This document shows positions 1-64,000 of a stretch of DNA of 64,000 bases, piece by piece (the stretch's first letter is position 1; each line of letters opens with the position of its first letter). The notes under the pieces were generated by a model. The model made no database searches. It had not been told where the DNA came from and saw only the letters and a list, made by a program, of their open reading frames with translations. The stretch is from assembly GCF_000296815.2 (NCBI RefSeq), contig NZ_CAIT01000004.1, positions 558,001-622,000 on the forward strand, written 5' to 3'. This DNA comes from Fibrisoma limi BUZ 3 (lineage in GTDB: Bacteria > Bacteroidota > Bacteroidia > Cytophagales > Spirosomataceae). Position numbers and translations under genes: made by a program.

Positions 1-1017
1 CCGGGATACCTGAACAATCCGGTCGGCCTTCGGTTTGCGTAGTGCCTGAAACTGCCGGAAAGCTTCGTCGGGTGCCTGATACCGGTACAGACAGGCCGCT
101 ACGGCCCAGGCGTCTTCAATGGCCTGACAGGCACCCTGGCCCAGATTGGGTGTTGTGGCATGAGCCGCATCGCCCAGTAACGTAACGCGTCCCGTCGACC
201 AAGTCGGAAGCGTCGGTAAATCGTACAGGTCGGCCCGGTGAATACGGTTCTCCTCAAACTGTTCCAAAACTGCTTTTACGGGTGGCGCGAACGATTGGCT
301 TAGGGAAAGCAGCGTTGGCAGGGAGTTTGGAGCAAGTTGCCCGGCTGGTGATGCGGCCGTTACGTACACATACAGTTGGTCAGCTCCTAACGGCACAAGT
401 CCAACCCGCAAACCAGCGGGTAAACCCCAGTATTCGTATGAGGTAGTCTGGGTTTCGGTTGGTAGGGGGAGATCTACCAAACCACGCCAGCAGGTCTGGC
501 CGGAGTAGCGAAGCGGTTGGTCGCCAAACAACTGTTGCCGTACAACCGAACGAATACCGTCTGCACCGATTACAAAATCGCCTTCGGCTGTGCTGCCGTC
601 GGCAAACGTAACGCGTACACGCTCGCCGTTATCGTATAGATCTACCAGGCGTTTGCCGGTATGAACCCGATCGGCAGGCAACGAATTTAGTAAAATGGTT
701 TGCAACAGACCACGCTGGATGGCTACCATACCAAACCCATACCGTCGGCTTAGTGCCCCTACATCGACGGTTTGAATAGCTGCACCGTCGGGCCGGGTAA
801 TAAATCCTTTTTGCAAAGCCCAGCCTGTTCGCTGAATTGATTCGGCCAGCCCCAGCCAAGCCAGCACCTGCATGGCATTAGCCGCCATGATCAGACCAGC
901 GCCAACTTCCCTGATTTCCGGTGCCTGTTCATACACATGAGCGTCGATGCCCCGTTGCTGTAGCGCGATGGCTGTGGTTAAACCGCCAATGCCCCCGCCA
1001 ATGATGATGCCTTGCAT
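1..1017 (-). CDS. FAD-dependent monooxygenase (PHBH/UbiH-like), 3' end cut by window edge
   Basis: Class A flavoprotein monooxygenase, expected to hydroxylate an aromatic or other small substrate using NAD(P)H and oxygen in the cytoplasm. The N-terminus reads MQGIIIGGGIGGLTTAIAL, a Rossmann FAD-binding GxGxxG motif. Further on come the DG motif (VIGADGIRSVV) and the GD motif (LLGDAAHATTPNLGQGA) that contact FAD and the pyrophosphate. The ATG at 1017 starts directly on the dinucleotide fold. The frame stays open to base 1, so the C-terminus is missing. It is divergent from a TetR gene, with a palindromic operator between them, so it is probably that repressor's target. The substrate cannot be told from sequence. 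Confidence 0.9.
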   Translation of the reverse strand, partial: MQGIIIGGGIGGLTTAIALQQRGIDAHVYEQAPEIREVGAGLIMAANAMQVLAWLGLAESIQRTGWALQKGFITRPDGAAIQTVDVGALSRRYGFGMVAIQRGLLQTILLNSLPADRVHTGKRLVDLYDNGERVRVTFADGSTAEGDFVIGADGIRSVVRQQLFGDQPLRYSGQTCWRGLVDLPLPTETQTTSYEYWGLPAGLRVGLVPLGADQLYVYVTAASPAGQLAPNSLPTLLSLSQSFAPPVKAVLEQFEENRIHRADLYDLPTLPTWSTGRVTLLGDAAHATTPNLGQGACQAIEDAWAVAACLYRYQAPDEAFRQFQALRKPKADRIVQVSR

Positions 1018-1039
1018 GTTTGTTCCAGTTAGTATAATT

Positions 1040-1087
1040 TTAGAACAAATGTACTAGAAGTGTTTTCGGTTAGAACACCTGTTCTAA
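1040..1087. promoter_or_regulatory. Divergent promoter region with TetR-type palindromic operator
   Basis: The perfect inverted repeat TTAGAACA-CC-TGTTCTAA lies at 1070-1087, eight bases before the tetR ATG. A further half-site TTAGAACA is at 1040-1047 and a partial TGTTCC at 1021. On the minus strand TACATTTG (1053-1046) matches the Bacteroidota -7 consensus TAnnTTTG and lies 29 bases before the monooxygenase start. A repressor bound here could block both genes. Confidence 0.6.
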
Positions 1088-1094
1088 AAATTTA

Positions 1095-1709
1095 ATGACC
1101 ACGAAGGAGCGAATTGTTGAAAAGGCCCTACTGCTGTTTAATGAACAAGGGGCGGATAATGTGACCGTACGAACCATTGCGGGCCATTTAGGCATGAGTC
1201 ACGGCAATCTGTGCTACCATTTTGCCAGCACCGATGTTTTGATCGAACGGTTGTATGATCAGTTGGTTGACCGGCTGAGCATTGGCATCGATGCTGTATC
1301 AACCATGCCTGCATTAACCATGGGTTTGCTGCGGGAGCTAAGTAAGCAAAGTTTCCACCTGTTGTATGACTATCGCTTTCTGTTGCGGGATTTTGCGGGT
1401 ATTATGCGCCGGATTCCGGCATTGGCGGAGCGTCATCAGGCACTGGTTCGTCGGCGGAAAGAGGTGTTTCGGATGTTAGTGGCGCAGATGAGGGCTAACG
1501 GCTGGTACCGAGCGGAGCCGTACGCGGGCTACGACGAGCATTTTCTGGAGCAGTTGTTTATCATCGGTGACTTCTGGCTGTCCAGTGCTGAAGTCCTGTA
1601 CGAAGGACCTGAGTCAGAAAAAATAAATCATTACGTTGCCGTGTTCGAGGCTGCCCTGGTACCCATGTTAACTCCGGCCGGCATGGCCGCCTGGGGCAGG
1701 GACCAATAA
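1095..1709 (+). CDS. TetR/AcrR family transcriptional regulator
   Basis: One-component DNA-binding regulator of 204 residues, a normal TetR length. Residues 1-50 form the HTH domain: MTTKERIVEKALLLFNEQG, then VTVRTIAGHLGMSHGNLCYHF, which has the typical recognition-helix ending with YHF. The C-terminal helical half is the variable ligand-binding and dimer region. It is divergent from the flavin monooxygenase, and the palindrome at 1070-1087 is a good candidate operator, so I infer an autoregulated local repressor responding to a substrate of that enzyme. It ends four bases before the convergent outer-membrane protein gene. Confidence 0.92.
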   Translation: MTTKERIVEKALLLFNEQGADNVTVRTIAGHLGMSHGNLCYHFASTDVLIERLYDQLVDRLSIGIDAVSTMPALTMGLLRELSKQSFHLLYDYRFLLRDFAGIMRRIPALAERHQALVRRRKEVFRMLVAQMRANGWYRAEPYAGYDEHFLEQLFIIGDFWLSSAEVLYEGPESEKINHYVAVFEAALVPMLTPAGMAAWGRDQ

Positions 1710-1713
1710 CGGA

Positions 1714-2286
1714 TCAGGGTTCTTTCAGCAGAAAATTGACGCCGATGGTTGTCTGGGTTAACGACGTAGGCTTATCCGCCGACCGCCGGCTGACGTTGAT
1801 TTCGTGCTGCGCTTCAATTGACCACCGTTTGCCCAGCCGGTACTGCGCCCCAACGCCCGCATTGACCATGCCCGACCGGTTGACCTGTTCAACACGTAGC
1901 ACCCCACCGGTTGGCGTGGCTTCGATCGTGTACGTCCGGTTACGGCTCTGGCCGTAGAAATAGCCGCCCTGTCCGAATACTGTAACCTTGTTTGTCCGCA
2001 GCACGTAGTACCGGGTCGTGAGGCCTATGCCCGTATAGCTGGATTGGCGGCCATTGGTTTCGTGGCGGCCTTCGACGTTGACTGACCAGCCATTCTTTAG
2101 AAAATACTGGGCTTTAGGGGCAACCCGGCCATACGTACCTACGGAACTGCCTGTTCCACCTCCAAGGCCTACATTGACGCTGAATGTTCCCTGGCCCAGC
2201 AGGTCATTCGGCTTGCTTCCCGACGGGTCCTGCGCAAAAGCTACCCACGGAAGCATCACGAAGAGAAGTGATATATATCTTTTCAT
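1714..2286 (-). CDS. Outer-membrane beta-barrel protein, about 190 aa
   Basis: Small porin-like protein. MKRYISLLFVMLPWVAFAQ is a signal peptide cut after AFA. Behind it runs an alternation of aromatic and polar residues typical of an eight-stranded barrel (NVGLGGGTGSS, YFLKNGWSVNVEGRHE, VTVFGQGGYFYG, VGAQYRLGKRWSIEAQHE), ending in TTIGVNFLL. The ATG at 2286 is preferred because the longer frame begins with TTG at 2301 and would put charged residues before the signal peptide. Function is unknown; structural or adhesive barrels of this kind are common in Bacteroidota. It is convergent with the TetR gene, with only four bases between stops. Confidence 0.75.
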   Translation of the reverse strand: MKRYISLLFVMLPWVAFAQDPSGSKPNDLLGQGTFSVNVGLGGGTGSSVGTYGRVAPKAQYFLKNGWSVNVEGRHETNGRQSSYTGIGLTTRYYVLRTNKVTVFGQGGYFYGQSRNRTYTIEATPTGGVLRVEQVNRSGMVNAGVGAQYRLGKRWSIEAQHEINVSRRSADKPTSLTQTTIGVNFLLKEP

Positions 2287-2375
2287 AAAACAGTTTCCCA
2301 AGTTATACAGTAGATAGTAGGACAGCTAAAATAGTTGCAACGACTTAACATTTATTAACAATTAACTTATCGTTT

Positions 2376-3242
2376 ATGCAGCCAACGACCGCTCACCCCG
2401 CTACTCAGTCCGGCACGTTCACCATTGGCGGAGACATTACCGTTAATCGATTAGGATACGGTGCCATGCGCATCACAGGGGAGGGAATCTGGGGGCCTCC
2501 TAAAGATCATGACGAAGCGATTCGGGTGTTGAAACGGACACTCGACCTGGGCATCAACTTCATTGATACGGCCGATAGTTATGGACCTCACGTATCGGAA
2601 GAGTTGATAGCAGAAGCATTACATCCGTATCCGGATGGCCTGCTCATTGCCACAAAAGGCGGTTTGCTACGTACCGGACCGAACCAATGGCCTGTTGATG
2701 GGAGCCGTAAACATTTGGAAGAAGCCCTCAACGGGAGCCTGAAACGTCTGAAAGTTGACCACATCGACCTGTATCAGCTACACCGCTTCGACGATAAAGT
2801 GCCGGCTGAAGAGTTTCTTGGCTTTTTGCAGGAAGCCCAGCAGCAGGGTAAAATTCGCCACATTGGCTTATCGGAGGTAGACGTTGCTCAGATCAAACAG
2901 GCGGAAGAATACTTCGAAGTTGTGACGGTGCAGAATATGTACAGCTTCGGCCAGCAGAAGTGGAACGAAACACTGAAGTATTGCGAAGAAAACAGCATTG
3001 GTTTCATTCCCTGGTATCCGCTGGGTGGTGGCAACCTGGAAGCCGAGCAAGCCATTCACCGCGTAGCCGAACGGCACGGAGCGACGGAGTACCAGATCGC
3101 TATTGCATGGTTGCTGGCTGCGTCGCTGGTAATACTGCCGATTCCGGGTACGTCGTCGGTGAAACACCTGGAAGAAAACACCGCGGCCGCCGAGATTAAA
3201 CTGACCGAGGAGGATCTGAAGGATTTGCCTTTGCCGAAGTAA
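2376..3242 (+). CDS. Aldo/keto reductase
   Basis: NADPH-dependent reductase of carbonyl compounds, cytoplasmic, 288 residues. The (beta/alpha)8 fold carries the catalytic tetrad: Asp64 and Tyr69 in FIDTADSYG, Lys94 in IATKGG and His136 in DLYQLHRF. The C-terminal cofactor signature reads ILPIPGTSSVKHLEEN, the usual phosphate-binding segment. An N-terminal stretch of about 20 residues precedes the barrel. The length and the LGYGAMRITG opening resemble the YajO/PdxI-like bacterial group. Physiological substrate unknown. It stands alone, followed by a strong hairpin. Confidence 0.92.
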   Translation: MQPTTAHPATQSGTFTIGGDITVNRLGYGAMRITGEGIWGPPKDHDEAIRVLKRTLDLGINFIDTADSYGPHVSEELIAEALHPYPDGLLIATKGGLLRTGPNQWPVDGSRKHLEEALNGSLKRLKVDHIDLYQLHRFDDKVPAEEFLGFLQEAQQQGKIRHIGLSEVDVAQIKQAEEYFEVVTVQNMYSFGQQKWNETLKYCEENSIGFIPWYPLGGGNLEAEQAIHRVAERHGATEYQIAIAWLLAASLVILPIPGTSSVKHLEENTAAAEIKLTEEDLKDLPLPK

Positions 3243-3248
3243 CTGTCT

Positions 3249-3286
3249 GGGCCGGGCTGCTACGGTAGGCCGCAGCAGCCCGGCCC
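3249..3286. terminator. GC-rich hairpin after the aldo/keto reductase
   Basis: A 13-base perfect stem (3249-3261 pairs with 3274-3286) with a 12-base loop. No U-run follows, so it is either a terminator in the U-poor style or a simple mRNA 3' stabiliser. Confidence 0.6.
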
Positions 3287-3312
3287 ACAAGCTTTAGAAA
3301 AGACGTTTGAGA

Positions 3313-4398
3313 ATGGTAGCGGGGTGGGTATTCATAAGCGTCATCGGTCTGGTTCTGCTGTTTGTCGGCTTTGTCTGGTGGCATAGCCCGGGCAAAACAC
3401 CGCCTATCATTAGCAATGACGGTAAACCGCTACCCAACAGTATTGCCACGCTGGAAGCGGTTGAGATAAACGGCAGTACGCAATGGCTCCTGATACGGGG
3501 CCATGACCAAACGAAGCCGGTGCTGCTGTTTCTGCACGGCGGCCCTGGCCTCCCCGAAATATCGCTGCTGTCGGGGCATGAACTGGAAAAGGAGTTTGTG
3601 GTGGTCAACTGGGAGCAGCGCGGGTCGGGAAAGTCGTACGGGGCCGGTAAATCTGACAGGTCGTTTACGGTTGATACGTTCGTTGACGATGCTGCCGACG
3701 TGAGCCGCTGGCTGAGTCGCCAGTTCAACCAGCCGAAAATCTATTTGCTGGCTCATTCGTGGGGTACGTTCCTGGGCGTACTGACGGTGAAAAAATACCC
3801 GGAGCTGTTTCGAGCTTTTTTTAGTATCAGCCAGATTGCCCGCCAGTTGGAAGCCGAGCAGATTTCGTACGATTGGGTGCTACAACAGGCGCGTAAACGC
3901 TACGCAAACCGGGTGGTCAGGCGGCTCGAAAAGCAGGGCCGTCCGCCGTATCCGCCGGAGGCATGGCTGGCCTACCTGACCTGGCAGCGCGAAGTGGTGG
4001 CCCGGTATCGCGGAGGGATGTACCGGGCAAACTTTTTTCCGTTTTTTATCCGGAGCATTCTGCTGTGCCGGGAGTATACGCTGGCCGACAAGGTCCGCTA
4101 CGCTCTGGGGGCGCAGAAATCGGTTCGTCTGCTTTGGCCTCAGGTGGTGGCGACTGATCTGTTTGAAACAGCCCCTGTGTTACACGTGCCTTATTACCTG
4201 TTTCAGGGTGTTCATGATTACCAGACCCCCTATCCAATTGCCCGGCGCTATTTTGATCAGCTACAGGCACCCCGCAAGCAATTGTTTACCTTCCTGGAGT
4301 CGGCACACAGTCCCATCTTTGAAGAGCCTGACTTATTTCGACAAGGATTCAACGAAGCGATGCAACGAGAGCTGACCACTGCTGCCGCCGATGACTAG
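3313..4398 (+). CDS. Membrane-anchored alpha/beta hydrolase (proline iminopeptidase-like)
   Basis: Hydrolase of 361 residues. Residues 4-23 (GWVFISVIGLVLLFVGFVWW) form an N-terminal membrane anchor, so the catalytic domain probably faces the periplasm. The fold signatures are the oxyanion-hole HGGPG (75-79), EQRGSGKS near 102 and the nucleophile elbow AHSWG with Ser149. A C-terminal GVHDYQTP supplies the Asp and ESAHSP the His. HGGPG plus QRGSG is the pattern of the proline iminopeptidase branch (S33). The ATG at 3313 is chosen over a TTG two codons upstream. Whether it is a peptidase or an esterase cannot be decided. Confidence 0.85.
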   Translation: MVAGWVFISVIGLVLLFVGFVWWHSPGKTPPIISNDGKPLPNSIATLEAVEINGSTQWLLIRGHDQTKPVLLFLHGGPGLPEISLLSGHELEKEFVVVNWEQRGSGKSYGAGKSDRSFTVDTFVDDAADVSRWLSRQFNQPKIYLLAHSWGTFLGVLTVKKYPELFRAFFSISQIARQLEAEQISYDWVLQQARKRYANRVVRRLEKQGRPPYPPEAWLAYLTWQREVVARYRGGMYRANFFPFFIRSILLCREYTLADKVRYALGAQKSVRLLWPQVVATDLFETAPVLHVPYYLFQGVHDYQTPYPIARRYFDQLQAPRKQLFTFLESAHSPIFEEPDLFRQGFNEAMQRELTTAAADD

Positions 4399-4455
4399 AA
4401 TCCTGAACAATACGTGGAAGAACCGGTTCTACCACCGAACAAATCTTTTCCTGTT

Positions 4456-4800
4456 ATGACGCCACAGAATCAGGATACCCAGCAATTAATGACAGTCACC
4501 CTGCAAGGACTACAGGGCGATGTAACGACACTGGCTCCGCAAGCCAACGATTTAATTGAGCAATGGAATAAGGTACTTGGCGAAGGATACGATACCCGCG
4601 ATGACGTAGCGGATGAGCTATACCAGCTTAAACGGGTACTGGCCGAGGGGAGAATTGCGCAGATTGCCAGTTCGCTGCATACACTCTGTAAACTAACCCG
4701 ACGAGCCGCCGACACGGCCGATGAAGATACGGCTGCTCAGCTTCGTCAACTGGCCGATACATTGGATGATGCCTCCGCGCGGATTGCGCAGTCGAGGTGA
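4456..4800 (+). CDS. Hypothetical protein, 114 aa, helical
   Basis: I do not recognise a family. From the ATG at 4456 it reads MTPQNQDTQQLMTV and is rich in Ala, Leu, Gln and charged residues with regular heptad-like spacing (LYQLKRVLAEGRIAQIASSL, then QLRQLADTLDDASARIAQ). That predicts a mostly helical soluble protein without a signal peptide or membrane segment. A GTG 42 bases upstream would extend it, but the added residues look non-coding. Codon use is like its neighbours, which supports a real gene. It is convergent with the DUF2383-like gene across a polypurine inverted repeat. Confidence 0.6.
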   Translation: MTPQNQDTQQLMTVTLQGLQGDVTTLAPQANDLIEQWNKVLGEGYDTRDDVADELYQLKRVLAEGRIAQIASSLHTLCKLTRRAADTADEDTAAQLRQLADTLDDASARIAQSR

Positions 4801-4884
4801 GCGGAAAAAAAGGAGGAATCAGGAAAGGGAGGAGAGGAGAAAGGAAACTACCAATCTGCCTTTTCTCCCCTTCCTGCTCTACAA
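4801..4884. repeat. Polypurine/polypyrimidine imperfect inverted repeat filling a convergent spacer
   Basis: From the stop codon at 4800 the + strand is almost all purine (GGAAAAAAAGGAGG, then AGGAAAGGGAGGAGAGGAG) until about 4848. It then becomes pyrimidine-rich (CCTTTTCTCCCCTTCCTGC) up to the opposing gene. The two halves pair imperfectly as AGGAAAGGGAGGAG-like against CTCCCCTTCCT. It may act as a bidirectional terminator. A very similar element lies at 24531-24622. Confidence 0.6.
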
Positions 4885-5337
4885 TTACGCCGGCTGCAGG
4901 GATTTGATGCGATCATAAGCAGACTGAAGCTCAGTCAGTTGCTTTTGCAGATCCTCCTTGATGTAGGCCGGAATGTGATCTTTTTCGATAGCGTCCTTGT
5001 ACGCTTCGATGGCGGCATTCTCGCCAAATTCGACTGAACCCAGAATGGCTGAACGGTCTTTGCCCGTAATAGCGGCCTTAATGTCGATCCAGGCGCGGTG
5101 AATTTTGCTGGTCAGGTCCGTAGACGTAGCATCCGTTACACCTGTGCCGTCGATGCGGACAATATGATCGGCCAACTGGCTGCGGAAGTTCTGACTCTGG
5201 ATTACGTAGTGCCGGAACAGATCGTCCAGTTGCGGGTCTTCGTTGTCTTCTACCGCTTTTTCATAGCCCTGAATGCGGTCGTTGTTGATCTTGACCAGTT
5301 CGTTGAGGTCGTCGACAATCTCCTGATTCTTAATCAT
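4885..5337 (-). CDS. PA2169-type four-helix-bundle protein (DUF2383, ferritin-like)
   Basis: About 150 residues forming a ferritin-like bundle. The opening NQEIVDDLNELVKINNDRI and the later GSVEFGENAAIEAYKDA with a terminal IKEDLQKQLTELQSAYDRI are the hallmarks of the DUF2383 / PA2169 family. These are small soluble proteins often linked to envelope or oxidative stress, with no defined reaction. The start at 5337 matches how family members begin; an in-frame ATG at 5361 would add eight residues. It stands alone, convergent with the hypothetical gene before it. Confidence 0.8.
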   Translation of the reverse strand: MIKNQEIVDDLNELVKINNDRIQGYEKAVEDNEDPQLDDLFRHYVIQSQNFRSQLADHIVRIDGTGVTDATSTDLTSKIHRAWIDIKAAITGKDRSAILGSVEFGENAAIEAYKDAIEKDHIPAYIKEDLQKQLTELQSAYDRIKSLQPA

Positions 5338-5522
5338 GATAATTGATAGTTTGTGAACCATTACATGAACCCCGGCCTTTGGTAAATGTTTTGCAAAAGG
5401 CGGGGATTTGAGTTTGCGACATATTTCTATGCGTTAACTCATTCATCAGCTCACGATATGGGCGGGGGCGGCAGCGTCGTCCGGCACCCGGCGCTCGAGC
5501 GACTTCTTCGCACCCAGATATA

Positions 5523-5559
5523 ACGATAATCCCCACGGCACTGCCGTGGGGATTATCGT
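5523..5559. terminator. Long perfect palindrome, probable terminator of the DUF305-like gene
   Basis: The 18-base arm 5523-5540 (ACGATAATCCCCACGGCA) is exactly complementary to 5542-5559 with a single central base. On the minus strand it lies 25 bases after the stop of the gene ending at 5584. The bases beyond it on the + strand contain TTTTTT, so it could stop transcription in either direction. Confidence 0.7.
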
Positions 5560-5583
5560 AAAGGAAAGTTTTTTCTAGTAACC

Positions 5584-6246
5584 TTATTTTACCATGGCCT
5601 TTAACTGCTCAATGTTCTGCTGCGCTTTGGTTACGAGTTGCTGCGCAAATGACTTCAGAGCGCTGTTGTTGCCGTACTGGAGGTAGGTATTGGCCATGTC
5701 AATGGCATCCTGCCGGTGTTCCTGATACAGTATGGCGAAGTTCTTATCAAAGTTATCGCTTAGCTTGTCCTCGGCACCTCCTTGCTGCATTTTCAGCGCC
5801 ATTGCTTCCGTGTTGCGGCTTTGCTGTTGCACAAAAGCCTGGTTAGGCCGGTTAGGTTTGATCTGCCGGATCAGGCCGTCGATGGCAGCCATATCGGCCT
5901 GAGCAGTCGTCAGCATGGTTTTCGCGGCCTGCTTCAACGAGTCGTTTTTGCCATTTTGTATCTCCTGATTCAGCAGGTCAATAGCGCCCTGTGTGTGGAC
6001 TTTGGCCCGAAACGCATAATCGAAGTCCGGATCACCCGTCGTTTGCAGTTTCTTGATTTTATCCATCATCTGCCGCATCGGTTGCAGCAGCGGAGTTTTG
6101 GCCGGATCATCGGTAGACACTTTCGCTCCAGCCCTGGCCGCCCGGGTAGCGAGGGTTGTTGATTGAGCACAGGCATTCAGCAAACCTGCCGTAAGCAACA
6201 AAGCTACGCCAACTATGTGGAAGGAGGTATTTTTAATGAGTTTCAT
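5584..6246 (-). CDS. Exported DUF305-like helical protein, probable lipoprotein
   Basis: 220 residues. MKLIKNTSFHIVGVALLLTAG is followed by LLNAC, a plausible lipobox with Cys26. The mature part holds two repeats of about 60 residues, each resembling the DUF305 four-helix unit: DFDYAFRAKVHTQGAIDLL, then NFAILYQEHRQDAIDMANTYL with a following AKQ/AQQ helix. In DUF305 proteins (CopM type) His and Met residues bind metal. Here only single His residues remain (VHTQ and EHRQ instead of HH), so metal binding may be weak. It could equally be filed under DUF4142. A strong terminator follows. Function unknown. Confidence 0.7.
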   Translation of the reverse strand: MKLIKNTSFHIVGVALLLTAGLLNACAQSTTLATRAARAGAKVSTDDPAKTPLLQPMRQMMDKIKKLQTTGDPDFDYAFRAKVHTQGAIDLLNQEIQNGKNDSLKQAAKTMLTTAQADMAAIDGLIRQIKPNRPNQAFVQQQSRNTEAMALKMQQGGAEDKLSDNFDKNFAILYQEHRQDAIDMANTYLQYGNNSALKSFAQQLVTKAQQNIEQLKAMVK

Positions 6247-6459
6247 AAAACAAACTAAGTTTTGTGATACATCTATGAGATGGTGTAAAGCTAAAAAGGT
6301 TTAACGAGCCGTCTACGAAGTAACGTACGCTATTTCCAGAATTGCTGTCAATCAGCCCGACGCCCTGACTCGGATTAGGCCCATATCCTACTATTTGCTC
6401 AACTATTTAGAAGCGACAATGTTGCCTCGTGCAGCGGTGCTGGGTCGGTTCCGTGGTAC

Positions 6460-6771
6460 ATCATAACCAACGTAAACCAAGTTTGCGTACCTGACCTGCG
6501 TCGATGCCATTGTGATCGAACGTTCTACCAACAACATCTACGTATGTGATGCCAAAACAAATGCCATTCGGATTGTGTCGCCGAATGGGGCTAGCCGGGT
6601 ACTGGCGCAGAATGGTGATACCAATGGGACAGAGGGACGATTGGACGAACCGGACGAACCGTTACTCCGGAACGATCGACTGTATATTGCCAGCTACAAC
6701 GTAACGATGATGGGACGATCAATGTCAAATCTGATGCTCCGCATACCGTGTCGGTTCTGGAACCGAAGTAG
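6460..6771 (+). pseudogene. Decayed SMP-30/gluconolactonase-like beta-propeller fragment
   Basis: The frame through 6512 encodes IVIERSTNNIYVCDAKTNA, IRIVSPNG and RVLAQNGDTNG followed by DEPLLRNDRLYIASYN. This is recognisably the last blades of an SMP-30/LRE-type propeller. Near 6701 the reading shifts: a second frame continues NDDGTINVKSDAPHTVSVLE and stops with TAG at 6769-6771, which is how such proteins usually end. Upstream of 6490 the similarity appears to slip into another frame and then fades, and no start or N-terminal half is present. At least one frameshift plus 5' loss makes it a remnant. Confidence 0.55.
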
Positions 6772-6779
6772 TGGTCACC

Positions 6780-6815
6780 AACGCAAAAGCCGCCCAGGTG
6801 AGCGGCTTTTGCGTT
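6780..6815. terminator. Hairpin terminator between the pseudogene and murA
   Basis: The stem AACGCAAAAGCCGC (6780-6793) pairs perfectly with GCGGCTTTTGCGTT (6802-6815), with an 8-base loop. It lies 17 bases beyond the murA stop on the minus strand and just after the pseudogene stop on the plus strand, so it can serve both. Confidence 0.75.
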
Positions 6816-6831
6816 AGGTATGATTCGTCGA

Positions 6832-8130
6832 TTACAACCGAATAATTTCGGCTCCGATGGCATTCAGGCGGGTATCAATATTCTGATAACCCCGGTCAAT
6901 CTGCTCAATGTTGTCGATGATGCTGTTGCCCTTAGCCGATAGAGCCGCAATCAACAGCGCAACCCCCGCCCGGATGTCAGGTGAGGCCATGCGGATGCCT
7001 TTGAGCGGCATCTGCCGGTTCAGGCCGACCACCGTGGCGCGGTGCGGGTCGCAGAGGATGATCTGCGCGCCCATTTCGATCAGCTTATCCACGAAGAACA
7101 ATCGGCTTTCGAACATTTTCTGGTGGATCAGCACCGTACCGCTGGCCTGCACGGCCGTAACGAGCACGATACTCAGCAGATCAGGCGTAAAACCAGGCCA
7201 GGGGGCATCAGCTACGGTCATCATGCCGCCGTCGAGGAACGTATCGATCTGATAGCGTTCCTGCGCCGGTATGAAAATGTCGTCGCCCCGGAATTCCATC
7301 TGGATTCCCAGTCGCTTAAACGTATCCGGAATAATGCCCAGTTGAGGTATCTGGCAGTTTTTGATCGTAATCTCCGACTGCGTCATCGCAGCCATACCGA
7401 TAAACGAGCCGATTTCGATCATATCGGGCAGCATGGTGTGTTCCGTGCCGTGCAGTTCCGATACACCCTCAATGGTGAGCAGGTTGGAACCAACACCGGA
7501 AATCTTAGCCCCCATGCTGTTCAGCATTTTGCTTAACTGCTGGAGATACGGCTCGCAGGCGGCATTATAGATGGTGGTCGTACCCTCGGCCATCACGGCG
7601 GCCATCAGGACGTTGGCCGTACCGGTCACTGACGCTTCGTCCAGCAGCATGTACACACCTTTGAGGTGATCGCCTTCGACGCGGTAAAAATCACCGTCGT
7701 AGTGGAAGGTAGCGCCCAGCTTCTCAAAACCGAGGAAGTGGGTATCCAGCCGACGGCGCCCGATTTTATCGCCACCGGGCCGGGGAATCCGCCCTTTCTT
7801 AAAGCGAGCCAGCATAGGCCCCAGCAACATAACCGACCCACGCAGGGCAGCGGCTTTGCGCTGGTACGTCTCACTTTCGAGGTAATCCAGATTAACATCA
7901 CTGGCCACGAAGCGGTACGACGATTCACCAATTTTTGTAACCCATACGCCCAGATCGCCCAGCAAATCGATCAACTGGTTGACGTCGCGGATATTCGGAA
8001 TGTTATGAATAGTGACGGGCTCTTTCGTGAGCAACACGGCGCAGAGGATTTGAAGAGCCTCGTTTTTAGCGCCCTGCGGAATCAATTCTCCCTTGAGCCT
8101 ACGCCCACCCGTAATTTTAAATGAAGCCAT
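6832..8130 (-). CDS. murA: UDP-N-acetylglucosamine 1-carboxyvinyltransferase
   Basis: Transfers enolpyruvate from PEP to UDP-GlcNAc, the first committed step of peptidoglycan precursor synthesis in the cytoplasm. 432 residues, full length. MASFKITGGRRLKGELIPQG and AKNEALQILCAVLL are the standard opening, with the Lys-Asn pair that binds substrate. The loop that normally carries the catalytic Cys (PGGC in E. coli) reads PGGDKIG, with Asp121 instead. Such Asp forms are known in mycobacteria and chlamydiae and are insensitive to fosfomycin. It lies 125 bases after DUF4290 on the same strand, an association I recall as common in Bacteroidota, and ends in a hairpin. Confidence 0.96.
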   Translation of the reverse strand: MASFKITGGRRLKGELIPQGAKNEALQILCAVLLTKEPVTIHNIPNIRDVNQLIDLLGDLGVWVTKIGESSYRFVASDVNLDYLESETYQRKAAALRGSVMLLGPMLARFKKGRIPRPGGDKIGRRRLDTHFLGFEKLGATFHYDGDFYRVEGDHLKGVYMLLDEASVTGTANVLMAAVMAEGTTTIYNAACEPYLQQLSKMLNSMGAKISGVGSNLLTIEGVSELHGTEHTMLPDMIEIGSFIGMAAMTQSEITIKNCQIPQLGIIPDTFKRLGIQMEFRGDDIFIPAQERYQIDTFLDGGMMTVADAPWPGFTPDLLSIVLVTAVQASGTVLIHQKMFESRLFFVDKLIEMGAQIILCDPHRATVVGLNRQMPLKGIRMASPDIRAGVALLIAALSAKGNSIIDNIEQIDRGYQNIDTRLNAIGAEIIRL

Positions 8131-8255
8131 TAAAGAATTAGTTTTCAGTTAATCGGTTTACTGTTTTCCGGTATGGCTTGACGTACTTTGAACCAACAAC
8201 CCGAGCGCCCGATACGTCGGCGCGAGGGTGGAAAACTGAAAACCGGAAACGGTTT

Positions 8256-9053
8256 CTACCGCCGACGGCCATTACGGTCGTTGTTTCGGTTCGGTCCTCC
8301 GCTGTTCGGACGATACGGCCCACCATCGCGACGACCCCGCTGGTTGGCATTGGGGTTATTACGTTGGTTGTTGCGCGAATTGTTATTCTGGTTGTTGCCG
8401 TAATTACCGGAGAAACGCGACTGACCACCACCGCGCTGCCCTTGTCCGCCTTCATTGCGGTAATTGTTGCCGCCCATCCGCTGGGGCTGGTCGCCGGTAC
8501 GTTCGCGGGGCGTACCTTCCACAAAGCCGTTCGTCCGGATTTCCTGTATTTCGTCCGCCAGCTTCCCGTTCGACAGTTCCAGCAGACTCTGAAAAATAGT
8601 CTCGTCTTCGACGGATTCCTTGTTCCAGGCGGCATAGAACGTTTTCATCAGCCGCGCGAGGTAGGAAACAAACGCCCGTTTCTCGTCGGCATCTTCAATG
8701 GAAATCGCTTTGGCTACCAGCAGTTCAACGTTCCGTCCAAAGTGTTTGAACTTCAATTGATGCATATTGTAAGGCACCTGCTGCGGCTTTTTGCCCAGGA
8801 CTTCGGGCGATGGGGGCGGGTAGGGGCTGTCAACGTCCAGCGTAAAACCGGACATGATGTACAGGTCGTCCCACAGTTTGTTGTAGTAGTCCTGCCCATC
8901 TTTCATGTTCGGATGGATTTGCCGCATTAATTCAACCAGGATGTGCGCGTAGCGGGTGCGCTTTTCCCGGTCCTCAATGTTGACCATGTTGTCAACTAAC
9001 TTCTGGATACTACTGCCGTATTCTTTCAAGGGCTGTATCGGATTCGTGTTCAA
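8256..9053 (-). CDS. DUF4290 protein with Arg/Gly/Asn-rich tail, TTG start
   Basis: 265 residues. Residues 1-180 are a conserved helical domain (PLKEYGSSIQKLVDNMVNIE, RYAHILVELMRQIHPNMK, PYNMHQLKFKHFGRNVELLV) that I recognise as DUF4290, a Bacteroidota protein of unknown role. The last 85 residues are low complexity: Asn, Gly and Arg in GGQGQRGGGQSRF and NNQNNNSRNNQRNN, ending NRNNDRNGRRR, like RGG-type nucleic-acid-binding tails. No ATG precedes the conserved N-terminus; the frame opens with TTG at 9053 and the first ATG (codon 23) would remove conserved sequence. It probably shares a transcript with murA. Confidence 0.85.
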   Translation of the reverse strand: MNTNPIQPLKEYGSSIQKLVDNMVNIEDREKRTRYAHILVELMRQIHPNMKDGQDYYNKLWDDLYIMSGFTLDVDSPYPPPSPEVLGKKPQQVPYNMHQLKFKHFGRNVELLVAKAISIEDADEKRAFVSYLARLMKTFYAAWNKESVEDETIFQSLLELSNGKLADEIQEIRTNGFVEGTPRERTGDQPQRMGGNNYRNEGGQGQRGGGQSRFSGNYGNNQNNNSRNNQRNNPNANQRGRRDGGPYRPNSGGPNRNNDRNGRRR

Positions 9054-9148
9054 GAAAACAAAAGTAAGAACAATATACTGAAAACTGGTTTAACATACCC
9101 ATAAACGTCATCAGGAACCCCGGGTGCGTGAACCGACGTTACGTCACC

Positions 9149-10540
9149 ATGAAAAAGTTTATCCAAACCTATCGTCCGGAGATTGCTGATACCTTGCGCC
9201 TGAGCATTCCCATCGTGATTGCCCAGCTTGGTGTTGTTCTGATGGGCGTTACGGATAATTTATTTGTAGGGCGGTTGCTGGGGGCTGTACCCCTGGGAGC
9301 GGCCGGACTGGCTACGTCATTGTCGTTTCTTGTATCCTGCATTGGCGTGGGCGGATTGGCGGTAGTGGCAACACTCGTGTCGCAGGCCCATGGACGCAAC
9401 GATAGTACGGCCATTGGCCGGCTATTCCGGGCGGGGCTGTGGGTAGCCGGGTTGCTGAGTGTCGTGTTGGGCGGAATCTCCGTCGTTGTAGCGTATAATT
9501 TTGACCGGATGGGGCAATCGGCCGAGGTAGCAAAGCTGGCGGGCGATTTCATGCTTTTGCTCACTGTTTCCATATTACCCCTGCTGGTTTTTGTGGCGGC
9601 TCGCCAGCTTTGCGATGGGCTACGCTACCCACGGGTGGCAATGGCCATTACGCTCTCAGCGCTGGTGTTGAACGCTGTATTTAACTACATACTTATTGAA
9701 GGTATTGGGCCATTTCCGGCTATGGGCCTGATGGGTTCGGCGATGGCTACGTTACTCTCCCGCGGGTTCATGGCCACGGCGATGCTACTTTATGTCTACC
9801 GCGCTGACCTGTTTGGCGAATACGTCCGGAAAGTGGTAGACACTCGTCCGTTAACCGATGAGATCTGGACAATTCTGCGGCTGGGTATTCCCGGCGGCCT
9901 GACGTTTTTCTTTGAGGTAGCTACATTTTCTCTCGCCGTTGTTATGGTCGGCTGGCTGGGTGAAGCGCAACTGGCGGCCCATCAGATTGCGATCAATATG
10001 GCATCGACTACTTACATGATGGCTACCGGCATTTCGTCGGCGGCAGCCATCCGGGTAGGTGCGGCCGTCGGGCGAGGTAGCCAGGAAGGGGTTCGCCGGG
10101 CGGGTATTGCTGCGTTTGTGTTATCGGCGGGGTTCATGAGCCTTTGCGCCCTGCTGTTCCTGACGGCCAACGATTGGCTGGTGAGTCTCTACATTCGCGA
10201 TAATGCAACGGTGGCTGCTTTTGCTGCTTCACTGGTCATTATGGCTGGCTTTTTCCAGTTGTCAGACGGTATTCAGGTGGTAGGCGTAGGGTCGCTTCGG
10301 GGCTTGTCGGATGTGAATGTACCTACGGTTATTACGTTGTTTTCCTACTGGGGTGTTGCGTTGCCGATGAGTTATGTGTTTGCGTTTCCTCTTGGTTTAA
10401 ATGTAGTCGGCGTTTGGGTTGGATTGCTGGCGGGGCTAACCATCGCGGCTGTGCTGTTAACAATGCGGTTCTTCCGGCGGGTACGGCACATTAACCCTAC
10501 AAACGTTTCGGATGCTCAGCTCGCTCACAGTGCCTATTGA
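9149..10540 (+). CDS. MATE family efflux transporter
   Basis: Inner-membrane multidrug/cation antiporter of 463 residues. After a short cytoplasmic MKKFIQTYRPEIADTLRLSIP it has twelve hydrophobic segments in two homologous MatE halves. The first half shows VIAQLGVVLMGVTDNLFVGR and the second GIPGGLTFFFEVATFSLAVV with QLAAHQIAINMAS, the characteristic NorM/DinF-like pattern. Likely driven by Na+ or H+; substrate not predictable. The ATG at 9149 is preferred to a GTG at 9128. It is divergent from DUF4290 and followed by a long inverted repeat. Confidence 0.93.
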   Translation: MKKFIQTYRPEIADTLRLSIPIVIAQLGVVLMGVTDNLFVGRLLGAVPLGAAGLATSLSFLVSCIGVGGLAVVATLVSQAHGRNDSTAIGRLFRAGLWVAGLLSVVLGGISVVVAYNFDRMGQSAEVAKLAGDFMLLLTVSILPLLVFVAARQLCDGLRYPRVAMAITLSALVLNAVFNYILIEGIGPFPAMGLMGSAMATLLSRGFMATAMLLYVYRADLFGEYVRKVVDTRPLTDEIWTILRLGIPGGLTFFFEVATFSLAVVMVGWLGEAQLAAHQIAINMASTTYMMATGISSAAAIRVGAAVGRGSQEGVRRAGIAAFVLSAGFMSLCALLFLTANDWLVSLYIRDNATVAAFAASLVIMAGFFQLSDGIQVVGVGSLRGLSDVNVPTVITLFSYWGVALPMSYVFAFPLGLNVVGVWVGLLAGLTIAAVLLTMRFFRRVRHINPTNVSDAQLAHSAY

Positions 10541-10597
10541 TTCCTTGCTGCGTACTGGATTTCCGTTTTTTAGGTTTTACCCCAAATCTTTGCAGGG

Positions 10598-10683
10598 TTA
10601 CCCCAAACCCCTGAAGGGGCTTAGCTCCGCCATTTCAGGCATCTATCTCAGCAGCGCTAAGCCCCTTCAGGGGTTTGGGGTAA
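10598..10683. repeat. 28-bp perfect inverted repeat (CCCCAAACCCCTGAAGGGGC type)
   Basis: The arm 10598-10625 is the exact complement of 10656-10683, with a 30-base loop. Each arm also contains its own small palindrome CCCCTGAAGGGG/CCCCTTCAGGGG. An extra partial copy (TTTTACCCCAAATC) precedes it at about 10575. It lies between convergent genes, so termination is one role. The sequence style is that of dispersed intergenic repeats I associate with Spirosoma-like genomes. A shorter relative (TTTTACCCCC and GGGGTAAAA) is at 27152-27188. Confidence 0.65.
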
Positions 10684-10717
10684 AACGTAATAGCTATCAA
10701 CCGAAGCACAAAAAGCC

Positions 10718-10957
10718 TTACCGCATCTTTTCTAAAAGCTCATCGCGCGTAGGCTTATCGGCAGTCAGGTCATAACCAATGCCTTCACGATCGAGATAGT
10801 CCATAAACGAGGTGTAATCGTCTTTGGGAACGGAGAAAACGTACCAATTGTCGAATGGTTCGCTGAATACTTCGGTTTCCGTCAGGGCCGCTTCCTTTTG
10901 TAGTGCCTGAAAATGGATGGTTTCAAGCGTATTCTGTTTTATCAAAAAATACCACAT
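10718..10957 (-). CDS. Small hypothetical protein, 79 aa
   Basis: No family recognised. The protein MWYFLIKQNTLETIHFQALQ ... TRDELLEKMR is acidic, with aromatic clusters (NWYVFSVPKDDYTSFMDYL) and no signal peptide, suggesting a small folded cytoplasmic protein. I start at the ATG at 10957. A longer frame to 11011 would read through the perfect hairpin at 10971-11037, whose conservation is better explained as the terminator of the upstream protease gene. If that terminator works, this gene needs its own promoter or depends on read-through. Confidence 0.6.
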   Translation of the reverse strand: MWYFLIKQNTLETIHFQALQKEAALTETEVFSEPFDNWYVFSVPKDDYTSFMDYLDREGIGYDLTADKPTRDELLEKMR

Positions 10958-10970
10958 ATCGTTGCTGATT

Positions 10971-11037
10971 GTACAGCCCTCAACGAAAAACCCCACGTAA
11001 CGGTTTGTCACGTGGGGTTTTTCGTTGAGGGCTGTAC
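10971..11037. terminator. 28-bp perfect hairpin after prc
   Basis: Arm 10971-10998 is the exact complement of 11010-11037, with an 11-base loop (AACGGTTTGTC). It begins six bases past the protease stop codon on the minus strand. The stem contains ACCCCACGT and its complement plus an A5/T5 tract (CGAAAAACC), a strong terminator-like structure. Confidence 0.75.
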
Positions 11038-11042
11038 GTTGA

Positions 11043-13127
11043 TTACTTATTCACCGCAATGATATAATCGGCCAGAATCCGACCTGCTTCGTTCAGATAC
11101 AGGTCTTTTTTCTTCTTGGGCGCGTTGGGCGACGGTGTGCCGGTTTCATCGATCGGGGCCGTCATCTGGCTTACCTTATTGGCGGCCGCCCGCTTGCGTT
11201 CAGCTTCTTCACGTTCTTTCCGACGCTTGGCTTCCTGAAGCGAGACCACCGTATTTTCTTTCGCCTTCTTGAAGTCGGCCAGGTCCTGAGCCAGTTGCTT
11301 CAGTTCCGGATCTGACTTCAAACGCTGCTCAAACCGGTCGCGCAGACGAGAAAGAACTTTATCGTCCAGGCCACGGCTAACTTCGTAGCGAGTAGAGCTG
11401 ATCTGGTCCCATGGCAGTGCGCTGGGCTGAGAGCTTTCGCCATACTCCTCGGCCGTGAAGCCCGAAGGTAGCTCAATGTCCGGCGTTACGCCCTTGTGCT
11501 GCGTGCTGCTGCCATTGATGCGGTAGAACTTCTGAATGGTCATTTTTACCTGACCAGCTTTCTCCGGCTCTTTCGGCAACCACTGATTCAAATCGATCAG
11601 GGTTTGCACGGTACCTTTACCGAATGTCTGTCCCCCAACGATGATACCCCGCTTGTAGTCCTGAATGGCAGCGGCAAAAATTTCGGATGCAGACGCACTG
11701 AAACGGTTGACGAGCACGGCCAGCGGACCATCGTACGTAACAGACGGGTCCGGATCGGTATAAACCTCCGTCTCACCCGTTGATTCACGAACCTGAACAA
11801 CAGGGCCTTTCGGAATGAACAGACCCGTCAGGTTGATGGCTTCGGTGAGCGAGCCACCGCCGTTATCGCGCAGGTCAATCACGATGCCGTCCACTTTTTC
11901 AGCTTTCAGTTCTTCGACAAACTTCTTCACATCACTCGTCGTGCTGCTGAAGTTTTCTTCGCGTTTGCGCGCGCCTTCAAAGTCGCGGTAGAACATCGGG
12001 ATGTTGATAACCCCAATCTTGAACGGCTTACCATTGTCGGTGATGTCGATCACTTCCTTTTTGGCACGCTGCTCTTCAAGCTTGATTTTCTCCCGCACCA
12101 GTCGGATTTCTTTCGGCGGAGCACCGGCGATGGCGTTTGGCGAAATCACCTGAAGCCGTACTACGGTTCCTTTAGGCCCTTTGATGAGTTTGACAACCTC
12201 ATCGACCTGCCAGTTCATGACATTGACCATCTGGCCGTTATCGCCCTGAGCTACCCCCGCAATCTTATCGTCCTTGTTCAGCAGCTTGCTCTTGAAAGCA
12301 GGGCCGCCGGGCAGCACCTCCGTAATCCGGATGTAGTCACCATCTTCGCGGAGCAGGGCACCAATGCCTTCCAGCGACTGGCTCATCTCCTGGTTAAACC
12401 GGTCGGCGCTGGTTGGCGACAGGTAGTTGGTATGTGGATCGAGCGCTTCGGCGAACGAGTTCATGTACATCTGAAATACCTCCGGGCTCTTGATCCGGTT
12501 GATCGCCCGATCGAGGTTCTTGTACCGATCCGTCATCGTAGCCGCTACGGCGCTGTCCTTCCGGTTGCCGAGCTTTAGTTCCAGCGCCTGATTCTTCAGA
12601 ATCTTGCGCCACAGATCGTTCTGCTCCTCAATGGTCTTAGGCCAGCTTGCTTTGTCGCGGTCGGTGTTGAACGTCTCGTCAGCCGTGAAATCGAAGGGTT
12701 TCTTCAATTGATCCTTCACAAACTCACTACGCTCCTGATACCGTTTGCGGAACACGTTGTAGAGTTCGTAAGCCGCCGTCAGGTCGCCGTTCACGAGGGC
12801 GTCGTCAATCTGATAGCGGTATTTTTCGAATGCAGCTACATCGCTGGCGAGCAGATACGTTTTGTTATTGTCTACCTCCTTAAGGTAGTTATCCCAGACA
12901 ACCGACGACAGGGAGTCGTTCAGCCTCACCTTTCGATAGTGGTAGGTAGTCAGCAGCTTAGCAACGAGTTGCTCTACTTTTTCCTGTGAGACCGACGGCT
13001 TAAGGTCCTCAGTCGGTGCGGTCACCTCCCGGCCGGGCAGCAGCTTCAGTGGTGCGCTGCTCGACGGCGAATCCGGCTGAAAGCTCAGCATCAGCACGGG
13101 GACTAAGGTTACGAGATACTTCTTCAT
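11043..13127 (-). CDS. prc: Carboxy-terminal processing protease (tail-specific, S41)
   Basis: Periplasmic Ser/Lys-dyad protease of 694 residues that degrades or trims proteins from their C-terminus. MKKYLVTLVPVLMLSFQ is a signal sequence. Residues about 40-240 form the helical N-terminal domain (AEALDPHTNYLSPTS), a PDZ domain follows at about 245-345 (EGIGALLREDGDYIRITEV), and then the S41 core with VDGIVIDLRDNGGG. The catalytic residues are Ser479 in FSASASEIF, Lys504 in TFGKGTVQ and the helper Asp490. A charged C-terminal region with coiled coil (DUF3340-like) ends in NEAGRILADYI. The ATG at 13127 is chosen; the 13 codons upstream are polar and begin with a weaker start. Confidence 0.94.
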   Translation of the reverse strand: MKKYLVTLVPVLMLSFQPDSPSSSAPLKLLPGREVTAPTEDLKPSVSQEKVEQLVAKLLTTYHYRKVRLNDSLSSVVWDNYLKEVDNNKTYLLASDVAAFEKYRYQIDDALVNGDLTAAYELYNVFRKRYQERSEFVKDQLKKPFDFTADETFNTDRDKASWPKTIEEQNDLWRKILKNQALELKLGNRKDSAVAATMTDRYKNLDRAINRIKSPEVFQMYMNSFAEALDPHTNYLSPTSADRFNQEMSQSLEGIGALLREDGDYIRITEVLPGGPAFKSKLLNKDDKIAGVAQGDNGQMVNVMNWQVDEVVKLIKGPKGTVVRLQVISPNAIAGAPPKEIRLVREKIKLEEQRAKKEVIDITDNGKPFKIGVINIPMFYRDFEGARKREENFSSTTSDVKKFVEELKAEKVDGIVIDLRDNGGGSLTEAINLTGLFIPKGPVVQVRESTGETEVYTDPDPSVTYDGPLAVLVNRFSASASEIFAAAIQDYKRGIIVGGQTFGKGTVQTLIDLNQWLPKEPEKAGQVKMTIQKFYRINGSSTQHKGVTPDIELPSGFTAEEYGESSQPSALPWDQISSTRYEVSRGLDDKVLSRLRDRFEQRLKSDPELKQLAQDLADFKKAKENTVVSLQEAKRRKEREEAERKRAAANKVSQMTAPIDETGTPSPNAPKKKKDLYLNEAGRILADYIIAVNK

Positions 13128-13235
13128 GCACGTAACGCGGTTTGAAAAATGAGGCCGCCTGATCACACGCCGAACGGATGTTTAACTAAAAATCAGTTCG
13201 GTATTATGGCCGTAACGGCAAACGTAAGTTAGCAA

Positions 13236-14021
13236 TTATTGCTTTACAATGTCGAGCAATTCGACATCAAATATTAAGGTAGACCCCGGTTTGATATCCG
13301 GGCCCGCTCCACGATCGCCATAAGCCAGTTCAGCCGGAATAAATACCTTCCACTTGGAACCAACCGGCATCAGCTGAAGCACTTCCGTCCACCCTTTAAT
13401 TACTTCGCCCACACCAAATTCAGCGGGCTGGCCACGTTCGACCGAACTATCGAACACCTTCCCGTCAATCAGGCGGCCGGTGTAATGTACCTTAACCCGA
13501 TCAGAGGCCGTTGGTTTAGCACCTGTGCCTTCTTTTTCAACCAGGTACTGCAAACCACTGGCTGTAGTCTGTACGCCCGGCTTGGCTTTATTTTCGGCCA
13601 GAAACGCATCGCCTATCTTCTTGTTTTCGGCAGACACTTTCTGCGTTTCAGCCATCCGCTGAGCCGACTGTTTCTGGGCATACGCGTTCAGCACCTGACC
13701 GGCTTGTTCTTGGGTAAGTTGCGTTTTGCCGCCCTTCAGGGCATCCTCAATACCGCGCACCAGCGCTGTGTTATTCAGGTCGGATATACCTTGCTGCTGC
13801 AAATTCTGCGCCATATACAGGCCGATGCTGTAGCTGAGCGAATCCTGCGAGGATGCGAGTGTTGTACCGGTTGCCGACCGAGTGGTAGGGGTTGGTTTTG
13901 CCGTTGACGAAGGTTTTGTTGTAGCTGGCTTTTTGGCGGCTGGTTTAGTTTGAGCAGCTGCGGAGCCACTGATAAAAACGGCCGATACCATACCGGCCAG
14001 CATCCACTGGTTGAACTTCAT
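13236..14021 (-). CDS. FKBP-type peptidyl-prolyl cis-trans isomerase, exported
   Basis: Catalyses proline isomerisation during folding of envelope proteins. 261 residues. MKFNQWMLAGMVSAVFISGS with SAAAQ is a signal peptide, followed by a Lys/Pro/Thr-rich linker (KPAAKKPATTKPSSTAKPTP). An FKBP_N dimerisation segment comes next (DSLSYSIGLYMAQNLQQQG, QTLTQEQAGQVLNAYA-like). The C-terminal FKBP domain has VKVHYTGRLIDGKVFDSS, GWTEVLQLMPVGSKW and IPAELAYGDRGAG, keeping the active-site aromatic and Asp positions. This is the Mip/FkpA layout. The ATG at 14021 is used; a TTG three codons earlier is less likely. Confidence 0.93.
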   Translation of the reverse strand: MKFNQWMLAGMVSAVFISGSAAAQTKPAAKKPATTKPSSTAKPTPTTRSATGTTLASSQDSLSYSIGLYMAQNLQQQGISDLNNTALVRGIEDALKGGKTQLTQEQAGQVLNAYAQKQSAQRMAETQKVSAENKKIGDAFLAENKAKPGVQTTASGLQYLVEKEGTGAKPTASDRVKVHYTGRLIDGKVFDSSVERGQPAEFGVGEVIKGWTEVLQLMPVGSKWKVFIPAELAYGDRGAGPDIKPGSTLIFDVELLDIVKQ

Positions 14022-14360
14022 GCGAAACAATTACAGGTTGTATGAACGTAGAAATCGTTACTGATAAAACGTGAAAGAATAACGGAAAAGTTTGGCAAAA
14101 CCTATTTTCTGTAAAATTTCATCACTGAATCGTATCGTTCGTTGCCAATATGTCAGCAGAGCAACGAAAAATACGTACCTGGTAAAAGTAGCAAAAAAGA
14201 ATGGTTAAGGCCAATTCGCCCGGACCAAACCAGGATGAATTTGGACGAACGGTTTCAGCAGTCATTCAACGGTTTAGGTCCGGGGTTGCGTCATATTGGA
14301 AAAGTCTAACATTCAGCCGATACTTTACGGGCTCAACGTGTTTTTATCAAATTTTACTCG

Positions 14361-14368
14361 TATCTTTG
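14361..14368 (+). promoter_or_regulatory. Promoter -7 box for atpAG
   Basis: TATCTTTG matches the Bacteroidota TAnnTTTG box exactly and stands 45 bases before the atpA ATG. The -33 region (GTGTTTTTATC) is weaker. The rest of the 390-base spacer 14022-14412 is AT-rich; I see no gene, hairpin or known RNA in it. Confidence 0.55.
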
Positions 14369-14412
14369 CGGCCGAATTCTTATTAGTTAACTAAAGCATC
14401 CATCTAATTCAT

Positions 14413-15990
14413 ATGACATCCGTAAGACCCGACGAGGTATCGGCTATTCTCCGCGCCCAACTGGCCGGGGCCCAAACTGAAGCCGAACTCGAAGAAGTCG
14501 GTACGGTGCTGCAAATCGGCGACGGCGTAGCGCGTATCTACGGCTTGTCGAAAGTGCAGGCCGGCGAACTACTGGCGTTCCAGAACGGACTTCAGGCGCT
14601 CGCGCTGAACCTCGAAGAAGACAACGTGGGAGCCGTGTTGCTGGGCGACTATTCTGAAGTAAAAGAAGGCGATACGGTGAAACGCACTAACCAGATTGCT
14701 TACGTCCGGGTGGGCGAAGGTATCCTGGGGCGTGTTGTCAATACGCTGGGTGAGCCAGTCGACGGCATGGGCCCGGTTCAGGGCGAACTTTTCGAGATGC
14801 CGCTCGAACGGAAAGCGCCGGGCGTAATTTACCGTCAGCCAGTTAACGAGCCGCTGCAGACCGGTATCAAGGCTATCGACGCCATGATTCCTATTGGTCG
14901 GGGGCAGCGTGAATTGATCATCGGTGACCGCCAGACGGGTAAAACTGCCGTGGCTATCGACACGATCATCAACCAGAAAGAGTTTTTCGACAAAGGCGAG
15001 CCGGTTTTCTGTATCTACGTAGCCTGCGGCCAGAAAGCGTCAACCATCAAGCAGGTGGAAGCTACGCTGCGCAAGGCCGGTGCCATGGAGTACACGGTGA
15101 TTGTAGCCGCTGCCGCTTCTGACCCATCACCGATGCAGTTCTACGCGCCGTTTACCGGTGCCGCCATTGGTGAATATTTCCGCGATACGGGCCGTCCTGC
15201 TCTTGTGATCTATGATGACCTCTCGAAGCAGGCCGTATCTTACCGCGAAGTATCGCTGCTGCTGCGTCGCCCGCCGGGCCGTGAGGCTTACCCCGGTGAC
15301 GTATTCTACCTGCACAGCCGTCTGCTGGAGCGGGCCGCCAAGATTACGGCCAACGACGATATCGCCCGCCAGATGAACGACCTGCCGCCTTCGCTGGCAG
15401 GTAAAGTAAAAGGTGGTGGTTCGCTGACAGCACTGCCGATCATCGAAACGCAGGCTGGTGACGTATCGGCTTACATCCCGACCAACGTGATCTCGATCAC
15501 CGACGGCCAGATCTTCCTTGAATCAAACCTGTTTAACTCGGGTATTCGTCCGGCCATCAACGTGGGTATCTCGGTATCACGGGTAGGTGGTAACGCTCAG
15601 ATTAAATCGATGAAGAAAGTGGCGGGTACACTGAAACTTGACCAGGCCCAGTTCCGCGAGCTGGAAGCCTTTGCTAAGTTCGGTTCAGACCTTGATGCCG
15701 CTACGAAACTGACGATCGAGCGTGGACGCCGGAACCAGGAAATGCTGAAGCAGCCCCAGTACTCACCCGTACCGGTTGAACAGCAGGTGGCTATTATCTA
15801 CGCATCAACAAACGGTCTGCTGGACAAAGTGCCGGTAAACCGGGTGAAAGAATTTGAAAGCCAGTTTGCCGCCGTTCTGAGTGCGCAGTATCCGAATGCG
15901 CTGGCGACGCTTCGCGCCGGTAAACTCGACGATGAGACGACCGCGACGTTGAAGAAAGTGGCTGCTGATCTCTCGGCGAGCTACGCATAA
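14413..15990 (+). CDS. atpA: F0F1 ATP synthase subunit alpha
   Basis: Non-catalytic nucleotide-binding subunit of the F1 hexamer, on the cytoplasmic face of the inner membrane. 525 residues. The Walker A motif GDRQTGKT is at 171-178, followed by the conserved [33 protein letters not shown] and [20 protein letters not shown]. The subunit signature [14 protein letters not shown] is also present. The N-terminal [17 protein letters not shown] is the usual delta-contact helix. The next gene is atpG; genes for a, b, c and delta subunits are not next to it here. Confidence 0.98.
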
Positions 15991-16075
15991 ATGTGTTTGT
16001 CGGTTTTTGGTGTACGGTTTTCGTTAATAAACGAGGCCGTACGCCGAAGACTGAATACCGCAAACTCACTGAAAA

Positions 16076-16960
16076 ATGGCAAGTTTAAAAGAAGTACGCA
16101 GTCGTATTGCCTCCATTAACTCGACGCAACAGATTACCAAAGCCATGAAAATGGTGGCGGCCGCTAAGCTGCGTCGGGCGCAGGATGGTATTACGCAGAT
16201 GCGGCCGTACGCGCAGAAGTTAAGCCAGATGCTGAGCACCGTGTCGGCCGGTGCTGAATTGGCTGCCGATAGTCCGTATAAGCAGGCAAGGCCCATTGAC
16301 CGGGTACTGCTGATCGTTGTTACGTCTGACCGGGGGTTGTGCGGAGCCTTCAATACCAACGCAATTAAGGCAGCCATAAGCCTGCTCAACGACCGCTACG
16401 CAGCCCAGGCCCGGGCCGGTAACGTTGAAATCATGGCGCTCGGTAAGAAAGGTGCCGAAGCGTTTATCCGGCGCGGCTTCCGGGTCAACACCAAACACAC
16501 GAATATCTTCGGCTCGTTGAATTTTGCCACGGTACGCCAGGCTGCCGAAGAAGCTATGGACGGTTTTGTATCGGGTCGTTACGATGTGGTCGATATTGTC
16601 TTCAACGAGTTCAAGAACGTAGCGACGCAGATTATTCGTACCGAACAGATGCTGCCCATCGTGGCGGCTGAAGCACCAGCCGGAGCAACTTCGGCGGTTA
16701 ACTACCTGTTCGAGCCGTCAGAAGAGGAAATCATCAGCGAACTGATTCCGAAGACACTGAAGATTCAGTTGTATAAAGCAGCTCTGGAATCGAATGCTTC
16801 TTTCTATGGTGCTCAAATGACCGCTATGGATAAGGCTACCGAGAACGCCGGGGAATTGTTAAAAGAACTTAAATTGGTGTACAACCGGACGCGTCAGGCC
16901 GCCATTACGAAGGAAATCCTCGAAATTGTGGGTGGTGCAGAAGCCCTCGCAGCTGACTAA
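16076..16960 (+). CDS. atpG: F0F1 ATP synthase subunit gamma
   Basis: Central rotor shaft of F1, coupling proton flow to catalysis. 294 residues. MASLKEVRSRIASINSTQQI TKAMKMVAAAKLRRAQ is the N-terminal coiled-coil helix, and VTSDRGLCGAFNTN is a conserved gamma signature. The C-terminal helix ATENAGELLKELKLVYNRTR followed by QAAITKEILEIVGGAEAL closes the coiled coil. It lies 85 bases after atpA, so the pair is probably one transcript, and a strong terminator follows it. Confidence 0.97.
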   Translation: MASLKEVRSRIASINSTQQITKAMKMVAAAKLRRAQDGITQMRPYAQKLSQMLSTVSAGAELAADSPYKQARPIDRVLLIVVTSDRGLCGAFNTNAIKAAISLLNDRYAAQARAGNVEIMALGKKGAEAFIRRGFRVNTKHTNIFGSLNFATVRQAAEEAMDGFVSGRYDVVDIVFNEFKNVATQIIRTEQMLPIVAAEAPAGATSAVNYLFEPSEEEIISELIPKTLKIQLYKAALESNASFYGAQMTAMDKATENAGELLKELKLVYNRTRQAAITKEILEIVGGAEALAAD

Positions 16961-17010
16961 GACGTGTTAAGTGTCTAATAAACAGACAAGTTTTTATATA
17001 CATTAAGTGT

Positions 17011-17052
17011 AAACACCCCCAATGGTTAACATATCATTGGGGGTGTTTTCTT
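17011..17052 (+). terminator. Rho-independent terminator of atpAG
   Basis: The 14-base stem AAACACCCCCAATG (17011-17024) pairs with CATTGGGGGTGTTT (17035-17048). It has a 10-base loop and is followed by TTCTTGTTTTATA. Three copies of TTAAGTGT surround it at 16967, 17003 and 17081. Confidence 0.85.
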
Positions 17053-17223
17053 GTTTTATAAACGATTGATAACTAGTGTGTTAAGTGTGCTTCGGGGCGG
17101 GGTTATATATGAACAGTACCGAACTTAACAGTTGCATTTTTAGTTATTTAGATATACTATACGATTGAGCATTTTTCTAACGTTAAATAGTCGGTTAGAC
17201 AACCTACTAACGATTCAACTAAT

Positions 17224-17793
17224 ATGAGATTCAAAGGCATAATCGCAAGTCTGATGGTGGCCGGTACGCTGGCTTCCTGCGCGCCGGCTATAACGGTTAA
17301 GTACGATTACGATCCGAAAGTGAATGTTCGTCAATTTACGACCTACCGTATTGAAGCCGACCGTCAACGTAATGCTGACCCGATTGTGGGCAGTAACCTG
17401 AACCAGCGCCGGATTGCCGAAGCACTGGAGCAGTCGCTTAAAGCCCGTGGCTATAAGCCTGTTGAGCAGGGTGAAGCTGATTTGATTGTTCGTTTCTTCG
17501 CCGATTCGAAAGATCGTCAGCAGATCCAGTCGAATAACGCATTCGGTCCGTACTCATGGTGGTATGGCGGTTACAACAACAACGTATACTCTCGTCAGTA
17601 CGAAGAGAACCGGGTGGTTGTTAACGTAGTCGATGCCCGTACGAATGATATTGTATGGCAGGGCTGGGCAACTGGCCAACTGAATTCACGGAAGCGTGAG
17701 CGTGACCGCGATCAGGCGTTCCGTGAAACGGTGACGAGCATCATGAAGAACTTCCCGGAAAGCGCCGGGCAGGACTACGGTGCCTCCCGCTAA
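17224..17793 (+). CDS. DUF4136 lipoprotein
   Basis: Envelope lipoprotein of 189 residues. MRFKGIIASLMVAGTLASC has an ideal lipobox (LASC, Cys19). The mature part begins APAITVKYDYDPKVNVRQFT, then RIAEALEQSLKARGYKPVE and ADLIVRFFADS, and ends with VVNVVDARTNDIVWQGWATG. This is the typical DUF4136 pattern of small membrane-associated proteins. No enzymatic role is known. It is followed by its own terminator; the 263-base spacer upstream holds the atpG terminator and no clear promoter box. Confidence 0.88.
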   Translation: MRFKGIIASLMVAGTLASCAPAITVKYDYDPKVNVRQFTTYRIEADRQRNADPIVGSNLNQRRIAEALEQSLKARGYKPVEQGEADLIVRFFADSKDRQQIQSNNAFGPYSWWYGGYNNNVYSRQYEENRVVVNVVDARTNDIVWQGWATGQLNSRKRERDRDQAFRETVTSIMKNFPESAGQDYGASR

Positions 17794-17818
17794 ACAGTGA
17801 ACAGAAGTACACATGCGG

Positions 17819-17855
17819 ACGCCTACGATTCAGCCGAGTCGTAGGCGTTTCTTTT
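17819..17855 (+). terminator. Terminator after the DUF4136 gene
   Basis: The stem ACGCCTACGA (17819-17828) pairs with TCGTAGGCGT (17839-17848), a 10-base loop lies between, and TTCTTTTA follows. A classical intrinsic terminator. Confidence 0.8.
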
Positions 17856-17896
17856 AGTTAACCGTTTTCGTTACTTTGTGTAGGTGAAAAGATACC

Positions 17897-18172
17897 ATGG
17901 CTACAGAGAACCAGAGCACTGTCCGTACGTTACTTGTCGCAGTTGTAGTACTGCTGGCAGGAATAGCGGCTTTGCTGTGGGTAGCGTATAACCGACACCA
18001 GAGGCTGGTTGATGAAGCGCAGGATCTTCGGCGCAATCTGCATCAGAAAAGCAGCCAGATTAAGCAGTTGGAAAACCGGCTTCAGAATTGTGATACGGTC
18101 CAGACGGTCGTTGATTCATCGTGGGGCGCCCAGCCGACTACCACAACGGGAGTCGCCAGGCGATACTACTGA
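17897..18172 (+). CDS. Small membrane protein with coiled coil, 91 aa
   Basis: No family recognised. Residues 10-31 (TLLVAVVVLLAGIAALLWVA) form a single transmembrane helix after a short polar N-terminus. A heptad-patterned segment follows (RLVDEAQDLRRNLHQKSSQI then KQLENRLQNC), a likely short coiled coil, and a Thr-rich tail ends in RRYY. The layout resembles small inner-membrane scaffolding proteins. A single Cys ends the coiled coil and could make an inter-chain disulphide. Convergent with the LytM peptidase gene. Confidence 0.65.
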   Translation: MATENQSTVRTLLVAVVVLLAGIAALLWVAYNRHQRLVDEAQDLRRNLHQKSSQIKQLENRLQNCDTVQTVVDSSWGAQPTTTTGVARRYY

Positions 18173-18187
18173 TTGGCTGATCTGACA

Positions 18188-19531
18188 TCAGGGAGCAATC
18201 GTCCTGGCAATCCAGCCCGCCAGTCCTTCTTCACTCCGGACGAGCAGATATTGACCATACGTTGCCAGAACCTCCAGCGTAGTACCAGTGGGCAACGTAT
18301 CAATCACCCCGGCCGTCGGGGCGGCCGCATCCAGTAAATTGCTGATGCTGGGAAGCGTGTATTGCCGAAGCGGCCGCGTAGCCGATTCGGCTGTATTGCT
18401 GTTAAGGTAGCCCGTCAACCCATCGGGAAGTTCGACCCGCAGCCAGGTGGCTGTTCCGCCAAGGATCGTGAAGGCGGTTGTCCGAGTCAATTCCCGCAAA
18501 ATGGGTGCATCGCTGCCCGGCGACGATCGCATCGGGGAGCGAGTAGTCGAAATGCGCATTGAATCGCCTAATCGGGAAGCCGCCAGCAGTGACTGTTTGG
18601 CCGGTCCCCGACCCAATCGGACAAAGGGCAGTGGATCAACTGCGCCTTCGCTAAACTGATAAATACCAAAATGCAGATGAGGAGCGGTGGTGCGGGCGTT
18701 ACCCGTATTCCCAACAAATCCGAGCGTATCGCCGATGCTGACGCGCTGCCCATCGGTTACGTTGAAGCGGTCGAGATGCGCATAGTATAGCCGCAGGTTT
18801 CGGTCATTGTCCGACAGAAAAACGACGTTACCGCCCAGGTTGTTTGTACCAACGCCCGTTACAACCCCATTGGCCGCAGCGACGGCGGGCGTGCCACGCG
18901 GAGCAAAAATGTCAATGCCTTCGTGTCGCCGACGCCCGCCGTCGCGGGGAGCGCCGAAATAACTGCTGATGCGTCGACTGTCCAGCCCCTGCACCGGAAA
19001 GCTCAGAGCCGGTTCACGGGTGATGGAAATGGTGTAACGACCACTACGTAACAGCTCCGGCTGAACCCGAATCAGATGAGTCTGCGTCCGGTGGACTTCC
19101 CAAACCAGATTGTTGGTATCGGCTTTCGACGAGGCCAGGCGGTCGGGTGTCCGGCCGCCGAGTTCGAATACGTCGATAAAGACCTTGGCATCACGTTGCC
19201 CCTGCGTTTCTACCTGGACAATAAACCGATCACCGCGCGTACCGTCGATTCGGTACCCAACTGCAAATGGTTTGCTGGCTGAGAAATAGCCACTTTCCCG
19301 GTACGGTGTAGTTATCTTAAGTGAATCGCGGAGCGCTTTTTCGCTTGCCTGTAGCCAATCAATACCTAAGGCTGTCTGGTCCAGTTTAGCTTCCTTCAGC
19401 GAATGGGCGTATTGCTCATGGGGCGACGAAGAGCGAAAGAGATTTGTAGCCGGTCCCAGGCCTGTGCAGGCGCTCAGGTAGCTGAGGAGCAGCCCACAGA
19501 AAACCAGTTGATGCCAGTATGTTTTACGCAT
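18188..19531 (-). CDS. M23 (LytM-type) metallopeptidase lipoprotein with SH3-like tail
   Basis: Predicted peptidoglycan endopeptidase in the periplasm, 447 residues. The N-terminus has a lipobox LSAC with Cys22. Residues 80-175 form a beta-rich region. The LytM domain at 190-295 has the zinc ligands His203 and Asp207 (RRHEGIDIFAPRG) and the C-terminal HLHF pair (His285, His287), with His252 in YYAHLDRF. All catalytic positions are present, so it is probably active rather than an EnvC/NlpD-like activator. The last 100 residues look like an SH3-type wall-binding domain (GTATWLRVELPDGLTGYL; YGQYLLVRSEEGLAGWI). Confidence 0.92.
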   Translation of the reverse strand: MRKTYWHQLVFCGLLLSYLSACTGLGPATNLFRSSSPHEQYAHSLKEAKLDQTALGIDWLQASEKALRDSLKITTPYRESGYFSASKPFAVGYRIDGTRGDRFIVQVETQGQRDAKVFIDVFELGGRTPDRLASSKADTNNLVWEVHRTQTHLIRVQPELLRSGRYTISITREPALSFPVQGLDSRRISSYFGAPRDGGRRRHEGIDIFAPRGTPAVAAANGVVTGVGTNNLGGNVVFLSDNDRNLRLYYAHLDRFNVTDGQRVSIGDTLGFVGNTGNARTTAPHLHFGIYQFSEGAVDPLPFVRLGRGPAKQSLLAASRLGDSMRISTTRSPMRSSPGSDAPILRELTRTTAFTILGGTATWLRVELPDGLTGYLNSNTAESATRPLRQYTLPSISNLLDAAAPTAGVIDTLPTGTTLEVLATYGQYLLVRSEEGLAGWIARTIAP

Positions 19532-19709
19532 AGAAATTCTATGAATTTAACGGACTTTGGCTGCCAATATTTTAGTGCAGCGTCAGTCAGCGTGATCACT
19601 CAAGCAGCAGGTTGACGAAAAGAAAAGGAATACCTGATTGGAACGCCAGATCGATGTTTTTAACAAAAACAAAGCCGTATGGTTCTGAACGACAACTGAA
19701 CGCTATTGT

Positions 19710-20468
19710 ATGATACCAGAATGGCTTAAGGCTGGGCTGTGGGGCCTGCTGTCTGGTGGGGCTCTGCTGATTGGCGCTTCATTCGGTTATTTCGTGAACG
19801 TTCCACAACGGTTTATTGCAACCGTGATGGCATTCGGTAGCGGTGTGCTCTTCTCAGCATTATCGTTTGAACTGGTTGATGAAGCGTACCAAACCGGTGG
19901 AATTGATGCTACGGCACTGGGCTTTCTCGGTGGGGCAGGGGTATATACAATCGTGAACTACTGGCTGTCCAGACAGGGGGCGAAACACCGCAAACGGTCT
20001 GGTCAGCAACAAACGTCTGAACAGGATCAGGCGGGCAGTGGACTTGCTATCGCGATTGGGGCCCTGCTCGATGGTATCCCGGAGTCTATTGTGATTGGCT
20101 TGAGCCTGATTGGTGGCAAGGGGGTGAGTGTGGTGGCTGTGGCGGCCGTATTTCTATCGAATATCCCAGAGGGTTTATCCAGCGCGGCCGGGATGAAAAA
20201 AGCTAATCGGTCGATGAAATACGTGCTGGGGATCTGGGGTGGCATTGCCATCGCGTCGGGGGTTGCTGCACTGGTCGGCTATACCGTATTTCAGCACTAC
20301 TCCAACGATGTGATTGCGGCTACCAGCGCCGTTGCGGCCGGGGCTATTCTGGCCATGCTCGTGGATACAATGATACCGGAAGCCTTTGAAGAAGCCCATG
20401 AGTTTGCCGGATTTATTACGGTAGTCGGGTTTCTGCTGGCCTTCATGTTGTCAAAGATGGGCGGTTGA
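19710..20468 (+). CDS. ZIP family metal transporter-like protein
   Basis: Inner-membrane protein of 252 residues with about eight hydrophobic segments and a His/Lys-rich cytoplasmic loop (RQGAKHRKRSGQQQ). The fold matches the ZIP divalent-cation transporters: MAFGSGVLFSALSFELVDEA early, then IGALLDGIPESIVIGLSL in TM4 and SNIPEGLSSAAGM in TM5. In canonical ZIPs these helices carry HNxPEG and HExPHE. Here the first His of each is replaced (DGIPES, SNIPEG), so the metal site differs and substrate choice is open. It precedes a DUF2231 gene by 61 bases. Confidence 0.8.
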   Translation: MIPEWLKAGLWGLLSGGALLIGASFGYFVNVPQRFIATVMAFGSGVLFSALSFELVDEAYQTGGIDATALGFLGGAGVYTIVNYWLSRQGAKHRKRSGQQQTSEQDQAGSGLAIAIGALLDGIPESIVIGLSLIGGKGVSVVAVAAVFLSNIPEGLSSAAGMKKANRSMKYVLGIWGGIAIASGVAALVGYTVFQHYSNDVIAATSAVAAGAILAMLVDTMIPEAFEEAHEFAGFITVVGFLLAFMLSKMGG

Positions 20469-20529
20469 TGCTCATCCAAACGAACATTACGTGGTTTGTA
20501 AAGTTATCTCTGCAAAATCTATCAACGTT

Positions 20530-21078
20530 ATGGAAAGTAGAGCAAAGATTGTAGGACATCCGGCGCATCCGATCCTGATTGTGTTTCCGCTGGGATTGCT
20601 GGCAACGGCGGTCATATTTGACATTGTGTATCTGCTGAACGATAACCCAATGATGGCGACGGTATCGTACTGGATGATCGTAGCCGGATTGATTGGCGGG
20701 CTGGTGGCGGCTGTTCCCGGCTGGAAAGACTGGTTCAATATCCCATCCGGTACGCGGGCGAAACAGGTTGGTCTGGTACATGGTCTTGGGAACATGCTGG
20801 TGTTGTTGCTGTTTGCGGTAAGCTGGCTGTTCCGACAGGACGAAGCAGCGTTTGAGCCGTCGACTCCGGCGTTGGCGCTGTCATTTCTTGGCTTTGCCAT
20901 TGCAGGCTTTACCGGTTGGCTGGGTGGTGAAATGGTGGATCGGCTCGGGGTAGGCGTTGATAATGGCGCGCACCTGAACGCTCCCAATTCCTTATCGGGG
21001 CGTCCTGCATCGGATATTGATGCGGGGTATCGAACCGGCCGAATTAAGGATACTCACGGCCGCGAACGGTTTGCGTAA
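20530..21078 (+). CDS. DUF2231 membrane protein
   Basis: Inner-membrane protein of 182 residues with about four helices. MESRAKIVGHPAHPILIVFP is the family signature, the HPxHP-like motif that has led to heme-binding proposals. Helices follow at LGLLATAVIFDIVYLLND, MIVAGLIGGLVAAVPGW and GNMLVLLLFAVSWLF. The start at 20530 lies exactly on that motif; the longer upstream frame has no ATG of its own and adds unrelated residues. Probably co-transcribed with the ZIP-like gene. Function unknown; redox or metal-related roles are possible. Confidence 0.87.
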   Translation: MESRAKIVGHPAHPILIVFPLGLLATAVIFDIVYLLNDNPMMATVSYWMIVAGLIGGLVAAVPGWKDWFNIPSGTRAKQVGLVHGLGNMLVLLLFAVSWLFRQDEAAFEPSTPALALSFLGFAIAGFTGWLGGEMVDRLGVGVDNGAHLNAPNSLSGRPASDIDAGYRTGRIKDTHGRERFA

Positions 21079-21105
21079 GTAAGAATGTCAATAGTACATA
21101 GTATG

Positions 21106-21143
21106 AAAAAGGGGGTCGGCTTCCAGAAGCCGCCCCCCTTTTT
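21106..21143. terminator. Bidirectional terminator
   Basis: AAAAAGGGGG and CGGCTT at 21106-21122 pair with AAGCCG and CCCCCTTTTT at 21127-21143, with one mismatch and a tiny loop. The A-run and T-run at the two feet make it work on both strands, between convergent genes. Confidence 0.85.
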
Positions 21144-21156
21144 AGGCTAGTAATTG

Positions 21157-22629
21157 CTATTCTATCGCCCGCTGGCCGCGACGAGTCAGTAAGTAAACCG
21201 GTACGCCTAAGCCTGCAATGAGGAGCCCCATGCCGGTATTGAACGTTTTGGTGTACAGCAGGATCCCGCAGATGGTTAGGCCCGCGATGATGTACAAGGC
21301 CGGAACGAGCGGATAACCAACTGCCCGGTAAGGCCGCTCGGTATCAGGTTCTTTCCGCCGGAGTACAAACAGACCAATGATCGTGACAATGTAAAAGCAC
21401 AACGAAGCAAACGTGCAGTAGTCAAGCAAATCACCGTAGCGACCCGACAGGCACAGGATTGAGGCCCAGATGCACTGGAGCCAGAGCGCCTTGCCCGGTA
21501 CGGCGTTTTTGTTCAGGTGCGAAGCCTGTTCCAGAAACAGCCCGTCTTTCGCCATCGCGTAATATAGCCGGGCACCCGCCAGGATCAGGCCATTGTTACA
21601 GCCAAAGGTCGAAATCATGATCAGCACTGCCATGATGCTGACCGCTACGTTGCCGAAAATAACGGACGATGCAGCCGTGGCCACCCGGTCGGCTTCGGCA
21701 AACTGAATCCCTCGACCAATAACGTCGGTGGCCGTCGGTGAACCCGTCAGCGGAAGCAGCGATAGGTAGGATACGTTAGCGAGCAGGTAAATTGTTGTTA
21801 CGAGCAGCGTACCGAAAAAGAGAGCCAGTGGAATGTTCCGGCGCGGATTTTTGATTTCGCCCGCGATGAACGTTACGTTATTCCATGCGTCGGCCGAAAA
21901 CAGTGAGCCAACCATCGACGTACCGAAGGCCAGCAGCAGGGCAATGCCGGTCAGCGGCAGCACCGACGCAATCGTGCCGTCGGGGTTGAGCAGGGTCTGG
22001 TTCGCATTCCAGGCATCAGTCAGGTTGGCCGATAAAACTCCGCTGCTGATCCCAAGCCCAATGCCTACAACGATCAGGCCCAGCAGGGCGATCAGCTTGG
22101 CCGACGTAAATACGTTCTGAATCAGTTTGCCACTTTGTACGCCCTGGCTGTTCAGCCACGTGAGCAGAACCAGACTGGCGATGGCAAACAAAGACCCCGC
22201 CGAAATATCGACGGGGCCGAGGGAAAACAGTACGTTGGCTGGGCTCAGGGCTGGGACGAAAACAGCCGTGTATTTTGTGAAGGCTACTGCTACGGCCGCG
22301 ATGGTACCCGTCTGAATGACCATGAAGACCGTCCAGCCGTAGACAAAACCGAGCAGGGGACCGAATGCCCGCTGAATGTATACGTACTGCCCTCCAGCCT
22401 TAGGCATCATACCGGCCAGTTCGCCGTAGCTGAGCGCGGCCGCAACGGTCAGTACGCCGGTCAGCACCCACAGCAGCAACAGCCAGCCCGACGAGCCGAG
22501 GTTGCGGGCCATGTCGGCCGATACGATAAAAACGCCGGAGCCAATCATCGAACCGGACACGATCAGGGTCGAGTCCATCAGCCCCAGCGAGCGTTTGAAG
22601 TCTGTTTTCTCTTCGACGGCAGGTTGCAC
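21157..22629 (-). CDS. APC family amino-acid permease, GTG start
   Basis: Inner-membrane transporter of 490 residues with twelve hydrophobic segments, probably importing or exchanging amino acids. The substrate-binding region is GSMIGSGVFIVSADMARNLG in TM1, and the conserved GELAGMMPKAGGQYVYIQRA follows TM2. Later helices include the polar VTFIAGEIKNPRRNIPLAL of TM6 and beyond. The frame starts with GTG at 22629 (VQPAVEEKTDFKRSLGLMD). No ATG lies upstream in frame, and the first internal ATG would cut into TM1. The basal fold is of the LAT/YfnA-like branch; exact substrate unknown. Confidence 0.92.
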   Translation of the reverse strand: MQPAVEEKTDFKRSLGLMDSTLIVSGSMIGSGVFIVSADMARNLGSSGWLLLLWVLTGVLTVAAALSYGELAGMMPKAGGQYVYIQRAFGPLLGFVYGWTVFMVIQTGTIAAVAVAFTKYTAVFVPALSPANVLFSLGPVDISAGSLFAIASLVLLTWLNSQGVQSGKLIQNVFTSAKLIALLGLIVVGIGLGISSGVLSANLTDAWNANQTLLNPDGTIASVLPLTGIALLLAFGTSMVGSLFSADAWNNVTFIAGEIKNPRRNIPLALFFGTLLVTTIYLLANVSYLSLLPLTGSPTATDVIGRGIQFAEADRVATAASSVIFGNVAVSIMAVLIMISTFGCNNGLILAGARLYYAMAKDGLFLEQASHLNKNAVPGKALWLQCIWASILCLSGRYGDLLDYCTFASLCFYIVTIIGLFVLRRKEPDTERPYRAVGYPLVPALYIIAGLTICGILLYTKTFNTGMGLLIAGLGVPVYLLTRRGQRAIE

Positions 22630-22704
22630 GGAAGTACGCAGATTTAGGTGAATATCTAAGCAATAAGCAGAGCGTACTTTAGAAAAACAAATTCGGGGTT
22701 ACGT

Positions 22705-23586
22705 TTAAAAGCGAACAACAATACTGGCACCCGATTGTCCTAAGGTAGAATACGGGCGAAGCTCCCAGGATACCTTCTGTTTCAGGGCCCGGTTATAATA
22801 CTGTACTGCCCGCAGGAAAGAGTCTGCCCGTCCGGCGGGGGCTGAGACATAAGCAATAAGGCCAACCAGGGTTGAGATCGCACCACCAATGATCAGGCCC
22901 CGGCCGTTGGGTCGGTTGACTTCTGTTGGTGAGGACGACAAAAAGCCCGGGGCAGGAATCGTTTTACCGGGAGTTGTGATCTGAACAGCCGGTATCTCAT
23001 TAGGACCAATTGTCGTTTTGTAGCCCTGGTAGGGCCCTGAAGTCATGCAAGTATAAGTTATTGTCCCATCGCTATTGCCAGTGCCTATCCAGGCGTTGCA
23101 GGCATTTATGGACGACGTAGTTGTTGGCGGGAGTGTGATGGTGCCTGGCGAAGGGGCTGGGCTCCAGGCATTTCGCTGCCGGGTTAATTCCTGGTTGTAA
23201 AGATTGGCCTGCACAAAACCAATACTCATGCTAATGATGCCCGACCAGAAAAAAATAGCGCCAACCGTCCGACCTGTTTGTTGCCCCTCCACAATTCTCG
23301 TAAAATTCTCGTGTTCGCGCTGAACGTCTGGATCATTCAACGCCAGCATGCGGGGCCACAGCTCGCGTTCGGGGTCTTCAACATCAATGCCATCGTATGT
23401 ATAAATGCGTTGTAAGGTGGTGCTTACATGCCGACGGTTTCCATATGTAAATGGATATTCCCGGAACTCAATGGGTTTGAGGGTATCACCATAAGGCTTC
23501 GGTAAGACGCTGCCCGAATTGACCGTTTTGGTCTGAGCCCATACGCATAGAGGTGAAACGGCTAGAAGTAAAAGTAAGGTTTTCAT
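22705..23586 (-). CDS. Exported hypothetical protein with two membrane segments, 293 aa
   Basis: No family recognised. MKTLLLLLAVSPLCVWAQ is a signal peptide. The mature part has a conserved-looking N-terminal stretch (PIEFREYPFTYGNRRHVSTT), then two glycine-rich hydrophobic segments: AIFFWSGIISMSIGFVQ near residue 114 and LIIGGAISTLVGLIAYV near 240. Between them lies a Pro/Thr/Ser-rich spacer containing two cysteines (INACNAWIG, YTCMTSG), perhaps a disulphide loop. The end, RALKQKVSWELRPYSTLGQS followed by GASIVVRF, looks like a final beta strand. An envelope protein; function unknown. Confidence 0.65.
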   Translation of the reverse strand: MKTLLLLLAVSPLCVWAQTKTVNSGSVLPKPYGDTLKPIEFREYPFTYGNRRHVSTTLQRIYTYDGIDVEDPERELWPRMLALNDPDVQREHENFTRIVEGQQTGRTVGAIFFWSGIISMSIGFVQANLYNQELTRQRNAWSPAPSPGTITLPPTTTSSINACNAWIGTGNSDGTITYTCMTSGPYQGYKTTIGPNEIPAVQITTPGKTIPAPGFLSSSPTEVNRPNGRGLIIGGAISTLVGLIAYVSAPAGRADSFLRAVQYYNRALKQKVSWELRPYSTLGQSGASIVVRF

Positions 23587-23702
23587 GAGCGTTGATTCTG
23601 AAAGCAATGTATCAAAAAGTACTATATATCAATATATCCTGTTTAAAGAAATGAGTAGCCAAAATGTCGATTTGCGTGTTATACATGAGAAACTTGTCCA
23701 TC

Positions 23703-24530
23703 ATGGCGCAACGCTCCTTCTCGACTGCTACGTCAGTTAGTGATCTGGTCAGTAAAAAATCAACCAACAACACCGTTTACGACGCCGACCGAGATATATG
23801 GTGGGATCCCGATGAGCTGTTTTTCATGCTGAAGACGTCCGTCAATCCGGCGCGGTTTAGCTATTTCAACCGTATTCTGGCTGCTCAGGATAGCGTTGTT
23901 CGGGGAGCCGCTCTGCTGGATGTGGGCTGTGGGGGCGGGATTCTGGCCGAGGAGTTTGCCGAATTGGGAATGAACGTAACAGGGATCGATCCGTCGGCAT
24001 CAGCCATTGCTACGGCTCGTCGTCATGCTCAACAACAAGGCTTATCGATTGATTACTACGTTGGCGCGGGTGAAAAGCTGCCGTTTGCCGATGCGTCCTT
24101 CGATTATGTCAGTTGCTGCGATGTGCTGGAACACGTAGAGGACGTCAACCAGGTACTGAGTGAGATCAGTCGCGTACTACGGCCGGGTGGCTTGTTTTTC
24201 TATGATACCGTAAACCGGACGTGGCTGAGCTGGCTGTTTTTGATCAAAATTGCCCAGGACTTGAAACGCTGGGCGTTCATGAAGCCTGATCAGCACCTGT
24301 ATGAGTTGTTCATCAAACCGGCCGAACTCAACCGGCACCTGAATGCCGTTGGCCTGACGAACCAGGACGTACGCGGTATGGTCGCCGACTACAATCCACT
24401 GCTGACCCTGCATTACCTACGCAAACGCGCCACTGGCCGCTGGACCTTCCGGCACCTCGGCGAACGCATGAAAATGCGCGAGGGCAAGGATACGAGTTTG
24501 TGTTATATGGGATGGGGGAGGAAAAAATGA
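23703..24530 (+). CDS. UbiG-like class I SAM-dependent methyltransferase
   Basis: 275-residue methyltransferase. Motif I is LLDVGCGGG (71-79), followed by MNVTGIDPSASAIATARRHA, EKLPFADASFDYVSCCDVLE and SRVLRPGGLFFYDT. The C-terminal DQHLYELFIKPAELNRHLNA resembles the UbiG/Coq3 substrate segment, so an O-methyl transfer to a phenolic, quinone-like or polyketide substrate is likely. Members of this phylum normally use menaquinone, so a ubiquinone role is doubtful. Three ATGs (23664, 23685, 23703) are in frame; the last fits best because the added residues look like leader sequence. Divergent from the exported hypothetical gene. Confidence 0.85.
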   Translation: MAQRSFSTATSVSDLVSKKSTNNTVYDADRDIWWDPDELFFMLKTSVNPARFSYFNRILAAQDSVVRGAALLDVGCGGGILAEEFAELGMNVTGIDPSASAIATARRHAQQQGLSIDYYVGAGEKLPFADASFDYVSCCDVLEHVEDVNQVLSEISRVLRPGGLFFYDTVNRTWLSWLFLIKIAQDLKRWAFMKPDQHLYELFIKPAELNRHLNAVGLTNQDVRGMVADYNPLLTLHYLRKRATGRWTFRHLGERMKMREGKDTSLCYMGWGRKK

Positions 24531-24622
24531 AGAAAGGGAGGAAAGGGATGAGGGGGAGGAAAGGGAGGAGGGGATGAAATTACCGTTTCTTCTCCCTTTC
24601 TTCCCCTTTCTCCCTTTCCTGC
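24531..24622. repeat. Polypurine/polypyrimidine imperfect inverted repeat filling a convergent spacer
   Basis: Directly after the methyltransferase TGA the + strand reads AGAAAGGGAGGAAAGGG and AGGAAAGGGAGGAGGGG. After a short AT-rich centre (ATGAAATTACCG) it turns to TTTCTTCTCCCTTTCTTCC and TTTCTCCCTTTCCTGC, reaching the TAA of the hexosaminidase gene. The halves are approximate complements built on GGAAAGGG. It is the same kind of element as 4801-4884 and probably folds in both mRNAs as a terminator. Confidence 0.65.
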
Positions 24623-27004
24623 TTATTTTACCTCAATTTCATCCACGGCCAACTGAGCGGGTTTGCCGGGGTTGCGGAGTCCGGCAGGGACGCGCCCGAC
24701 GTTCAGAGCCGTAATGCGGACGTAGCGGGCCGACGTAGGCGCAAACTCAAAAGGGAGCCGGATAATGCCCCGCTTACCGCCTTCGGCTGCGTTGCTCTTG
24801 AACGTACCGACCGGTCGGTACGTCTGCCCGTCGTCAGAAACAGCTATATCAATCTGTTTAGGCAGGCAGAGGTTGCGGGCCGTGTACTTGACAAATCCCA
24901 CCGAAACCGACTGGACCGGCTGCGACTGGCCAAGATCGACGACGGCACTGAAATTACCCGAGAACGACACCACATCCATCAGTTCGTACCCGCCCATGCT
25001 GCCCAGGACGCCGTCGGTCAGGTTGTTTCGATCGGGACGGCCTTTGGTGGCCGGAGCCAGCAGCGTGTACGGTTTACCAGTGGCTTTCGAGATAAGGTAT
25101 TCCTTTTGCATAATTCGGCCCATAGGTACCTTCATCGTGGTGCTATCGGTGAAGGCTACGGCCCGGATGGTAGTCGTTTTGTTGAGGGCGATCGGAGCCG
25201 TGTACTGGGGTGATTCACCGGAAGGGACGGAACCGTCGGTGGTGTAGCGGATTGCAGGAACCTGTACGCCGGTCGACAGCGAAACAGAAAGCTGACCGGT
25301 TGATGTTACGGTGGTTTTAGCGGTTACGTTGTACAGACTGCGGGCGTAGTTGGCGCCAACGGCATCCAGGCGCTTAAAATGCGTTGCGAGCCGTCGGGTA
25401 AAATCGGTATAATCCTTTTGTGCCAGGGGTGTCCACACGACCTCAGCCAGCGCAGCCGCCCGGGGCCAGACCATGTATTCGACATAGGCCGAATCCTGTA
25501 TGTATTCAGTCCAGACGTTACCCTGAGCCCCCAGGATGTGCTTTGCTTGCTCAGCGTTCAGTTCGGTGGGCGTCGGGTTGTACGAATACACCAGCGACAG
25601 GGGAACAAGGCCGCCGAAAGCCGTTGGCTCCTGACCCGGATCGGCCTGATAGTGGTCGAAGTAGCAGAAGGTGCCGGGCGTCATCACAACGTCGTGGCGC
25701 TGGCGGGCGGCTTCAATACCCCCTCTGGTTCCCCGCCAGCTCATCACGGCGGCATTGGGCGACAGTCCGCCTTCCAGGATTTCGTCCCAGCCGATGATTT
25801 TTCGGCCTTTCGACGTAACAAACTTGTCGATGCGCGTGATGAACCAGCTTTGCAACTGATTTTCGTTCTTTAGTTTTTCGCGCTTAATCAACTGCTGAGC
25901 ATACGCGCTTTTCCGCCAAGTTGACTTGGGACATTCATCACCCCCAATATGAATGTATGGGCCGGGAAACAGCGCCATTACCTCCGTCAGTACGTCCTGA
26001 AGGACCGTAAATGTTTTTTCATAGGGGCAGAACACATCCTCGAAAACACCCCACTTGGTAGCCACCTGATACGGCCCCGCAGAGCACCCCAGTTCAGGGT
26101 AAGCCGCCAGAGCCGCCAGCGAATGGCCCGGCATTTCAATTTCCGGAATCACGTTGATGTGTCGGGCGGCTGCGTATTGAACGACTTCCCGCACTTCGTC
26201 CTGGGTGTAGAAGCCGCCGTAGGGTTGACCATCGAATACCTGCGGATCGTACTCGTCGTAGTGGCCGACAATGGTCTCGCGACGCTGCGACCCGATCTGG
26301 GTCAGCTTAGGATACTTCTTGATTTCAATACGCCAGCCCTGATCGTCGGTCAGGTGCCAGTGAAACGTATTGAATTTATGCAACGCCATCAGGTCGAGGT
26401 ACTTCTTGATGAAGCTGACCGGAAAGAAATGCCGGCAAACGTCGAGGTGCATACCGCGATACACGTAGCGGGGCTGATCTTCGATGCGGCAGGCCGGAAT
26501 GAGCAGAGGGCCTGTGGCTGAGGGCGTGGGGGCAGGCGTTATACCGCTCGATTGCCCCATGCCCCCGGCCCCACGCCCCAATGCTGATGGTGGGAGTAAC
26601 TGATAAAGCGTCTGGACGGCGTAGAAAAAGCCTTTCGCTTGACGGGCTTCAATGCTGACGACCTGATCCGTAATGTCGAGCCGGTAGGCTTCGTCGCCCA
26701 GGGTTACGTCGGTGGAGGGGATAAACTGAATCAGATTTCCGGGTAGCGCCATCTTGTTGACGTTCCGCACCGTAATGCCTAAGCCACTCGACTGATTAAG
26801 CTGGCGAGCGAAGTTGTCGGCAATGGTTTTCAGTTCCGCCTGCGCAAACGGCACCATGATCGTGGTCGTATTACTGACAGTAAACTGACCCGGGCGGGGC
26901 TGAAGCTGCGCCGGGCGCGGAATAATCGTGTACTGATTTTCAGATTGGCTAAACCCTGAGCAGGCACTCAGTAAGAACAGAAACAGCAAATACGTGCAGC
27001 GCAT
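24623..27004 (-). CDS. Beta-N-acetylhexosaminidase (GH20) lipoprotein
   Basis: 793-residue exo-glycosidase releasing terminal GlcNAc/GalNAc from glycans. LLSAC gives a lipobox (Cys15). Residues 25-140 are the GH20b-type domain, and the catalytic TIM barrel runs about 170-540. HIGGDECPK (352-360) holds the Asp356-Glu357 pair, Glu being the general acid and Asp orienting the acetamido group. FNTFHWHLTDDQGWRIEIK is conserved. A chitobiase/Fn3-like module (YTTDGSVPSGESPQYTAPI) and a C-terminal galactose-binding-like module (SAVVDLGQSQPVQSVSVGF) follow. An unusual 25-residue insertion, 141-165 (ALGRGAGGMGQSSG...), coincides with a GC-rich repeat at 26522-26580. Confidence 0.93.
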   Translation of the reverse strand: MRCTYLLFLFLLSACSGFSQSENQYTIIPRPAQLQPRPGQFTVSNTTTIMVPFAQAELKTIADNFARQLNQSSGLGITVRNVNKMALPGNLIQFIPSTDVTLGDEAYRLDITDQVVSIEARQAKGFFYAVQTLYQLLPPSALGRGAGGMGQSSGITPAPTPSATGPLLIPACRIEDQPRYVYRGMHLDVCRHFFPVSFIKKYLDLMALHKFNTFHWHLTDDQGWRIEIKKYPKLTQIGSQRRETIVGHYDEYDPQVFDGQPYGGFYTQDEVREVVQYAAARHINVIPEIEMPGHSLAALAAYPELGCSAGPYQVATKWGVFEDVFCPYEKTFTVLQDVLTEVMALFPGPYIHIGGDECPKSTWRKSAYAQQLIKREKLKNENQLQSWFITRIDKFVTSKGRKIIGWDEILEGGLSPNAAVMSWRGTRGGIEAARQRHDVVMTPGTFCYFDHYQADPGQEPTAFGGLVPLSLVYSYNPTPTELNAEQAKHILGAQGNVWTEYIQDSAYVEYMVWPRAAALAEVVWTPLAQKDYTDFTRRLATHFKRLDAVGANYARSLYNVTAKTTVTSTGQLSVSLSTGVQVPAIRYTTDGSVPSGESPQYTAPIALNKTTTIRAVAFTDSTTMKVPMGRIMQKEYLISKATGKPYTLLAPATKGRPDRNNLTDGVLGSMGGYELMDVVSFSGNFSAVVDLGQSQPVQSVSVGFVKYTARNLCLPKQIDIAVSDDGQTYRPVGTFKSNAAEGGKRGIIRLPFEFAPTSARYVRITALNVGRVPAGLRNPGKPAQLAVDEIEVK
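26522..26580. repeat. GC-rich heptamer-phased inverted repeat inside the GH20 gene
   Basis: On the minus strand the right half reads TGGGGCG-TGGGGCC-GGGGGCA-TGGGG, a seven-base period. The left half carries the complementary GCCTGCCCCCACGCCC. It is wholly in frame and encodes a Gly/Ser/Pro linker between the GH20b domain and the TIM barrel, so it lengthens the protein without breaking it. Confidence 0.55.
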
Positions 27005-27087
27005 AGAAAGACACTAAGCAAGTTCACGTCAAAAGTACGGTATTTCCGTCGAGCCAGACGTTTGGACCCGATGCACCTATAACAAGA

Positions 27088-27115
27088 AGAGGTAAGCTAT
27101 CGTTAGCTTACCTCT
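27088..27115. terminator. 12-bp hairpin upstream of the GH20 gene
   Basis: AGAGGTAAGCTA (27088-27099) pairs with TAGCTTACCTCT (27104-27115) around a 4-base loop. It lies 84 bases from the hexosaminidase start and between two same-strand genes, so it is either a terminator for the TIM-barrel gene or a leader structure of the GH20 transcript. Confidence 0.55.
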
Positions 27116-27151
27116 ATTCATACTACATAAAAACCTATGTGACTCACCTGA

Positions 27152-27188
27152 TTTTACCCCCAACTCACTGGAGAAGGTTGGGGTAAAA
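27152..27188 (-). terminator. Terminator after the exported TIM-barrel gene
   Basis: TTTTACCCCCAAC (27152-27164) pairs with GTTGGGGTAAAA (27177-27188) with one bulged C. It stands 12 bases past the stop codon on the minus strand and ends in a T-run there. The sequence resembles the outer part of the repeat at 10598-10683. Confidence 0.7.
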
Positions 27189-27199
27189 AGATGGGTGAT

Positions 27200-28063
27200 T
27201 TACTCCCGCAGGTTCTTCAGATACGCGATGCTCTTCGGTACCTGTTCGCCTTCTTTGTTGCTTTCGTCCTCAATGAAATAGTGCTTGATACCAACCTTCT
27301 TGGCCGTTTTCAGAACGGCGGGCATGTTGATCTGGCCGTCGCCCAGCACGACGTCGTTTTCCGGAGGGGTACCACCCGTAAAATCGCCTTTAATACCTTT
27401 CTTGAGGTCTTTCAGGTGCATTAGTTTCCAGCGGCTGCCGTACTTATTCAGCAGCGCAACCGGATCGGCACCCCCGTGGGTGGTCCACAGGATATCCATC
27501 TCAAACGACACGTAATCGGGGTTGGTGTTCTGTACCATGTAGTCGAACAGCGTCCCGTTTTTATAGGGCTGAAACTCAAACCCGTGGGTGTGGTAGCAGA
27601 AGGTCAGGCCGTTTTCTTTCAGCACCTTGCCAACCCGGTTAAAATCCTCGACGGCTTTCTGCGCATTTTCGAGCGTGAAGTTGCCCTTCTGATGAGGAAT
27701 CCAGGCCACCATCACGTAGGAGGCACCGAGTTCTTTGGCCCGATTCACGGCGTCCATCGGGTCTTTGACAATCTGCTCGTAACTGGCTCCGGTAGCCGGG
27801 ATTTTGATGTTACGCTCGGCAAGCAGTTTTTTAAAGGTCTCAGCAGACATACCTTTCGGCACACCCCCTTCCATCTCGGTAATGCCCAATTTATGAATGG
27901 TGTCCAGCGTAGCTACTACGTCTTTAGGGAACCAGTTCCGGTAGGTGTAGGCCTGAACGCCGATTGGAAACGTGTACACCGGCTTCCCCGATTGGGCCGA
28001 AGCCGTGATATGGCCCGCACTAAACAGGGCCGCCAGGCAGAGAGAATAAGTCAGCCTACGCAT
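27200..28063 (-). CDS. Exported sugar phosphate isomerase/epimerase-like TIM-barrel protein
   Basis: 287 residues, AP-endonuclease-2 superfamily (xylose isomerase-like TIM barrel). MRRLTYSLCLAALFSAGHITASAQ is a signal peptide, so it acts in the periplasm. Barrel strands carry metal ligands in FEMDILWTTHGGADPVALL, MHLKDLKKG and YFIEDESNKEGEQ, the usual Glu/Asp/His set, and the His in CYHTHGFEFQPYKNGTLFDY. Exported members of this group are common in Bacteroidota and are assumed to act on sugars or inositols, but the reaction is not known. Separated by hairpins from the GH20 gene downstream. Confidence 0.85.
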   Translation of the reverse strand: MRRLTYSLCLAALFSAGHITASAQSGKPVYTFPIGVQAYTYRNWFPKDVVATLDTIHKLGITEMEGGVPKGMSAETFKKLLAERNIKIPATGASYEQIVKDPMDAVNRAKELGASYVMVAWIPHQKGNFTLENAQKAVEDFNRVGKVLKENGLTFCYHTHGFEFQPYKNGTLFDYMVQNTNPDYVSFEMDILWTTHGGADPVALLNKYGSRWKLMHLKDLKKGIKGDFTGGTPPENDVVLGDGQINMPAVLKTAKKVGIKHYFIEDESNKEGEQVPKSIAYLKNLRE

Positions 28064-28308
28064 CAGTAGCAGTTTGGTAAGGTTTAGTTGTGTTCGTTTA
28101 TAAGGGATAAGAAAGTTGACCCAAACTACTACTCTTTTGATTAGTGTAAATCAGCTTAAACGCAGCATAAAGTAAAGTTCTGTACGTAACGTCCAGGCTA
28201 TGCGGCCCGTAAACCTCAACCGTGCGTTACATGGGATACTACGTCCATCTGAACGTATCCGTGAGATGGCAAAAGATCAATGAGTGTCGCGCTACTTTGG
28301 GTGTAGCG

Positions 28309-28764
28309 TTAAAACTTTCTGACTATGTACACACCGGCGATAACCAGCAGAACACCCGCCACGCGTTGCCAATTAATACGATGAATGGGCGCGTTAAGTA
28401 ATTCAAACTGGTCAATCAACAGGGCCGCGATTACCTGGCCCAGTAACACCATCAGCGTTACGTTGCCAATGCCGAGCCTGGGCGCGCAAATGACAATCAG
28501 CAGAATGTAAGTGCCACCCAGAATGCCGCCCAGGTAACTCCACCAGGGGGCGTTGGTAAACTGACTGCTGCCCGGTAATGTCTGCTGACTGACCAGATTG
28601 TATAGCGTTAAACCGACAGCGGCCACCACAAATACGGTCAAAGCCGAGTAGTAAGGACTTTGCAAACTTTTACCTAACTGCGTATTCATGGCACTCTGAA
28701 ACGGAATCATAGCGCCGGCCAGTACTGCCAGAAGGATAAATAGAAATTGCGGATTCATTTTCAT
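28309..28764 (-). CDS. DMT family transporter (YdcZ/DUF606 type)
   Basis: Inner-membrane protein of about 151 residues with five hydrophobic segments, half the size of a standard EamA transporter and so expected to dimerise. MKMNPQFLFILLAVLAGAMIP FQSAMNTQLGKSLQ is the family opening. GGILGGTYILLIVICAPRLG, NVTLMVLLGQVIAALLIDQF and a final RVAGVLLVIAGVYIV follow. The substrate of this branch is unknown. Last gene of the operon downstream of HxlR, 24 bases after the DUF481 stop. The ATG at 28764 is used; the second one at 28758 is equally possible. Confidence 0.87.
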   Translation of the reverse strand: MKMNPQFLFILLAVLAGAMIPFQSAMNTQLGKSLQSPYYSALTVFVVAAVGLTLYNLVSQQTLPGSSQFTNAPWWSYLGGILGGTYILLIVICAPRLGIGNVTLMVLLGQVIAALLIDQFELLNAPIHRINWQRVAGVLLVIAGVYIVRKF

Positions 28765-28788
28765 ACGGTTCGTAGGATCGGTGGTCAA

Positions 28789-29568
28789 TCAATGGCGATG
28801 GGTTTTTCGAAGGTTATACGATAGCCCGACAGTCAACAGCCGATCGTTGGGCAGAACCTTGATAATGACGACGTTTTCATGTGTGTAGGTGTATAACGCG
28901 GTAAGGTTAAGCCCTCGCCAGACTGGGACGTCAACGCCCACATCGAATTGCCACCGGTAATTGTTTGCGTCCGAAAAGGCGGGTTGCCAGAAGGCGTCGT
29001 AGTACAGGCGCAGGTGGTTGTCGAGCAGATAATGCCAGCCACCCAGCCAGGTAGTCGCTCGCCCTACCGCGATAGAGCGCGAACCGTTGTAGCGTTCGCT
29101 CGAAAAAGTTGAGGCCGTAAACCGCGTGTCTTCATACACTCCACCAGCCGACAGTTTTAATACATTCAGACGGCTACGCCAAAGCTGTATGGTAAGCCCT
29201 GCTCCGGCAAAGTAGCGAAAGTCGATCTGCCGCCGATAGTTCGTACTTATGTAGGCAATGGCAAACGGATACAGGCGCTGATACGGTCGGAAATACAAAT
29301 AATTTCGACTGAACAGGTCATTGTCTGCCTTGACCGAGTAAAACTCCTGATACAAACTGGAGTTTTGCGACTTAAACACCCAGTTACGTCCGGGGGATGC
29401 GGTAAAATCCAGCCGGCCCCTAAAGTTCAATACGTCCACGTTACCGGTCTGGTAATTGCCGGTCAGGGCAGTACGTAGCTGGAATAGTGTTGTGTCGCTT
29501 TCATTCAACTGGGCCTTCGCCATCCGCCCCCACAGGCAGAATAAAGTTAGGTAGAGCCAGGGCTTCAT
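28789..29568 (-). CDS. DUF481 outer-membrane beta-barrel protein
   Basis: 259 residues. MKPWLYLTLFCLWGRMAKAQ is a signal peptide. The rest alternates hydrophobic and polar residues as in a beta barrel, with the DUF481 signatures LRTALTGNYQTGNVDVLNF, NYLYFRPYQRLYPFAIAYIS and a terminal strand RLLTVGLSYNLRKTHRH. DUF481 proteins (YdiY-like) are salt- or acid-induced outer-membrane proteins without defined transport. It starts three bases after the upstream hydrolase stop, so the two are translationally close. Confidence 0.8.
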   Translation of the reverse strand: MKPWLYLTLFCLWGRMAKAQLNESDTTLFQLRTALTGNYQTGNVDVLNFRGRLDFTASPGRNWVFKSQNSSLYQEFYSVKADNDLFSRNYLYFRPYQRLYPFAIAYISTNYRRQIDFRYFAGAGLTIQLWRSRLNVLKLSAGGVYEDTRFTASTFSSERYNGSRSIAVGRATTWLGGWHYLLDNHLRLYYDAFWQPAFSDANNYRWQFDVGVDVPVWRGLNLTALYTYTHENVVIIKVLPNDRLLTVGLSYNLRKTHRH

Positions 29569-29571
29569 GGC

Positions 29572-30288
29572 TTACTTGGCAATCAGGTCTGCCAGCTTAG
29601 CGGGATGGCTAAAAAACGGACTGTGCGACGAATCCAGTGTGTATATGGCCGACACGGGTGTTTTGCTGACCATCTGTTGCTGGAGATAATAGCTGACAGC
29701 ATTATCCTGCGTGGTGTGGACATATACCTTCTTCACTCGGCCAAACCTGTCGGCGGTCAGATTGACGGGCGTTGCTAAAGGAGCCAGTGCATCAGCCTTG
29801 TGGTTCCGGATGAGTCTCTGAACAATAGGCTCATCGCAGTCGGCCGCAAAACACTCTTTAATACCCTCAGGGGCAATGTAAGCTGGCGAGTAATGCTCTG
29901 GATCATCCTGCCGCCAGTATTTTCCGATATGGCTGTCTTTGTCCTGTTGACTCAGGCCGTATAAGCTTTCGCCATTCTGCGGCAGATAAGCGGCTACGTA
30001 CATGAGTTTGTTTAGCTGAGTCGGAATAGCTTCGGCCACTTGCGAGATAACCATACCGGCCATACTATGACCCACCAGAATAACATCGTCTTTGTTCCCA
30101 ATGGCGTTTTTAACCGCATCAACGTAGTTCTGCAACTGAATTTGTTCGTACGGTGTGTTGTCGGGGCCATGGCCGGGAAGGTTCACCGCCGTTACGTCAT
30201 AGCCTTTGTTTGTCAGAAGCGGAACGACCTGATCCCAGGCCGAGGCATCCATCCACGCGCCGTGGACAAGCACGATTGGCTGACTCAT
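29572..30288 (-). CDS. Alpha/beta hydrolase (esterase-like), 238 aa
   Basis: Cytoplasmic hydrolase with PIVLVHGAWMDASAWDQVVP (oxyanion HG) and the nucleophile elbow GHSMAG (Ser near 97). The C-terminal part has LDSSHSPFFSHP with the catalytic His. YVHTTQDNAVS probably holds the Asp. The layout resembles the salicylate esterase/hydroxynitrile-lyase-like family, in bacteria often acting on small esters. It sits third in a probable operon with a DJ-1-like protein and an F420-reductase-like protein, 42 bases after the latter. Substrate unknown. Confidence 0.87.
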   Translation of the reverse strand: MSQPIVLVHGAWMDASAWDQVVPLLTNKGYDVTAVNLPGHGPDNTPYEQIQLQNYVDAVKNAIGNKDDVILVGHSMAGMVISQVAEAIPTQLNKLMYVAAYLPQNGESLYGLSQQDKDSHIGKYWRQDDPEHYSPAYIAPEGIKECFAADCDEPIVQRLIRNHKADALAPLATPVNLTADRFGRVKKVYVHTTQDNAVSYYLQQQMVSKTPVSAIYTLDSSHSPFFSHPAKLADLIAK

Positions 30289-30330
30289 GTTTCGTTGTGT
30301 TTGACGTTTAGTTTGTAGTGAATACGGGGC

Positions 30331-30945
30331 TTAGCGTTGCAGGACTTTCAGCGCTATGTTACGGCCTAGTTTAGAGCCGAAGGCCAGCGTTGTCCAGACA
30401 AACGCCAATTGCTCCACCAGCGGAATCCTGGTATCATCCCCCAGATCGTAGCATTCGGAGCATCCTAGTTCAAGAGCCAGCAATCGGGTAGCTTCTTTCG
30501 CTTCGTGACTATTACCGGCCATGAACATGTCAATCCCTTCGCCCTGATAGGAAGGGTTGAGCAGGTTTTCGTAGCCGGTCGAATTAAAGCACTTGATCAC
30601 ATCGGGACATCCGGTAATTGCTTTCAGAGCGGCTACGGCGTTCGGAAAATCAGACGTACCCAACGAACCGTTGGTGGTTTCAATGATGTATTTACCGCTC
30701 ACCTGACCCAACTGATTGGCGACGTCAATGACCGCCTTCGCCGGTACGCTGACTACGATCAGATCAGCGGCTTGAGCAGCTTCCGGTATGGTGTGTGCCG
30801 TAATGGTTTCATACTGCGCCAGCAAAGCGTCTGATGTAAACGCTGCGGGGTCTTTCACCCCGAAAAAGATACGGTGTCCGGATTTTGCCCAGCCCTGTGC
30901 TAAAGCTCCACCAATGTTTCCAGCACCAATGATCGCTATGTTCAT
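30331..30945 (-). CDS. NADPH-dependent F420 reductase-like NAD(P)-binding protein
   Basis: 204 residues with a Rossmann fold: MNIAIIGAGNIGGALAQGWA at the N-terminus, then FGVKDP in the position of the NADP-phosphate contact, and ADLIVVSVPAKAVIDVANQL. KCFNSTGYENLLNP and the ending FGSKLGRNIAL are typical of the FNO-like/YqkD family used widely as NADPH oxidoreductases in bacteria that lack F420. It is probably an oxidoreductase acting on a quinone, flavin or aldehyde; the real partner is unknown. Second gene of the HxlR-divergent operon, 52 bases after the DJ-1-like gene. Confidence 0.85.
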   Translation of the reverse strand: MNIAIIGAGNIGGALAQGWAKSGHRIFFGVKDPAAFTSDALLAQYETITAHTIPEAAQAADLIVVSVPAKAVIDVANQLGQVSGKYIIETTNGSLGTSDFPNAVAALKAITGCPDVIKCFNSTGYENLLNPSYQGEGIDMFMAGNSHEAKEATRLLALELGCSECYDLGDDTRIPLVEQLAFVWTTLAFGSKLGRNIALKVLQR

Positions 30946-30997
30946 AACCTGTAAGTGAAAACCTGACCTGCTTTGATTTTCTTCCGATTTATTCAGC

Positions 30998-31768
30998 TTA
31001 CTCCCCCAAGGCCTCGATGATGGCTCTGGCGGTTTCTGCCCCCGAGAAGTTTTGCTGTCCAGTGATAAGGTTACCGTCGCGGATGGCGAAGCCTCGCCAT
31101 AGACCGGCCTGTACGTAGTTGGCGCCTATTTTTTTCAGTTCGTCCTCAATACGCCAGGGCATCACGTGTTTGTCGCGCGAGAGCAGACCGTATTCCCAGA
31201 CGGCATTGTCGGCGAAATCTTCTTCTACGTTAGCGAAGCCGGTTACCGTCTTGCCTTTTGCCAGATACTCACCGTTGGAAAGCCTGGCGTAGCGCAGGAT
31301 TGCCGTGCCGTGGCAGAGCGCCGACGTTACTTTACCCGCTTCGTAGAACTCGACAAACTTCTTATGCAACTCGGTCGCATTGTCAAACGTGAACATAGGC
31401 GCTTGTCCGCCCGCAATGACAATTGCGTCAAACGCATCGACCGTTAGTTCAGAAACCGGTTTTGTGTTGTCGATCAGTGCCCGAAGCTTCTCGGTGTGAA
31501 TAAATCCCTGCGAAATGAGGTCCGTTGACGAATAGCCGCTGGGATCGTTGGGGTCACTCATGGCATCAGGTTCGCACTGGCCGCCATTGGGGCTGAATAC
31601 CTCTACTTCGTAGCCTTTTTCGGCAAATTCGTAGTAAGGATGGGTCAGTTCGCTCCACCAGAAGCCGACGGGCCAGCCGGTGGTTGTTGAAACGGCTGGA
31701 TTTGAGATAACAAGGGCAACGCGCTTCGGGCGTTTCGGGCTGACTACATTAGGGTCTTTTAAGCTCAT
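30998..31768 (-). CDS. DJ-1/PfpI (Hsp31-like) glutamine amidotransferase-fold protein
   Basis: 256 residues. The nucleophile elbow SALCHGTAIL holds Cys152-His153, and FWWSELTHPYYEF near 40 carries the conserved Glu, the three residues of the Hsp31/glyoxalase III type. NGGQCEPDAMSDPND fits that subgroup. Members act as cofactor-free glyoxalases or deglycases and stress chaperones. It is the first gene of the operon divergent from HxlR, in keeping with a role against reactive carbonyls. Start chosen at 31768 (MSLKDPN); a TTG three codons upstream is less likely. Confidence 0.9.
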   Translation of the reverse strand: MSLKDPNVVSPKRPKRVALVISNPAVSTTTGWPVGFWWSELTHPYYEFAEKGYEVEVFSPNGGQCEPDAMSDPNDPSGYSSTDLISQGFIHTEKLRALIDNTKPVSELTVDAFDAIVIAGGQAPMFTFDNATELHKKFVEFYEAGKVTSALCHGTAILRYARLSNGEYLAKGKTVTGFANVEEDFADNAVWEYGLLSRDKHVMPWRIEDELKKIGANYVQAGLWRGFAIRDGNLITGQQNFSGAETARAIIEALGE

Positions 31769-31810
31769 GATTGCCAAGCGTTAGAGTTGAAAAGAGATTA
31801 GCTCATCGGC

Positions 31811-31846
31811 TTGCGCAAAACTATAGCGAGCATATACTTTTGTAAA
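31811..31846. promoter_or_regulatory. Overlapping divergent promoters between the HxlR gene and its neighbour operon
   Basis: On the + strand TACTTTTG (31835-31842) matches TAnnTTTG, with TTG at 31811-31813 placed 21 bases upstream. On the minus strand TAGTTTTG (31823-31816) matches the same box, with TTTA at 31846-31843 placed 19 bases upstream. The two promoters share this 36-base stretch, so they compete for polymerase, and one HxlR dimer here could silence both. Confidence 0.6.
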
Positions 31847-31910
31847 TATATATACTACGAAGTGTGCTACTCTCTAAAAGGAGAGCGTTTGATAATCAAT
31901 TGGTTAAATC

Positions 31911-32261
31911 ATGCCTGATTTCATTTATAACGGAAAGCTCTACTATAATCCCGTTGAGCTGGCGATGGACCACATCGGAGGGACCTGGAAAATGCCAATT
32001 CTCTGGCGGCTGAACAAGCAAGTAATGCGGTACAGTGAGTTGAAAAAATACCTGCCGCACATTAGCCATAAGATGCTGACGACCCAGCTTCGTGAACTGG
32101 AGAAACACGGCTTTGTCAGTCGAAAAGTATATCCGGTGGTTCCCCCTCACGTGGAATACAGCATCACCGACAAAGGTCGTCGGGTCATTCCTATCATTGA
32201 GGTAATCCGGGCGTTTGGCCGCGAGTTGATGGAAGAAGTGGGAGTCAAAGAAAAGCCGTAG
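31911..32261 (+). CDS. HxlR family transcriptional regulator
   Basis: 116-residue winged-helix protein. The family core is clear: ELAMDHIGGTWKMPILWRL, YSELKKYLPHISHKMLTTQL, RELEKHGFVSRKVYPVVPP and VEYSITDKGRRVIPII. HxlR proteins sense aldehydes or disulphide/electrophile stress, sometimes by a Cys near residue 10. Here no Cys is present in that position (MPDFIYNGKLYYNPVE), so sensing is by another means. It is divergent from the DJ-1-like operon, its likely target. The 235-base spacer after it contains the palindromes GACGTAAACGTC (32271) and CGCGTTTAAACGCG (32417), and no gene. Confidence 0.93.
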   Translation: MPDFIYNGKLYYNPVELAMDHIGGTWKMPILWRLNKQVMRYSELKKYLPHISHKMLTTQLRELEKHGFVSRKVYPVVPPHVEYSITDKGRRVIPIIEVIRAFGRELMEEVGVKEKP

Positions 32262-32496
32262 CGATGCCCAGACGTAAACGTCCTTAAGTAGGCAAGGGTA
32301 AGTACAGAATGCGTTTAGCTTAGGTGTAAATGAAACAAAACAGGCGAATGGCGGTAGATACGTACATCGGACCTGCAAAATTTTAACAAATCAAGCTGCT
32401 TAGGTTCCGAACCGATCGCGTTTAAACGCGGCAGTCATGTCCTGATTAGCCTTTGGCCGCAACACGGCAGCCGAGGGTATTATCGTTGATTATTAA

Positions 32497-33111
32497 ATGA
32501 TGAAGTTTTTTCTGACTTTCCTGTGGCTGAGCCTAGGGTTCAGCTCGTTTGCCCAGTCATCTAACAATGCATCCGAAACCCATCACTACGCCATCGAAGT
32601 GGCCGGCATCCGGGTTGGTACCATGACCGCCGTTCGACAACCCCAGCCAGACAACCGCACCACGTACACGCTGATTAGCGACGTGAAGGTTAGTTTGCTG
32701 GTTTACACCGTGAAAATTTACTATAAAGTCGTCAATCAATTTCAGGGCGACAAGCTGATGCTATCAACGGTTGAAGCGAAAACCAATCGCGGTAATTACG
32801 CGTCGAGAACCGAATGGAAAGGGGATCATTACGACATTGTGGCGAATCAGTACAAGTACGATCACAAGGCTACCGAACGGACACCTATTGATTTTACTAT
32901 CTCCTCGTTGTATTTTGCCGAGCCCTTACAGCGAAGTAAGGTGTATGCCGAGTACTTTGGCGATTATTTTACGTTCTCCCGAACGTCCCGCGGAACCTAC
33001 CGCGCCGTGCTGAACGATCGGGAAGATGAGTATGTGTATGAGCAGGGGAGATTGGTGAAAATAATCAAACACAATGCGGTAAAGAATTATGTGATGCGGC
33101 TGCTGGATTAG
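32497..33111 (+). CDS. DUF6134-like exported protein
   Basis: 204 residues. MMKFFLTFLWLSLGFSSFAQ is a signal peptide. The mature part (YAIEVAGIRVGTMTAVRQ; VSLLVYTVKIYYKVVNQF; PIDFTISSLYFAEPLQ) resembles DUF6134, a Bacteroidota beta-rich periplasmic domain with no known activity. It ends in VIKHNAVKNYVMRLLD-like sequence. Followed 91 bases later by the transglycosylase gene on the same strand, so a shared transcript is possible. Confidence 0.7.
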   Translation: MMKFFLTFLWLSLGFSSFAQSSNNASETHHYAIEVAGIRVGTMTAVRQPQPDNRTTYTLISDVKVSLLVYTVKIYYKVVNQFQGDKLMLSTVEAKTNRGNYASRTEWKGDHYDIVANQYKYDHKATERTPIDFTISSLYFAEPLQRSKVYAEYFGDYFTFSRTSRGTYRAVLNDREDEYVYEQGRLVKIIKHNAVKNYVMRLLD

Positions 33112-33202
33112 CACAGCGGAGACACGACACGGAGGGGGCCGCCGAATACCGGGCACGTTCTGAACGGGCTTAGGATACGTAACCATCGCAGCCCACCGTT
33201 GT

Positions 33203-34495
33203 ATGACGAAGCTGATTCTGATAGCCGCAGCCGGTTTCAGCTGTGGCAGTTTTGCCGTAACTTCCGTAAACGCAAAGTCGCCGACCTACGCTACGGCCCT
33301 TCCGCTTACTACCATAGCGCCAACCCTTTTTGCGCTGCACAAACCCATCGAAGAGAAGCCGGTCGTCCGGTTCTGTGGGGAAAGTCTACCCGCCAACCAG
33401 CCCGATATTACGGCCCGTTGGGCTCGTACGTTGAGCCGACAGGCTGCCAGGGCGGGTAGCCTGGCCGCCCTGAAACGACGCGCATCGGTCGTGTTTCCGA
33501 TCATCGAGCCGATCATTTCGCGCTACGACATCCCTAATGATTTCAAATACCTGCCCCTGCTCGAAAGCGCTCTGACCACCCGCGCCGTGTCGCGCCAGGG
33601 AGCGGCCGGTTTCTGGCAATTGATGCCGCAGACGGCCCAGTCGATGGGACTGAGCGTGGCGCGTCGGCGCGACGAACGATTTAACTTGTTGAAGGCGACC
33701 CATGCAGCCTGCCGCTACCTGAAGCAATTGTATCAGCAACTGGGTTCGTGGATGCTGGTGGCGGCTGCCTACAACGCCGGCCCGAACTACGTTCAGCAGG
33801 TACGGCGGCAGCATCCCGATCAACATCCGCTGGCGTTGCCGCTCAAAGGCGTTACTAAAGCATATCTGTACCAGGCCGTAGCGGTTAAAGAACTGCTGAC
33901 CCGCCCCGAAGCGTACCGCGATTACCTGAGCAGTCGGCATCTGGCCGCGCTGAGCGATTCGCTGGGTGAGGCCATAACCACCGACGAACGCAGTACCATT
34001 CTGGCCTCGCTCGACATGAGTGCGTGGACTCCGACCGATTCGGTGGAGACCGAATGGGGTATTGCCATACCGGATAGTACGTCGGGGGTTGAGTTACTGA
34101 CCGAAGCGGATGAAACCGACGAAGCTGCTACAACGACTGATTCGGTAGTTGTTGCGCCGGTGGCGGACGTTGCCAAAGCGCCCTCCGTTCCGCGGCTGAC
34201 GACGCGTAGTTTAAGTGAGGGTGCTATTACGGAAGGGCAGTTGTGCGTGTTTCAGGTCGTGCAGCCCGTTACGCTCAATGGCTATACGTTTGCCGTCGGC
34301 GATATGATCTACGCTCACGTCGAACTGCTGGACGCGACCACGGGCAAAGCATTCCTGCGGACGGACAAAACCGTAACGGCCGATACGCAGGAAAGCCGTC
34401 CGCTGAAGCTAATCGCGGCCGACCAGCCCCGGCAGCCGGGCGTACCGATTCCTTCGCGGCTGGAAAACTGGCGGCTGGAGTGGGAGCAGTTGTAA
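33203..34495 (+). CDS. Lytic murein transglycosylase (SLT/MltD-like)
   Basis: 430-residue envelope enzyme that cleaves the glycan strands of peptidoglycan. The N-terminal MTKLILIAAAGFSCGSFAV is a leader. The SLT domain spans about 100-245: YLPLLESALTTRAVSRQGA has the catalytic Glu121, GFWQLMPQTAQSMGL follows, and AAAYNAGPNYVQQVR closes it. The C-terminal 130 residues are a different domain (EGQLCVFQVVQPVTLNGYTF, VGDMIYAHVELLDATTG, PSRLENWRLEWEQL) that I do not recognise. It contains repeated hydrophobic strands and may bind the wall or a partner. Confidence 0.86.
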   Translation: MTKLILIAAAGFSCGSFAVTSVNAKSPTYATALPLTTIAPTLFALHKPIEEKPVVRFCGESLPANQPDITARWARTLSRQAARAGSLAALKRRASVVFPIIEPIISRYDIPNDFKYLPLLESALTTRAVSRQGAAGFWQLMPQTAQSMGLSVARRRDERFNLLKATHAACRYLKQLYQQLGSWMLVAAAYNAGPNYVQQVRRQHPDQHPLALPLKGVTKAYLYQAVAVKELLTRPEAYRDYLSSRHLAALSDSLGEAITTDERSTILASLDMSAWTPTDSVETEWGIAIPDSTSGVELLTEADETDEAATTTDSVVVAPVADVAKAPSVPRLTTRSLSEGAITEGQLCVFQVVQPVTLNGYTFAVGDMIYAHVELLDATTGKAFLRTDKTVTADTQESRPLKLIAADQPRQPGVPIPSRLENWRLEWEQL

Positions 34496-34522
34496 AAGGA
34501 TTACAGTAAGTGCGTCAGTTGG

Positions 34523-34579
34523 CTATTTCTCAAAGGCCACGTAGTTAATCTTGACCGGCTCAGGAATCCAGCCAGTCTT
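34523..34579 (-). pseudogene. Possible C-terminal remnant of a lost gene (18 codons)
   Basis: The minus strand encodes KTGWIPEPVKINYVAFEK and then a TAG. A stop (TGA) directly precedes it. The text looks like a natural protein end, and its codons fit the genome, but the piece is far too short for firm assignment. Confidence 0.25.
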
Positions 34580-34608
34580 TCATTTGACGACTCGCCGGTC
34601 GTCGACAT

Positions 34609-35697
34609 TTAGTTTTCGTACACGATGGACAACCCCAGAAACTGATAGAAGGGGATGTTCCGGAACTGGCCATGGGGATTCAAGCCCGTGTAGGCTCTGA
34701 GATAGGCGCCCAAACGGGGTATGTTCGCGGAATTAGACGAAAACTTCCAGCCCATGTATCCGTTAAAACAAAGCCTTCGTTGCTCGTTGTTCTGGATCTC
34801 GTTCAGCAGGCTGGGGTCCGATACGGTACTACTGTTCAGGTAGAAGGGATAGCCAAACTGCACTCGATTGCGTACCTCCAGTGAGAGGATAAACCAGGCG
34901 TTTCGACTAGCCAGCCATCCCCGCACTTGCTGGTACTGATACTGCGCATACTGTTCAGCCCAGCGCCTGGAAGGAACCACTTTGGTCGTGTCTCCCTCAA
35001 CGGACCGGATACTGTACCACCCTTTTGACGGATTCAGTAAGGCCCGTACCCCGATTTTGAACGCATGATTATTTTCTGCTCGGCCATTTGGATCATTCAG
35101 GGTCAGGGCTGCTTCGGCAACCTCGTAGGAGATATTAACCCGGGTAATGGGCAGTGCGCTGCTCACGCGGTTTATGACAAGCTCATCGCCCAGATGAGTG
35201 CTCTCGTGGAAAAAGGGAATCAGCTTTAGAGCTACATTTTTTAGATGACGCCGATTGAGCTCTCTGAGCACGTTTAGTTCCACAAGGGCAAACCGGTAAT
35301 CGGTGTTAAGGATCGGGGCCGTAATCTGCTCGGTAAAGTCAAACCAGATGTTGGTCGAAACCGGTATGGAAATAGCCAGTCGCGTTTGTTGCCGTCGCCG
35401 GTTTAACCAGGTTGCGGAATAAATAGGTACCTCGACAGCCAGGTCGGTTTCGTTGTAAAACACATACAAGGCCTTCCGATTGGTGTTAATGTTGTACTCT
35501 CTCAGATTCAGACCGGCTCCTGCCTGAAGTTTAGTGAAAGGCGAATAGATGTCGGCGAGGAAATATTTTCCAAAGGAGCGTTGACTAAAAAAGCTTTTTT
35601 GGCTTACTGAGCTATCGTTTTGAGCAAACGTAGGAAGCGAGTAAAACAGGCTTACCAGGCAAAGTAGATAAGTCCGTATGAGCCATTGTCTTTGCAT
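34609..35697 (-). CDS. DUF1207-like outer-membrane protein
   Basis: 362 residues. MQRQWLIRTYLLCLVSLFYS and PTFAQ form the signal peptide, so the ATG at 35697 is chosen over a longer upstream start. The mature barrel-like sequence contains PFFHESTHLGDELVI, which matches the HxSSHLGDE signature of DUF1207 with a small change, plus TRLAISIPVSTNIWFDF and a terminal QFLGLSIVYEN. These are outer-membrane proteins of unknown function. The 144-base spacer before the GT9 gene shows nothing I can name. Confidence 0.7.
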   Translation of the reverse strand: MQRQWLIRTYLLCLVSLFYSLPTFAQNDSSVSQKSFFSQRSFGKYFLADIYSPFTKLQAGAGLNLREYNINTNRKALYVFYNETDLAVEVPIYSATWLNRRRQQTRLAISIPVSTNIWFDFTEQITAPILNTDYRFALVELNVLRELNRRHLKNVALKLIPFFHESTHLGDELVINRVSSALPITRVNISYEVAEAALTLNDPNGRAENNHAFKIGVRALLNPSKGWYSIRSVEGDTTKVVPSRRWAEQYAQYQYQQVRGWLASRNAWFILSLEVRNRVQFGYPFYLNSSTVSDPSLLNEIQNNEQRRLCFNGYMGWKFSSNSANIPRLGAYLRAYTGLNPHGQFRNIPFYQFLGLSIVYEN

Positions 35698-35841
35698 ACC
35701 GTTGAATTTATTGGTTAACTCCCGCTCTGCAAACACTGTTCAACAGCCTAAGTTTGTCGAAGGAGAGATAGTGAATTTGATTGCTTACTATGCATAACCC
35801 ACGTTAGACTATTGGCCAGTTTGGCAAAAACGGCTGAACAC

Positions 35842-36879
35842 TTAATACACAGTCTGCAACAGATCCTCCACCTCGGCCAGCATGCGCTCGGTAGTTGCGT
35901 CTTTTTCCAGCACGACGCGGTGGCGTTCGCGATCCAGGGGAGCCCATTCGGCGGGGTCGGCGGAGGTGAAGACAACGACGCTCGGCGCGTGGCAGGCTGC
36001 GGCCAGGTGCGATACACCGGTGTCGTTGCTGATGAGCACGGCGGCTCCGTCCAGAATGGCCGCCAGCGAACCAAGATCCGTCTGGCCGGCAATACTCACC
36101 GATGGGTGACGCATCAGCGCCTGAACCCGCTGGATGATGGGTTCTTCGGCGGTCGTGCCGGTCAACACAATGGTGTATCCCTGTTCGGCCAGAGCGTCGG
36201 CTACGTCGGCGAAGCGATTCTCCGGCCATCTTCGGCCCGAAATACCGCCCGCATGAATGCAGACGTAGGAGGGGGAATGTCGTATTTCGTTTTCTGTTTT
36301 CGGTTGTATGCCCGCTGTCGTCAGGATAGCCTGGGCCCTGGCACGGTCGTGTTCTTGAATTGGGAATTCCAGCTCATAGCCCTGCGCCGGAATGCCGACA
36401 TACTCCATTAGCCGCACGTGGCGTTTGACCTCATGCTCTTTTTCCGGGTAGGGCATGAATAACTCCGGATGGGGTAGAAACCGTTCGGGGTGATTTGTCG
36501 GGTGATAACCTACCACCGCTTTAGCGCCAAATAACGTCAGCATCGCGTTCACCAACGTACCGTTACCCTGCATCTGAAACACCATGTCCCACTGCCGGGC
36601 CTGCATTTCCTGCAGGAAGGCCACCGATTTTACTATGTCAAGCGGTTGCTCAGGCAATCCCGGCCAGCCGGGAAACGTAATAAATTCGTCGAAGATGTGG
36701 TTATAGCGCTCAACAAACTCCTGCGCCCAGGGTAAGGCAATGAGGGCGATGTGGGCGTCGGGGTAGGCCCTGCGAATCGCCCGGAACGCCGGTACGGCAC
36801 AAAGCAGATCGCCAAGCTTGATGGCGCGTAAAACGGCAATACGTTGGGGGGAAGCGGGTAGGGCGTTGTGGAATTGCAT
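35842..36879 (-). CDS. Glycosyltransferase family 9 (heptosyltransferase-like)
   Basis: 345 residues. GT9 enzymes transfer heptose from ADP-heptose to the LPS inner core in the cytoplasm. RIAVLRAIKLGDLLCAVPAF is the family N-terminus. The C-terminal nucleotide-binding half has CIHAGGISGRRWPENRFADV and the acceptor-site SNDTGVSHLAAACHAPSVV. The donor is presumed, not proven. It is the last gene of the glycan cluster, but a perfect hairpin at 36916-36954 separates it from the GT2 gene, so it may be expressed differently. Confidence 0.9.
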   Translation of the reverse strand: MQFHNALPASPQRIAVLRAIKLGDLLCAVPAFRAIRRAYPDAHIALIALPWAQEFVERYNHIFDEFITFPGWPGLPEQPLDIVKSVAFLQEMQARQWDMVFQMQGNGTLVNAMLTLFGAKAVVGYHPTNHPERFLPHPELFMPYPEKEHEVKRHVRLMEYVGIPAQGYELEFPIQEHDRARAQAILTTAGIQPKTENEIRHSPSYVCIHAGGISGRRWPENRFADVADALAEQGYTIVLTGTTAEEPIIQRVQALMRHPSVSIAGQTDLGSLAAILDGAAVLISNDTGVSHLAAACHAPSVVVFTSADPAEWAPLDRERHRVVLEKDATTERMLAEVEDLLQTVY

Positions 36880-36915
36880 GGCGGGGCGTCGGATTGGTCG
36901 ATACTACGCGTGGCT

Positions 36916-36954
36916 CGGAAGCACGAACGATCTGGTTAAACGTTCGTGCTTCCG
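36916..36954 (-). terminator. Hairpin between the GT2 and GT9 genes
   Basis: CGGAAGCACGAACG (36916-36929) pairs perfectly with CGTTCGTGCTTCCG (36941-36954) around an 11-base loop. It lies 17 bases after the GT2 stop codon (minus strand) and ahead of the next gene. No strong T-run follows, so partial read-through is possible. Confidence 0.55.
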
Positions 36955-36971
36955 GATGACAAAAGTGAAAC

Positions 36972-37958
36972 CTACCAATACAGTACTCGATACTTGAAAG
37001 CGCCGTATAGCCGCCAGTATACCGACAGGAACGGCGTTGGTACGGCCGTCAGGATAGCGTGTTTGATGTCGATCCACCGCCAGTGTCCCTCGGGGAGTCG
37101 TCGGATGGTCAAATCAGCCGTAGACAGGAGCCAGACCGAAAGACCGGCCGAGGCAACGAATCCGCTGAATGGCAGGGTTAACAGGCCGATCACACCACCC
37201 ACAACGGTCAGGTAGTACTGAAACACCAGCCCCCGGTACGCCGGAATCCGTTCGCGGAACAGGTCCGGGTGACGTTTGTAGAGCAGGGCATCATACCGGT
37301 TTTTCCGCTCGTCGCGCAGGGGAGCGTACCAGGGCGCTTCGCGCAGGGGATGAACAATCACCGCTTCAGGGCACTTTGTAACAGGAATGCCTAACTCCAG
37401 AAATTTGAATTGCAAATCGCTGTCTTCGCGCCAGGCAATGTCGAACGCTTCTTCAAACCCACCGACCCGCTGCAAGGCAATCCGGGAACAGAAACAGTTG
37501 GCTGTTACAAACTCCGCCGTTTCGAGCAGGGCCGTAGTACGGTCGTGGTGCGTAGCCTGATTGGGCAGCGGCATACGTACCGAGCCGGTAACGACCTGCG
37601 CGCCCCGCCGAAAACACACCAGCGCGGCCGACAACCAATCGGGCTGCGGCACACAATCGTCGTCGGTAAAGGCCACGACCCGGCCCCGGGCGGCCCGCCA
37701 GCCCCGGTTGCGGGCGGCAGCCGGACCCCGCCGTTCGGGCTGGCCCAGATAGCGAATCTCCAGCGGGCCACCCTGCCGGGCTACCCGTTTCGTGAACTGC
37801 CAGACGGCCTCAGCCGTTTCGTGCGAGTTACCGTCGTCAACTACAATAATCTCAAACTGGTCGCGGGGCAGCGTCTGCTGACTCAGGGCTTCCAGACATT
37901 TCATTAAAAGGGCCGGTCGCTGATACGTCGGAATCACGACCGAGAACTCCGGTGTCAT
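36972..37958 (-). CDS. Glycosyltransferase family 2 with C-terminal membrane segments
   Basis: 328 residues. GT-A fold: EFSVVIPTYQRPALLMKCLE, EIIVVDDGN (first Asp pair), AARNRGWRAARGRVVAFTDD with the DxD-type FTDDDC, and VTANCFCSRIALQRVGGFEE with FDIAWREDSDLQFKF as the acceptor base region. After residue 240 come two hydrophobic stretches (LVFQYYLTVVGGVIGLLTLP, GFVASAGLSVWLLSTADL) that should anchor it in the inner membrane. It extends a surface-glycan chain, sugar unknown. Second last in the cluster, 112 bases after the carbamoyltransferase. Confidence 0.9.
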   Translation of the reverse strand: MTPEFSVVIPTYQRPALLMKCLEALSQQTLPRDQFEIIVVDDGNSHETAEAVWQFTKRVARQGGPLEIRYLGQPERRGPAAARNRGWRAARGRVVAFTDDDCVPQPDWLSAALVCFRRGAQVVTGSVRMPLPNQATHHDRTTALLETAEFVTANCFCSRIALQRVGGFEEAFDIAWREDSDLQFKFLELGIPVTKCPEAVIVHPLREAPWYAPLRDERKNRYDALLYKRHPDLFRERIPAYRGLVFQYYLTVVGGVIGLLTLPFSGFVASAGLSVWLLSTADLTIRRLPEGHWRWIDIKHAILTAVPTPFLSVYWRLYGAFKYRVLYW

Positions 37959-38070
37959 GGTATTGTGTAGTTAACTGTATTAAGTTTCATGTTCCAGGTG
38001 TCAAGTTTTCGTTCGGCTGACAGAGTACCTGTTGGAACTTAGAACCTGAAACCGGGAGCTTTAACTTTCT

Positions 38071-39870
38071 TCAACTAAAAAGGGGCTGGAACTCCTTCGA
38101 GACGGCTTCGCTCTGGCGCGACCAGCTACTGCCGGTTTTCTCCAGCATGAACGAGCCGATCACCAGCGCATCCAGGGGCGATGTCCAGAACGATTCCACC
38201 GCATCGCGCGGGGTGCAGACCACCGGTTCGCCCTGCGTATTGAACGAGGTGTTGATCAGCACCGGTACGCCCGTTTTCTCCCGAAACGCCTTCAGCAGCC
38301 CGTAGTACGACGGGTTTTGCCCCGCGTTAACGGTCTGGATTCGGGCCGTTCCGTCGGTATGCGTTACGGCCGGAATCTCGTGTTTGCGATCGTCGCGGAC
38401 GTCGTTCACAAACAGCATGAACGGCGACTTGCGGGCGTTGACGAAATACGTATCGGCGTACTCCTCCATCACCACCGGCGCAACAGGTCGAAAATCCTCA
38501 CGATCTTTCAGGTCGTTCAGTTTTGCCTGCATCTCGGCCGGGAACGGGGGCGCCAGTATTGACCGAGCGCCCAGCGCTCGTGGACCAAACTCCATGCCCT
38601 GCTGGAACCAGCCGATGATATGCCCGTCGGCAAGATACTCAGCGACTTCTTCCGCTACGTTGTCCAGTTTTTTATACGGTAGCTTCGACCATTGTAAAAA
38701 CCGTTCTATTTCGTCATCGGCAAATTTGGGGCCAAGATAGGCGTGTTCCATCTCGTAGCTCCGTTCGTCCGTCCGGCGTTGCTGCGCGTCAATCCACATG
38801 GCCGCACCGAGGGCCGTACCAGCATCGCCCGCGGCTGGCTGCACCCAGATGTTTTTGAACGGTCCGCGATCGCGTAGTCGGGCGTTCATCACGCAGTTGA
38901 GTGCCACACCACCCGCCATGCACAACGTATCGACACCAGTTTTTTCGTGCAGCCACGTAATGAGTTGCAACACCGTTTCTTCCAGTACGGTCTGCACCGA
39001 ATGCGCAATGTCGAAGTGGATGGCTTCCAGCGGACCACCCTTGTCGCGGGCGGGGCCGAATGTTTCGACCAGCTTCAACGGCGCAATGGTGTACTGCCCA
39101 TCATTGCTTATTCGAATGAGACTACGGAAATAATCGACATACTTCGGTTTTCCGAACGATGCCAGCGCCATGACCTTGTATTCGTCCGATGAGTGGAGGA
39201 AGCCGAGGTAGCTCGTCATCTGTTCGTACAGGAGGCCCAGCGAATGGGGCAGGGCTACTTCACCCAGCAACTCCAGTTCGTTGCCGTTGCCCATCCAGTA
39301 GCTGGTCGAAACCTGCTCCCCGCGTCCGTCGAGCACGAGTACGGCCGCTTTTGTGTGCGGACTAGGCAGAAAGGCGCTGGCTGCGTGGGCCAGGTGGTGG
39401 TTGACAAACTGCCACTGCCCGAGGTTGTCGAGCGTAGCGCCTTTGAAGCGTTTCGACAGGTGCAGCGGTACGCCGTCGACCAGGTGTCCCGGTGCGTTCA
39501 GAATCGCCGACAGAAACATACCGGCGTAGGGATTCTCCCAAGCCAGCCCACCGTTGGGGTTGAGCGAAGTCTGGGTGCCCTCCGGCCGCAGGGGAATCTC
39601 TACGGTTAGTTTCTCCTGATGATCGCCCAGCAGCGGATACGGGTCGAACGAGTAGGCGATGTGGTCGACTTCGCTGAGGGTGATACCGGCGGTTTTCAGG
39701 CAGAAGTCAATGGCGTTGTAGGGTAACTCCCAGGTCGAAAACGGAACAGGCCGCTTGCCGTGCTTGATGTGCGTGAAGCGTTCTTCTTCGGCGGCTGCCA
39801 GCACCACACCGTCTTTAACAAGGGCTGCGGCCGGGTCGTGAAAGGCCGCATTGATACCAAGCGTGATCAT
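38071..39870 (-). CDS. Carbamoyltransferase (NodU/CmcH family)
   Basis: 599-residue enzyme transferring a carbamoyl group from carbamoyl phosphate via carbamoyl-AMP to a hydroxyl. The N-terminal Kae1-like domain begins MITLGINAAFHDPAAALVKD and holds the metal-binding His158/His159/His162 in NHHLAHAASAF with Asp181 in VLVLDGRGE. The C-terminal domain has FGPRALGARSILAPPFP, KLNDLKDREDFRPVAPVV and NTSFNTQGEPVVCTPRDAV. It overlaps the upstream GT9 by four bases (ATGA), so the two are coupled. In Pseudomonas a homologue (WapO) carbamoylates LPS core heptose, and the GT9 and GmhB neighbours point the same way. Confidence 0.93.
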   Translation of the reverse strand: MITLGINAAFHDPAAALVKDGVVLAAAEEERFTHIKHGKRPVPFSTWELPYNAIDFCLKTAGITLSEVDHIAYSFDPYPLLGDHQEKLTVEIPLRPEGTQTSLNPNGGLAWENPYAGMFLSAILNAPGHLVDGVPLHLSKRFKGATLDNLGQWQFVNHHLAHAASAFLPSPHTKAAVLVLDGRGEQVSTSYWMGNGNELELLGEVALPHSLGLLYEQMTSYLGFLHSSDEYKVMALASFGKPKYVDYFRSLIRISNDGQYTIAPLKLVETFGPARDKGGPLEAIHFDIAHSVQTVLEETVLQLITWLHEKTGVDTLCMAGGVALNCVMNARLRDRGPFKNIWVQPAAGDAGTALGAAMWIDAQQRRTDERSYEMEHAYLGPKFADDEIERFLQWSKLPYKKLDNVAEEVAEYLADGHIIGWFQQGMEFGPRALGARSILAPPFPAEMQAKLNDLKDREDFRPVAPVVMEEYADTYFVNARKSPFMLFVNDVRDDRKHEIPAVTHTDGTARIQTVNAGQNPSYYGLLKAFREKTGVPVLINTSFNTQGEPVVCTPRDAVESFWTSPLDALVIGSFMLEKTGSSWSRQSEAVSKEFQPLFS

Positions 39871-41009
39871 GCGTTGAGTAGTCGGTTTGCGTAGGAAACT
39901 AATTTAGATAATACGTTGACAGGCTGCGGAGCCAGTTCCCGCACGGCCCGAACAATGGCCTCGGGCGAAGCGACGGGCTCGGCTGGCTCGGGAAATTGCT
40001 GCAACAGCACATTTTTAGAGCGCAGGGCTTCGGGTACGTCGAAATACAGCACCCGGCCCGGTACCTGCCAGGGCGTATGCTGCGGATTGGTTTTGGCATA
40101 CAGCACCACCACCGGCGTACCGATGGCAGCCGCCAGATGAACAGGCCCCGTGTTGTTGGCAATCAATACCGGCGCTTCGGCAATCAGAGCCGCGAGTGTC
40201 GCCAGGTCCATCATACCGGCCAGATTGAATGCATCGGGGCCGATCTGCTGACAGATACCGTCAACGTAAGCCCATTCCGATGCGCTGCCAGTCAGGATGA
40301 TCTGATAATCGTGGATATCGGCCAGGCGATTCGCGGCTTTGACGTAGCAGTCGGCAGGATAGCGCCGTTTTTCTTCGCTAACGCCCGGATGCAGGATAAG
40401 CCACGGCCGGTTTGGACTCACACCTGTTTCTTTCAGCAGGTCAATGGCCTTTTCATGAGCTTCCGCCGGAATTTGCAGCGACAGGTGGGTATCATTGGTG
40501 TAGCAGCCAATGGCAGCCACCAGATCAAGTTGCCGGTTTACTTCATGTCGGGTTGCGACCAGTACCTCTGGGTCCGGAATCCAGTCGGTGATCAGGCGAT
40601 ACGGGTTTTCGCGGCAGTAGCCGAGCACACGCGGAATACCGGCTAGGTAGCACAGCATAGCGGCCGGCAGCGGATTCTGGCTCTGCACCGTGAACAGAAT
40701 AGCCGCATCGAACCGCTGTTGCCGGAGTTCTTCGGCCATCGTTACTACGTTGGCTGGGTCGTGGTCAGTTTGTTCCGAGCGCACCCAGGGTACATCAACC
40801 GTAATTACATCATCAATTTCAGGAATCATCCCGGCTACGGCCGCTCCTACGGGCGAGGTGAGCAGGGTCAGGTGGCAGTTAGGATAGGTTTCCTTCAACG
40901 CCCGAAAAGCGGGCGTTGTCATCAGTACGTCGCCAAAGTTGTCCGGCCGTACGCAAAGGATACGTAACGGCTTGCCGCTAAGTAAGTTGCCCCAGTAAGT
41001 TTCGTTCAT
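39867..41009 (-). CDS. Glycosyltransferase family 9 (heptosyltransferase-like), second copy
   Basis: 380 residues. RILCVRPDNFGDVLMTTPAF is the acceptor-binding N-terminus and HLTLLTSPVGAAVAGMIPEI follows. The C-terminal half has WLILHPGVSEEKRRYP (donor phosphate region) and IANNTGPVHLAAAIGTPVVV. It is distinct from the other GT9 in the cluster, suggesting two successive heptose additions or one heptose and one other sugar. The stop overlaps the start of the carbamoyltransferase by four bases, the tightest coupling in the cluster, and it follows GmhB by 70 bases. Confidence 0.91.
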   Translation of the reverse strand: MNETYWGNLLSGKPLRILCVRPDNFGDVLMTTPAFRALKETYPNCHLTLLTSPVGAAVAGMIPEIDDVITVDVPWVRSEQTDHDPANVVTMAEELRQQRFDAAILFTVQSQNPLPAAMLCYLAGIPRVLGYCRENPYRLITDWIPDPEVLVATRHEVNRQLDLVAAIGCYTNDTHLSLQIPAEAHEKAIDLLKETGVSPNRPWLILHPGVSEEKRRYPADCYVKAANRLADIHDYQIILTGSASEWAYVDGICQQIGPDAFNLAGMMDLATLAALIAEAPVLIANNTGPVHLAAAIGTPVVVLYAKTNPQHTPWQVPGRVLYFDVPEALRSKNVLLQQFPEPAEPVASPEAIVRAVRELAPQPVNVLSKLVSYANRLLNA

Positions 41010-41079
41010 AACGTTGCGTCAGTTTCGAGTATACCAGCGTTGAGTTGATCGCCTGGTTGGTTAACTCCGAAAACGGTAG

Positions 41080-41691
41080 CTAAGATTTGTATAGGTAGCC
41101 TACGGCCGGCTTATCAATTACACGGCTATTGGGTGGTCCGGCCGAAAGAATCAGATCGGAGGCTTCGGCCAGATCGCGAACCGTAGCCAGTGGTTCTCGA
41201 TGAGGCCCTGGCTTCCATTCGGTTTCGTTACCCCGGTCGACCAGGATAGACCGGCATCCGGCGCGGTTACCGGCTTCGACATCGTTCAGAATATCGCCGA
41301 TCATCCATGACTCGCCCAGATCAATGTCATGTTCCCGGGCGGCCTGTAACAACATGCCCGGTTCGGGTTTGCGTAGTCCGCAACGAATGGCATACGGCGT
41401 TACGGTGCCGTCCGGATGATTGGGGCAATAATACCAGGCGGCCAGCCGAACGTTGAAGGGAGCCAGAAGCTCGTTCAACTTCGCAAATACGGCAGGCAGG
41501 GCGTCTTCCGTAAAATAGCCCCGGGCAACCCCGGCCTGGTTCGACACGACTACAAATTGATACCCTGCCTGCTGTAGTTTTTGCAGGGCAGGTCCGGCTT
41601 CCGGATAAAGCGAAATTAAGGCCGGATCAACGTTGTAGGGAATATCGGGAATAATGGTGCCATCCTTGTCGAGAAAAACGGTCCGCTGCAT
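41080..41691 (-). CDS. gmhB: D-glycero-D-manno-heptose 1,7-bisphosphate phosphatase-like (HAD-IIIA)
   Basis: 203 residues. The HAD motifs are FLDKDGT (Asp8, Asp10), VVSNQAGVARGYF and SWMIGDILNDVEAGNRAG. In the ADP-heptose pathway GmhB removes the 7-phosphate. The zinc loop is incomplete: YYCPNHPDG and IRCGLRKPEPG keep Cys89 and Cys104, but the positions of the first His and the last Cys of the canonical C-P-H-H/C-x-C pattern are Asn91 and Leu106. It may therefore fold without zinc or act on another sugar bisphosphate. Twelve bases after the GT4 gene. Confidence 0.85.
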   Translation of the reverse strand: MQRTVFLDKDGTIIPDIPYNVDPALISLYPEAGPALQKLQQAGYQFVVVSNQAGVARGYFTEDALPAVFAKLNELLAPFNVRLAAWYYCPNHPDGTVTPYAIRCGLRKPEPGMLLQAAREHDIDLGESWMIGDILNDVEAGNRAGCRSILVDRGNETEWKPGPHREPLATVRDLAEASDLILSAGPPNSRVIDKPAVGYLYKS

Positions 41692-41703
41692 AATCGCCCG
41701 AGT

Positions 41704-43026
41704 TCAGTTTTCAGAGGTTAATACCCGGGATGAATCCGGTTCAATGGATGACGGGTCGATAACCCGCCGTTTCAGTCGAGCCGGTACCAACTGCCCCGTC
41801 AGGATCAGTTCGTACAGATTGGCCGTTTGCTGGGCAACCTGAAGCCAGGTGTAAGAGTCCTGTACGTGCCGGATTGCTTCCTCACTCAGTAAGTCGCGGA
41901 GTTTTTTGCTGTAAAGCAAAGCCGCCAGCTTGGCTGCCAGTGCGGCTGGGTCGTTTGGCGGTACCAGAAAACCGGTTTCGCCGTCGAGTACGGTTTGCTT
42001 GATGCCACCTACGGCCGAACCCACAACGGGCGTACCACAGGCCATTGCTTCAAGGGGGGTGATACCAAACGGTTCATAGAGGGGCGTGGTCACGAACGCA
42101 TCGGCGGCACTGTAATAATAGCGTAAGGTTTCGCGCTGCCGTCTACCCGTAAACGTCACCTGATCCGTTACGCCTTCTTCGGTGGCAATTCGTTGCAGGC
42201 GGCCAATTTCGGGAGTTAGTTGCGGATCGGGTAGATCCGATTCACCCCCCACAATCAGCAGCCGGGGTATCATGCCGTACGACCGGCGCAGGCAGCCCAT
42301 CGCCCGCACTACGTTATCGACCCCTTTACGCGGCACCATCCGGCCCAGTTGCAGAATGATAGGTTCGTTAGGGTCCAGTCCCAGTACCATCCGGGCCAGG
42401 GGTTTTTCAATCGGATAAAATTCGTTGGGGTTGTATCCGTTCGGAATGGTAAAGATTTTAACCGGATCAGCTACGTACAGATTGATCAGATCGTCGCGAT
42501 CCTGCGGGCAGAGAGCAATCAGTGCATCAGCTTCGCGGATAACGCGCTGCTCAACCGTGAATCGCTCGGCCGGAAACCGGTCGCAGTCGCCCTGAATCTG
42601 CTTGCGTACCTCGCCCAGAGCGTGGAACGTAACGGCAAAGGGAATGTGCAACGCTCGCTTGATGTTGGCCGCAACCAGCCCGGACATGAAGAAGTGGGCG
42701 TGAATCAGGCGATACGGGTCCCCTTCCTGTTTAAAGAACCGGACGGTGTTTTCGGTAAACTCGTCCATGTAGCATAACAGCTCCTCCTTAGGTACAAAGC
42801 CAACCGGTCCCGCTTTGATGTGAACAACCCGAATACCTGGTTTCCAGTCTACCGTTTCGGGAAGGGCGTTGTTGTCCCACCGGGTAAAAATGTCAATCTG
42901 GTAGCCCAGTTTCGACAAATGCTGGGCCAGTTCGGCAACGGCGATGTTTTGCCCGCCAGCATCAACCCCGCCGATCAGTGCCAGCGGTGAGGCATGTTCA
43001 CTGATTAATGCAAGTTTCCATTCCAT
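41704..43026 (-). CDS. Glycosyltransferase family 4 (sucrose/mannosyl-transferase-like)
   Basis: 440 residues, GT-B fold. The start MEWKLALISEHASPLALIGG with GVDAGGQNIAVAELAQHL resembles sucrose-synthase-related GT4 enzymes. The C-terminal half has LQLGRMVPRKGVDNVVRAM (donor-binding GRxxxxKG), YYSAADAFVTTPLYEPFGIT and PLEAMACGTPVVGSAVGGI with the catalytic Glu region. The ATG at 43026 is used; the 28 upstream codons are AT-rich and end in a long open but unlikely stretch. First gene of the cluster, divergent from the SDR gene. Confidence 0.9.
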   Translation of the reverse strand: MEWKLALISEHASPLALIGGVDAGGQNIAVAELAQHLSKLGYQIDIFTRWDNNALPETVDWKPGIRVVHIKAGPVGFVPKEELLCYMDEFTENTVRFFKQEGDPYRLIHAHFFMSGLVAANIKRALHIPFAVTFHALGEVRKQIQGDCDRFPAERFTVEQRVIREADALIALCPQDRDDLINLYVADPVKIFTIPNGYNPNEFYPIEKPLARMVLGLDPNEPIILQLGRMVPRKGVDNVVRAMGCLRRSYGMIPRLLIVGGESDLPDPQLTPEIGRLQRIATEEGVTDQVTFTGRRQRETLRYYYSAADAFVTTPLYEPFGITPLEAMACGTPVVGSAVGGIKQTVLDGETGFLVPPNDPAALAAKLAALLYSKKLRDLLSEEAIRHVQDSYTWLQVAQQTANLYELILTGQLVPARLKRRVIDPSSIEPDSSRVLTSEN

Positions 43027-43197
43027 TGAGTAGTTCTTCAGCAATGAGTGCGTAAGAGTAAAGTAGTCTTCTAACTTTATATAGTAAGAAAGGTTGTTAA
43101 AATGCAGCATGAAGAACTGTTTATGTTCAAAATTTGAGGTTACGGACCAGAGGTTTTTTCATCGGAATCAGCCAGTAGATAAAACCCTGATAATGCG

Positions 43198-43205
43198 TAG
43201 TTTTG
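43198..43205 (+). promoter_or_regulatory. Possible -7 box for the SDR gene
   Basis: TAGTTTTG matches TAnnTTTG and is 63 bases before the SDR start. No clear -33 TTTG is at the expected distance, so this is tentative. The 242-base spacer 43027-43268 otherwise shows no gene. Confidence 0.35.
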
Positions 43206-43268
43206 CGTCGTAAACAGGCTTTTTTGCTGTAATAGCCTTACATTCATTTGTTGAATATAACACTCATT

Positions 43269-44051
43269 ATGACACGGATAGCGTTGATTACCGGAGCGTC
43301 GTCGGGCATTGGTCTAGCCACCGCCGAAGCCTTTGCTGATTTGGGATATAGCCTGATCTTATGCGGTCGGCGGCAGGAACGGCTCGATGAATTGACTCAG
43401 AATCTTCGGCAGCGGACCAGCGAAAACTCAGCCGATGAGGAAACGCCCTCGTTTACTACGCTCAACTTCGATGTCCGCGACCGGAACGCAGTCGAGTCGG
43501 CGATTGGTAGCCTGCCCGACGAGTGGAAAGCCATCGATATTCTGATCAATAACGCCGGTAATGCCTACGGGTTCGCACCCATTCAGGACGGCGACCCGGA
43601 CGACTGGGACCTGATGATCGATGGTAACGTGCAGGGGTTGCTCTACGTATCAAAAGCAGTCATTCCGGGCATGGTTGAGCGTAAGCGCGGCCACATTGTT
43701 AACCTGAGTTCCATTGCTGGTAAGCAGACCTACGCCAACGGAGCCGTGTACTGTGCGAGCAAGGCTGCCGTCGAAGCCCTGAGCGAAGGAATGCGCCTGG
43801 ACCTGACCCAGCACGGTATCAAGGTAACGAACATTGCACCGGGAGCGGTTGAAACCGAGTTTTCGATGGTGCGTTTCAAAGGCGATGCCGACCGGGCCGC
43901 GAAGGTGTACGAAGGGTTTACGCCCCTTACGGCCGAAGACATTGCCGACACAATCGTGTATGCCGTAACGGCCCCGGCCCACGTCACCATTGCTGACTTA
44001 ACCATTCTGGCGAGTGCCCAGGCGGCCGCCACAACGATTCACAGGAAGTGA
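43269..44051 (+). CDS. Short-chain dehydrogenase/reductase (YdfG-like)
   Basis: 260 residues. Classical SDR: TGASSGIG near the N-terminus for NAD(P) binding, LILCGRRQERL with a basic residue favouring NADP, INNAGNAYGFAPI, the active-site Ser in HIVNLSSIAGKQTYANGA, and the catalytic YCASK (Tyr, Lys). The segment NIAPGAVETEFSMVRFKGD with the end ADLTILASAQAA resembles the 3-hydroxy acid/serine dehydrogenase YdfG group. The ATG at 43269 starts exactly at the beta strand; a longer frame from 43248 adds a leader without support. It stops seven bases before the inverted repeat at 44058. Confidence 0.92.
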   Translation: MTRIALITGASSGIGLATAEAFADLGYSLILCGRRQERLDELTQNLRQRTSENSADEETPSFTTLNFDVRDRNAVESAIGSLPDEWKAIDILINNAGNAYGFAPIQDGDPDDWDLMIDGNVQGLLYVSKAVIPGMVERKRGHIVNLSSIAGKQTYANGAVYCASKAAVEALSEGMRLDLTQHGIKVTNIAPGAVETEFSMVRFKGDADRAAKVYEGFTPLTAEDIADTIVYAVTAPAHVTIADLTILASAQAAATTIHRK

Positions 44052-44057
44052 TAGTAG

Positions 44058-44122
44058 CCGCAGATTACACGGATTTACGCAAATTTTATTTAATTGTAAG
44101 TGTAAATCCGTGTAATCTGCGG
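44058..44122. repeat. 21-bp perfect inverted repeat directly before the Crp-type regulator
   Basis: CCGCAGATTACACGGATTTAC (44058-44078) is the exact complement of 44102-44122, with a 23-base AT-rich loop. The right arm ends two bases before the ATG at 44125, so any ribosome-binding site lies inside the hairpin. The arm sequence is of a kind I associate with dispersed repeats in this phylum; I cannot check that here. Confidence 0.65.
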
Positions 44123-44124
44123 TT

Positions 44125-44703
44125 ATGTTCGATCGTCTGAAAACCAGCCTGGAACGATTTCTTCCGCTTACCCGCGAGGAGTTCGTACACTTTGCCGCGC
44201 TGCTGACACCCCGTAAGCTGGCTAAGCACGAACATTTCCTGCGGGCTGGCGAGGTATGTACCCAGATTGCCTTTATCAATCAGGGATGCTTGCGGTATTA
44301 CTACCTCAACGACGGCGACGAGTTCAACGGCCAGTTTTTCTTCGAAGGGTCGTGGATAGGAGAGTACCAGAGTTTCCTGACCGGGCAACCGTCCATTCAG
44401 TATTTTGATGCACTCGAAGACTCTGAACTGTTGGTGATGCAGCACAGCGACCTGCAAAAGATCTACACCGACCTGCCCAAATTTGAACGCTTTGGGCGGG
44501 TTTTGGCCGAGAACGTCGTGATCGGCTCGCAGCGTCGAACGGCTTCTCTATTGTTCGACACACCCGAAGAGCGTTACCTCAAACTCATCAGAGAGCGGCC
44601 CAAAGTTGTGGAGCGTATTCCGCTGCACCACATCGCGTCGTACCTTGGCATTAAGCCCGAAAGTCTTTCCCGTATTCGCAAGCGGCTTGCCGAAAACCGC
44701 TGA
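44125..44703 (+). CDS. Crp/Fnr family transcriptional regulator
   Basis: 192 residues. A cyclic-nucleotide-binding-like beta-roll occupies residues about 20-120 (EHFLRAGEVCTQIAFINQGC, GDEFNGQFFFEGSWIGEYQS, SELLVMQHSDLQKIY). A C-terminal winged helix follows with IASYLGIKPESLSRIRKRLA, in place of the longer canonical HTH. The effector-contact residues of true Crp are not evident, so a different or no ligand is possible. Bacteroidota have many such short members. The start is fixed by the position of the hairpin and of MFDRLKTSLERFLPL; the ATG sits two bases after the repeat. Confidence 0.9.
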   Translation: MFDRLKTSLERFLPLTREEFVHFAALLTPRKLAKHEHFLRAGEVCTQIAFINQGCLRYYYLNDGDEFNGQFFFEGSWIGEYQSFLTGQPSIQYFDALEDSELLVMQHSDLQKIYTDLPKFERFGRVLAENVVIGSQRRTASLLFDTPEERYLKLIRERPKVVERIPLHHIASYLGIKPESLSRIRKRLAENR

Positions 44704-44864
44704 CTTCGCTTCAGCGAGTTGGGGTGTAGATCAAGCGGCCCAGGCTTGGAAACTGACCCCTTTGCAATGGCAGGCTGCGTTCCGGTAAGCGCCAACTAAC
44801 CTTAATATTCCCGTAACAGGGGTCTTCAATCCCTTTTGCAACTTTATCCTGAAATCAAACGGTT

Positions 44865-45818
44865 ATGGGTGAAGAAGCGAAAGGGATTGATTTTTTGAGC
44901 CTTGGGCTGCAGGTGGTCGCTGGTCTGGCGCTGTTTCTGTACGCCGTGACGCTGATGGGCGACACTCTGAAAGAGCTCGCCGGCGACAGGATGAGGACAT
45001 TCCTGGCCCGGTTTACCAGCAATCCGTTCAGTGGTATCCTTACTGGCACCGTGGCCACTACGTTGCTGGATTCTTCGTCGGTCGTCATCATCATGGTGCT
45101 GACGATGGTGAACGCCAGCCTGATCAGCAGCATCGAGTCTTTCGGGGTCATCATGGGAGCCAACATCGGAACCACCATTTCCAGCCAGATCATAGCCTTC
45201 AACATCGCTGAGTATTCACCGATACTGCTGGTGTTTGGCTTGCTGCTGAGTACCATCGGCGAGAACGAAACCCGACACAAAATAGGCAAAGTTGTTTTTG
45301 GGGCCGGTCTTATCTTCTTCGGTCTCTGGACGATGGACAAGGCCGTAGAGCCGTTGCACAACTACCCACCGTTTTTTGAGTGGATGAAAAAGCTGGACAG
45401 CCCTATTGAGGGAGCGCTGATCGGTGGTTTGTTGACCTTAATCATCCAATCCTCGTCGGCCACGGTTGGTATTGCTATAGTCCTGGCTTCTCAGCAGTTA
45501 ATCTCATTGCAGGCCGGGATAGCGATCATGCTGGGTGCCGAGATCGGAACGTGTTCGGATACGCTGCTGGCCGTAATCGGCCGTTCAAAGGAAGCCGTTC
45601 GGGCTGGGTTGTTCCACCTCTTGTTCAACATCGCATCGGTCATTATCGGCCTGCTACTGATTCACCAACTGGTTGCGACCGTCGAATGGCTCAGTGGCGA
45701 TGCACCCCTCGGGCGTAAAATCGCCAATGCCCACGTGCTGTTCAACGTACTGGGCGTAGTGCTGTTTGCTTGGTTCATTCCGTACTTCCACCGGTCGCTG
45801 AACGCGCTGGTTCGGTGA
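44865..45818 (+). CDS. Na/Pi cotransporter family protein
   Basis: Inner-membrane transporter core of 317 residues with two inverted Na_Pi_cotrans repeats. The first repeat has TGTVATTLLDSSSVVIIMVL and VIMGANIGTTISSQIIAF; the second has GGLLTLIIQSSSATVGIAI and IMLGAEIGTCSDTLLAVIG. The QSSS-type motif in the first repeat is LDSSS instead of QSSS, a change that may alter ion coupling. There is no C-terminal PhoU-like domain, so this is the short bacterial form. Probably phosphate or another anion uptake with Na+. Alone on the strand. Confidence 0.9.
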   Translation: MGEEAKGIDFLSLGLQVVAGLALFLYAVTLMGDTLKELAGDRMRTFLARFTSNPFSGILTGTVATTLLDSSSVVIIMVLTMVNASLISSIESFGVIMGANIGTTISSQIIAFNIAEYSPILLVFGLLLSTIGENETRHKIGKVVFGAGLIFFGLWTMDKAVEPLHNYPPFFEWMKKLDSPIEGALIGGLLTLIIQSSSATVGIAIVLASQQLISLQAGIAIMLGAEIGTCSDTLLAVIGRSKEAVRAGLFHLLFNIASVIIGLLLIHQLVATVEWLSGDAPLGRKIANAHVLFNVLGVVLFAWFIPYFHRSLNALVR

Positions 45819-45983
45819 AGATGAGTCCTTGCACCTTTGTATTGAGTAAGTAGTCAATAGCAGTTATTACTGGTCATTTGTTCTGAACCGTCGGGCGATC
45901 AAGCTATGAATAGACCGCGCATTATAACGAATGGCTACATAACGGTAATACATCATTTCTCATGGCCGGTTACCAAATGTTCT

Positions 45984-46715
45984 CTAAAATTGGGTGAGGG
46001 TCGATCCCCCCGATAGGTTCTGCGTTATTTTTGGCGTACCCCGATAACGAATCCGGCTTCCGCCAGATGCCGTTATGTTCAGCTCCTGGCTGACGTTGAG
46101 TTCAGCGGTACTACCACCCGAAGCATCGATGGTGCAGGTAGCCGCGGGCAGATTGACCAGACGCAGCGTACCACCCCCACTTAGTGCCGATACTGAAACG
46201 GTTTTCGCCGTACCTGACAGTTCAATTTCGGAGCCACCACTGCTGTTGATGGACAGTACGTTGGCAGTCAGCAGGAGGTTTACAAATCCACCACCATTTA
46301 CGGTAAGGGCCAGATTGGTCGGCTGGAAATTATCGGTACTGGTCACCCGCGCTCCGCCCGAGGTGGTCAGATTCGTCAGCGCTTTCATGGTTACCATAGC
46401 CCGTTTCTCCGTTAGGCGGCTGCTTTCGAGCCGGTCGTCGATCCGGATGCGCAACACACCGTTGACAACTTCTGTCAGAATATACGGCTGGTAGCCTTCG
46501 CGGGCTTCAATCGTTACGCCTTCGGTAGTTCCTTTTACGATGGTTGCCTGAATGCCATTTTCAATCGATAAGCCACTGAAACCCGAAACCGTACGGCTGG
46601 TAGTCGTCAGGTTGCCCGGCTCTGGCGAAACATTATCGTCATTAGTGCAGGCCGAAACTATGAGCAACAGGAGGGCAAAGCCCGTAAGAGCTGAAAATCG
46701 AATAAAGTTTTTCAT
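45984..46715 (-). CDS. DUF2807 (putative auto-transporter adhesin, head GIN) lipoprotein
   Basis: 243 residues. MKNFIRFSALTGFALLLLIV with SAC gives a lipobox (Cys23). The mature part is a repetitive beta-solenoid-like sequence: SRTVSGFSGLSIENGIQATI, then repeats of Ser/Gly-rich strands with TTSGGARV, NSSGGSEIELSG, SALSGGGTLRLVN, DASGGSTAELNV and TASGGSRIRYRG. This is the DUF2807 pattern; the name adhesin is historical. No enzymatic motif is seen. It follows the barrel gene by 37 bases, probably in an operon with it and the serine hydrolase. Confidence 0.88.
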   Translation of the reverse strand: MKNFIRFSALTGFALLLLIVSACTNDDNVSPEPGNLTTTSRTVSGFSGLSIENGIQATIVKGTTEGVTIEAREGYQPYILTEVVNGVLRIRIDDRLESSRLTEKRAMVTMKALTNLTTSGGARVTSTDNFQPTNLALTVNGGGFVNLLLTANVLSINSSGGSEIELSGTAKTVSVSALSGGGTLRLVNLPAATCTIDASGGSTAELNVSQELNITASGGSRIRYRGTPKITQNLSGGSTLTQF

Positions 46716-46752
46716 AACACGTAGTCGGTTGATTGTGAATATGCGGACTCCG

Positions 46753-47289
46753 TTAAAATCCGTACCCTATCCCAATGCCACCCCAGGGCTGAAACCGGCC
46801 ACCTAACGGAGCAAAGGGAAACCCACCGTTGTTAGTGAGGGTTTTCATACCATAGAAGGGTGTGAAACCAGCCTTTAGCATCAACCCACCGTCTGACCGT
46901 TGGTAGCGGTAGCCGGCGATGCCCGTCAGGTTCGGGAAAACGTCCGTTTTTCGGTTAAATTCAGTCAGGTTGCCTGATCCGTACACCAGATTGATACCAC
47001 CCCCAATCTCCGCGTGATGGGGCGACGAACCGAAATTAATTAAGTAGCTGACGGTGAGCGGCACCGTAATGATCGTCTGCTTTTTGCGCGAACCTTTTTC
47101 CACTACCTGCAACCAGGAAACGCCCAATCGAACGGCAACCGAACGATTCAGATTACGCTCGTAATTCAGACTATAACCCAGACCATTGCCGCCCGCTTCG
47201 GCGAAGATGGTCTGACGCGGATACGGATTTACCTGGGCGGGTACCGGGCTACTGACAAGCAGGACTAAACCGAAGAGATAACGAAACAT
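46753..47289 (-). CDS. Outer-membrane beta-barrel protein, 178 aa
   Basis: MFRYLFGLVLLVSSPVPAQ is a signal peptide. The mature sequence alternates strands such as GGNGLGYSLNYERNLNR, VAVRLGVSWLQVV, ITVPLTVSYLINFG, HAEIGGGINLVYGSG and a closing FQPWGGIGIGYGF, as in small eight-strand outer-membrane proteins. Glycine-rich turns are typical of the family. No function can be given. Its start is three bases after the stop of the serine hydrolase gene, so coupled translation is likely. Confidence 0.78.
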   Translation of the reverse strand: MFRYLFGLVLLVSSPVPAQVNPYPRQTIFAEAGGNGLGYSLNYERNLNRSVAVRLGVSWLQVVEKGSRKKQTIITVPLTVSYLINFGSSPHHAEIGGGINLVYGSGNLTEFNRKTDVFPNLTGIAGYRYQRSDGGLMLKAGFTPFYGMKTLTNNGGFPFAPLGGRFQPWGGIGIGYGF

Positions 47290-47292
47290 GGA

Positions 47293-48378
47293 TTATAGTG
47301 CGTTTTTAATGAGTTGAAAGAGCGTATATCCCGAAACCTCGTCCTGATAGCGCGATGTGCTATTATACCAGACTACCCCCGCTGGTGAGGTGCCGGTGTT
47401 GTTACGCAGCACAACGGCCAGATTCCTGCTGCGGTCAACAATCAGGAAGTGGCCTCCCGCGCCATCGGCCCAGAACGTTTGCGAGGCTTTGTTGGTCCAC
47501 CACAGGTAGGCATAACCATCGTAGAATGGTTGCTCGGCTGCACTCAGGTCATTATCGACCCCCTGCATCGACACGGGCCGGGTACTTTCGTCTACCCACT
47601 TTTTCGGTACGATCTGCTGGCCGTTGTACACCCCGCCCTGGAGCATGAGCGAGCCTAACCGCGCCAAGTCTTCGGCCGAGATATAGACCCGCGTCTGTGG
47701 ATACTCAGTATAATTGCCGTATTCATACTTGACGTTATCCGGGCAGAAATCCCGCATGCCGGTCGGCACTGCCAGCCATTCGTAAATCAGCTCCCCTATT
47801 TTCTTTCCGGTCACGCGTTCCAAATAGATGGGTAGTGTATTGAAATCCCAGTTGTTATAGTAAAAATGTTCACCTGGCTTATACTGTCCTCGCTTAGGTC
47901 GGCGCCGTTTCATACTCGACGACTCACCAAGGGCCGGGATGTATATCCCTGAGCGAGCCTGGAGCAGGTTGCGGAGGGTGGCCTGTTTCTCGGTAGTCGT
48001 CAGTGGATTTTTGCTGTCGTCGATGCCCAACTGCGCCAGTGTAGCGTCTAAGTTGACAATGCCTTTACTTTCGGCAATGCCGTAGAGCATACTAAAGATG
48101 CTTTTTCGGGCTGATGCGCAGTTCATGGGCAACCGGGTTTCGCCGTGCTGAAACAGCGCATTTTGACCGCGAACAACGACAAGCGCGTCGAAGTCTGTTT
48201 TGTTGAATTCGTTGACGAGTTGCGTTTGGGACTCGGTGGAAAGCCCTGCAACAGTCGATAATGCCTGGGTGTTGGGGTTGCACGATTGATTCGGATCGAC
48301 ATAATTGTCAACCTCGATACAGGCTGAGCAACAAACCAGGAGCAGTCCAGCAAGCGATACCTGTTTTAAAGTCTTCAT
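47293..48378 (-). CDS. Serine hydrolase of the beta-lactamase class C / PBP4* family, lipoprotein
   Basis: 361 residues. GLLLVCCSAC provides a lipobox (Cys20). The active-site SxxK is Ser89-Ala-Arg-Lys92 (NCASARKSIFSMLYG), and the YxN element is YYNNWDFNT near 176. The last motif region is WADGAGGHFLIVDRS, with HFL in place of KTG as in many esterases of this fold. It may be a D-amino-acid peptidase or esterase in the periplasm; it is unlikely to be an antibiotic beta-lactamase. First of a three-gene operon, 161 bases from the 7TM-AraC gene. Confidence 0.85.
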   Translation of the reverse strand: MKTLKQVSLAGLLLVCCSACIEVDNYVDPNQSCNPNTQALSTVAGLSTESQTQLVNEFNKTDFDALVVVRGQNALFQHGETRLPMNCASARKSIFSMLYGIAESKGIVNLDATLAQLGIDDSKNPLTTTEKQATLRNLLQARSGIYIPALGESSSMKRRRPKRGQYKPGEHFYYNNWDFNTLPIYLERVTGKKIGELIYEWLAVPTGMRDFCPDNVKYEYGNYTEYPQTRVYISAEDLARLGSLMLQGGVYNGQQIVPKKWVDESTRPVSMQGVDNDLSAAEQPFYDGYAYLWWTNKASQTFWADGAGGHFLIVDRSRNLAVVLRNNTGTSPAGVVWYNSTSRYQDEVSGYTLFQLIKNAL

Positions 48379-48539
48379 TGCGTAAATGCGAATTACATTC
48401 CTTTGTTCAGTAGCTGACAGCCGACCGAAAAGGCACGCAAAATTGGCTGGCTGCCTTATACCGCACCAGTCGTACTTGGCCTGAAAACAGGTATTGTAGA
48501 GGATTTTGGACGTATGTGTAGAATGCTGGACGACCGATG

Positions 48540-49682
48540 TTATAATTTCAGACGTTGGTTGTCCTTGTACTGAGAAGGGGTTAGGCCGGTAACTTTTTTG
48601 AAAACGGCCTGAAAGGTCGATTTGGCATTGAAGCCGGCCTCACGCCCTAAACTTTCCAGCGTATAATGCTGAAATGCCGGTTCCGTGAGTAGCCGCTTGA
48701 CCTCATCAACACGGTACTCATTTAACAAATCATTAAAACTTTTTTTTGCCTCCTGATTGATGATTCGCGATAGATAGTTTGGTGTCAAGTCTAATCGCCC
48801 GGCCAGATCACTAAGCTTAAGCGACGGATTTTTATAGAGATGCTCGTCAGTCAGCAGCCGCTGAAACTCCTGATAAATACGCTGTTGGGCCGGGGGCGAA
48901 AGTTGAGGAGCCAGATTGGTTGTGTTCTGAGCGGTATCTGAAGCTATACGGGAGTCGATCATCAGGCTGTTAAGACTTACCCAGAACAGCGCCACCGTTA
49001 CGGCCAATCCCTGCGGATAATAAAGCCATTGCCCAGGCCAATCGAACAAAAAACTGTAGATCAGAGGAAACGTGACCAACGCAAAAATGAGAACGAATAT
49101 TCCGAACAGTGTCCAAATCCAGCGAATTCGGTAGCCGGACTGTCCGGCTGGTAGGTGAGCCAGTTGCCGACGATAACGTTCCGCTAATTGTCGGATGACG
49201 ACCATAGTAGCAATGGCAAAAGGGATGCTGCCGATATTGACCGCTTTCTTGATTGTCAGGGCAAAACGAATCAGGTCTTTGTCGAGAGAAGATAAATAGA
49301 GGGCCGCCCCAAAGGGCATCAGATGTCCCAGCAATTCGATGATAGCCGCCCATTTCAGGGCTGTTGTCAGGCGGGCAAAGTCTTTTTCGGCATTGGTAAA
49401 ATGTTTGACGTATGTAAGCAGAAAAAAAATAGGCATTAGCACCGAATTCAGAGGCAGTAACAGAACCAGGCGCAAAGACAGAATTTGAGGGTAGTCCAGG
49501 GTACCAGAACCCTGCCAGCCCAGCAACCATAGAAATACGTTACTGGGCGCGAACGTCAGCAGCAATAGAGCCATCCACCGATCCCAGGGAAGACAGGGTC
49601 GCTTGACTAAATGAACCAATCCAAGCACTATTCCCTGAATACCGCCGATTAGAATGACTAACCTGATGAAGTCAACAAGCAT
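48540..49682 (-). CDS. Seven-transmembrane AraC-family transcriptional regulator
   Basis: 380 residues. Residues 1-250 hold about seven hydrophobic helices (IRLVILIGGIQGIVLGLVHL, MALLLLTFAPSNVFLWLLGW, LVLLLPLNSVLMPIFFLLTY and so on). Residues about 270-380 are an AraC HTH pair: LKLSDLAGRLDLTPNYLSRI and YTLESLGREAGFNAKSTFQA with VFKKVTGLTPSQYKDNQ. It is a membrane-bound one-component regulator of the type Bacteroidota use to sense envelope signals. It precedes the serine hydrolase operon by 161 bases on the same strand, so that operon is a plausible target. Confidence 0.9.
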   Translation of the reverse strand: MLVDFIRLVILIGGIQGIVLGLVHLVKRPCLPWDRWMALLLLTFAPSNVFLWLLGWQGSGTLDYPQILSLRLVLLLPLNSVLMPIFFLLTYVKHFTNAEKDFARLTTALKWAAIIELLGHLMPFGAALYLSSLDKDLIRFALTIKKAVNIGSIPFAIATMVVIRQLAERYRRQLAHLPAGQSGYRIRWIWTLFGIFVLIFALVTFPLIYSFLFDWPGQWLYYPQGLAVTVALFWVSLNSLMIDSRIASDTAQNTTNLAPQLSPPAQQRIYQEFQRLLTDEHLYKNPSLKLSDLAGRLDLTPNYLSRIINQEAKKSFNDLLNEYRVDEVKRLLTEPAFQHYTLESLGREAGFNAKSTFQAVFKKVTGLTPSQYKDNQRLKL

Positions 49683-49824
49683 AGCTCAGGTAGTGACCGA
49701 CCAATCTGCAAAATATACATTTCGCTTGTAAGATACGGGGTATGTCGGTAAACTGTAGCCGGAACGTAGTATTACTTATCCGTTGATTCTGCCAATTTTA
49801 TTCTAATGTTTGTGCCGTTGGTGA

Positions 49825-50472
49825 CTATAGTAACCGAGTCAGCACCTCCGGCTCCACCCGATGGCCGCCCTCGTAGGCCGTCAGCTTCAACCCCGGTATG
49901 TCGTTCTGAATTCGGCGGAGGTACCCTTCTACATCGTCCAGTTCAGCGATATACTCATCCTGCCGCCCGTAGACGTAGTGTGTTTCAACCGAAGCAAGCT
50001 GAGCCGGATCAATCAATTCCCGTACGCCATTCGGAAAAAAGCCCGCCCACAGAATCAGGCGGTGGACCTGAATAGTCCCGGCATTCAGCCAGCGACAGGC
50101 CGTGGCGGCTCCCTGCGAAAAACCCAGCACCGTAAGGTGCAGGTCGGCCAGGGTTACATCGGTCAGCAAGTGGTCGTAGAGCGAATTGAGGTAGTTGACG
50201 TAATCGTCAATTTCGTGTTGCCGGTCCTCGCGGGTCATCCACGACGCCCCCACGCGCTCATAGCGACCGTTCAGGTAGGATCGCGACAAGCCCTCCGGCA
50301 CAACAATCAGCGTCTGACCATCGTCCAGCCCCGTAAATTTCCGGCTGAAAAAGCTGGCTAACTGCCCGAAACCGTGCAGGCAGAACCAGATGCGTCTGGT
50401 GTCGGCGTTCAGTTCGCCAAGCGTGTAGTAGCGGGCCGTCCGCTGAACGGTGAGGTGATGTTCGGTAGCCAT
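49825..50472 (-). CDS. Alpha/beta hydrolase of the phospholipase/carboxylesterase type
   Basis: 215 residues. IWFCLHGFGQLASFF gives the oxyanion HG and LTVLGFSQGAATACRW the nucleophile elbow GFSQG. HYVYGRQDEYIA holds the Asp and TAYEGGHRVEPEVL the His, so the triad is complete. Substrate is probably a short-chain ester. Its start is three bases after the stop of the DUF4442 gene, and it is the last gene of the operon led by the MarR regulator. No signal peptide; cytoplasmic. Confidence 0.87.
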   Translation of the reverse strand: MATEHHLTVQRTARYYTLGELNADTRRIWFCLHGFGQLASFFSRKFTGLDDGQTLIVVPEGLSRSYLNGRYERVGASWMTREDRQHEIDDYVNYLNSLYDHLLTDVTLADLHLTVLGFSQGAATACRWLNAGTIQVHRLILWAGFFPNGVRELIDPAQLASVETHYVYGRQDEYIAELDDVEGYLRRIQNDIPGLKLTAYEGGHRVEPEVLTRLL

Positions 50473-50475
50473 GCG

Positions 50476-51006
50476 CTAGCGTTGAAAACGCGATTGTTGC
50501 CGGTCATTTTTCCGTTGTTCGTAATGCGCTTTGTCGGCGATGTAGCAAAGCCGCTCTATTTCGGCGTGAACAACCTCGTTCGCATCGACCCATTGCAGTC
50601 GGAACGTCCGTTCAGTCTGGCCGTTGGCTGCTACGTTCTGCCGGATGCTGTCAAGGTCATCGTCCGTCAGCAGGTAGCGCGTATAAAGCGTCTGGCGGGC
50701 TGGTTTGCGGAATCGAATGCTGCCCGCTTTGTCCCAGACGACGTACTTATTGCCCAAAATCCGGAGCAGCATCAGCATGTAAAACGGATCGGACGCTGAG
50801 AACATACTGCCGCCGAAGATCGTGCCGACGTAGTTGTACGTCCATATGCTCCGGCGTAGGCGCAGATGAACTTCCTGTGAGTCGCCCGACCAGAACAGGA
50901 TTTTCCCGCCCGTTCCGAAAAACATAGGGTACCAATTCATCAGCGTTCGGAACCGCCAGGATTTGAACGATTCAGTACGGGTGGTTTGCCGAAAAGATGG
51001 CTTCAT
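50476..51006 (-). CDS. DUF4442 hotdog-fold protein (thioesterase-like)
   Basis: 176 residues. FRTLMNWYPMFFGTGGKILF, LRRSIWTYNYVGTIFGGSMF and SASDPFYMLMLLRIL match the DUF4442 family, in which an FGGS-like turn opens the hotdog helix. It probably acts on acyl-thioesters (CoA or ACP), but the active-site acid is not certain. Middle gene of a three-gene operon (MarR, DUF4442, hydrolase), 22 bases after the regulator, so lipid or fatty-acid handling is a reasonable guess for the unit. Confidence 0.85.
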   Translation of the reverse strand: MKPSFRQTTRTESFKSWRFRTLMNWYPMFFGTGGKILFWSGDSQEVHLRLRRSIWTYNYVGTIFGGSMFSASDPFYMLMLLRILGNKYVVWDKAGSIRFRKPARQTLYTRYLLTDDDLDSIRQNVAANGQTERTFRLQWVDANEVVHAEIERLCYIADKAHYEQRKNDRQQSRFQR

Positions 51007-51028
51007 GATTCGTTGATTGAGTCCTCTG

Positions 51029-51439
51029 CTATTCTTTAGGAAGCTTCGTTAACAGTTTGTCCGAGAGCAGGCTTAAGCCATCGACAGCATCCGTTCCCAG
51101 CTCCTCCCGGACGCGTTGGTTGAGACCCTTCCAGATTTTGTGGCAGCGCTTGGCCAGGGCTGTCCCCTCGTCAGTCAGGAACAGACCATTGCGGACGTTG
51201 TCGGTAATCCAGCCGTTGCGCTGCATTAGTTGAATATCCCGGCTCACGGCCGATTTTTCGATCTGCAATTGCTTCGACAACGTAGCCTGCCGCACACCGG
51301 GCTGCGGAAAAATGTACATCAGCAGACTAGCCTGGGCAAACGTAACGCCCTCAGCCGTGAAAGCGTCGTTGTACAGACCCGTAACCACCCGGGCCAACAT
51401 GCGTAACCGACCGGCAATGCAGTAGTTCTGGCTTTCCAT
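51029..51439 (-). CDS. MarR family transcriptional regulator
   Basis: 136 residues. MESQNYCIAGRLRMLARVVT is the N-terminal helix. The wing-helix core is QASLLMYIFPQPGVRQATLS then KQLQIEKSAVSRDIQLMQRN with GWITDNVRNGLFLTDEG. The start at 51439 fits the family; the longer frame upstream runs back through the DinB gene and is not real. A -7 box five bases upstream and an operator on the -33 suggest a leaderless, autoregulated gene. Cys7 could be a redox sensor. Divergent from the DinB gene. Confidence 0.92.
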   Translation of the reverse strand: MESQNYCIAGRLRMLARVVTGLYNDAFTAEGVTFAQASLLMYIFPQPGVRQATLSKQLQIEKSAVSRDIQLMQRNGWITDNVRNGLFLTDEGTALAKRCHKIWKGLNQRVREELGTDAVDGLSLLSDKLLTKLPKE

Positions 51440-51443
51440 AGCA

Positions 51444-51475
51444 CAAAAATAATCAATGAAGTTGTATATGCAACT
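51444..51475. promoter_or_regulatory. MarR promoter with palindromic operator AGTTG-N6-CAACT
   Basis: On the minus strand TATTTTTG (51451-51444) fits TAnnTTTG, with only four bases before the ATG at 51439, so the transcript is probably leaderless. AGTTGTATATGCAACT (51460-51475) is a palindrome whose TTG stands 19 bases upstream of the -7 box. It therefore overlaps the -33 element, the classic site for a MarR repressor. Confidence 0.6.
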
Positions 51476-51520
51476 ATTATTCCTCACTTTAGCCGCATCA
51501 TTCACCTTCTGAGAAAACGT

Positions 51521-52057
51521 ATGAACCTTACCGAACAGAAAACAGCGCTGACCAATGCCCTGCAGGCCATTACTGACTTGCTGGAAACCTTCTCGACCGA
51601 CGACCTGCACCGACCCCAAGGCACCAAGTGGACGATCGCTCAGGAGATGGATCACCTGCGGAAATCGACGCAGGGAACGGCTTTTCTGCTAAGTCCGGCC
51701 AGCCGCCCGAAGTGGTATCCGTATACGGGAGAGTCGCGGTCGTACGACACCATTGTGATGCAGTATCAGTCGTCATTATCGGCCAATACGCTGGTTAATA
51801 ACGTAGCTACGCGCCCAGCCGACGAAGTTGCTGACCTGACGATAGACCAGCAAACCGAAGCCTGGCAAACGGCCGTTCAGCAGCTATCGGCCAGTGCTGG
51901 GCAATTAACCGAAGCGGATTTGGATGCATTTACGGTCTGGAAACACCCGCTGCTGGGACCGCTGACGGTGCGGGAGATGATCTACTTCACCACGCATCAT
52001 ACCGAACACCACCACGCCAGTCTGGTCCGGAAACAGAGCGCGATCGCTACGGTGTAG
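51521..52057 (+). CDS. DinB family (DUF664-like) metal-binding protein
   Basis: 178 residues, a four-helix bundle. MNLTEQKTALTNALQAITDL opens it, WTIAQEMDHLRKSTQG carries the first His (of the DinB metal triad) and YFTTHHTEHHHASLVR the others. DinB-fold proteins bind a divalent metal; some are thiol transferases, others are unassigned. Sequence does not tell which here. It is divergent from MarR and shares its control region, so the regulator may govern it. Confidence 0.85.
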   Translation: MNLTEQKTALTNALQAITDLLETFSTDDLHRPQGTKWTIAQEMDHLRKSTQGTAFLLSPASRPKWYPYTGESRSYDTIVMQYQSSLSANTLVNNVATRPADEVADLTIDQQTEAWQTAVQQLSASAGQLTEADLDAFTVWKHPLLGPLTVREMIYFTTHHTEHHHASLVRKQSAIATV

Positions 52058-52184
52058 TGCTTTCGCCGGCCAATACTGCCCGAATTGGGACGACTATTGT
52101 GGTTGTCCCAATTTTTTTTAAACGCAACCGCAAGTTTTTTGTCCAACCGGCATTTATCTACGTAGCGATTCAATTTTTCGCCGT

Positions 52185-52790
52185 TTGGACGTACCGCAAC
52201 TCATCAGGGAGCTACAGCAGGGGAATCAGGCCGCCTTTCGAACGCTGGTCGAGACCTACCAGAGCCGCGTTTATAACACGGTGCTGGCTATTGTACAGCA
52301 CCCTGAGGAAGCCGAAGACGTAGCGCAGGAGGTGTTCGTACAGGTGTACGAGTCCATTGGCCGGTTTGGGGGCGATATGAAACTAACAGCCTGGATTTAC
52401 CGCATTGCGACCACCAAGGCGCTGGAAGCGTACCGGAAACGCCATGCCCGAAAACGGTTTGGTGGCACGCCGTTTTCGTTTCTGACCAGTCTGTTCGGGT
52501 CCGACGAGGACGACGGCCCCAACGACCGGCTGCACCCAGCCGACTTCGAGCATCCGGGCGTAAAGCTGGAGCAGCAGGAGCGGGCCAAAGTTTTGTTTGG
52601 GGCTATCAGCCAACTGCCTGAGCAGCAAAAGGTGGCGTTTACGCTGCACCACCTTGAAGGGTTGAGCTACCAGGAAATTACGGAGGTGATGCAAGCCTCG
52701 CTGTCGTCGGTGGAGTCGCTGCTGCACCGGGCGAAGCAGAACCTTCGAAAACGGCTGGCGGGGTATTACAAGGATGACCAATGGACTTAA
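52185..52790 (+). CDS. ECF-type RNA polymerase sigma factor, TTG start
   Basis: 201 residues. Region 2 is AAFRTLVETYQSRVYNTVLA with EEAEDVAQEVFVQVYESIGR and LTAWIYRIATTKALEAYRKR; region 4 is SQLPEQQKVAFTLHHLEGLS then YQEITEVMQASLSSVESLLH. The two are joined by a longer linker (FLTSLFGSDEDDGPNDRLHP). There is no ATG before the conserved start; the frame begins TTG GAC GTA at 52185. Immediately followed (12 bases) by an anti-sigma-like protein, so it directs stress-induced transcription, probably of its own operon. Confidence 0.93.
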   Translation: MDVPQLIRELQQGNQAAFRTLVETYQSRVYNTVLAIVQHPEEAEDVAQEVFVQVYESIGRFGGDMKLTAWIYRIATTKALEAYRKRHARKRFGGTPFSFLTSLFGSDEDDGPNDRLHPADFEHPGVKLEQQERAKVLFGAISQLPEQQKVAFTLHHLEGLSYQEITEVMQASLSSVESLLHRAKQNLRKRLAGYYKDDQWT

Positions 52791-52802
52791 ACGAATACGC
52801 TG

Positions 52803-53117
52803 ATGGAGCCCAATGAGCGAATGAACAACAAGATAGACGAAACGCTGCGGTCGCTCGATGGCCTGGAGCGGGCCAATCCCGGGCCGTTTTTTTACACCCG
52901 GGTGCAGGCACGTCTGGATAGGCATCGGGAGGGCCGAACTGCCAAAAGCTGGACGTTTCGACCGGCCTGGGTAGCAGCTTCGCTGGGACTGGTGCTGGCG
53001 CTGAACGTGTCGGCGGTGCTGATGTACCAGCGCCAGCTTACGACGCATGAACAGCAGCAGGCTACCGAAACCGTAGCCGACGAGTGGGGGATTGACCCCC
53101 TGAGTTTAGATTGGTAA
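52803..53117 (+). CDS. Putative anti-sigma factor, single TM, 104 aa
   Basis: Not matched to a named family. A polar N-terminal half (MNNKIDETLRSLDGLERANP, YTRVQARLDRH) should be the cytoplasmic sigma-binding arm. Residues 52-72 (WVAASLGLVLALNVSAVLMY) cross the membrane, and the rest is periplasmic, ending DEWGIDPLSLDW. Size and location match the anti-sigma factors encoded next to ECF sigma genes. The last base of its stop TAA is the first base of the next gene's ATG, so translation of the two is coupled. Confidence 0.75.
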   Translation: MEPNERMNNKIDETLRSLDGLERANPGPFFYTRVQARLDRHREGRTAKSWTFRPAWVAASLGLVLALNVSAVLMYQRQLTTHEQQQATETVADEWGIDPLSLDW

Positions 53118-53614
53118 TGAACATGAATGATAAGCGAAAATTTTACTGGCTCTGGGCGGCTATTGGTCTGCTATTGTTGCTGAACCTCGGTACGATTGGC
53201 TGGATACTGACGCGTGGCCGACAGGTTCGCGCTGTTCGCCAGAATACGGAAATGGTAATGATCCGGCGGTTGGGCCTGACGCCCGACCAGCGTCGGCAAT
53301 ACCAACAGGCGCGTCGGCAGTTCAGGACTACGGTTCAGCCGCACGAAGACAGCCTGCGGGCGATGCGTCGAGAATTGCTCGGACTGCTCGATCAACCTAC
53401 TGTATCTGACGAAGCCATCGATCAACTGGTCAGCCGCATGGAGCGCCAGAGTGGGCAAATAACCCGGCTACGGTTCCGGCACTGGCGACAGATCCGGGCG
53501 CTGTGTACGCCCGACCAGCAGGAGCGCTTCGACCGGCTGATCGGGCGGCTAACGCAGGCCATGCAGCGTCAGCGGCCCGGCAATCAACCCGACCGGTTGC
53601 GGAGTCCATTTTAA
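53117..53614 (+). CDS. Periplasmic metal-sensor/Spy-like protein, membrane anchored
   Basis: 165 residues. Residues 9-30 (YWLWAAIGLLLLLNLGTIGW) anchor it in the inner membrane. The periplasmic part is helical with LTPDQRRQYQQARRQF and later CTPDQQERFDRLIG, LTxxQ-like motifs seen in Spy/CpxP and CnrX/metal-resistance sensors. A Cys in the second motif may be redox or metal responsive. It is coupled to the anti-sigma gene, so a three-part sensor/anti-sigma/sigma module is likely. Ends before an A-rich stretch. Confidence 0.8.
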   Translation: MNMNDKRKFYWLWAAIGLLLLLNLGTIGWILTRGRQVRAVRQNTEMVMIRRLGLTPDQRRQYQQARRQFRTTVQPHEDSLRAMRRELLGLLDQPTVSDEAIDQLVSRMERQSGQITRLRFRHWRQIRALCTPDQQERFDRLIGRLTQAMQRQRPGNQPDRLRSPF

Positions 53615-53737
53615 AAAAAAGGTCGGTCACCGCAAGTTTTCAGAAACAACTGCATTCTTAGTCTTGTGGACCCGCGACGGGTACAGCAAACGCTTTTCCA
53701 ACTAAATAAACCATAAAACCAAACAACAATCAGTTCC

Positions 53738-54169
53738 ATGAAACGCAATCTGTTTTTAGCCCTTTTCGTAGCCACGTTCACGTTCGTACAGGCTTGCGCA
53801 CAAACAACACCGTCGGATGAACCCACCATGTCGCGTCGGGAATACGGCCGGGCGGCTGCGGCTATGAACCCCGAACAACTCGCCGACCGTCAGACTAAGC
53901 GCATGACCAAGCAGTTCTCACTGTCGTCGGATCAACAAACGGCCGTAGCCGAGATCAACCTCAAGTACGCCAAGCAAATGCAGACATTACTCAAAGAGGC
54001 CGAACAGAACCAGGCTAAAAGAAAAGAAATTCGAAGCCTGACGGCCAGCAAAGACGAAGAACTCAAGAAGGTGTTCAGCGCTGATCAGTACAAACAGTAT
54101 GTCGAGTTGAAGGATACGCAGCGCGACCGTATGAAGCAGGCTCGTAGCCGACGGGCTAATTCTAAATGA
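53738..54169 (+). CDS. Exported DUF4890/Spy-like helical protein, 143 aa
   Basis: MKRNLFLALFVATFTFVQAC ends in a signal with Cys20, perhaps a lipoprotein. The mature part has LADRQTKRMTKQFSLSSDQQ then TAVAEINLKYAKQMQTLLKE and FSADQYKQYVELKDTQRDRM, the repeated helix-turn pattern seen in DUF4890 and Spy-type chaperones of Bacteroidota. It ends in a basic tail (KQARSRRANSK). Same strand as the sigma operon, 123 bases behind; likely a target of that sigma factor. A terminator follows. Confidence 0.78.
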   Translation: MKRNLFLALFVATFTFVQACAQTTPSDEPTMSRREYGRAAAAMNPEQLADRQTKRMTKQFSLSSDQQTAVAEINLKYAKQMQTLLKEAEQNQAKRKEIRSLTASKDEELKKVFSADQYKQYVELKDTQRDRMKQARSRRANSK

Positions 54170-54187
54170 GTTTAATTACGGCCTGAA

Positions 54188-54223
54188 CACTGACCACGGC
54201 CAACCATAGGACCGTGGTCAGTG
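54188..54223 (+). terminator. Hairpin after the Spy-like gene
   Basis: CACTGACCACGG (54188-54199) pairs perfectly with CCGTGGTCAGTG (54212-54223) around a 12-base loop. No T-run follows directly. It separates the sigma operon from the next small gene. Confidence 0.6.
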
Positions 54224-54245
54224 AACATACTCAACCGAAAAAGCC

Positions 54246-54509
54246 ATGAAACCGATACGATTGATTCTCGCATTCGCGTTAGGTAGTTGTCTGTTAGCTG
54301 GTTACGATGCCGAAGCGCAAACTGTTGTTATTCGTCGTCGGCCGGTATATCGACCGCCCGTCGTAGTGGTACCGCCCCGCCCGCGGGTAGTCGTTGTCTC
54401 CCCCGCGCCGGTAGTGGTCGTGCCGCGTCCGCGTCGGGTGTATGTAGCTCCTCCAGCACCAGTCATTGTTCGTCGGACTTTCCGCCCGTATGGTCGGGTG
54501 GTGTGGTGA
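54246..54509 (+). CDS. Small exported Val/Pro/Arg-rich protein, 87 aa
   Basis: No family recognised. Residues 1-25 (MKPIRLILAFALGSCLLAGY DAEAQ) are a signal peptide. The rest is a run of Pro, Val and Arg: RRRPVYRPPVVVVPPRPRVV, then VVSPAPVVVVPRPRRVYV, ending TFRPYGRVVW. It has no helix- or barrel-forming pattern. It may be an extended, positively charged envelope or cell-surface protein. Twenty-five bases before DUF1800, so the two may be co-transcribed. Confidence 0.7.
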   Translation: MKPIRLILAFALGSCLLAGYDAEAQTVVIRRRPVYRPPVVVVPPRPRVVVVSPAPVVVVPRPRRVYVAPPAPVIVRRTFRPYGRVVW

Positions 54510-54534
54510 TCCGCCAAGCTAAAACCAACCTAGT

Positions 54535-55980
54535 ATGAACACAACCTCGAGGCAGCAGCAGGTTCAGCACGTGTACTGGCGGGCTGGCTTCGGCACAACG
54601 CCGGCGGTTATCCAGCGCGAAAGCCGCAAACCCATCCGCAAAGTGGTCCGTGATCTGCTTAACGAAAGCGACGCTTTTAAGCCCCTGATCGTCACAGCGC
54701 AGGAACAACTCGTGACCCGGCAGGCGCTGCGGGGTATGTTTCGCGATGGAATGCTGGACCGGGATAAACTCAAGCAGCAGCTCAAAGAAAACAATGAGCG
54801 CATCCGGGACCTGAACGTACTGTGGCTCGAACGCATGGCTTCGGGCGAAGGCGCTGTTCGGGAAAAACTGGCGTTTTTCTGGCACGGGCATTTTGCCTGC
54901 CGGGTGCGAAACCCGGTAACGGTTCAGCAGTACGTAAATACACTGCGACAACATGCACTGGGTACATTCGGCGACCTGCTCATGGCCGTATCAAAAGAGC
55001 CGGCCATGCTTCAGTTTCTGAACAATCAGCAGAATCGCAAAAACGCCCCGAATGAGAATTTCGCCCGTGAGGTGATGGAACTGTTCACGCTCGGCCGTGG
55101 TCACTACACCGAGCATGACATCAAAGAAGCCGCCCGGGCCTTTACGGGCTGGGGCTTTAACGTGCAGGGGAATTTCGTGTTCCGGCCCAATCAGCACGAC
55201 GATGGCCCTAAAACCATATTCGGGCAAACGGGTACCTTCGCGGGCGAGGACGTAATCCGGCTGTTGCTCGAACGGAAGGAAACGGCGCAGTTCATTACGG
55301 GGAAGCTGTACCGATTTCTGGTGGATGAGCAACCGGAAGCCGACCCGACAGCCCCGCAACGTATCAACGCGCTGGCCGACCGGTTCTACCGCAGCGGCTA
55401 TAATATCGCCGATCTGGTTGAGACCATTCTGACCGCCGACTGGTTTTACGAAGCCAAGTACATGGGCAACCGGATTAAATCGCCGGTGGAGCTGATCGCT
55501 GGTATGCAGCATTCGCTCGGCGTGGAAATGGCGCAGAAGCAACCGTTGGTCTATTTTCAGCGCGTATTGGGGCAAGTGCTGCTGTATCCACCCAACGTAG
55601 CGGGCTGGGCCGGTGGCCGGAGCTGGATTGATAGTTCGAGCCTGTTGTTCCGCATGAAGCTGCCCGACATTTTGCTGGGGGCCGATCAGGTGGCGATCCG
55701 GCCGAAAGAAGATGGTGATGTAAACACTGAAGTCCTCGACCGGCGCGTCCGAAAACCCCAGAACGTTACGGTCGACTGGGCTACGTTCGAGAAAGCGTTT
55801 GAGCGGGTCAGTGATGACAAACTGCCCGACGAACTGGCGGCTTATCTACTTCAGCAGCCCCTGCAGTCCGCTCAGCGCACGATCGTGCTGAAACAGTTAA
55901 AGCCCGGTGCAACACGCAGTGAGCAAATCCTGCGACTGACTATCCGGCTGATGGCATTACCGGAATACCAACTGTGCTAA
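54535..55980 (+). CDS. DUF1800 protein
   Basis: 481 residues. HVYWRAGFGTTPAVIQRESR is the family opening, VREKLAFFWHGHFAC and NENFAREVMELFTLGRGHYT are the most conserved blocks, and AARAFTGWGFNVQGNFVFRP with FQRVLGQVLLYPPNVAGWAG completes the domain. DUF1800 proteins nearly always pair with DUF1501. There is no signal peptide on this one, unlike many. Biochemical role unknown. It is 27 bases before the DUF1501 gene. Confidence 0.93.
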   Translation: MNTTSRQQQVQHVYWRAGFGTTPAVIQRESRKPIRKVVRDLLNESDAFKPLIVTAQEQLVTRQALRGMFRDGMLDRDKLKQQLKENNERIRDLNVLWLERMASGEGAVREKLAFFWHGHFACRVRNPVTVQQYVNTLRQHALGTFGDLLMAVSKEPAMLQFLNNQQNRKNAPNENFAREVMELFTLGRGHYTEHDIKEAARAFTGWGFNVQGNFVFRPNQHDDGPKTIFGQTGTFAGEDVIRLLLERKETAQFITGKLYRFLVDEQPEADPTAPQRINALADRFYRSGYNIADLVETILTADWFYEAKYMGNRIKSPVELIAGMQHSLGVEMAQKQPLVYFQRVLGQVLLYPPNVAGWAGGRSWIDSSSLLFRMKLPDILLGADQVAIRPKEDGDVNTEVLDRRVRKPQNVTVDWATFEKAFERVSDDKLPDELAAYLLQQPLQSAQRTIVLKQLKPGATRSEQILRLTIRLMALPEYQLC

Positions 55981-56007
55981 ACGAACCGGCCTGAGCCAAC
56001 CAAAACC

Positions 56008-57219
56008 ATGAATCGGAGAGATTTTATCAAGCAATCGGCCCTGACTACGGCAGGTACCATGCTCATTCCGCACTTCCTGAAGGCGTATGAGCTGGACCGG
56101 CTGGGCGCGGCTTCTGCAACTGGCAAAACACTGGTGATCGTACAGCTTTCCGGCGGCAACGACGGTTTGAACACGGTCATTCCCTTCCGGAACGATATTT
56201 ACTACCGCGAGCGACCTACGCTGTCCATTGCCAAAGAGAAGGTGTTGTCGCTCAACGACGAGATTGGCTTCCACCCGGCGCTCGAACCGCTCAAGGCGCT
56301 CTACGACGATGGGCTGGTAACGATCGTGAACAACGTTGGCTACCCAAACCCCGACCGGTCGCACTTCCGGTCGATGGACATCTGGCAAACGGCCAGCAGC
56401 GCCAGCGACTACCTGTCGACAGGCTGGATTGGCCGATTCCTCGACGCCAACTGCGCCGGAAAGGATTGCCTTCCGTACCGGGCTATTGAGGTAGACGATA
56501 CGCTCAGCCTGGCCCTGAAGGGTAACCAGGTGAATGGCCTGGCCATGCTCGATCCGCAGAAGCTCTACAACCAGACCCGTAGCGGCATGGTAGGGCAACT
56601 GGCCAAAACCCAGCACGAGCATCATGACCATGATAACGTCAGCTATCTGTATAAGACTCTGGCCGAAACCGTATCGTCGTCGGCCTACGTGTATGATAAG
56701 GCGAATATCCACCGTACCAAGGGCACGTATCCGGCCAGCGAACTGGGTAACCGTCTGAAAACGGTATCGGAACTGATCCAATCGGGGGTGAATACCAGCG
56801 TCTACTACATTTCGATTTCCGGTTTTGATACGCACGTGGGGCAACTGGGCCAGCAGGAGCGCTTACTGCGCCAGTATGCCGAAGCTGTCCACGCGTTTAT
56901 GAGCGACATGAAAGCCACGAACCGCCAGAACGACGTCCTGCTGATGACCTTCTCTGAGTTTGGTCGGCGGGTGAAACAGAACGCCAGCAACGGTACTGAC
57001 CACGGTACGGCCAACAACGTATTTCTAATTGGCGGACCGCAGCGCATTCCATCGGGGCGGGTGTTCAACGAAGCGCCCAACCTGACCGATCTGGACGAAG
57101 GTGACCTGAAATACACCGTCGATTTCCGGAGCATTTACGCCACCCTGCTGCGCGACTGGCTCAAGGCCGACGACAAAGCCATTCTCGGTCAGTCGTTCAA
57201 GCCCTTAGAACTGGTGTAA
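56008..57219 (+). CDS. DUF1501 protein with Tat-type leader
   Basis: 403 residues. MNRRDFIKQSALTTAGTMLI is a twin-arginine leader (RRDFIK), so it is exported folded. The body is an alkaline-phosphatase-like hydrolase fold: VIVQLSGGNDGLNTVIPF, RSMDIWQTASSASDYLSTGW, SGFDTHVGQLGQQERLLRQY and LMTFSEFGRRVKQNASNGTD HGTANNVFLIGG. FGRRVxxN with THG-like DHG matches the DUF1501/sulfatase-like pattern of metal ligands. Substrate unknown. It is the partner of the DUF1800 gene and the last before a strong terminator. Confidence 0.93.
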   Translation: MNRRDFIKQSALTTAGTMLIPHFLKAYELDRLGAASATGKTLVIVQLSGGNDGLNTVIPFRNDIYYRERPTLSIAKEKVLSLNDEIGFHPALEPLKALYDDGLVTIVNNVGYPNPDRSHFRSMDIWQTASSASDYLSTGWIGRFLDANCAGKDCLPYRAIEVDDTLSLALKGNQVNGLAMLDPQKLYNQTRSGMVGQLAKTQHEHHDHDNVSYLYKTLAETVSSSAYVYDKANIHRTKGTYPASELGNRLKTVSELIQSGVNTSVYYISISGFDTHVGQLGQQERLLRQYAEAVHAFMSDMKATNRQNDVLLMTFSEFGRRVKQNASNGTDHGTANNVFLIGGPQRIPSGRVFNEAPNLTDLDEGDLKYTVDFRSIYATLLRDWLKADDKAILGQSFKPLELV

Positions 57220-57237
57220 ATCCAGTTCGGAGTTATA

Positions 57238-57284
57238 CTAATACGCTCGAACGTTGTCAATCTGACAACGTTCGAGCGTATTAG
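57238..57284. terminator. 22-bp perfect hairpin after DUF1501
   Basis: CTAATACGCTCGAACGTTGTCA-type arm 57238-57259 is the exact complement of 57263-57284, with a 3-base loop. It lies 18 bases after the DUF1501 stop. Strong stem, but no T-run beyond. Confidence 0.75.
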
Positions 57285-57752
57285 CCGGGCTATCTGTCAA
57301 GTACAAAAACGCCAGTTATATTAGGGAGGTGTTGGCGAACTATTGCCGCTTCGTCTAGCCGATAAGGCTTTTTATTTTGATAACCAGGGTCCGAACCTAT
57401 TTTTTCTATTGACTGCCTTTACATACGTATCAGTCGTTTTCATTGATCTTATTACCAGGAGCTGATTTTTATAGACTTGAAATTCCATTGATACCCATTC
57501 TTGTTGGTTAAGTTATCTAATCTATAATGCTTTGGGACTCGTTATAGTCCGCTGACTTCCTTTTCATTCACTCCTAGTAATTCAAGCAGGCAGTAATCGG
57601 CTGTTGGCCTGTTTATACGTAATAAGCTATTCGTAATTGATACACACAGCAATAAATCTACGTGTAGTATCGGCCGTAGTATGTGTCCTGGTTTTAGCAA
57701 GATAACAGTAAAGCTCAGCTTGCCTCATCCAAAAAAATAAAATTTTATTGGT
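57285..57752. other. AT-rich gene-free spacer
   Basis: About 470 bases with stops in all frames and no convincing codon pattern, tRNA-like arm or internal hairpin. The only ORF-like stretch, on the minus strand across 57627-57821, overlaps the arabinose regulator's promoter and has unnatural composition. Confidence 0.5.
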
Positions 57753-57812
57753 TTTGACATAGTTTTTTAAAAATGTGTATGTTTGACACATAAATAGTGT
57801 GTTATCTACACA
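57753..57812 (+). promoter_or_regulatory. Promoter of the Nudix regulator with two palindromic operators
   Basis: TTTG (57753-57756), a 21-base spacer and TATGTTTG (57778-57785) make a good Bacteroidota promoter, 48 bases before the ATG. The palindrome ATGTGT-N7-ACACAT (57773-57791) lies over the -7 box, and TGTGT-N5-ACACA (57798-57812) follows it. Two sites at one promoter suggest autoregulation by the dimeric product. Confidence 0.6.
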
Positions 57813-57832
57813 ATTGTGCATTGGGAAGGTTT

Positions 57833-58543
57833 ATGACGGGGTATCAACACAGTAGCCGAATACTGGTAGCGTTGGATTGTATCATCTTCGGCTTTGACGG
57901 AGAAGCGCTGAAGTTGCTGTTAATCAAGCGGAATTTTGACCCCGAATTCGGCAAGTGGTCGCTGATGGGTGGTTTCTTAAATGCAGACGAAGACCTGCAC
58001 GATGCCGCCACCCGTATTCTGTTTACGTTGACCGGCCTGCAGAATAATTACCTGGAACAACTTCAGACGTTCGGCGCTGTAAAGCGGGACCCGGTTGAGC
58101 GAACCATCTCCGTTGTTTATTACTCGTTGGTAAATATCGATGATCAGGATCCGCTCGCTCTCAAGACACACAATGCGTCCTGGATCGATCTGAGCAACAA
58201 GCCCAGGCTCATTTTCGACCATGATCAGATGGTAGAAGCCGCCCTGCGGCAGTTGCGCTACAAAGCGGCCCTGTACCCGATCGGCTTTGAACTGCTGCCG
58301 GAGAAGTTCACCGTCCCCCAATTGCAGAAGCTGTACGAGGCCATTTATAACGTGAAGCTCGACCGGCGAAATTTTAGCCGCAAGATCATGGCTACTGAAC
58401 TGTTGATGGGCACCGGCGAAAAAGATCTGACCTCGGTGACTAAGAAAGGCCAACTGTTTAAACTCAATAAGGAAAAATACCAGGACTACCTGAATGGGTA
58501 TCAATCGTTTTTGCCCGAATTCACGGAGTTGTCTTTGTCATAA
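57833..58543 (+). CDS. Nudix-type (NrtR/AraR-like) transcriptional regulator of arabinose use
   Basis: 236 residues. A Nudix domain at 1-140 (ILVALDCIIFGFDGEALKLL, LMGGFLNADEDLHDAATRIL) is followed by a winged-helix domain (FTVPQLQKLYEAIYNVKLDR RNFSRKIMATELL). The Nudix box keeps Gly and Glu near its start but REUxEE is replaced by RILFTL, so it is probably not a hydrolase and binds an effector instead. A Bacteroidota family of this kind controls arabinose genes, and araB follows directly. The ATG at 57833 is preferred to an upstream GTG in the operator. Confidence 0.85.
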   Translation: MTGYQHSSRILVALDCIIFGFDGEALKLLLIKRNFDPEFGKWSLMGGFLNADEDLHDAATRILFTLTGLQNNYLEQLQTFGAVKRDPVERTISVVYYSLVNIDDQDPLALKTHNASWIDLSNKPRLIFDHDQMVEAALRQLRYKAALYPIGFELLPEKFTVPQLQKLYEAIYNVKLDRRNFSRKIMATELLMGTGEKDLTSVTKKGQLFKLNKEKYQDYLNGYQSFLPEFTELSLS

Positions 58544-58630
58544 ATAGCCTGATTATAAACACCTCCTCCAGTCGGCAGTGGGTGGGCTATGCAAGTTAAC
58601 TATTTGTTTATCATTGGTTAGTAAGGCAGT

Positions 58631-58659
58631 AAACAGGTGAGACTATGTTTCACCTGTTT
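58631..58659. promoter_or_regulatory. Leader hairpin before araB
   Basis: AAACAGGTGA (58631-58640) pairs with TCACCTGTTT (58650-58659) around a 9-base loop, 31 bases before the araB ATG. It may be a terminator of the regulator gene or an operator. The two functions cannot be separated here. Confidence 0.45.
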
Positions 58660-58690
58660 CTCTCAACAGATAGCAAAAACGTACTCAGTC

Positions 58691-60358
58691 ATGCATAATC
58701 AATATGTCATCGGGGTTGACTTCGGCACCGATTCCGTGCGGGCTCTCCTGGTCGATACCCAAACAGGAGAAGTAGCCGGCACGCACGTGCACGAATACAC
58801 CCGCTGGAAACAGGGGTTGTACTGCAATCCGGCTACCTCGCAGTTCCGGCAGCACCCGCTCGACTACCTCGAAGGTCTTGAAGCGAGTATCAAGGGCGCT
58901 TTAGCTAATGCACCGTCCGACGTCAGGCAACAGGTAGTCGGGATTTCTATCGATACAACGGGTTCAACACCCGGTCCGGTCGATGAAACTGGTCTTCCTC
59001 TGGCGCTACGTCCCGATTTTGCCGAGAATCCGAACGGCATGTTCATTCTCTGGAAAGACCACACGGCCAATGCAGAAGCGGAGGAGATTAACCACTTAGC
59101 GCATCATTGGGATACAGATTACACCAAATACGTTGGCGGTATTTATTCGTCGGAGTGGTTCTGGGCCAAGATCCTGCGAACCTTGCGGGTCGATGAAGCG
59201 GTTCGTCAGCATGCTTTTTCGTGGATTGAACACTGCGACTGGATGTCGGCGGTACTGACGGGCAATACCAACCCGCTGACGCTCCGGCGGTCACGCTGCG
59301 CAGCCGGTCACAAAGCGCTTTGGCACAGTGAATTCAATGGCTTGCCATCGGACGAATTCCTGACCCGGCTCGATCCGTTGCTGGGCGGTCTACGTGATCG
59401 GCTCTTTACAGATACCCACACATCCGATCAGGTTATGGGTACTCTCGCGGCCGAGTGGGCGGAGAAGTTAGGGCTTACGACCGATGTGGTAATTGGTATC
59501 GGTGCTTTTGACGCGCACATGGGCGCGATTGGTGCCGAAATTGAGCCGTATGCCTTTGTGCGGATCATCGGTACGTCCACCTGCGACATTCTGATGGCTC
59601 CGAACGACGAGATCGGTCACCGGCTCATCCGGGGCATCTGTGGGCAGGTAGATGGTTCCGTAGCGCCTGGCATGCTCGGTCTGGAAGCGGGGCAATCGGC
59701 TTTCGGGGATGTTTATGCGTGGTTCGCCCGGCTCATTACGGGTCCGGTGCGCGATCTGCTGGGCGATGAAGCCGCCAATACGTTAGCAAGTCAATTGATT
59801 CCGCACCTGGCCCAGCAAGCGGCTCAACTGCCCGTCACGGAAAATGATCTCATTGCACTCGACTGGATCAACGGCCGCCGGACACCCGATGCCAACCATA
59901 CCCTCAAGGCGGCCATTGCTGGTTTGAACCTCGGTACAGATGCCGTTAAGGTATTCAAGGCGTTGGTAGAAGCTACTGCCTTTGGGTCGCGGAGCATCGT
60001 CGAGCGGTTTATTCAGGAAGGGGTTCCCATCCGCAAGGTGATCGCCATTGGCGGGGTGGCTAAAAAGTCGCCGTTTGTGATGCAGACCCTCGCCGACGTA
60101 CTCAACAAACCAATTCAGGTTGCACAGGCGGATCAGGCCTGCGCCCTGGGGGCGGCCATGTGCGCTGCCGTAGCGGCCGGGGTTCATCCATCGCTGGAAG
60201 CCGCTCAACAGGCTATGGGTTCAGGTTTCGACGCCGAGTATACCCCTCAGCCCAGTAAAGTGGCGGTGTACGAAACGCTGTATCAAAAATACCTCAAGCT
60301 GGGCAGTTTCGTAGAGGCTCTGCCCACGCGGGCACAGGTCCTACCCGAAGTCGTTTAG
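58691..60358 (+). CDS. araB: Ribulokinase
   Basis: Phosphorylates L-ribulose to L-ribulose 5-phosphate in arabinose catabolism. 555 residues, FGGY kinase family. The N-terminal YVIGVDFGTDSVRALLVDTQ is the ATPase phosphate-1 region. Ribulokinase-specific parts are HVHEYTRWKQGLYCNPATSQ FRQHPLDYLEGLE and GISIDTTGSTPGPVDETGLP. IGIGAFDAHMGAIGAEI and the C-terminal GGVAKKSPFVMQTLADVLNK are also typical. The ATG at 58691 is chosen because a longer frame adds 18 unlikely residues. First structural gene after the regulator; araA follows in 54 bases. Confidence 0.96.
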   Translation: MHNQYVIGVDFGTDSVRALLVDTQTGEVAGTHVHEYTRWKQGLYCNPATSQFRQHPLDYLEGLEASIKGALANAPSDVRQQVVGISIDTTGSTPGPVDETGLPLALRPDFAENPNGMFILWKDHTANAEAEEINHLAHHWDTDYTKYVGGIYSSEWFWAKILRTLRVDEAVRQHAFSWIEHCDWMSAVLTGNTNPLTLRRSRCAAGHKALWHSEFNGLPSDEFLTRLDPLLGGLRDRLFTDTHTSDQVMGTLAAEWAEKLGLTTDVVIGIGAFDAHMGAIGAEIEPYAFVRIIGTSTCDILMAPNDEIGHRLIRGICGQVDGSVAPGMLGLEAGQSAFGDVYAWFARLITGPVRDLLGDEAANTLASQLIPHLAQQAAQLPVTENDLIALDWINGRRTPDANHTLKAAIAGLNLGTDAVKVFKALVEATAFGSRSIVERFIQEGVPIRKVIAIGGVAKKSPFVMQTLADVLNKPIQVAQADQACALGAAMCAAVAAGVHPSLEAAQQAMGSGFDAEYTPQPSKVAVYETLYQKYLKLGSFVEALPTRAQVLPEVV

Positions 60359-60412
60359 AAAGGCATACCAACTACTAATCAATAGCAAGTTTCATCATTC
60401 ATTTTTGACGGA

Positions 60413-61903
60413 ATGCTCGACCTGAAGCAATTTGAAATCTGGTTTATTACGGGAAGTCAGCATCTGTACGGAGAAGAAACCCTTCGGCAGGTTGACGCCC
60501 ATTCACAGCTTATCGCGGAGTTTTTAGACAAAGCGGCTCCCATGCCGGTACGGGTGGTATTTAAGCCGGTCGTGAAAACTCCGGACGAGATTTACGCTAT
60601 CTGCCAGGAGGCCAACGTAGCGCCGAGCTGTGTCGGTATTGTCGCGTGGATGCACACGTTCTCACCCGCCAAGATGTGGATTCGGGGACTGACGATCCTG
60701 AAAAAGCCACTGCTGCACTTGCATACGCAATTCAACCGTGACATTCCGTGGGGCGATATCGACATGGACTTTATGAACCTGAACCAGTCGGCGCACGGCG
60801 ACCGTGAGTTTGGTTTCATGATGTCACGGATGCGGCTTAACCGCAAAGTGGTGGTGGGGTTCTGGCAGGAAGACGCCGTAGTGCAGAAGATTGCCGCCTG
60901 GGTGCGGGTGGCCGTCGGAGCGTACGAACTCAAAACCCTGAAGGTTGTCCGTTTCGGCGACAACATGCGCCAGGTGGCCGTAACCGAGGGCGACAAAGTA
61001 GCCGCTGAAATGACCTTCGGGATGTCGGTGAATACGCACGGTATTGGTGATCTGGTGGCCGTAATTAACCAGATTTCCGACGCCGAGGTAGACCGACTCG
61101 CCCAGGAATACGCCGATACGTATACGCTCATGGAATCCCTGCAGAAAGGTGGAGACCGGCACAGTTCGCTGCGCGATGCGGCCCGGATTGAACTGGGTAT
61201 GCGGGCGTTTTTGCAGGACGGCGGCTTTGGCGCGTTCAGTGATACGTTCGAGGATCTGCACGGCATGAAACAGTTACCCGGCATCGCTTCCCAACGCCTG
61301 ATGGCCGACGGTTACGGATTTGCGGGCGAAGGCGACTGGAAAACGGCCGCGATGGTACGGGTGCTGAAAGTGATGGCGGCCGGACTGACGGGCGGTAACT
61401 CCTTCATGGAAGATTATACGTACCACTTTGATCCGGCGAATCCCCTCGTACTGGGTTCGCACATGCTGGAGATCTGCCCAAGTATTGCGGCCGGTACTCC
61501 ATCCTGTGAGATTCATCCGCTGGGGATTGGGGGTAAGGAAGACCCCGTTCGTCTGGTATTCAACGCTCCGGCGGGTCCGGCCATTAACGTGTCGCTGATC
61601 GACATGGGTAATCGTTTTCGACTGCTGGTCAACGAAGTAGAAGCGGTGGAAGTCACTGAAGCGCTACCGAAGTTGCCTGTTGCCCGGGCGCTCTGGAAAC
61701 CCATGCCCGACATGGCCACCGGTTGTGCAGCCTGGATACTGGCCGGTGGTGCTCACCACACCGTATACAGCCAGAACCTGACAACTGAGCACATCGAAGA
61801 TTTCGCCGACATATTCGGTGTAGAACTGGTCGTCATCGACCGTAACACCAATCTCCGTCAATTGAAAAACGAACTGCGCTGGAGCGAAGCAGCTTTTAAA
61901 TAA
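60413..61903 (+). CDS. araA: L-arabinose isomerase
   Basis: Converts L-arabinose to L-ribulose in the cytoplasm, Mn2+ dependent. 496 residues. [24 protein letters not shown] is the standard start, and the catalytic region has [33 protein letters not shown] and [14 protein letters not shown], with [10 protein letters not shown] near the end. These carry the Glu/Glu/His/His metal ligands. Full length. The stop TAA is the first piece of an octamer repeat array that fills the gap to the next gene. Confidence 0.97.
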
Positions 61904-61976
61904 AGAGTGAAAGAGCGAATGAGTGAATGAGCGAAATGCTGAATCACTCATTCGCTCTCTCGCTTTTTCGCTCTTT
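61901..61976. repeat. Octamer-phased inverted-repeat array between araA and the GH51 gene
   Basis: From 61902: AAAGAGTG, AAAGAGCG, AATGAGTG, AATGAGCG, then a hinge AAATGCTG, then AATCACTC, ATTCGCTC, TCTCGCTT, TTTCGCTC, TTT. That is four units of AAWGAGYG followed by four near-complementary units, all on an 8-base grid. The araA TAA provides the first bases, and the array ends four bases before the next ATG. It should fold as a long imperfect hairpin. Confidence 0.75.
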
Positions 61977-61980
61977 ACCC

Positions 61981-63522
61981 ATGAACAAATACATCCTAAC
62001 TCTACTCCTTTCCCCACTCAGCCTGAGCGCGTTGGCGCAAAACCGGGTGACGGTCAATGCCGATCAGGGGAAGACGGTCATCAGCCGTCACATCTACGGC
62101 CACTTTGCCGAACACCTGGGCCGGTGCATCTACGACGGTTTTTACGTTGGCGAAGGCAATACAAAGATTCCCAACAAAAACGGCGTTCGCCTGGACGTAG
62201 TCGAGGCTCTGAAAAAGATGAAGATTCCGAACCTGCGCTGGCCGGGTGGGTGCTTTGCCGACACGTACCACTGGAAAGATGGTATTGGACCGAAAGCCAA
62301 GCGACCGAAGATCGTCAACACCTGGTGGGGGGGCGTTACGGAAGACAACAGCTTCGGTACACACGATTTTCTGAACATGTGCGAACTGCTCGGCACGGAG
62401 CCTTACCTGGCCGGAAACGTCGGCAGTGGGACAGTACAGGACCTGAGCGATTGGGTGCAGTATGTCAATTTTCCCAGCAACAGCCCGATGTCGAATCTCC
62501 GGCAACAGAACGGACGCCAGGTTCCCTGGAATGTGCGCTACTGGGGTGTTGGGAACGAAGCCTGGGGTTGCGGAGGGAACATGACGGCCGACTACTACGC
62601 CAACATCTACCGCCAGTACGCTACGTTCATGGAACCCAAGGTCGGCAACGAAAAAATCTTCCGGATTGCGTCGGGGGCCAGTTCGGATGACTTCAACTGG
62701 ACCGAAACGCTCATGAAAAATATTCCTGGCAAGATGGTCGAAGGGGTGGCCCTGCACCATTATTCCACATTCGGCTGGGGTCCGAACGAGAAAGGTTCAG
62801 CCACTGAATTTACCGAAACCGACTACGCTCACACCATGAACGAAGCCTTGAAAATGGACACGTTCGTGCAGAAGCACTCGGACATCATGGACAAGTACGA
62901 CCCGCAGAAGAAGATCGCCCTGGTGGTCGATGAGTGGGGGGCGTGGTACGAAGTCGAGCCGAAAACGAACCCAGGTTTTCTGTATCAGCAGAACACCATG
63001 CGCGACGCGATTCTGGCCGGGGCTACGCTCAACATCTTCCACAAACACGCCGAGCGGGTCCGGATGGCGAATCTGGCCCAGGCCATTAATGTGCTTCAGG
63101 CCGTAATTCTGACCAAGGGCGACAAGATGCTGCTGACGCCTACGTACCACGTGCTGGAAATGTACAATGTGCATCAGGACGCAACGATGCTGCCGATTGA
63201 TATAAAAACGGAAGAGTATAAAGTGGGGGACTATAAGATGCCGGCCGTATCGGTATCCGCGTCGCGGGATAAGGCGGGCAAAACGCACATCTCGCTGGTC
63301 AACATTGACGCTGGTAAACAGCAGGAGATTACGGTTACTCTGAAGGGACTCAAGGCATCCGGCGTAGCAGGGCGCATACTTACCTCCGCCAAGGTGCAGG
63401 ACCATAATACGTTCGAAAACCCGACGAAGGTAAAGCCCGTCGCCTTTACCGGGGCTAAACTTACCGGCGACAATCTCACCGTTACGTTGCCGCCGGTATC
63501 GGTGGTGGTGCTGGAACTATAA
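61981..63522 (+). CDS. Alpha-L-arabinofuranosidase (GH51), exported
   Basis: Releases L-arabinofuranose from arabinan or arabinoxylan side chains, supplying the operon's substrate. 513 residues. MNKYILTLLLSPLSLSALAQ is a signal peptide, so it acts in the periplasm. GH51 landmarks are NLRWPGGCFADTYHWKDGIG, the acid/base Glu193 in GVGNEAWGCGGN and the nucleophile Glu318 in LVVDEWGAWYEVE. A C-terminal beta domain (AVSVSASRDKAGKTHISLVN) completes the fold. The start at 61981 follows the octamer array; a longer frame reads through the repeat. Codon use is like araA. Confidence 0.94.
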   Translation: MNKYILTLLLSPLSLSALAQNRVTVNADQGKTVISRHIYGHFAEHLGRCIYDGFYVGEGNTKIPNKNGVRLDVVEALKKMKIPNLRWPGGCFADTYHWKDGIGPKAKRPKIVNTWWGGVTEDNSFGTHDFLNMCELLGTEPYLAGNVGSGTVQDLSDWVQYVNFPSNSPMSNLRQQNGRQVPWNVRYWGVGNEAWGCGGNMTADYYANIYRQYATFMEPKVGNEKIFRIASGASSDDFNWTETLMKNIPGKMVEGVALHHYSTFGWGPNEKGSATEFTETDYAHTMNEALKMDTFVQKHSDIMDKYDPQKKIALVVDEWGAWYEVEPKTNPGFLYQQNTMRDAILAGATLNIFHKHAERVRMANLAQAINVLQAVILTKGDKMLLTPTYHVLEMYNVHQDATMLPIDIKTEEYKVGDYKMPAVSVSASRDKAGKTHISLVNIDAGKQQEITVTLKGLKASGVAGRILTSAKVQDHNTFENPTKVKPVAFTGAKLTGDNLTVTLPPVSVVVLEL

Positions 63523-63674
63523 AGAGCGTTTATAAAGAGTGAAAGAGCGAATGAGTGAAAGAGTGAATGGCTGACGCAAACTTTTCGCTCTGCATCAGAT
63601 AGCTCGGTTTCGCTCTTTCACTCATTCGCTCCGCTTCGGCGATGGTCCGCCATTGCGGTCCGATTTCACTCATT
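63521..63674. repeat. Second octamer-phased array, between the GH51 gene and araD
   Basis: It begins inside the TAA of the GH51 gene: AAAGAGCG (63521), a TTTAT break, then AAAGAGTG, AAAGAGCG, AATGAGTG, AAAGAGTG and AATGGCTG. The complementary half has TTTCGCTC (63583), TTTCGCTC-TTTCACTC-ATTCGCTC (63608-63631) and TTTCACTC-ATT (63664-63674), with non-repeat inserts in between. It reaches to five bases before the araD start and is a longer, more eroded sister of the 61901 array. Confidence 0.7.
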
Positions 63675-63679
63675 AAACT

Positions 63680-64000
63680 ATGTACAAGACACTTCAAGAA
63701 GAATGTTACGAGGCCAATATGCAGCTACCGAAGCTGGGACTGGTCCTGTTTACGTTTGGAAACGTCAGCGCTGTCGATCGTGAGCGCGCCGTATTCGCCA
63801 TCAAGCCGAGTGGGGTGCCCTACGAAGCTTTACGACCCGAGGATATCGTGATCTGTGACTACGACGCCCGGGTTGTTGCTGGTACCATGCGCCCTTCGTC
63901 GGATACGAAAACCCACGCGTTGCTTTATAAAACCTGGGACGATATCGGGGGCATCACCCATACGCACAGTACCTACGCCGTTGCCTGGGCACAGGCGGGA
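63680..64000 (+). CDS. araD: L-ribulose-5-phosphate 4-epimerase, 3' end cut by window edge
   Basis: Interconverts L-ribulose 5-phosphate and D-xylulose 5-phosphate, the last step linking arabinose to the pentose phosphate route. The 107 visible codons read MYKTLQEECYEANMQLPKLG, then LVLFTFGNVSAVDRERAVFA with the substrate-binding GNVS, IKPSGVPYEAL, and THTHSTYAVAWAQAG at the edge with the zinc-binding His pair. These are class II aldolase/AraD features. The frame is open to base 64000. Last gene of the locus seen here; any transporter lies beyond. Confidence 0.92.
   Translation, partial: MYKTLQEECYEANMQLPKLGLVLFTFGNVSAVDRERAVFAIKPSGVPYEALRPEDIVICDYDARVVAGTMRPSSDTKTHALLYKTWDDIGGITHTHSTYAVAWAQAG

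Follow-up and report, generated by a model that had tools for sequence, protein, structure and literature searches.

One question raised by this locus is what its sugar enzymes build together. The window, which is the whole analysed stretch of 64,000 nucleotides from Fibrisoma limi BUZ 3, holds a carbamoyltransferase gene among several glycosyltransferase genes, and an earlier note read this group as a pathway for a carbamoylated-heptose surface glycan. Open frames and profile matches confirmed the gene families and positions on which this reading was built. Six genes, all on the minus strand, extend from 35842 to 43026 or 43110: a GT4 glycosyltransferase of the sucrose-phosphate-synthase/MshA-like type, identified by family matches (41704..43026, or up to 43110, where a further open ATG lies upstream); a GmhB-like HAD phosphatase with profile matches below the family cut-offs (41080..41691); a heptosyltransferase-like GT9, here GT9 A (39867..41009; PF01075); a NodU/CmcH-type O-carbamoyltransferase of the cassette clade described below (38071..39870; PF02543 and PF16861); a GT2 glycosyltransferase with a family match (36972..37958); and a second heptosyltransferase-like GT9, GT9 B (35842..36879; PF01075). 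The overlap noted between the GT9 A stop and the carbamoyltransferase start is exactly four bases, ATGA at 39867..39870 of the same strand. The GT2 and GT9 B genes belong to the same unit as the genes from 38071 to 43026, yet lie outside the span that had been noted. A divergent, YdfG-like SDR gene (43248-44051) and a DUF1207-like gene (34609-35736) were left out of the cassette parts.

We compared the neighbourhoods of 100 loci, 20 from the order and the best 80 of 163 relatives in a public collection. Three of these (L076-L078), in which the carbamoyltransferase is distant and the other five genes are all absent, were dropped; the remaining 97 gave 94 with different carbamoyltransferases and, of those, 70 with flanks of 7 kb or more on both sides. 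All six genes are present in 54 of these 70 untruncated, non-identical loci, with GT4 in 61, the GmhB-like gene in 55, GT9 A in 57, GT2 in all 70 and GT9 B in 67. The median span of the cassette is 7.3 kb and both gene order and strand are variable. At least one of the six genes is missing from the stretch compared in 16 loci. Some of these absences are limits of that stretch and others may be real. The Ktedonosporobacter locus L104 was scored without a GmhB-like gene and GT9 A, and its continuation, L263, supplies a GmhB-like gene together with two further GT9 genes. At the locus of six Cytophagales relatives (L068-L072, L075) the GmhB-like gene and GT9 A were not found. As a control set we used 59 loci of 3.4-17 kb (L190-L249 minus the cassette locus L208), hand-picked around other gammaproteobacterial carbamoyltransferases. 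At E<=1e-4, a GT9 gene was found in 13 and a GmhB-like match in none of these 59. The linkage of the six genes exceeds chance.

The carbamoyltransferases of the cassette form one tight clade of 58-96% identity, and the next full-length match is at 46%. A survey of the order (291 genomes) gave a carbamoyltransferase match in 81, of which 18, including the window genome, group at 62-80% identity to the window protein, while the best full-length match in the order outside this group is 46%. The best 80 of the 163 relatives in the public collection are 61-96% identical to the window protein, the Fibrisoma montanum enzyme at 96%. By record title these 80 comprise 40 Bacteroidota, 28 Burkholderiales, 7 Planctomycetota, 2 Ktedonobacteria, one Gemmatimonas bin, one Verrucomicrobia and one "Wolfebacteria" bin that resembles Ralstonia and may be a binning error. 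The carriers, among them Chloroflexota (the Ktedonobacteria), are soil bacteria of several phyla. A relative of 58-64% identity also occurs in nine plasmid records (Caballeronia, Paraburkholderia, Burkholderia multivorans, Cupriavidus and B. cenocepacia), with the next match at 46%, and the cassette was seen in both of the two annotated plasmid records opened. A B. cenocepacia low-oxygen locus was considered as a relation and dropped, as no evidence for it was found. In Gammaproteobacteria in the GTDB sense (369 genomes) a carbamoyltransferase match occurs in 102, and the close form only in G293, the query's own centre, and G608, at 65 and 62%; the other matches do not exceed 46% identity along the whole protein, or 50% where only a part aligns. 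The earlier statement that no equivalent was described in this lineage was therefore framed too narrowly, since the cassette recurs across several phyla. A description of the cassette was not found by a full-text literature search, as far as the texts were accessible in it; PMC3966863, PMC3759415 and PMC8305402, in their accessible parts, deal with other carbamoyltransferases.

Each enzyme was analyzed by family cut-offs and conserved residues. The carbamoyltransferase passes both Pfam cut-offs (PF02543, 221.4 bits against 24; PF16861, 238.5 against 27), and the window copy is the one match to the N-terminal family in the window genome. Residues H11, H158, H162, D181 and D349 are invariant in 95 of 95 rows and are also present in NovN and GdmN in the alignment; we take these positions to be catalytic or metal-binding, by TobZ. 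GT9 A (105.4 bits) and GT9 B (125.7 bits) both pass the PF01075 cut-off of 22. GT9 A falls just short of the heptosyltransferase II equivalog (134.0 against 134.6), and the best heptosyltransferase equivalog score of GT9 B, 94.1, is below its cut-off of 185.3 (I). The best named solved relatives of both are LPS heptosyltransferases. In a tree, GT9 A and GT9 B are one clade each, and the two cassette genes, out of five GT9 matches in the window genome, stand apart from its other GT9 proteins and from those of WapO-type loci.

For the HAD phosphatase, the NCBIfam models that score highest are those of heptose-bisphosphate phosphatases, and the scores stay under the cut-offs (PRK08942, 137.2 against 178; GmhB_yaeD, 111.9 against 149.6), and among solved relatives D,D-heptose-1,7-bisphosphate phosphatase ranks second and third after one unnamed protein. 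The DxD aspartates are invariant in 72 of 72 rows. In the zinc loop, whose ligand positions are presumably those of E. coli GmhB, C89 and C104 are kept in all 72 rows, His at 91 in 69 and Cys at 106 in 68. With N91 and L106, the window copy keeps two of the four ligands. The GT4 has its closest PDB relatives in a sucrose-phosphate synthase, at 247 bits, and MshA, at 200. We assume the phosphate ligands of MshA to be K78, R154, Y110 and T134. K80 and R155 of the GT4, which align with the first two, are invariant in 77 of 77 rows, and F and A occupy the remaining two in all 77. With two positions kept and two changed, either a phosphorylated acceptor or one without phosphate is allowed. The GT2 window copy has one hydrophobic segment (244-262), and at least one such segment is found in 83 of 93 rows, some of which are over-long open frames; this suggests contact of the predicted enzyme with the membrane.

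The next question is whether heptose is available to these enzymes. The check suggested with the earlier reading, a search for gmhA, hldE and hldD elsewhere in the genome (7.6 Mb, 14 contigs), recovered the whole set: GmhA at 247.3 bits (cut-off 209.45), HldD at 374.7 (274.6), the adenylyltransferase at 192.5 (181.5) and a heptose-7-P kinase at 319.7, below its cut-off of 345. A second GmhB-like gene (115 bits) lies on contig 6. One refutation named in the earlier note, a genome without an ADP-heptose pathway, therefore does not apply. Neither HldE nor GmhA is at the cassette in the window genome. Elsewhere, bifunctional HldE is present in 11 of the 100 loci (seven Chitinophaga records, two Pirellulales, one Fulvivirgaceae genome and Dictyobacter) and also in L208 and in L263. 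Its adenylyltransferase domain passes the NCBIfam cut-off of 181.5 in Dictyobacter (181.9), Chitinophaga (184.0), and L208 and L263 (200 bits), and the kinase domain of the same four is below its cut-off. Of the 22 carrier genomes surveyed, 20 have an adenylyltransferase domain above the cut-off, G296 has one below it, and none was found in G679, the Gemmatimonas bin. GmhA stands alone at the cassettes of Dictyobacter (L087) and Ktedonosporobacter (L263), lies within a longer protein in L088, and is the C-terminal domain of the cassette GT4 itself in three genomes (L138, L140 and L141, the last by BLAST only). Five cassette GmhA sequences score 156-203 bits, under 209.45, with phosphoheptose isomerase still their best GmhA-type family. 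These natural GmhA-GT4 fusions are strong evidence for heptose as the sugar with which the cassette works, and a supply of heptose to it is well supported. The argument that GT9 and GmhB indicate heptose has hence been reinforced, as HldE and GmhA at cassettes elsewhere, together with the fusions, give it a firmer link to ADP-heptose than the names GT9 and GmhB do alone.

Other genes accompany the six. A seventh gene, linked in 68 of the 100 loci, encodes a glycosyltransferase of ~320-370 residues with a WHIHGxYL motif in most copies. Its orthologue from Dictyobacter was modelled (pLDDT 88) and is predicted to have a GT4-type GT-B fold; the nearest PDB structures are GT4-type enzymes, among them BshA, sucrose-phosphate synthase and tll1591, and since their identity is only 12-17%, we claim no donor. 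The window genome encodes a single homologue, away from the cassette on contig 6, with 48% identity to the query and 72% to the copies of L061 and L084. Transporter genes are neighbours in 27 of the 100 loci (ABC type) and in 10 (MFS type). An initiating phosphosugar transferase or polymerase was not found among the 18 annotated recurrent neighbour families. Loci of Burkholderiaceae often have a sugar epimerase/dehydratase gene, of a family present in 28 loci, which is named UDP-glucuronic acid decarboxylase in the records.

Taken as a whole, we consider it fairly probable that the six genes form a cassette dedicated to a short oligosaccharide that contains heptose, is O-carbamoylated and is generally not an LPS core. 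In this proposed pathway GmhA, the GmhB-like phosphatase and HldE, encoded next to the other cassette genes or in another part of the genome, would produce ADP-glycero-manno-heptose. This may be either epimer; HldD was not among the genes noticed at the cassettes. The GT4 is the probable first transferase and would put the first sugar on an acceptor, the two GT9 enzymes would add heptose, and the GT2 and the seventh gene product would add further sugars. The carbamoyltransferase, with carbamoyl phosphate and ATP as substrates, would transfer a carbamoyl group to a hydroxyl of a sugar, which is most likely a heptose. Among the six genes its neighbour is GT2 in 69 of the 70 loci versus GT9 A in 30, and it may therefore act on what GT2 makes. 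The sugar donors and acceptors, the order of the steps, the sugar that is carbamoylated and a surface location are those that we infer from the gene content.

The earlier note left the product as either an LPS core or a separate glycan. For the window organism one may propose an LPS core, or a branch linked to it, with heptose carbamoylated as in Pseudomonas, where WapO is a putative carbamoyltransferase and the carbamoyl group sits on HepII of the core, according to the part of PMC8005017 available. The window genome has LpxC as well as the ADP-heptose gene set, and GT9 enzymes act classically on LPS. Yet two genomes with the same cassette gave no match to LpxC: it was found in six of eight carrier genomes tested, including the close relative of the window genome, Fibrisoma, but not in Dictyobacter and Ktedonosporobacter, both Ktedonobacteria (in the search controls E. 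coli and three others were positive, of 14). Ktedonobacteria have a single-membrane cell plan, and these two carriers have GmhA, GmhB and HldE at the cassette, with LpxC undetected. The cassette product there is consequently not an LPS core, which contradicts LPS core as the general product, and an LPS product in the window organism is possible. The relation to WapO is weakened as well. Assigned by context, as a carbamoyltransferase near GT4 and GT9 and with no named WapO sequence in the comparison, 13 of 60 gammaproteobacterial loci compared are WapO-type (none of them among the first 20). In a quick tree of 117 rows the 30 cassette rows are one clade (SH-aLRT 100), the remaining rows have long branches, and the 13 WapO-type rows with six others make a separate 19-row clade. 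Their proteins are 34-38% identical to that of the cassette, so that the WapO analogy is not supported as descent and WapO was rejected as a parent. GT9 A and B likewise do not fall with the GT9 of WapO-type loci. An LPS-core heptose kinase was not found among ten window genes scanned (32497 to 44051); RfaP heptose kinase was over its cut-off in L221, the one WapO-type locus scanned. We therefore regard an LPS core or core branch in the window organism as unlikely.

Another hypothesis is a soluble oligosaccharide serving as a stress solute, in which the GT4 would join a sugar and a sugar phosphate in the manner of sucrose-phosphate synthase and MshA, the HAD phosphatase would remove the phosphate, and heptosylation and carbamoylation would follow. 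The GT4 relatives in the PDB fit this hypothesis, as do the two invariant MshA phosphate positions, but the other two positions are replaced in every row, and HldE and GmhA beside the HAD enzyme point to heptose-bisphosphate as its substrate. Stress-type neighbours do occur, namely Mn catalase and DUF4142 in 6 of the 100 loci each, a Rieske oxidoreductase in 8 and a glycogen-debranching-like gene in 4, with a BON domain and sigma-54 regulators near the Burkholderia multivorans locus; being a small minority, with few loci each, they are only a hint of a stress role, and we find a stress solute distinctly unlikely. The nearest solved relatives of the carbamoyltransferase, NovN, GdmN and TobZ, would fit a tailoring set for a glycosylated secondary metabolite. 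These antibiotic enzymes are distant, however, and no constant aglycone-type gene is seen among the 18 annotated families, which are not all of the recurrent ones, so this option seems very improbable. The dedicated heptose cassette can also be widened into a doubtful but broader proposal, a new class of glycan in diderms and in LPS-less bacteria: a carbamoylated, ADP-heptose-derived oligosaccharide whose synthesis an SPS/MshA-like GT4 would start on either a lipid or a phosphorylated acceptor, whose cassette would have moved between phyla, and which would serve in stress survival.

Overall, the genes are confirmed, the heptose reading is strengthened and its WapO and LPS-core parts are weakened, whilst carbamoylation of heptose is what we infer from predicted enzymes. 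Carbamoylated heptose is known as a decoration of the Pseudomonas LPS core. If the cassette brings its own ADP-heptose supply into Ktedonobacteria in which LpxC was undetected, such heptose glycans would not be confined to LPS. As the cassette is a defined set of genes in soil bacteria that can be cultured, its product is within reach of deletion and mass spectrometry. ADP-heptose is a signal of innate immunity, and producers of it outside LPS biology are of interest for this reason.

The cassette can be compared with several known systems. With the WapO (PA5005) type it shares a NodU-fold carbamoyltransferase, GT9 and GT4 nearby and heptose as the probable substrate. It differs in the clade of its carbamoyltransferase, in having a GmhB-like gene, which the 13 context-assigned loci do not have in the stretch compared, and in its occurrence in genomes without an LpxC match. 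NovN, GdmN and TobZ are of the same family as the cassette enzyme, and NovN and GdmN align with it over residues 154-578 with motifs in common; unlike it, they are antibiotic enzymes. The sucrose-phosphate synthase Tll1590 and MshA resemble the cassette GT4 in overall sequence and in the GGQN and YEPFG motifs, whereas two of the four MshA phosphate-binding positions are changed in all cassette rows. The GmhA-GmhB-HldE pathway has all three members next to the cassette in two Ktedonobacteria, two Chitinophaga, the Fulvivirgaceae genome and a Pirellulales bin; unlike that pathway on its own, the cassette couples it to a GT4 (even by fusion), two GT9 enzymes, a GT2 and a carbamoyltransferase.

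A GT4 and a GmhA-type isomerase domain are joined in one fused protein within the cassettes of three loci (L138:16979-18862, L140:16873-18762 and L141:16877-18766). The window genome carries a second GmhA-like gene (contig 9:102310-102762, in the stretch L016; 107 bits), which adjoins a kinase-like gene, judged by eye to be of the ROK type. The zinc loop is degenerate in the GmhB-like protein of window 41080-41691, and the zinc-loop cysteines are absent from the other GmhB-like protein of this genome (L025:1498-2052).

In Planctomycetota and Chloroflexota cassettes, the GT2 gene is immediately followed by a gene for a radical SAM/SPASM protein (L086:12734-14017, L104:12715-13734 and L112:12713-13726; the domain scan was of the L104 copy). 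SDR proteins are found at the cassettes of Dictyobacter (L087:130-885) and of a Verrucomicrobia genome (L154:7443-8177); these two are related and their C-termini, TETSWP and KETSWP respectively, are alike. An SDR also precedes the HAD gene in a variant cassette of Burkholderia multivorans (L260, NZ_CP020399.1), which holds sigma-54 regulators and a BON-domain gene as well; no GT4 is listed at the usual GT4 position in its gene table, itself incomplete, and a GT1-type gene lies at the opposite end.

A Ralstonia-like cassette inside a bin labelled Wolfebacteria (L099, contig NVTD01000059.1) is likely the result of a binning error. Finally, the cassette is adjoined at L136:3489-6200 by an ABC transporter that carries a response-regulator domain at its C-terminus; this transporter is a possible exporter, and its family is present in 26 further loci, the carriers being chiefly Burkholderiaceae.
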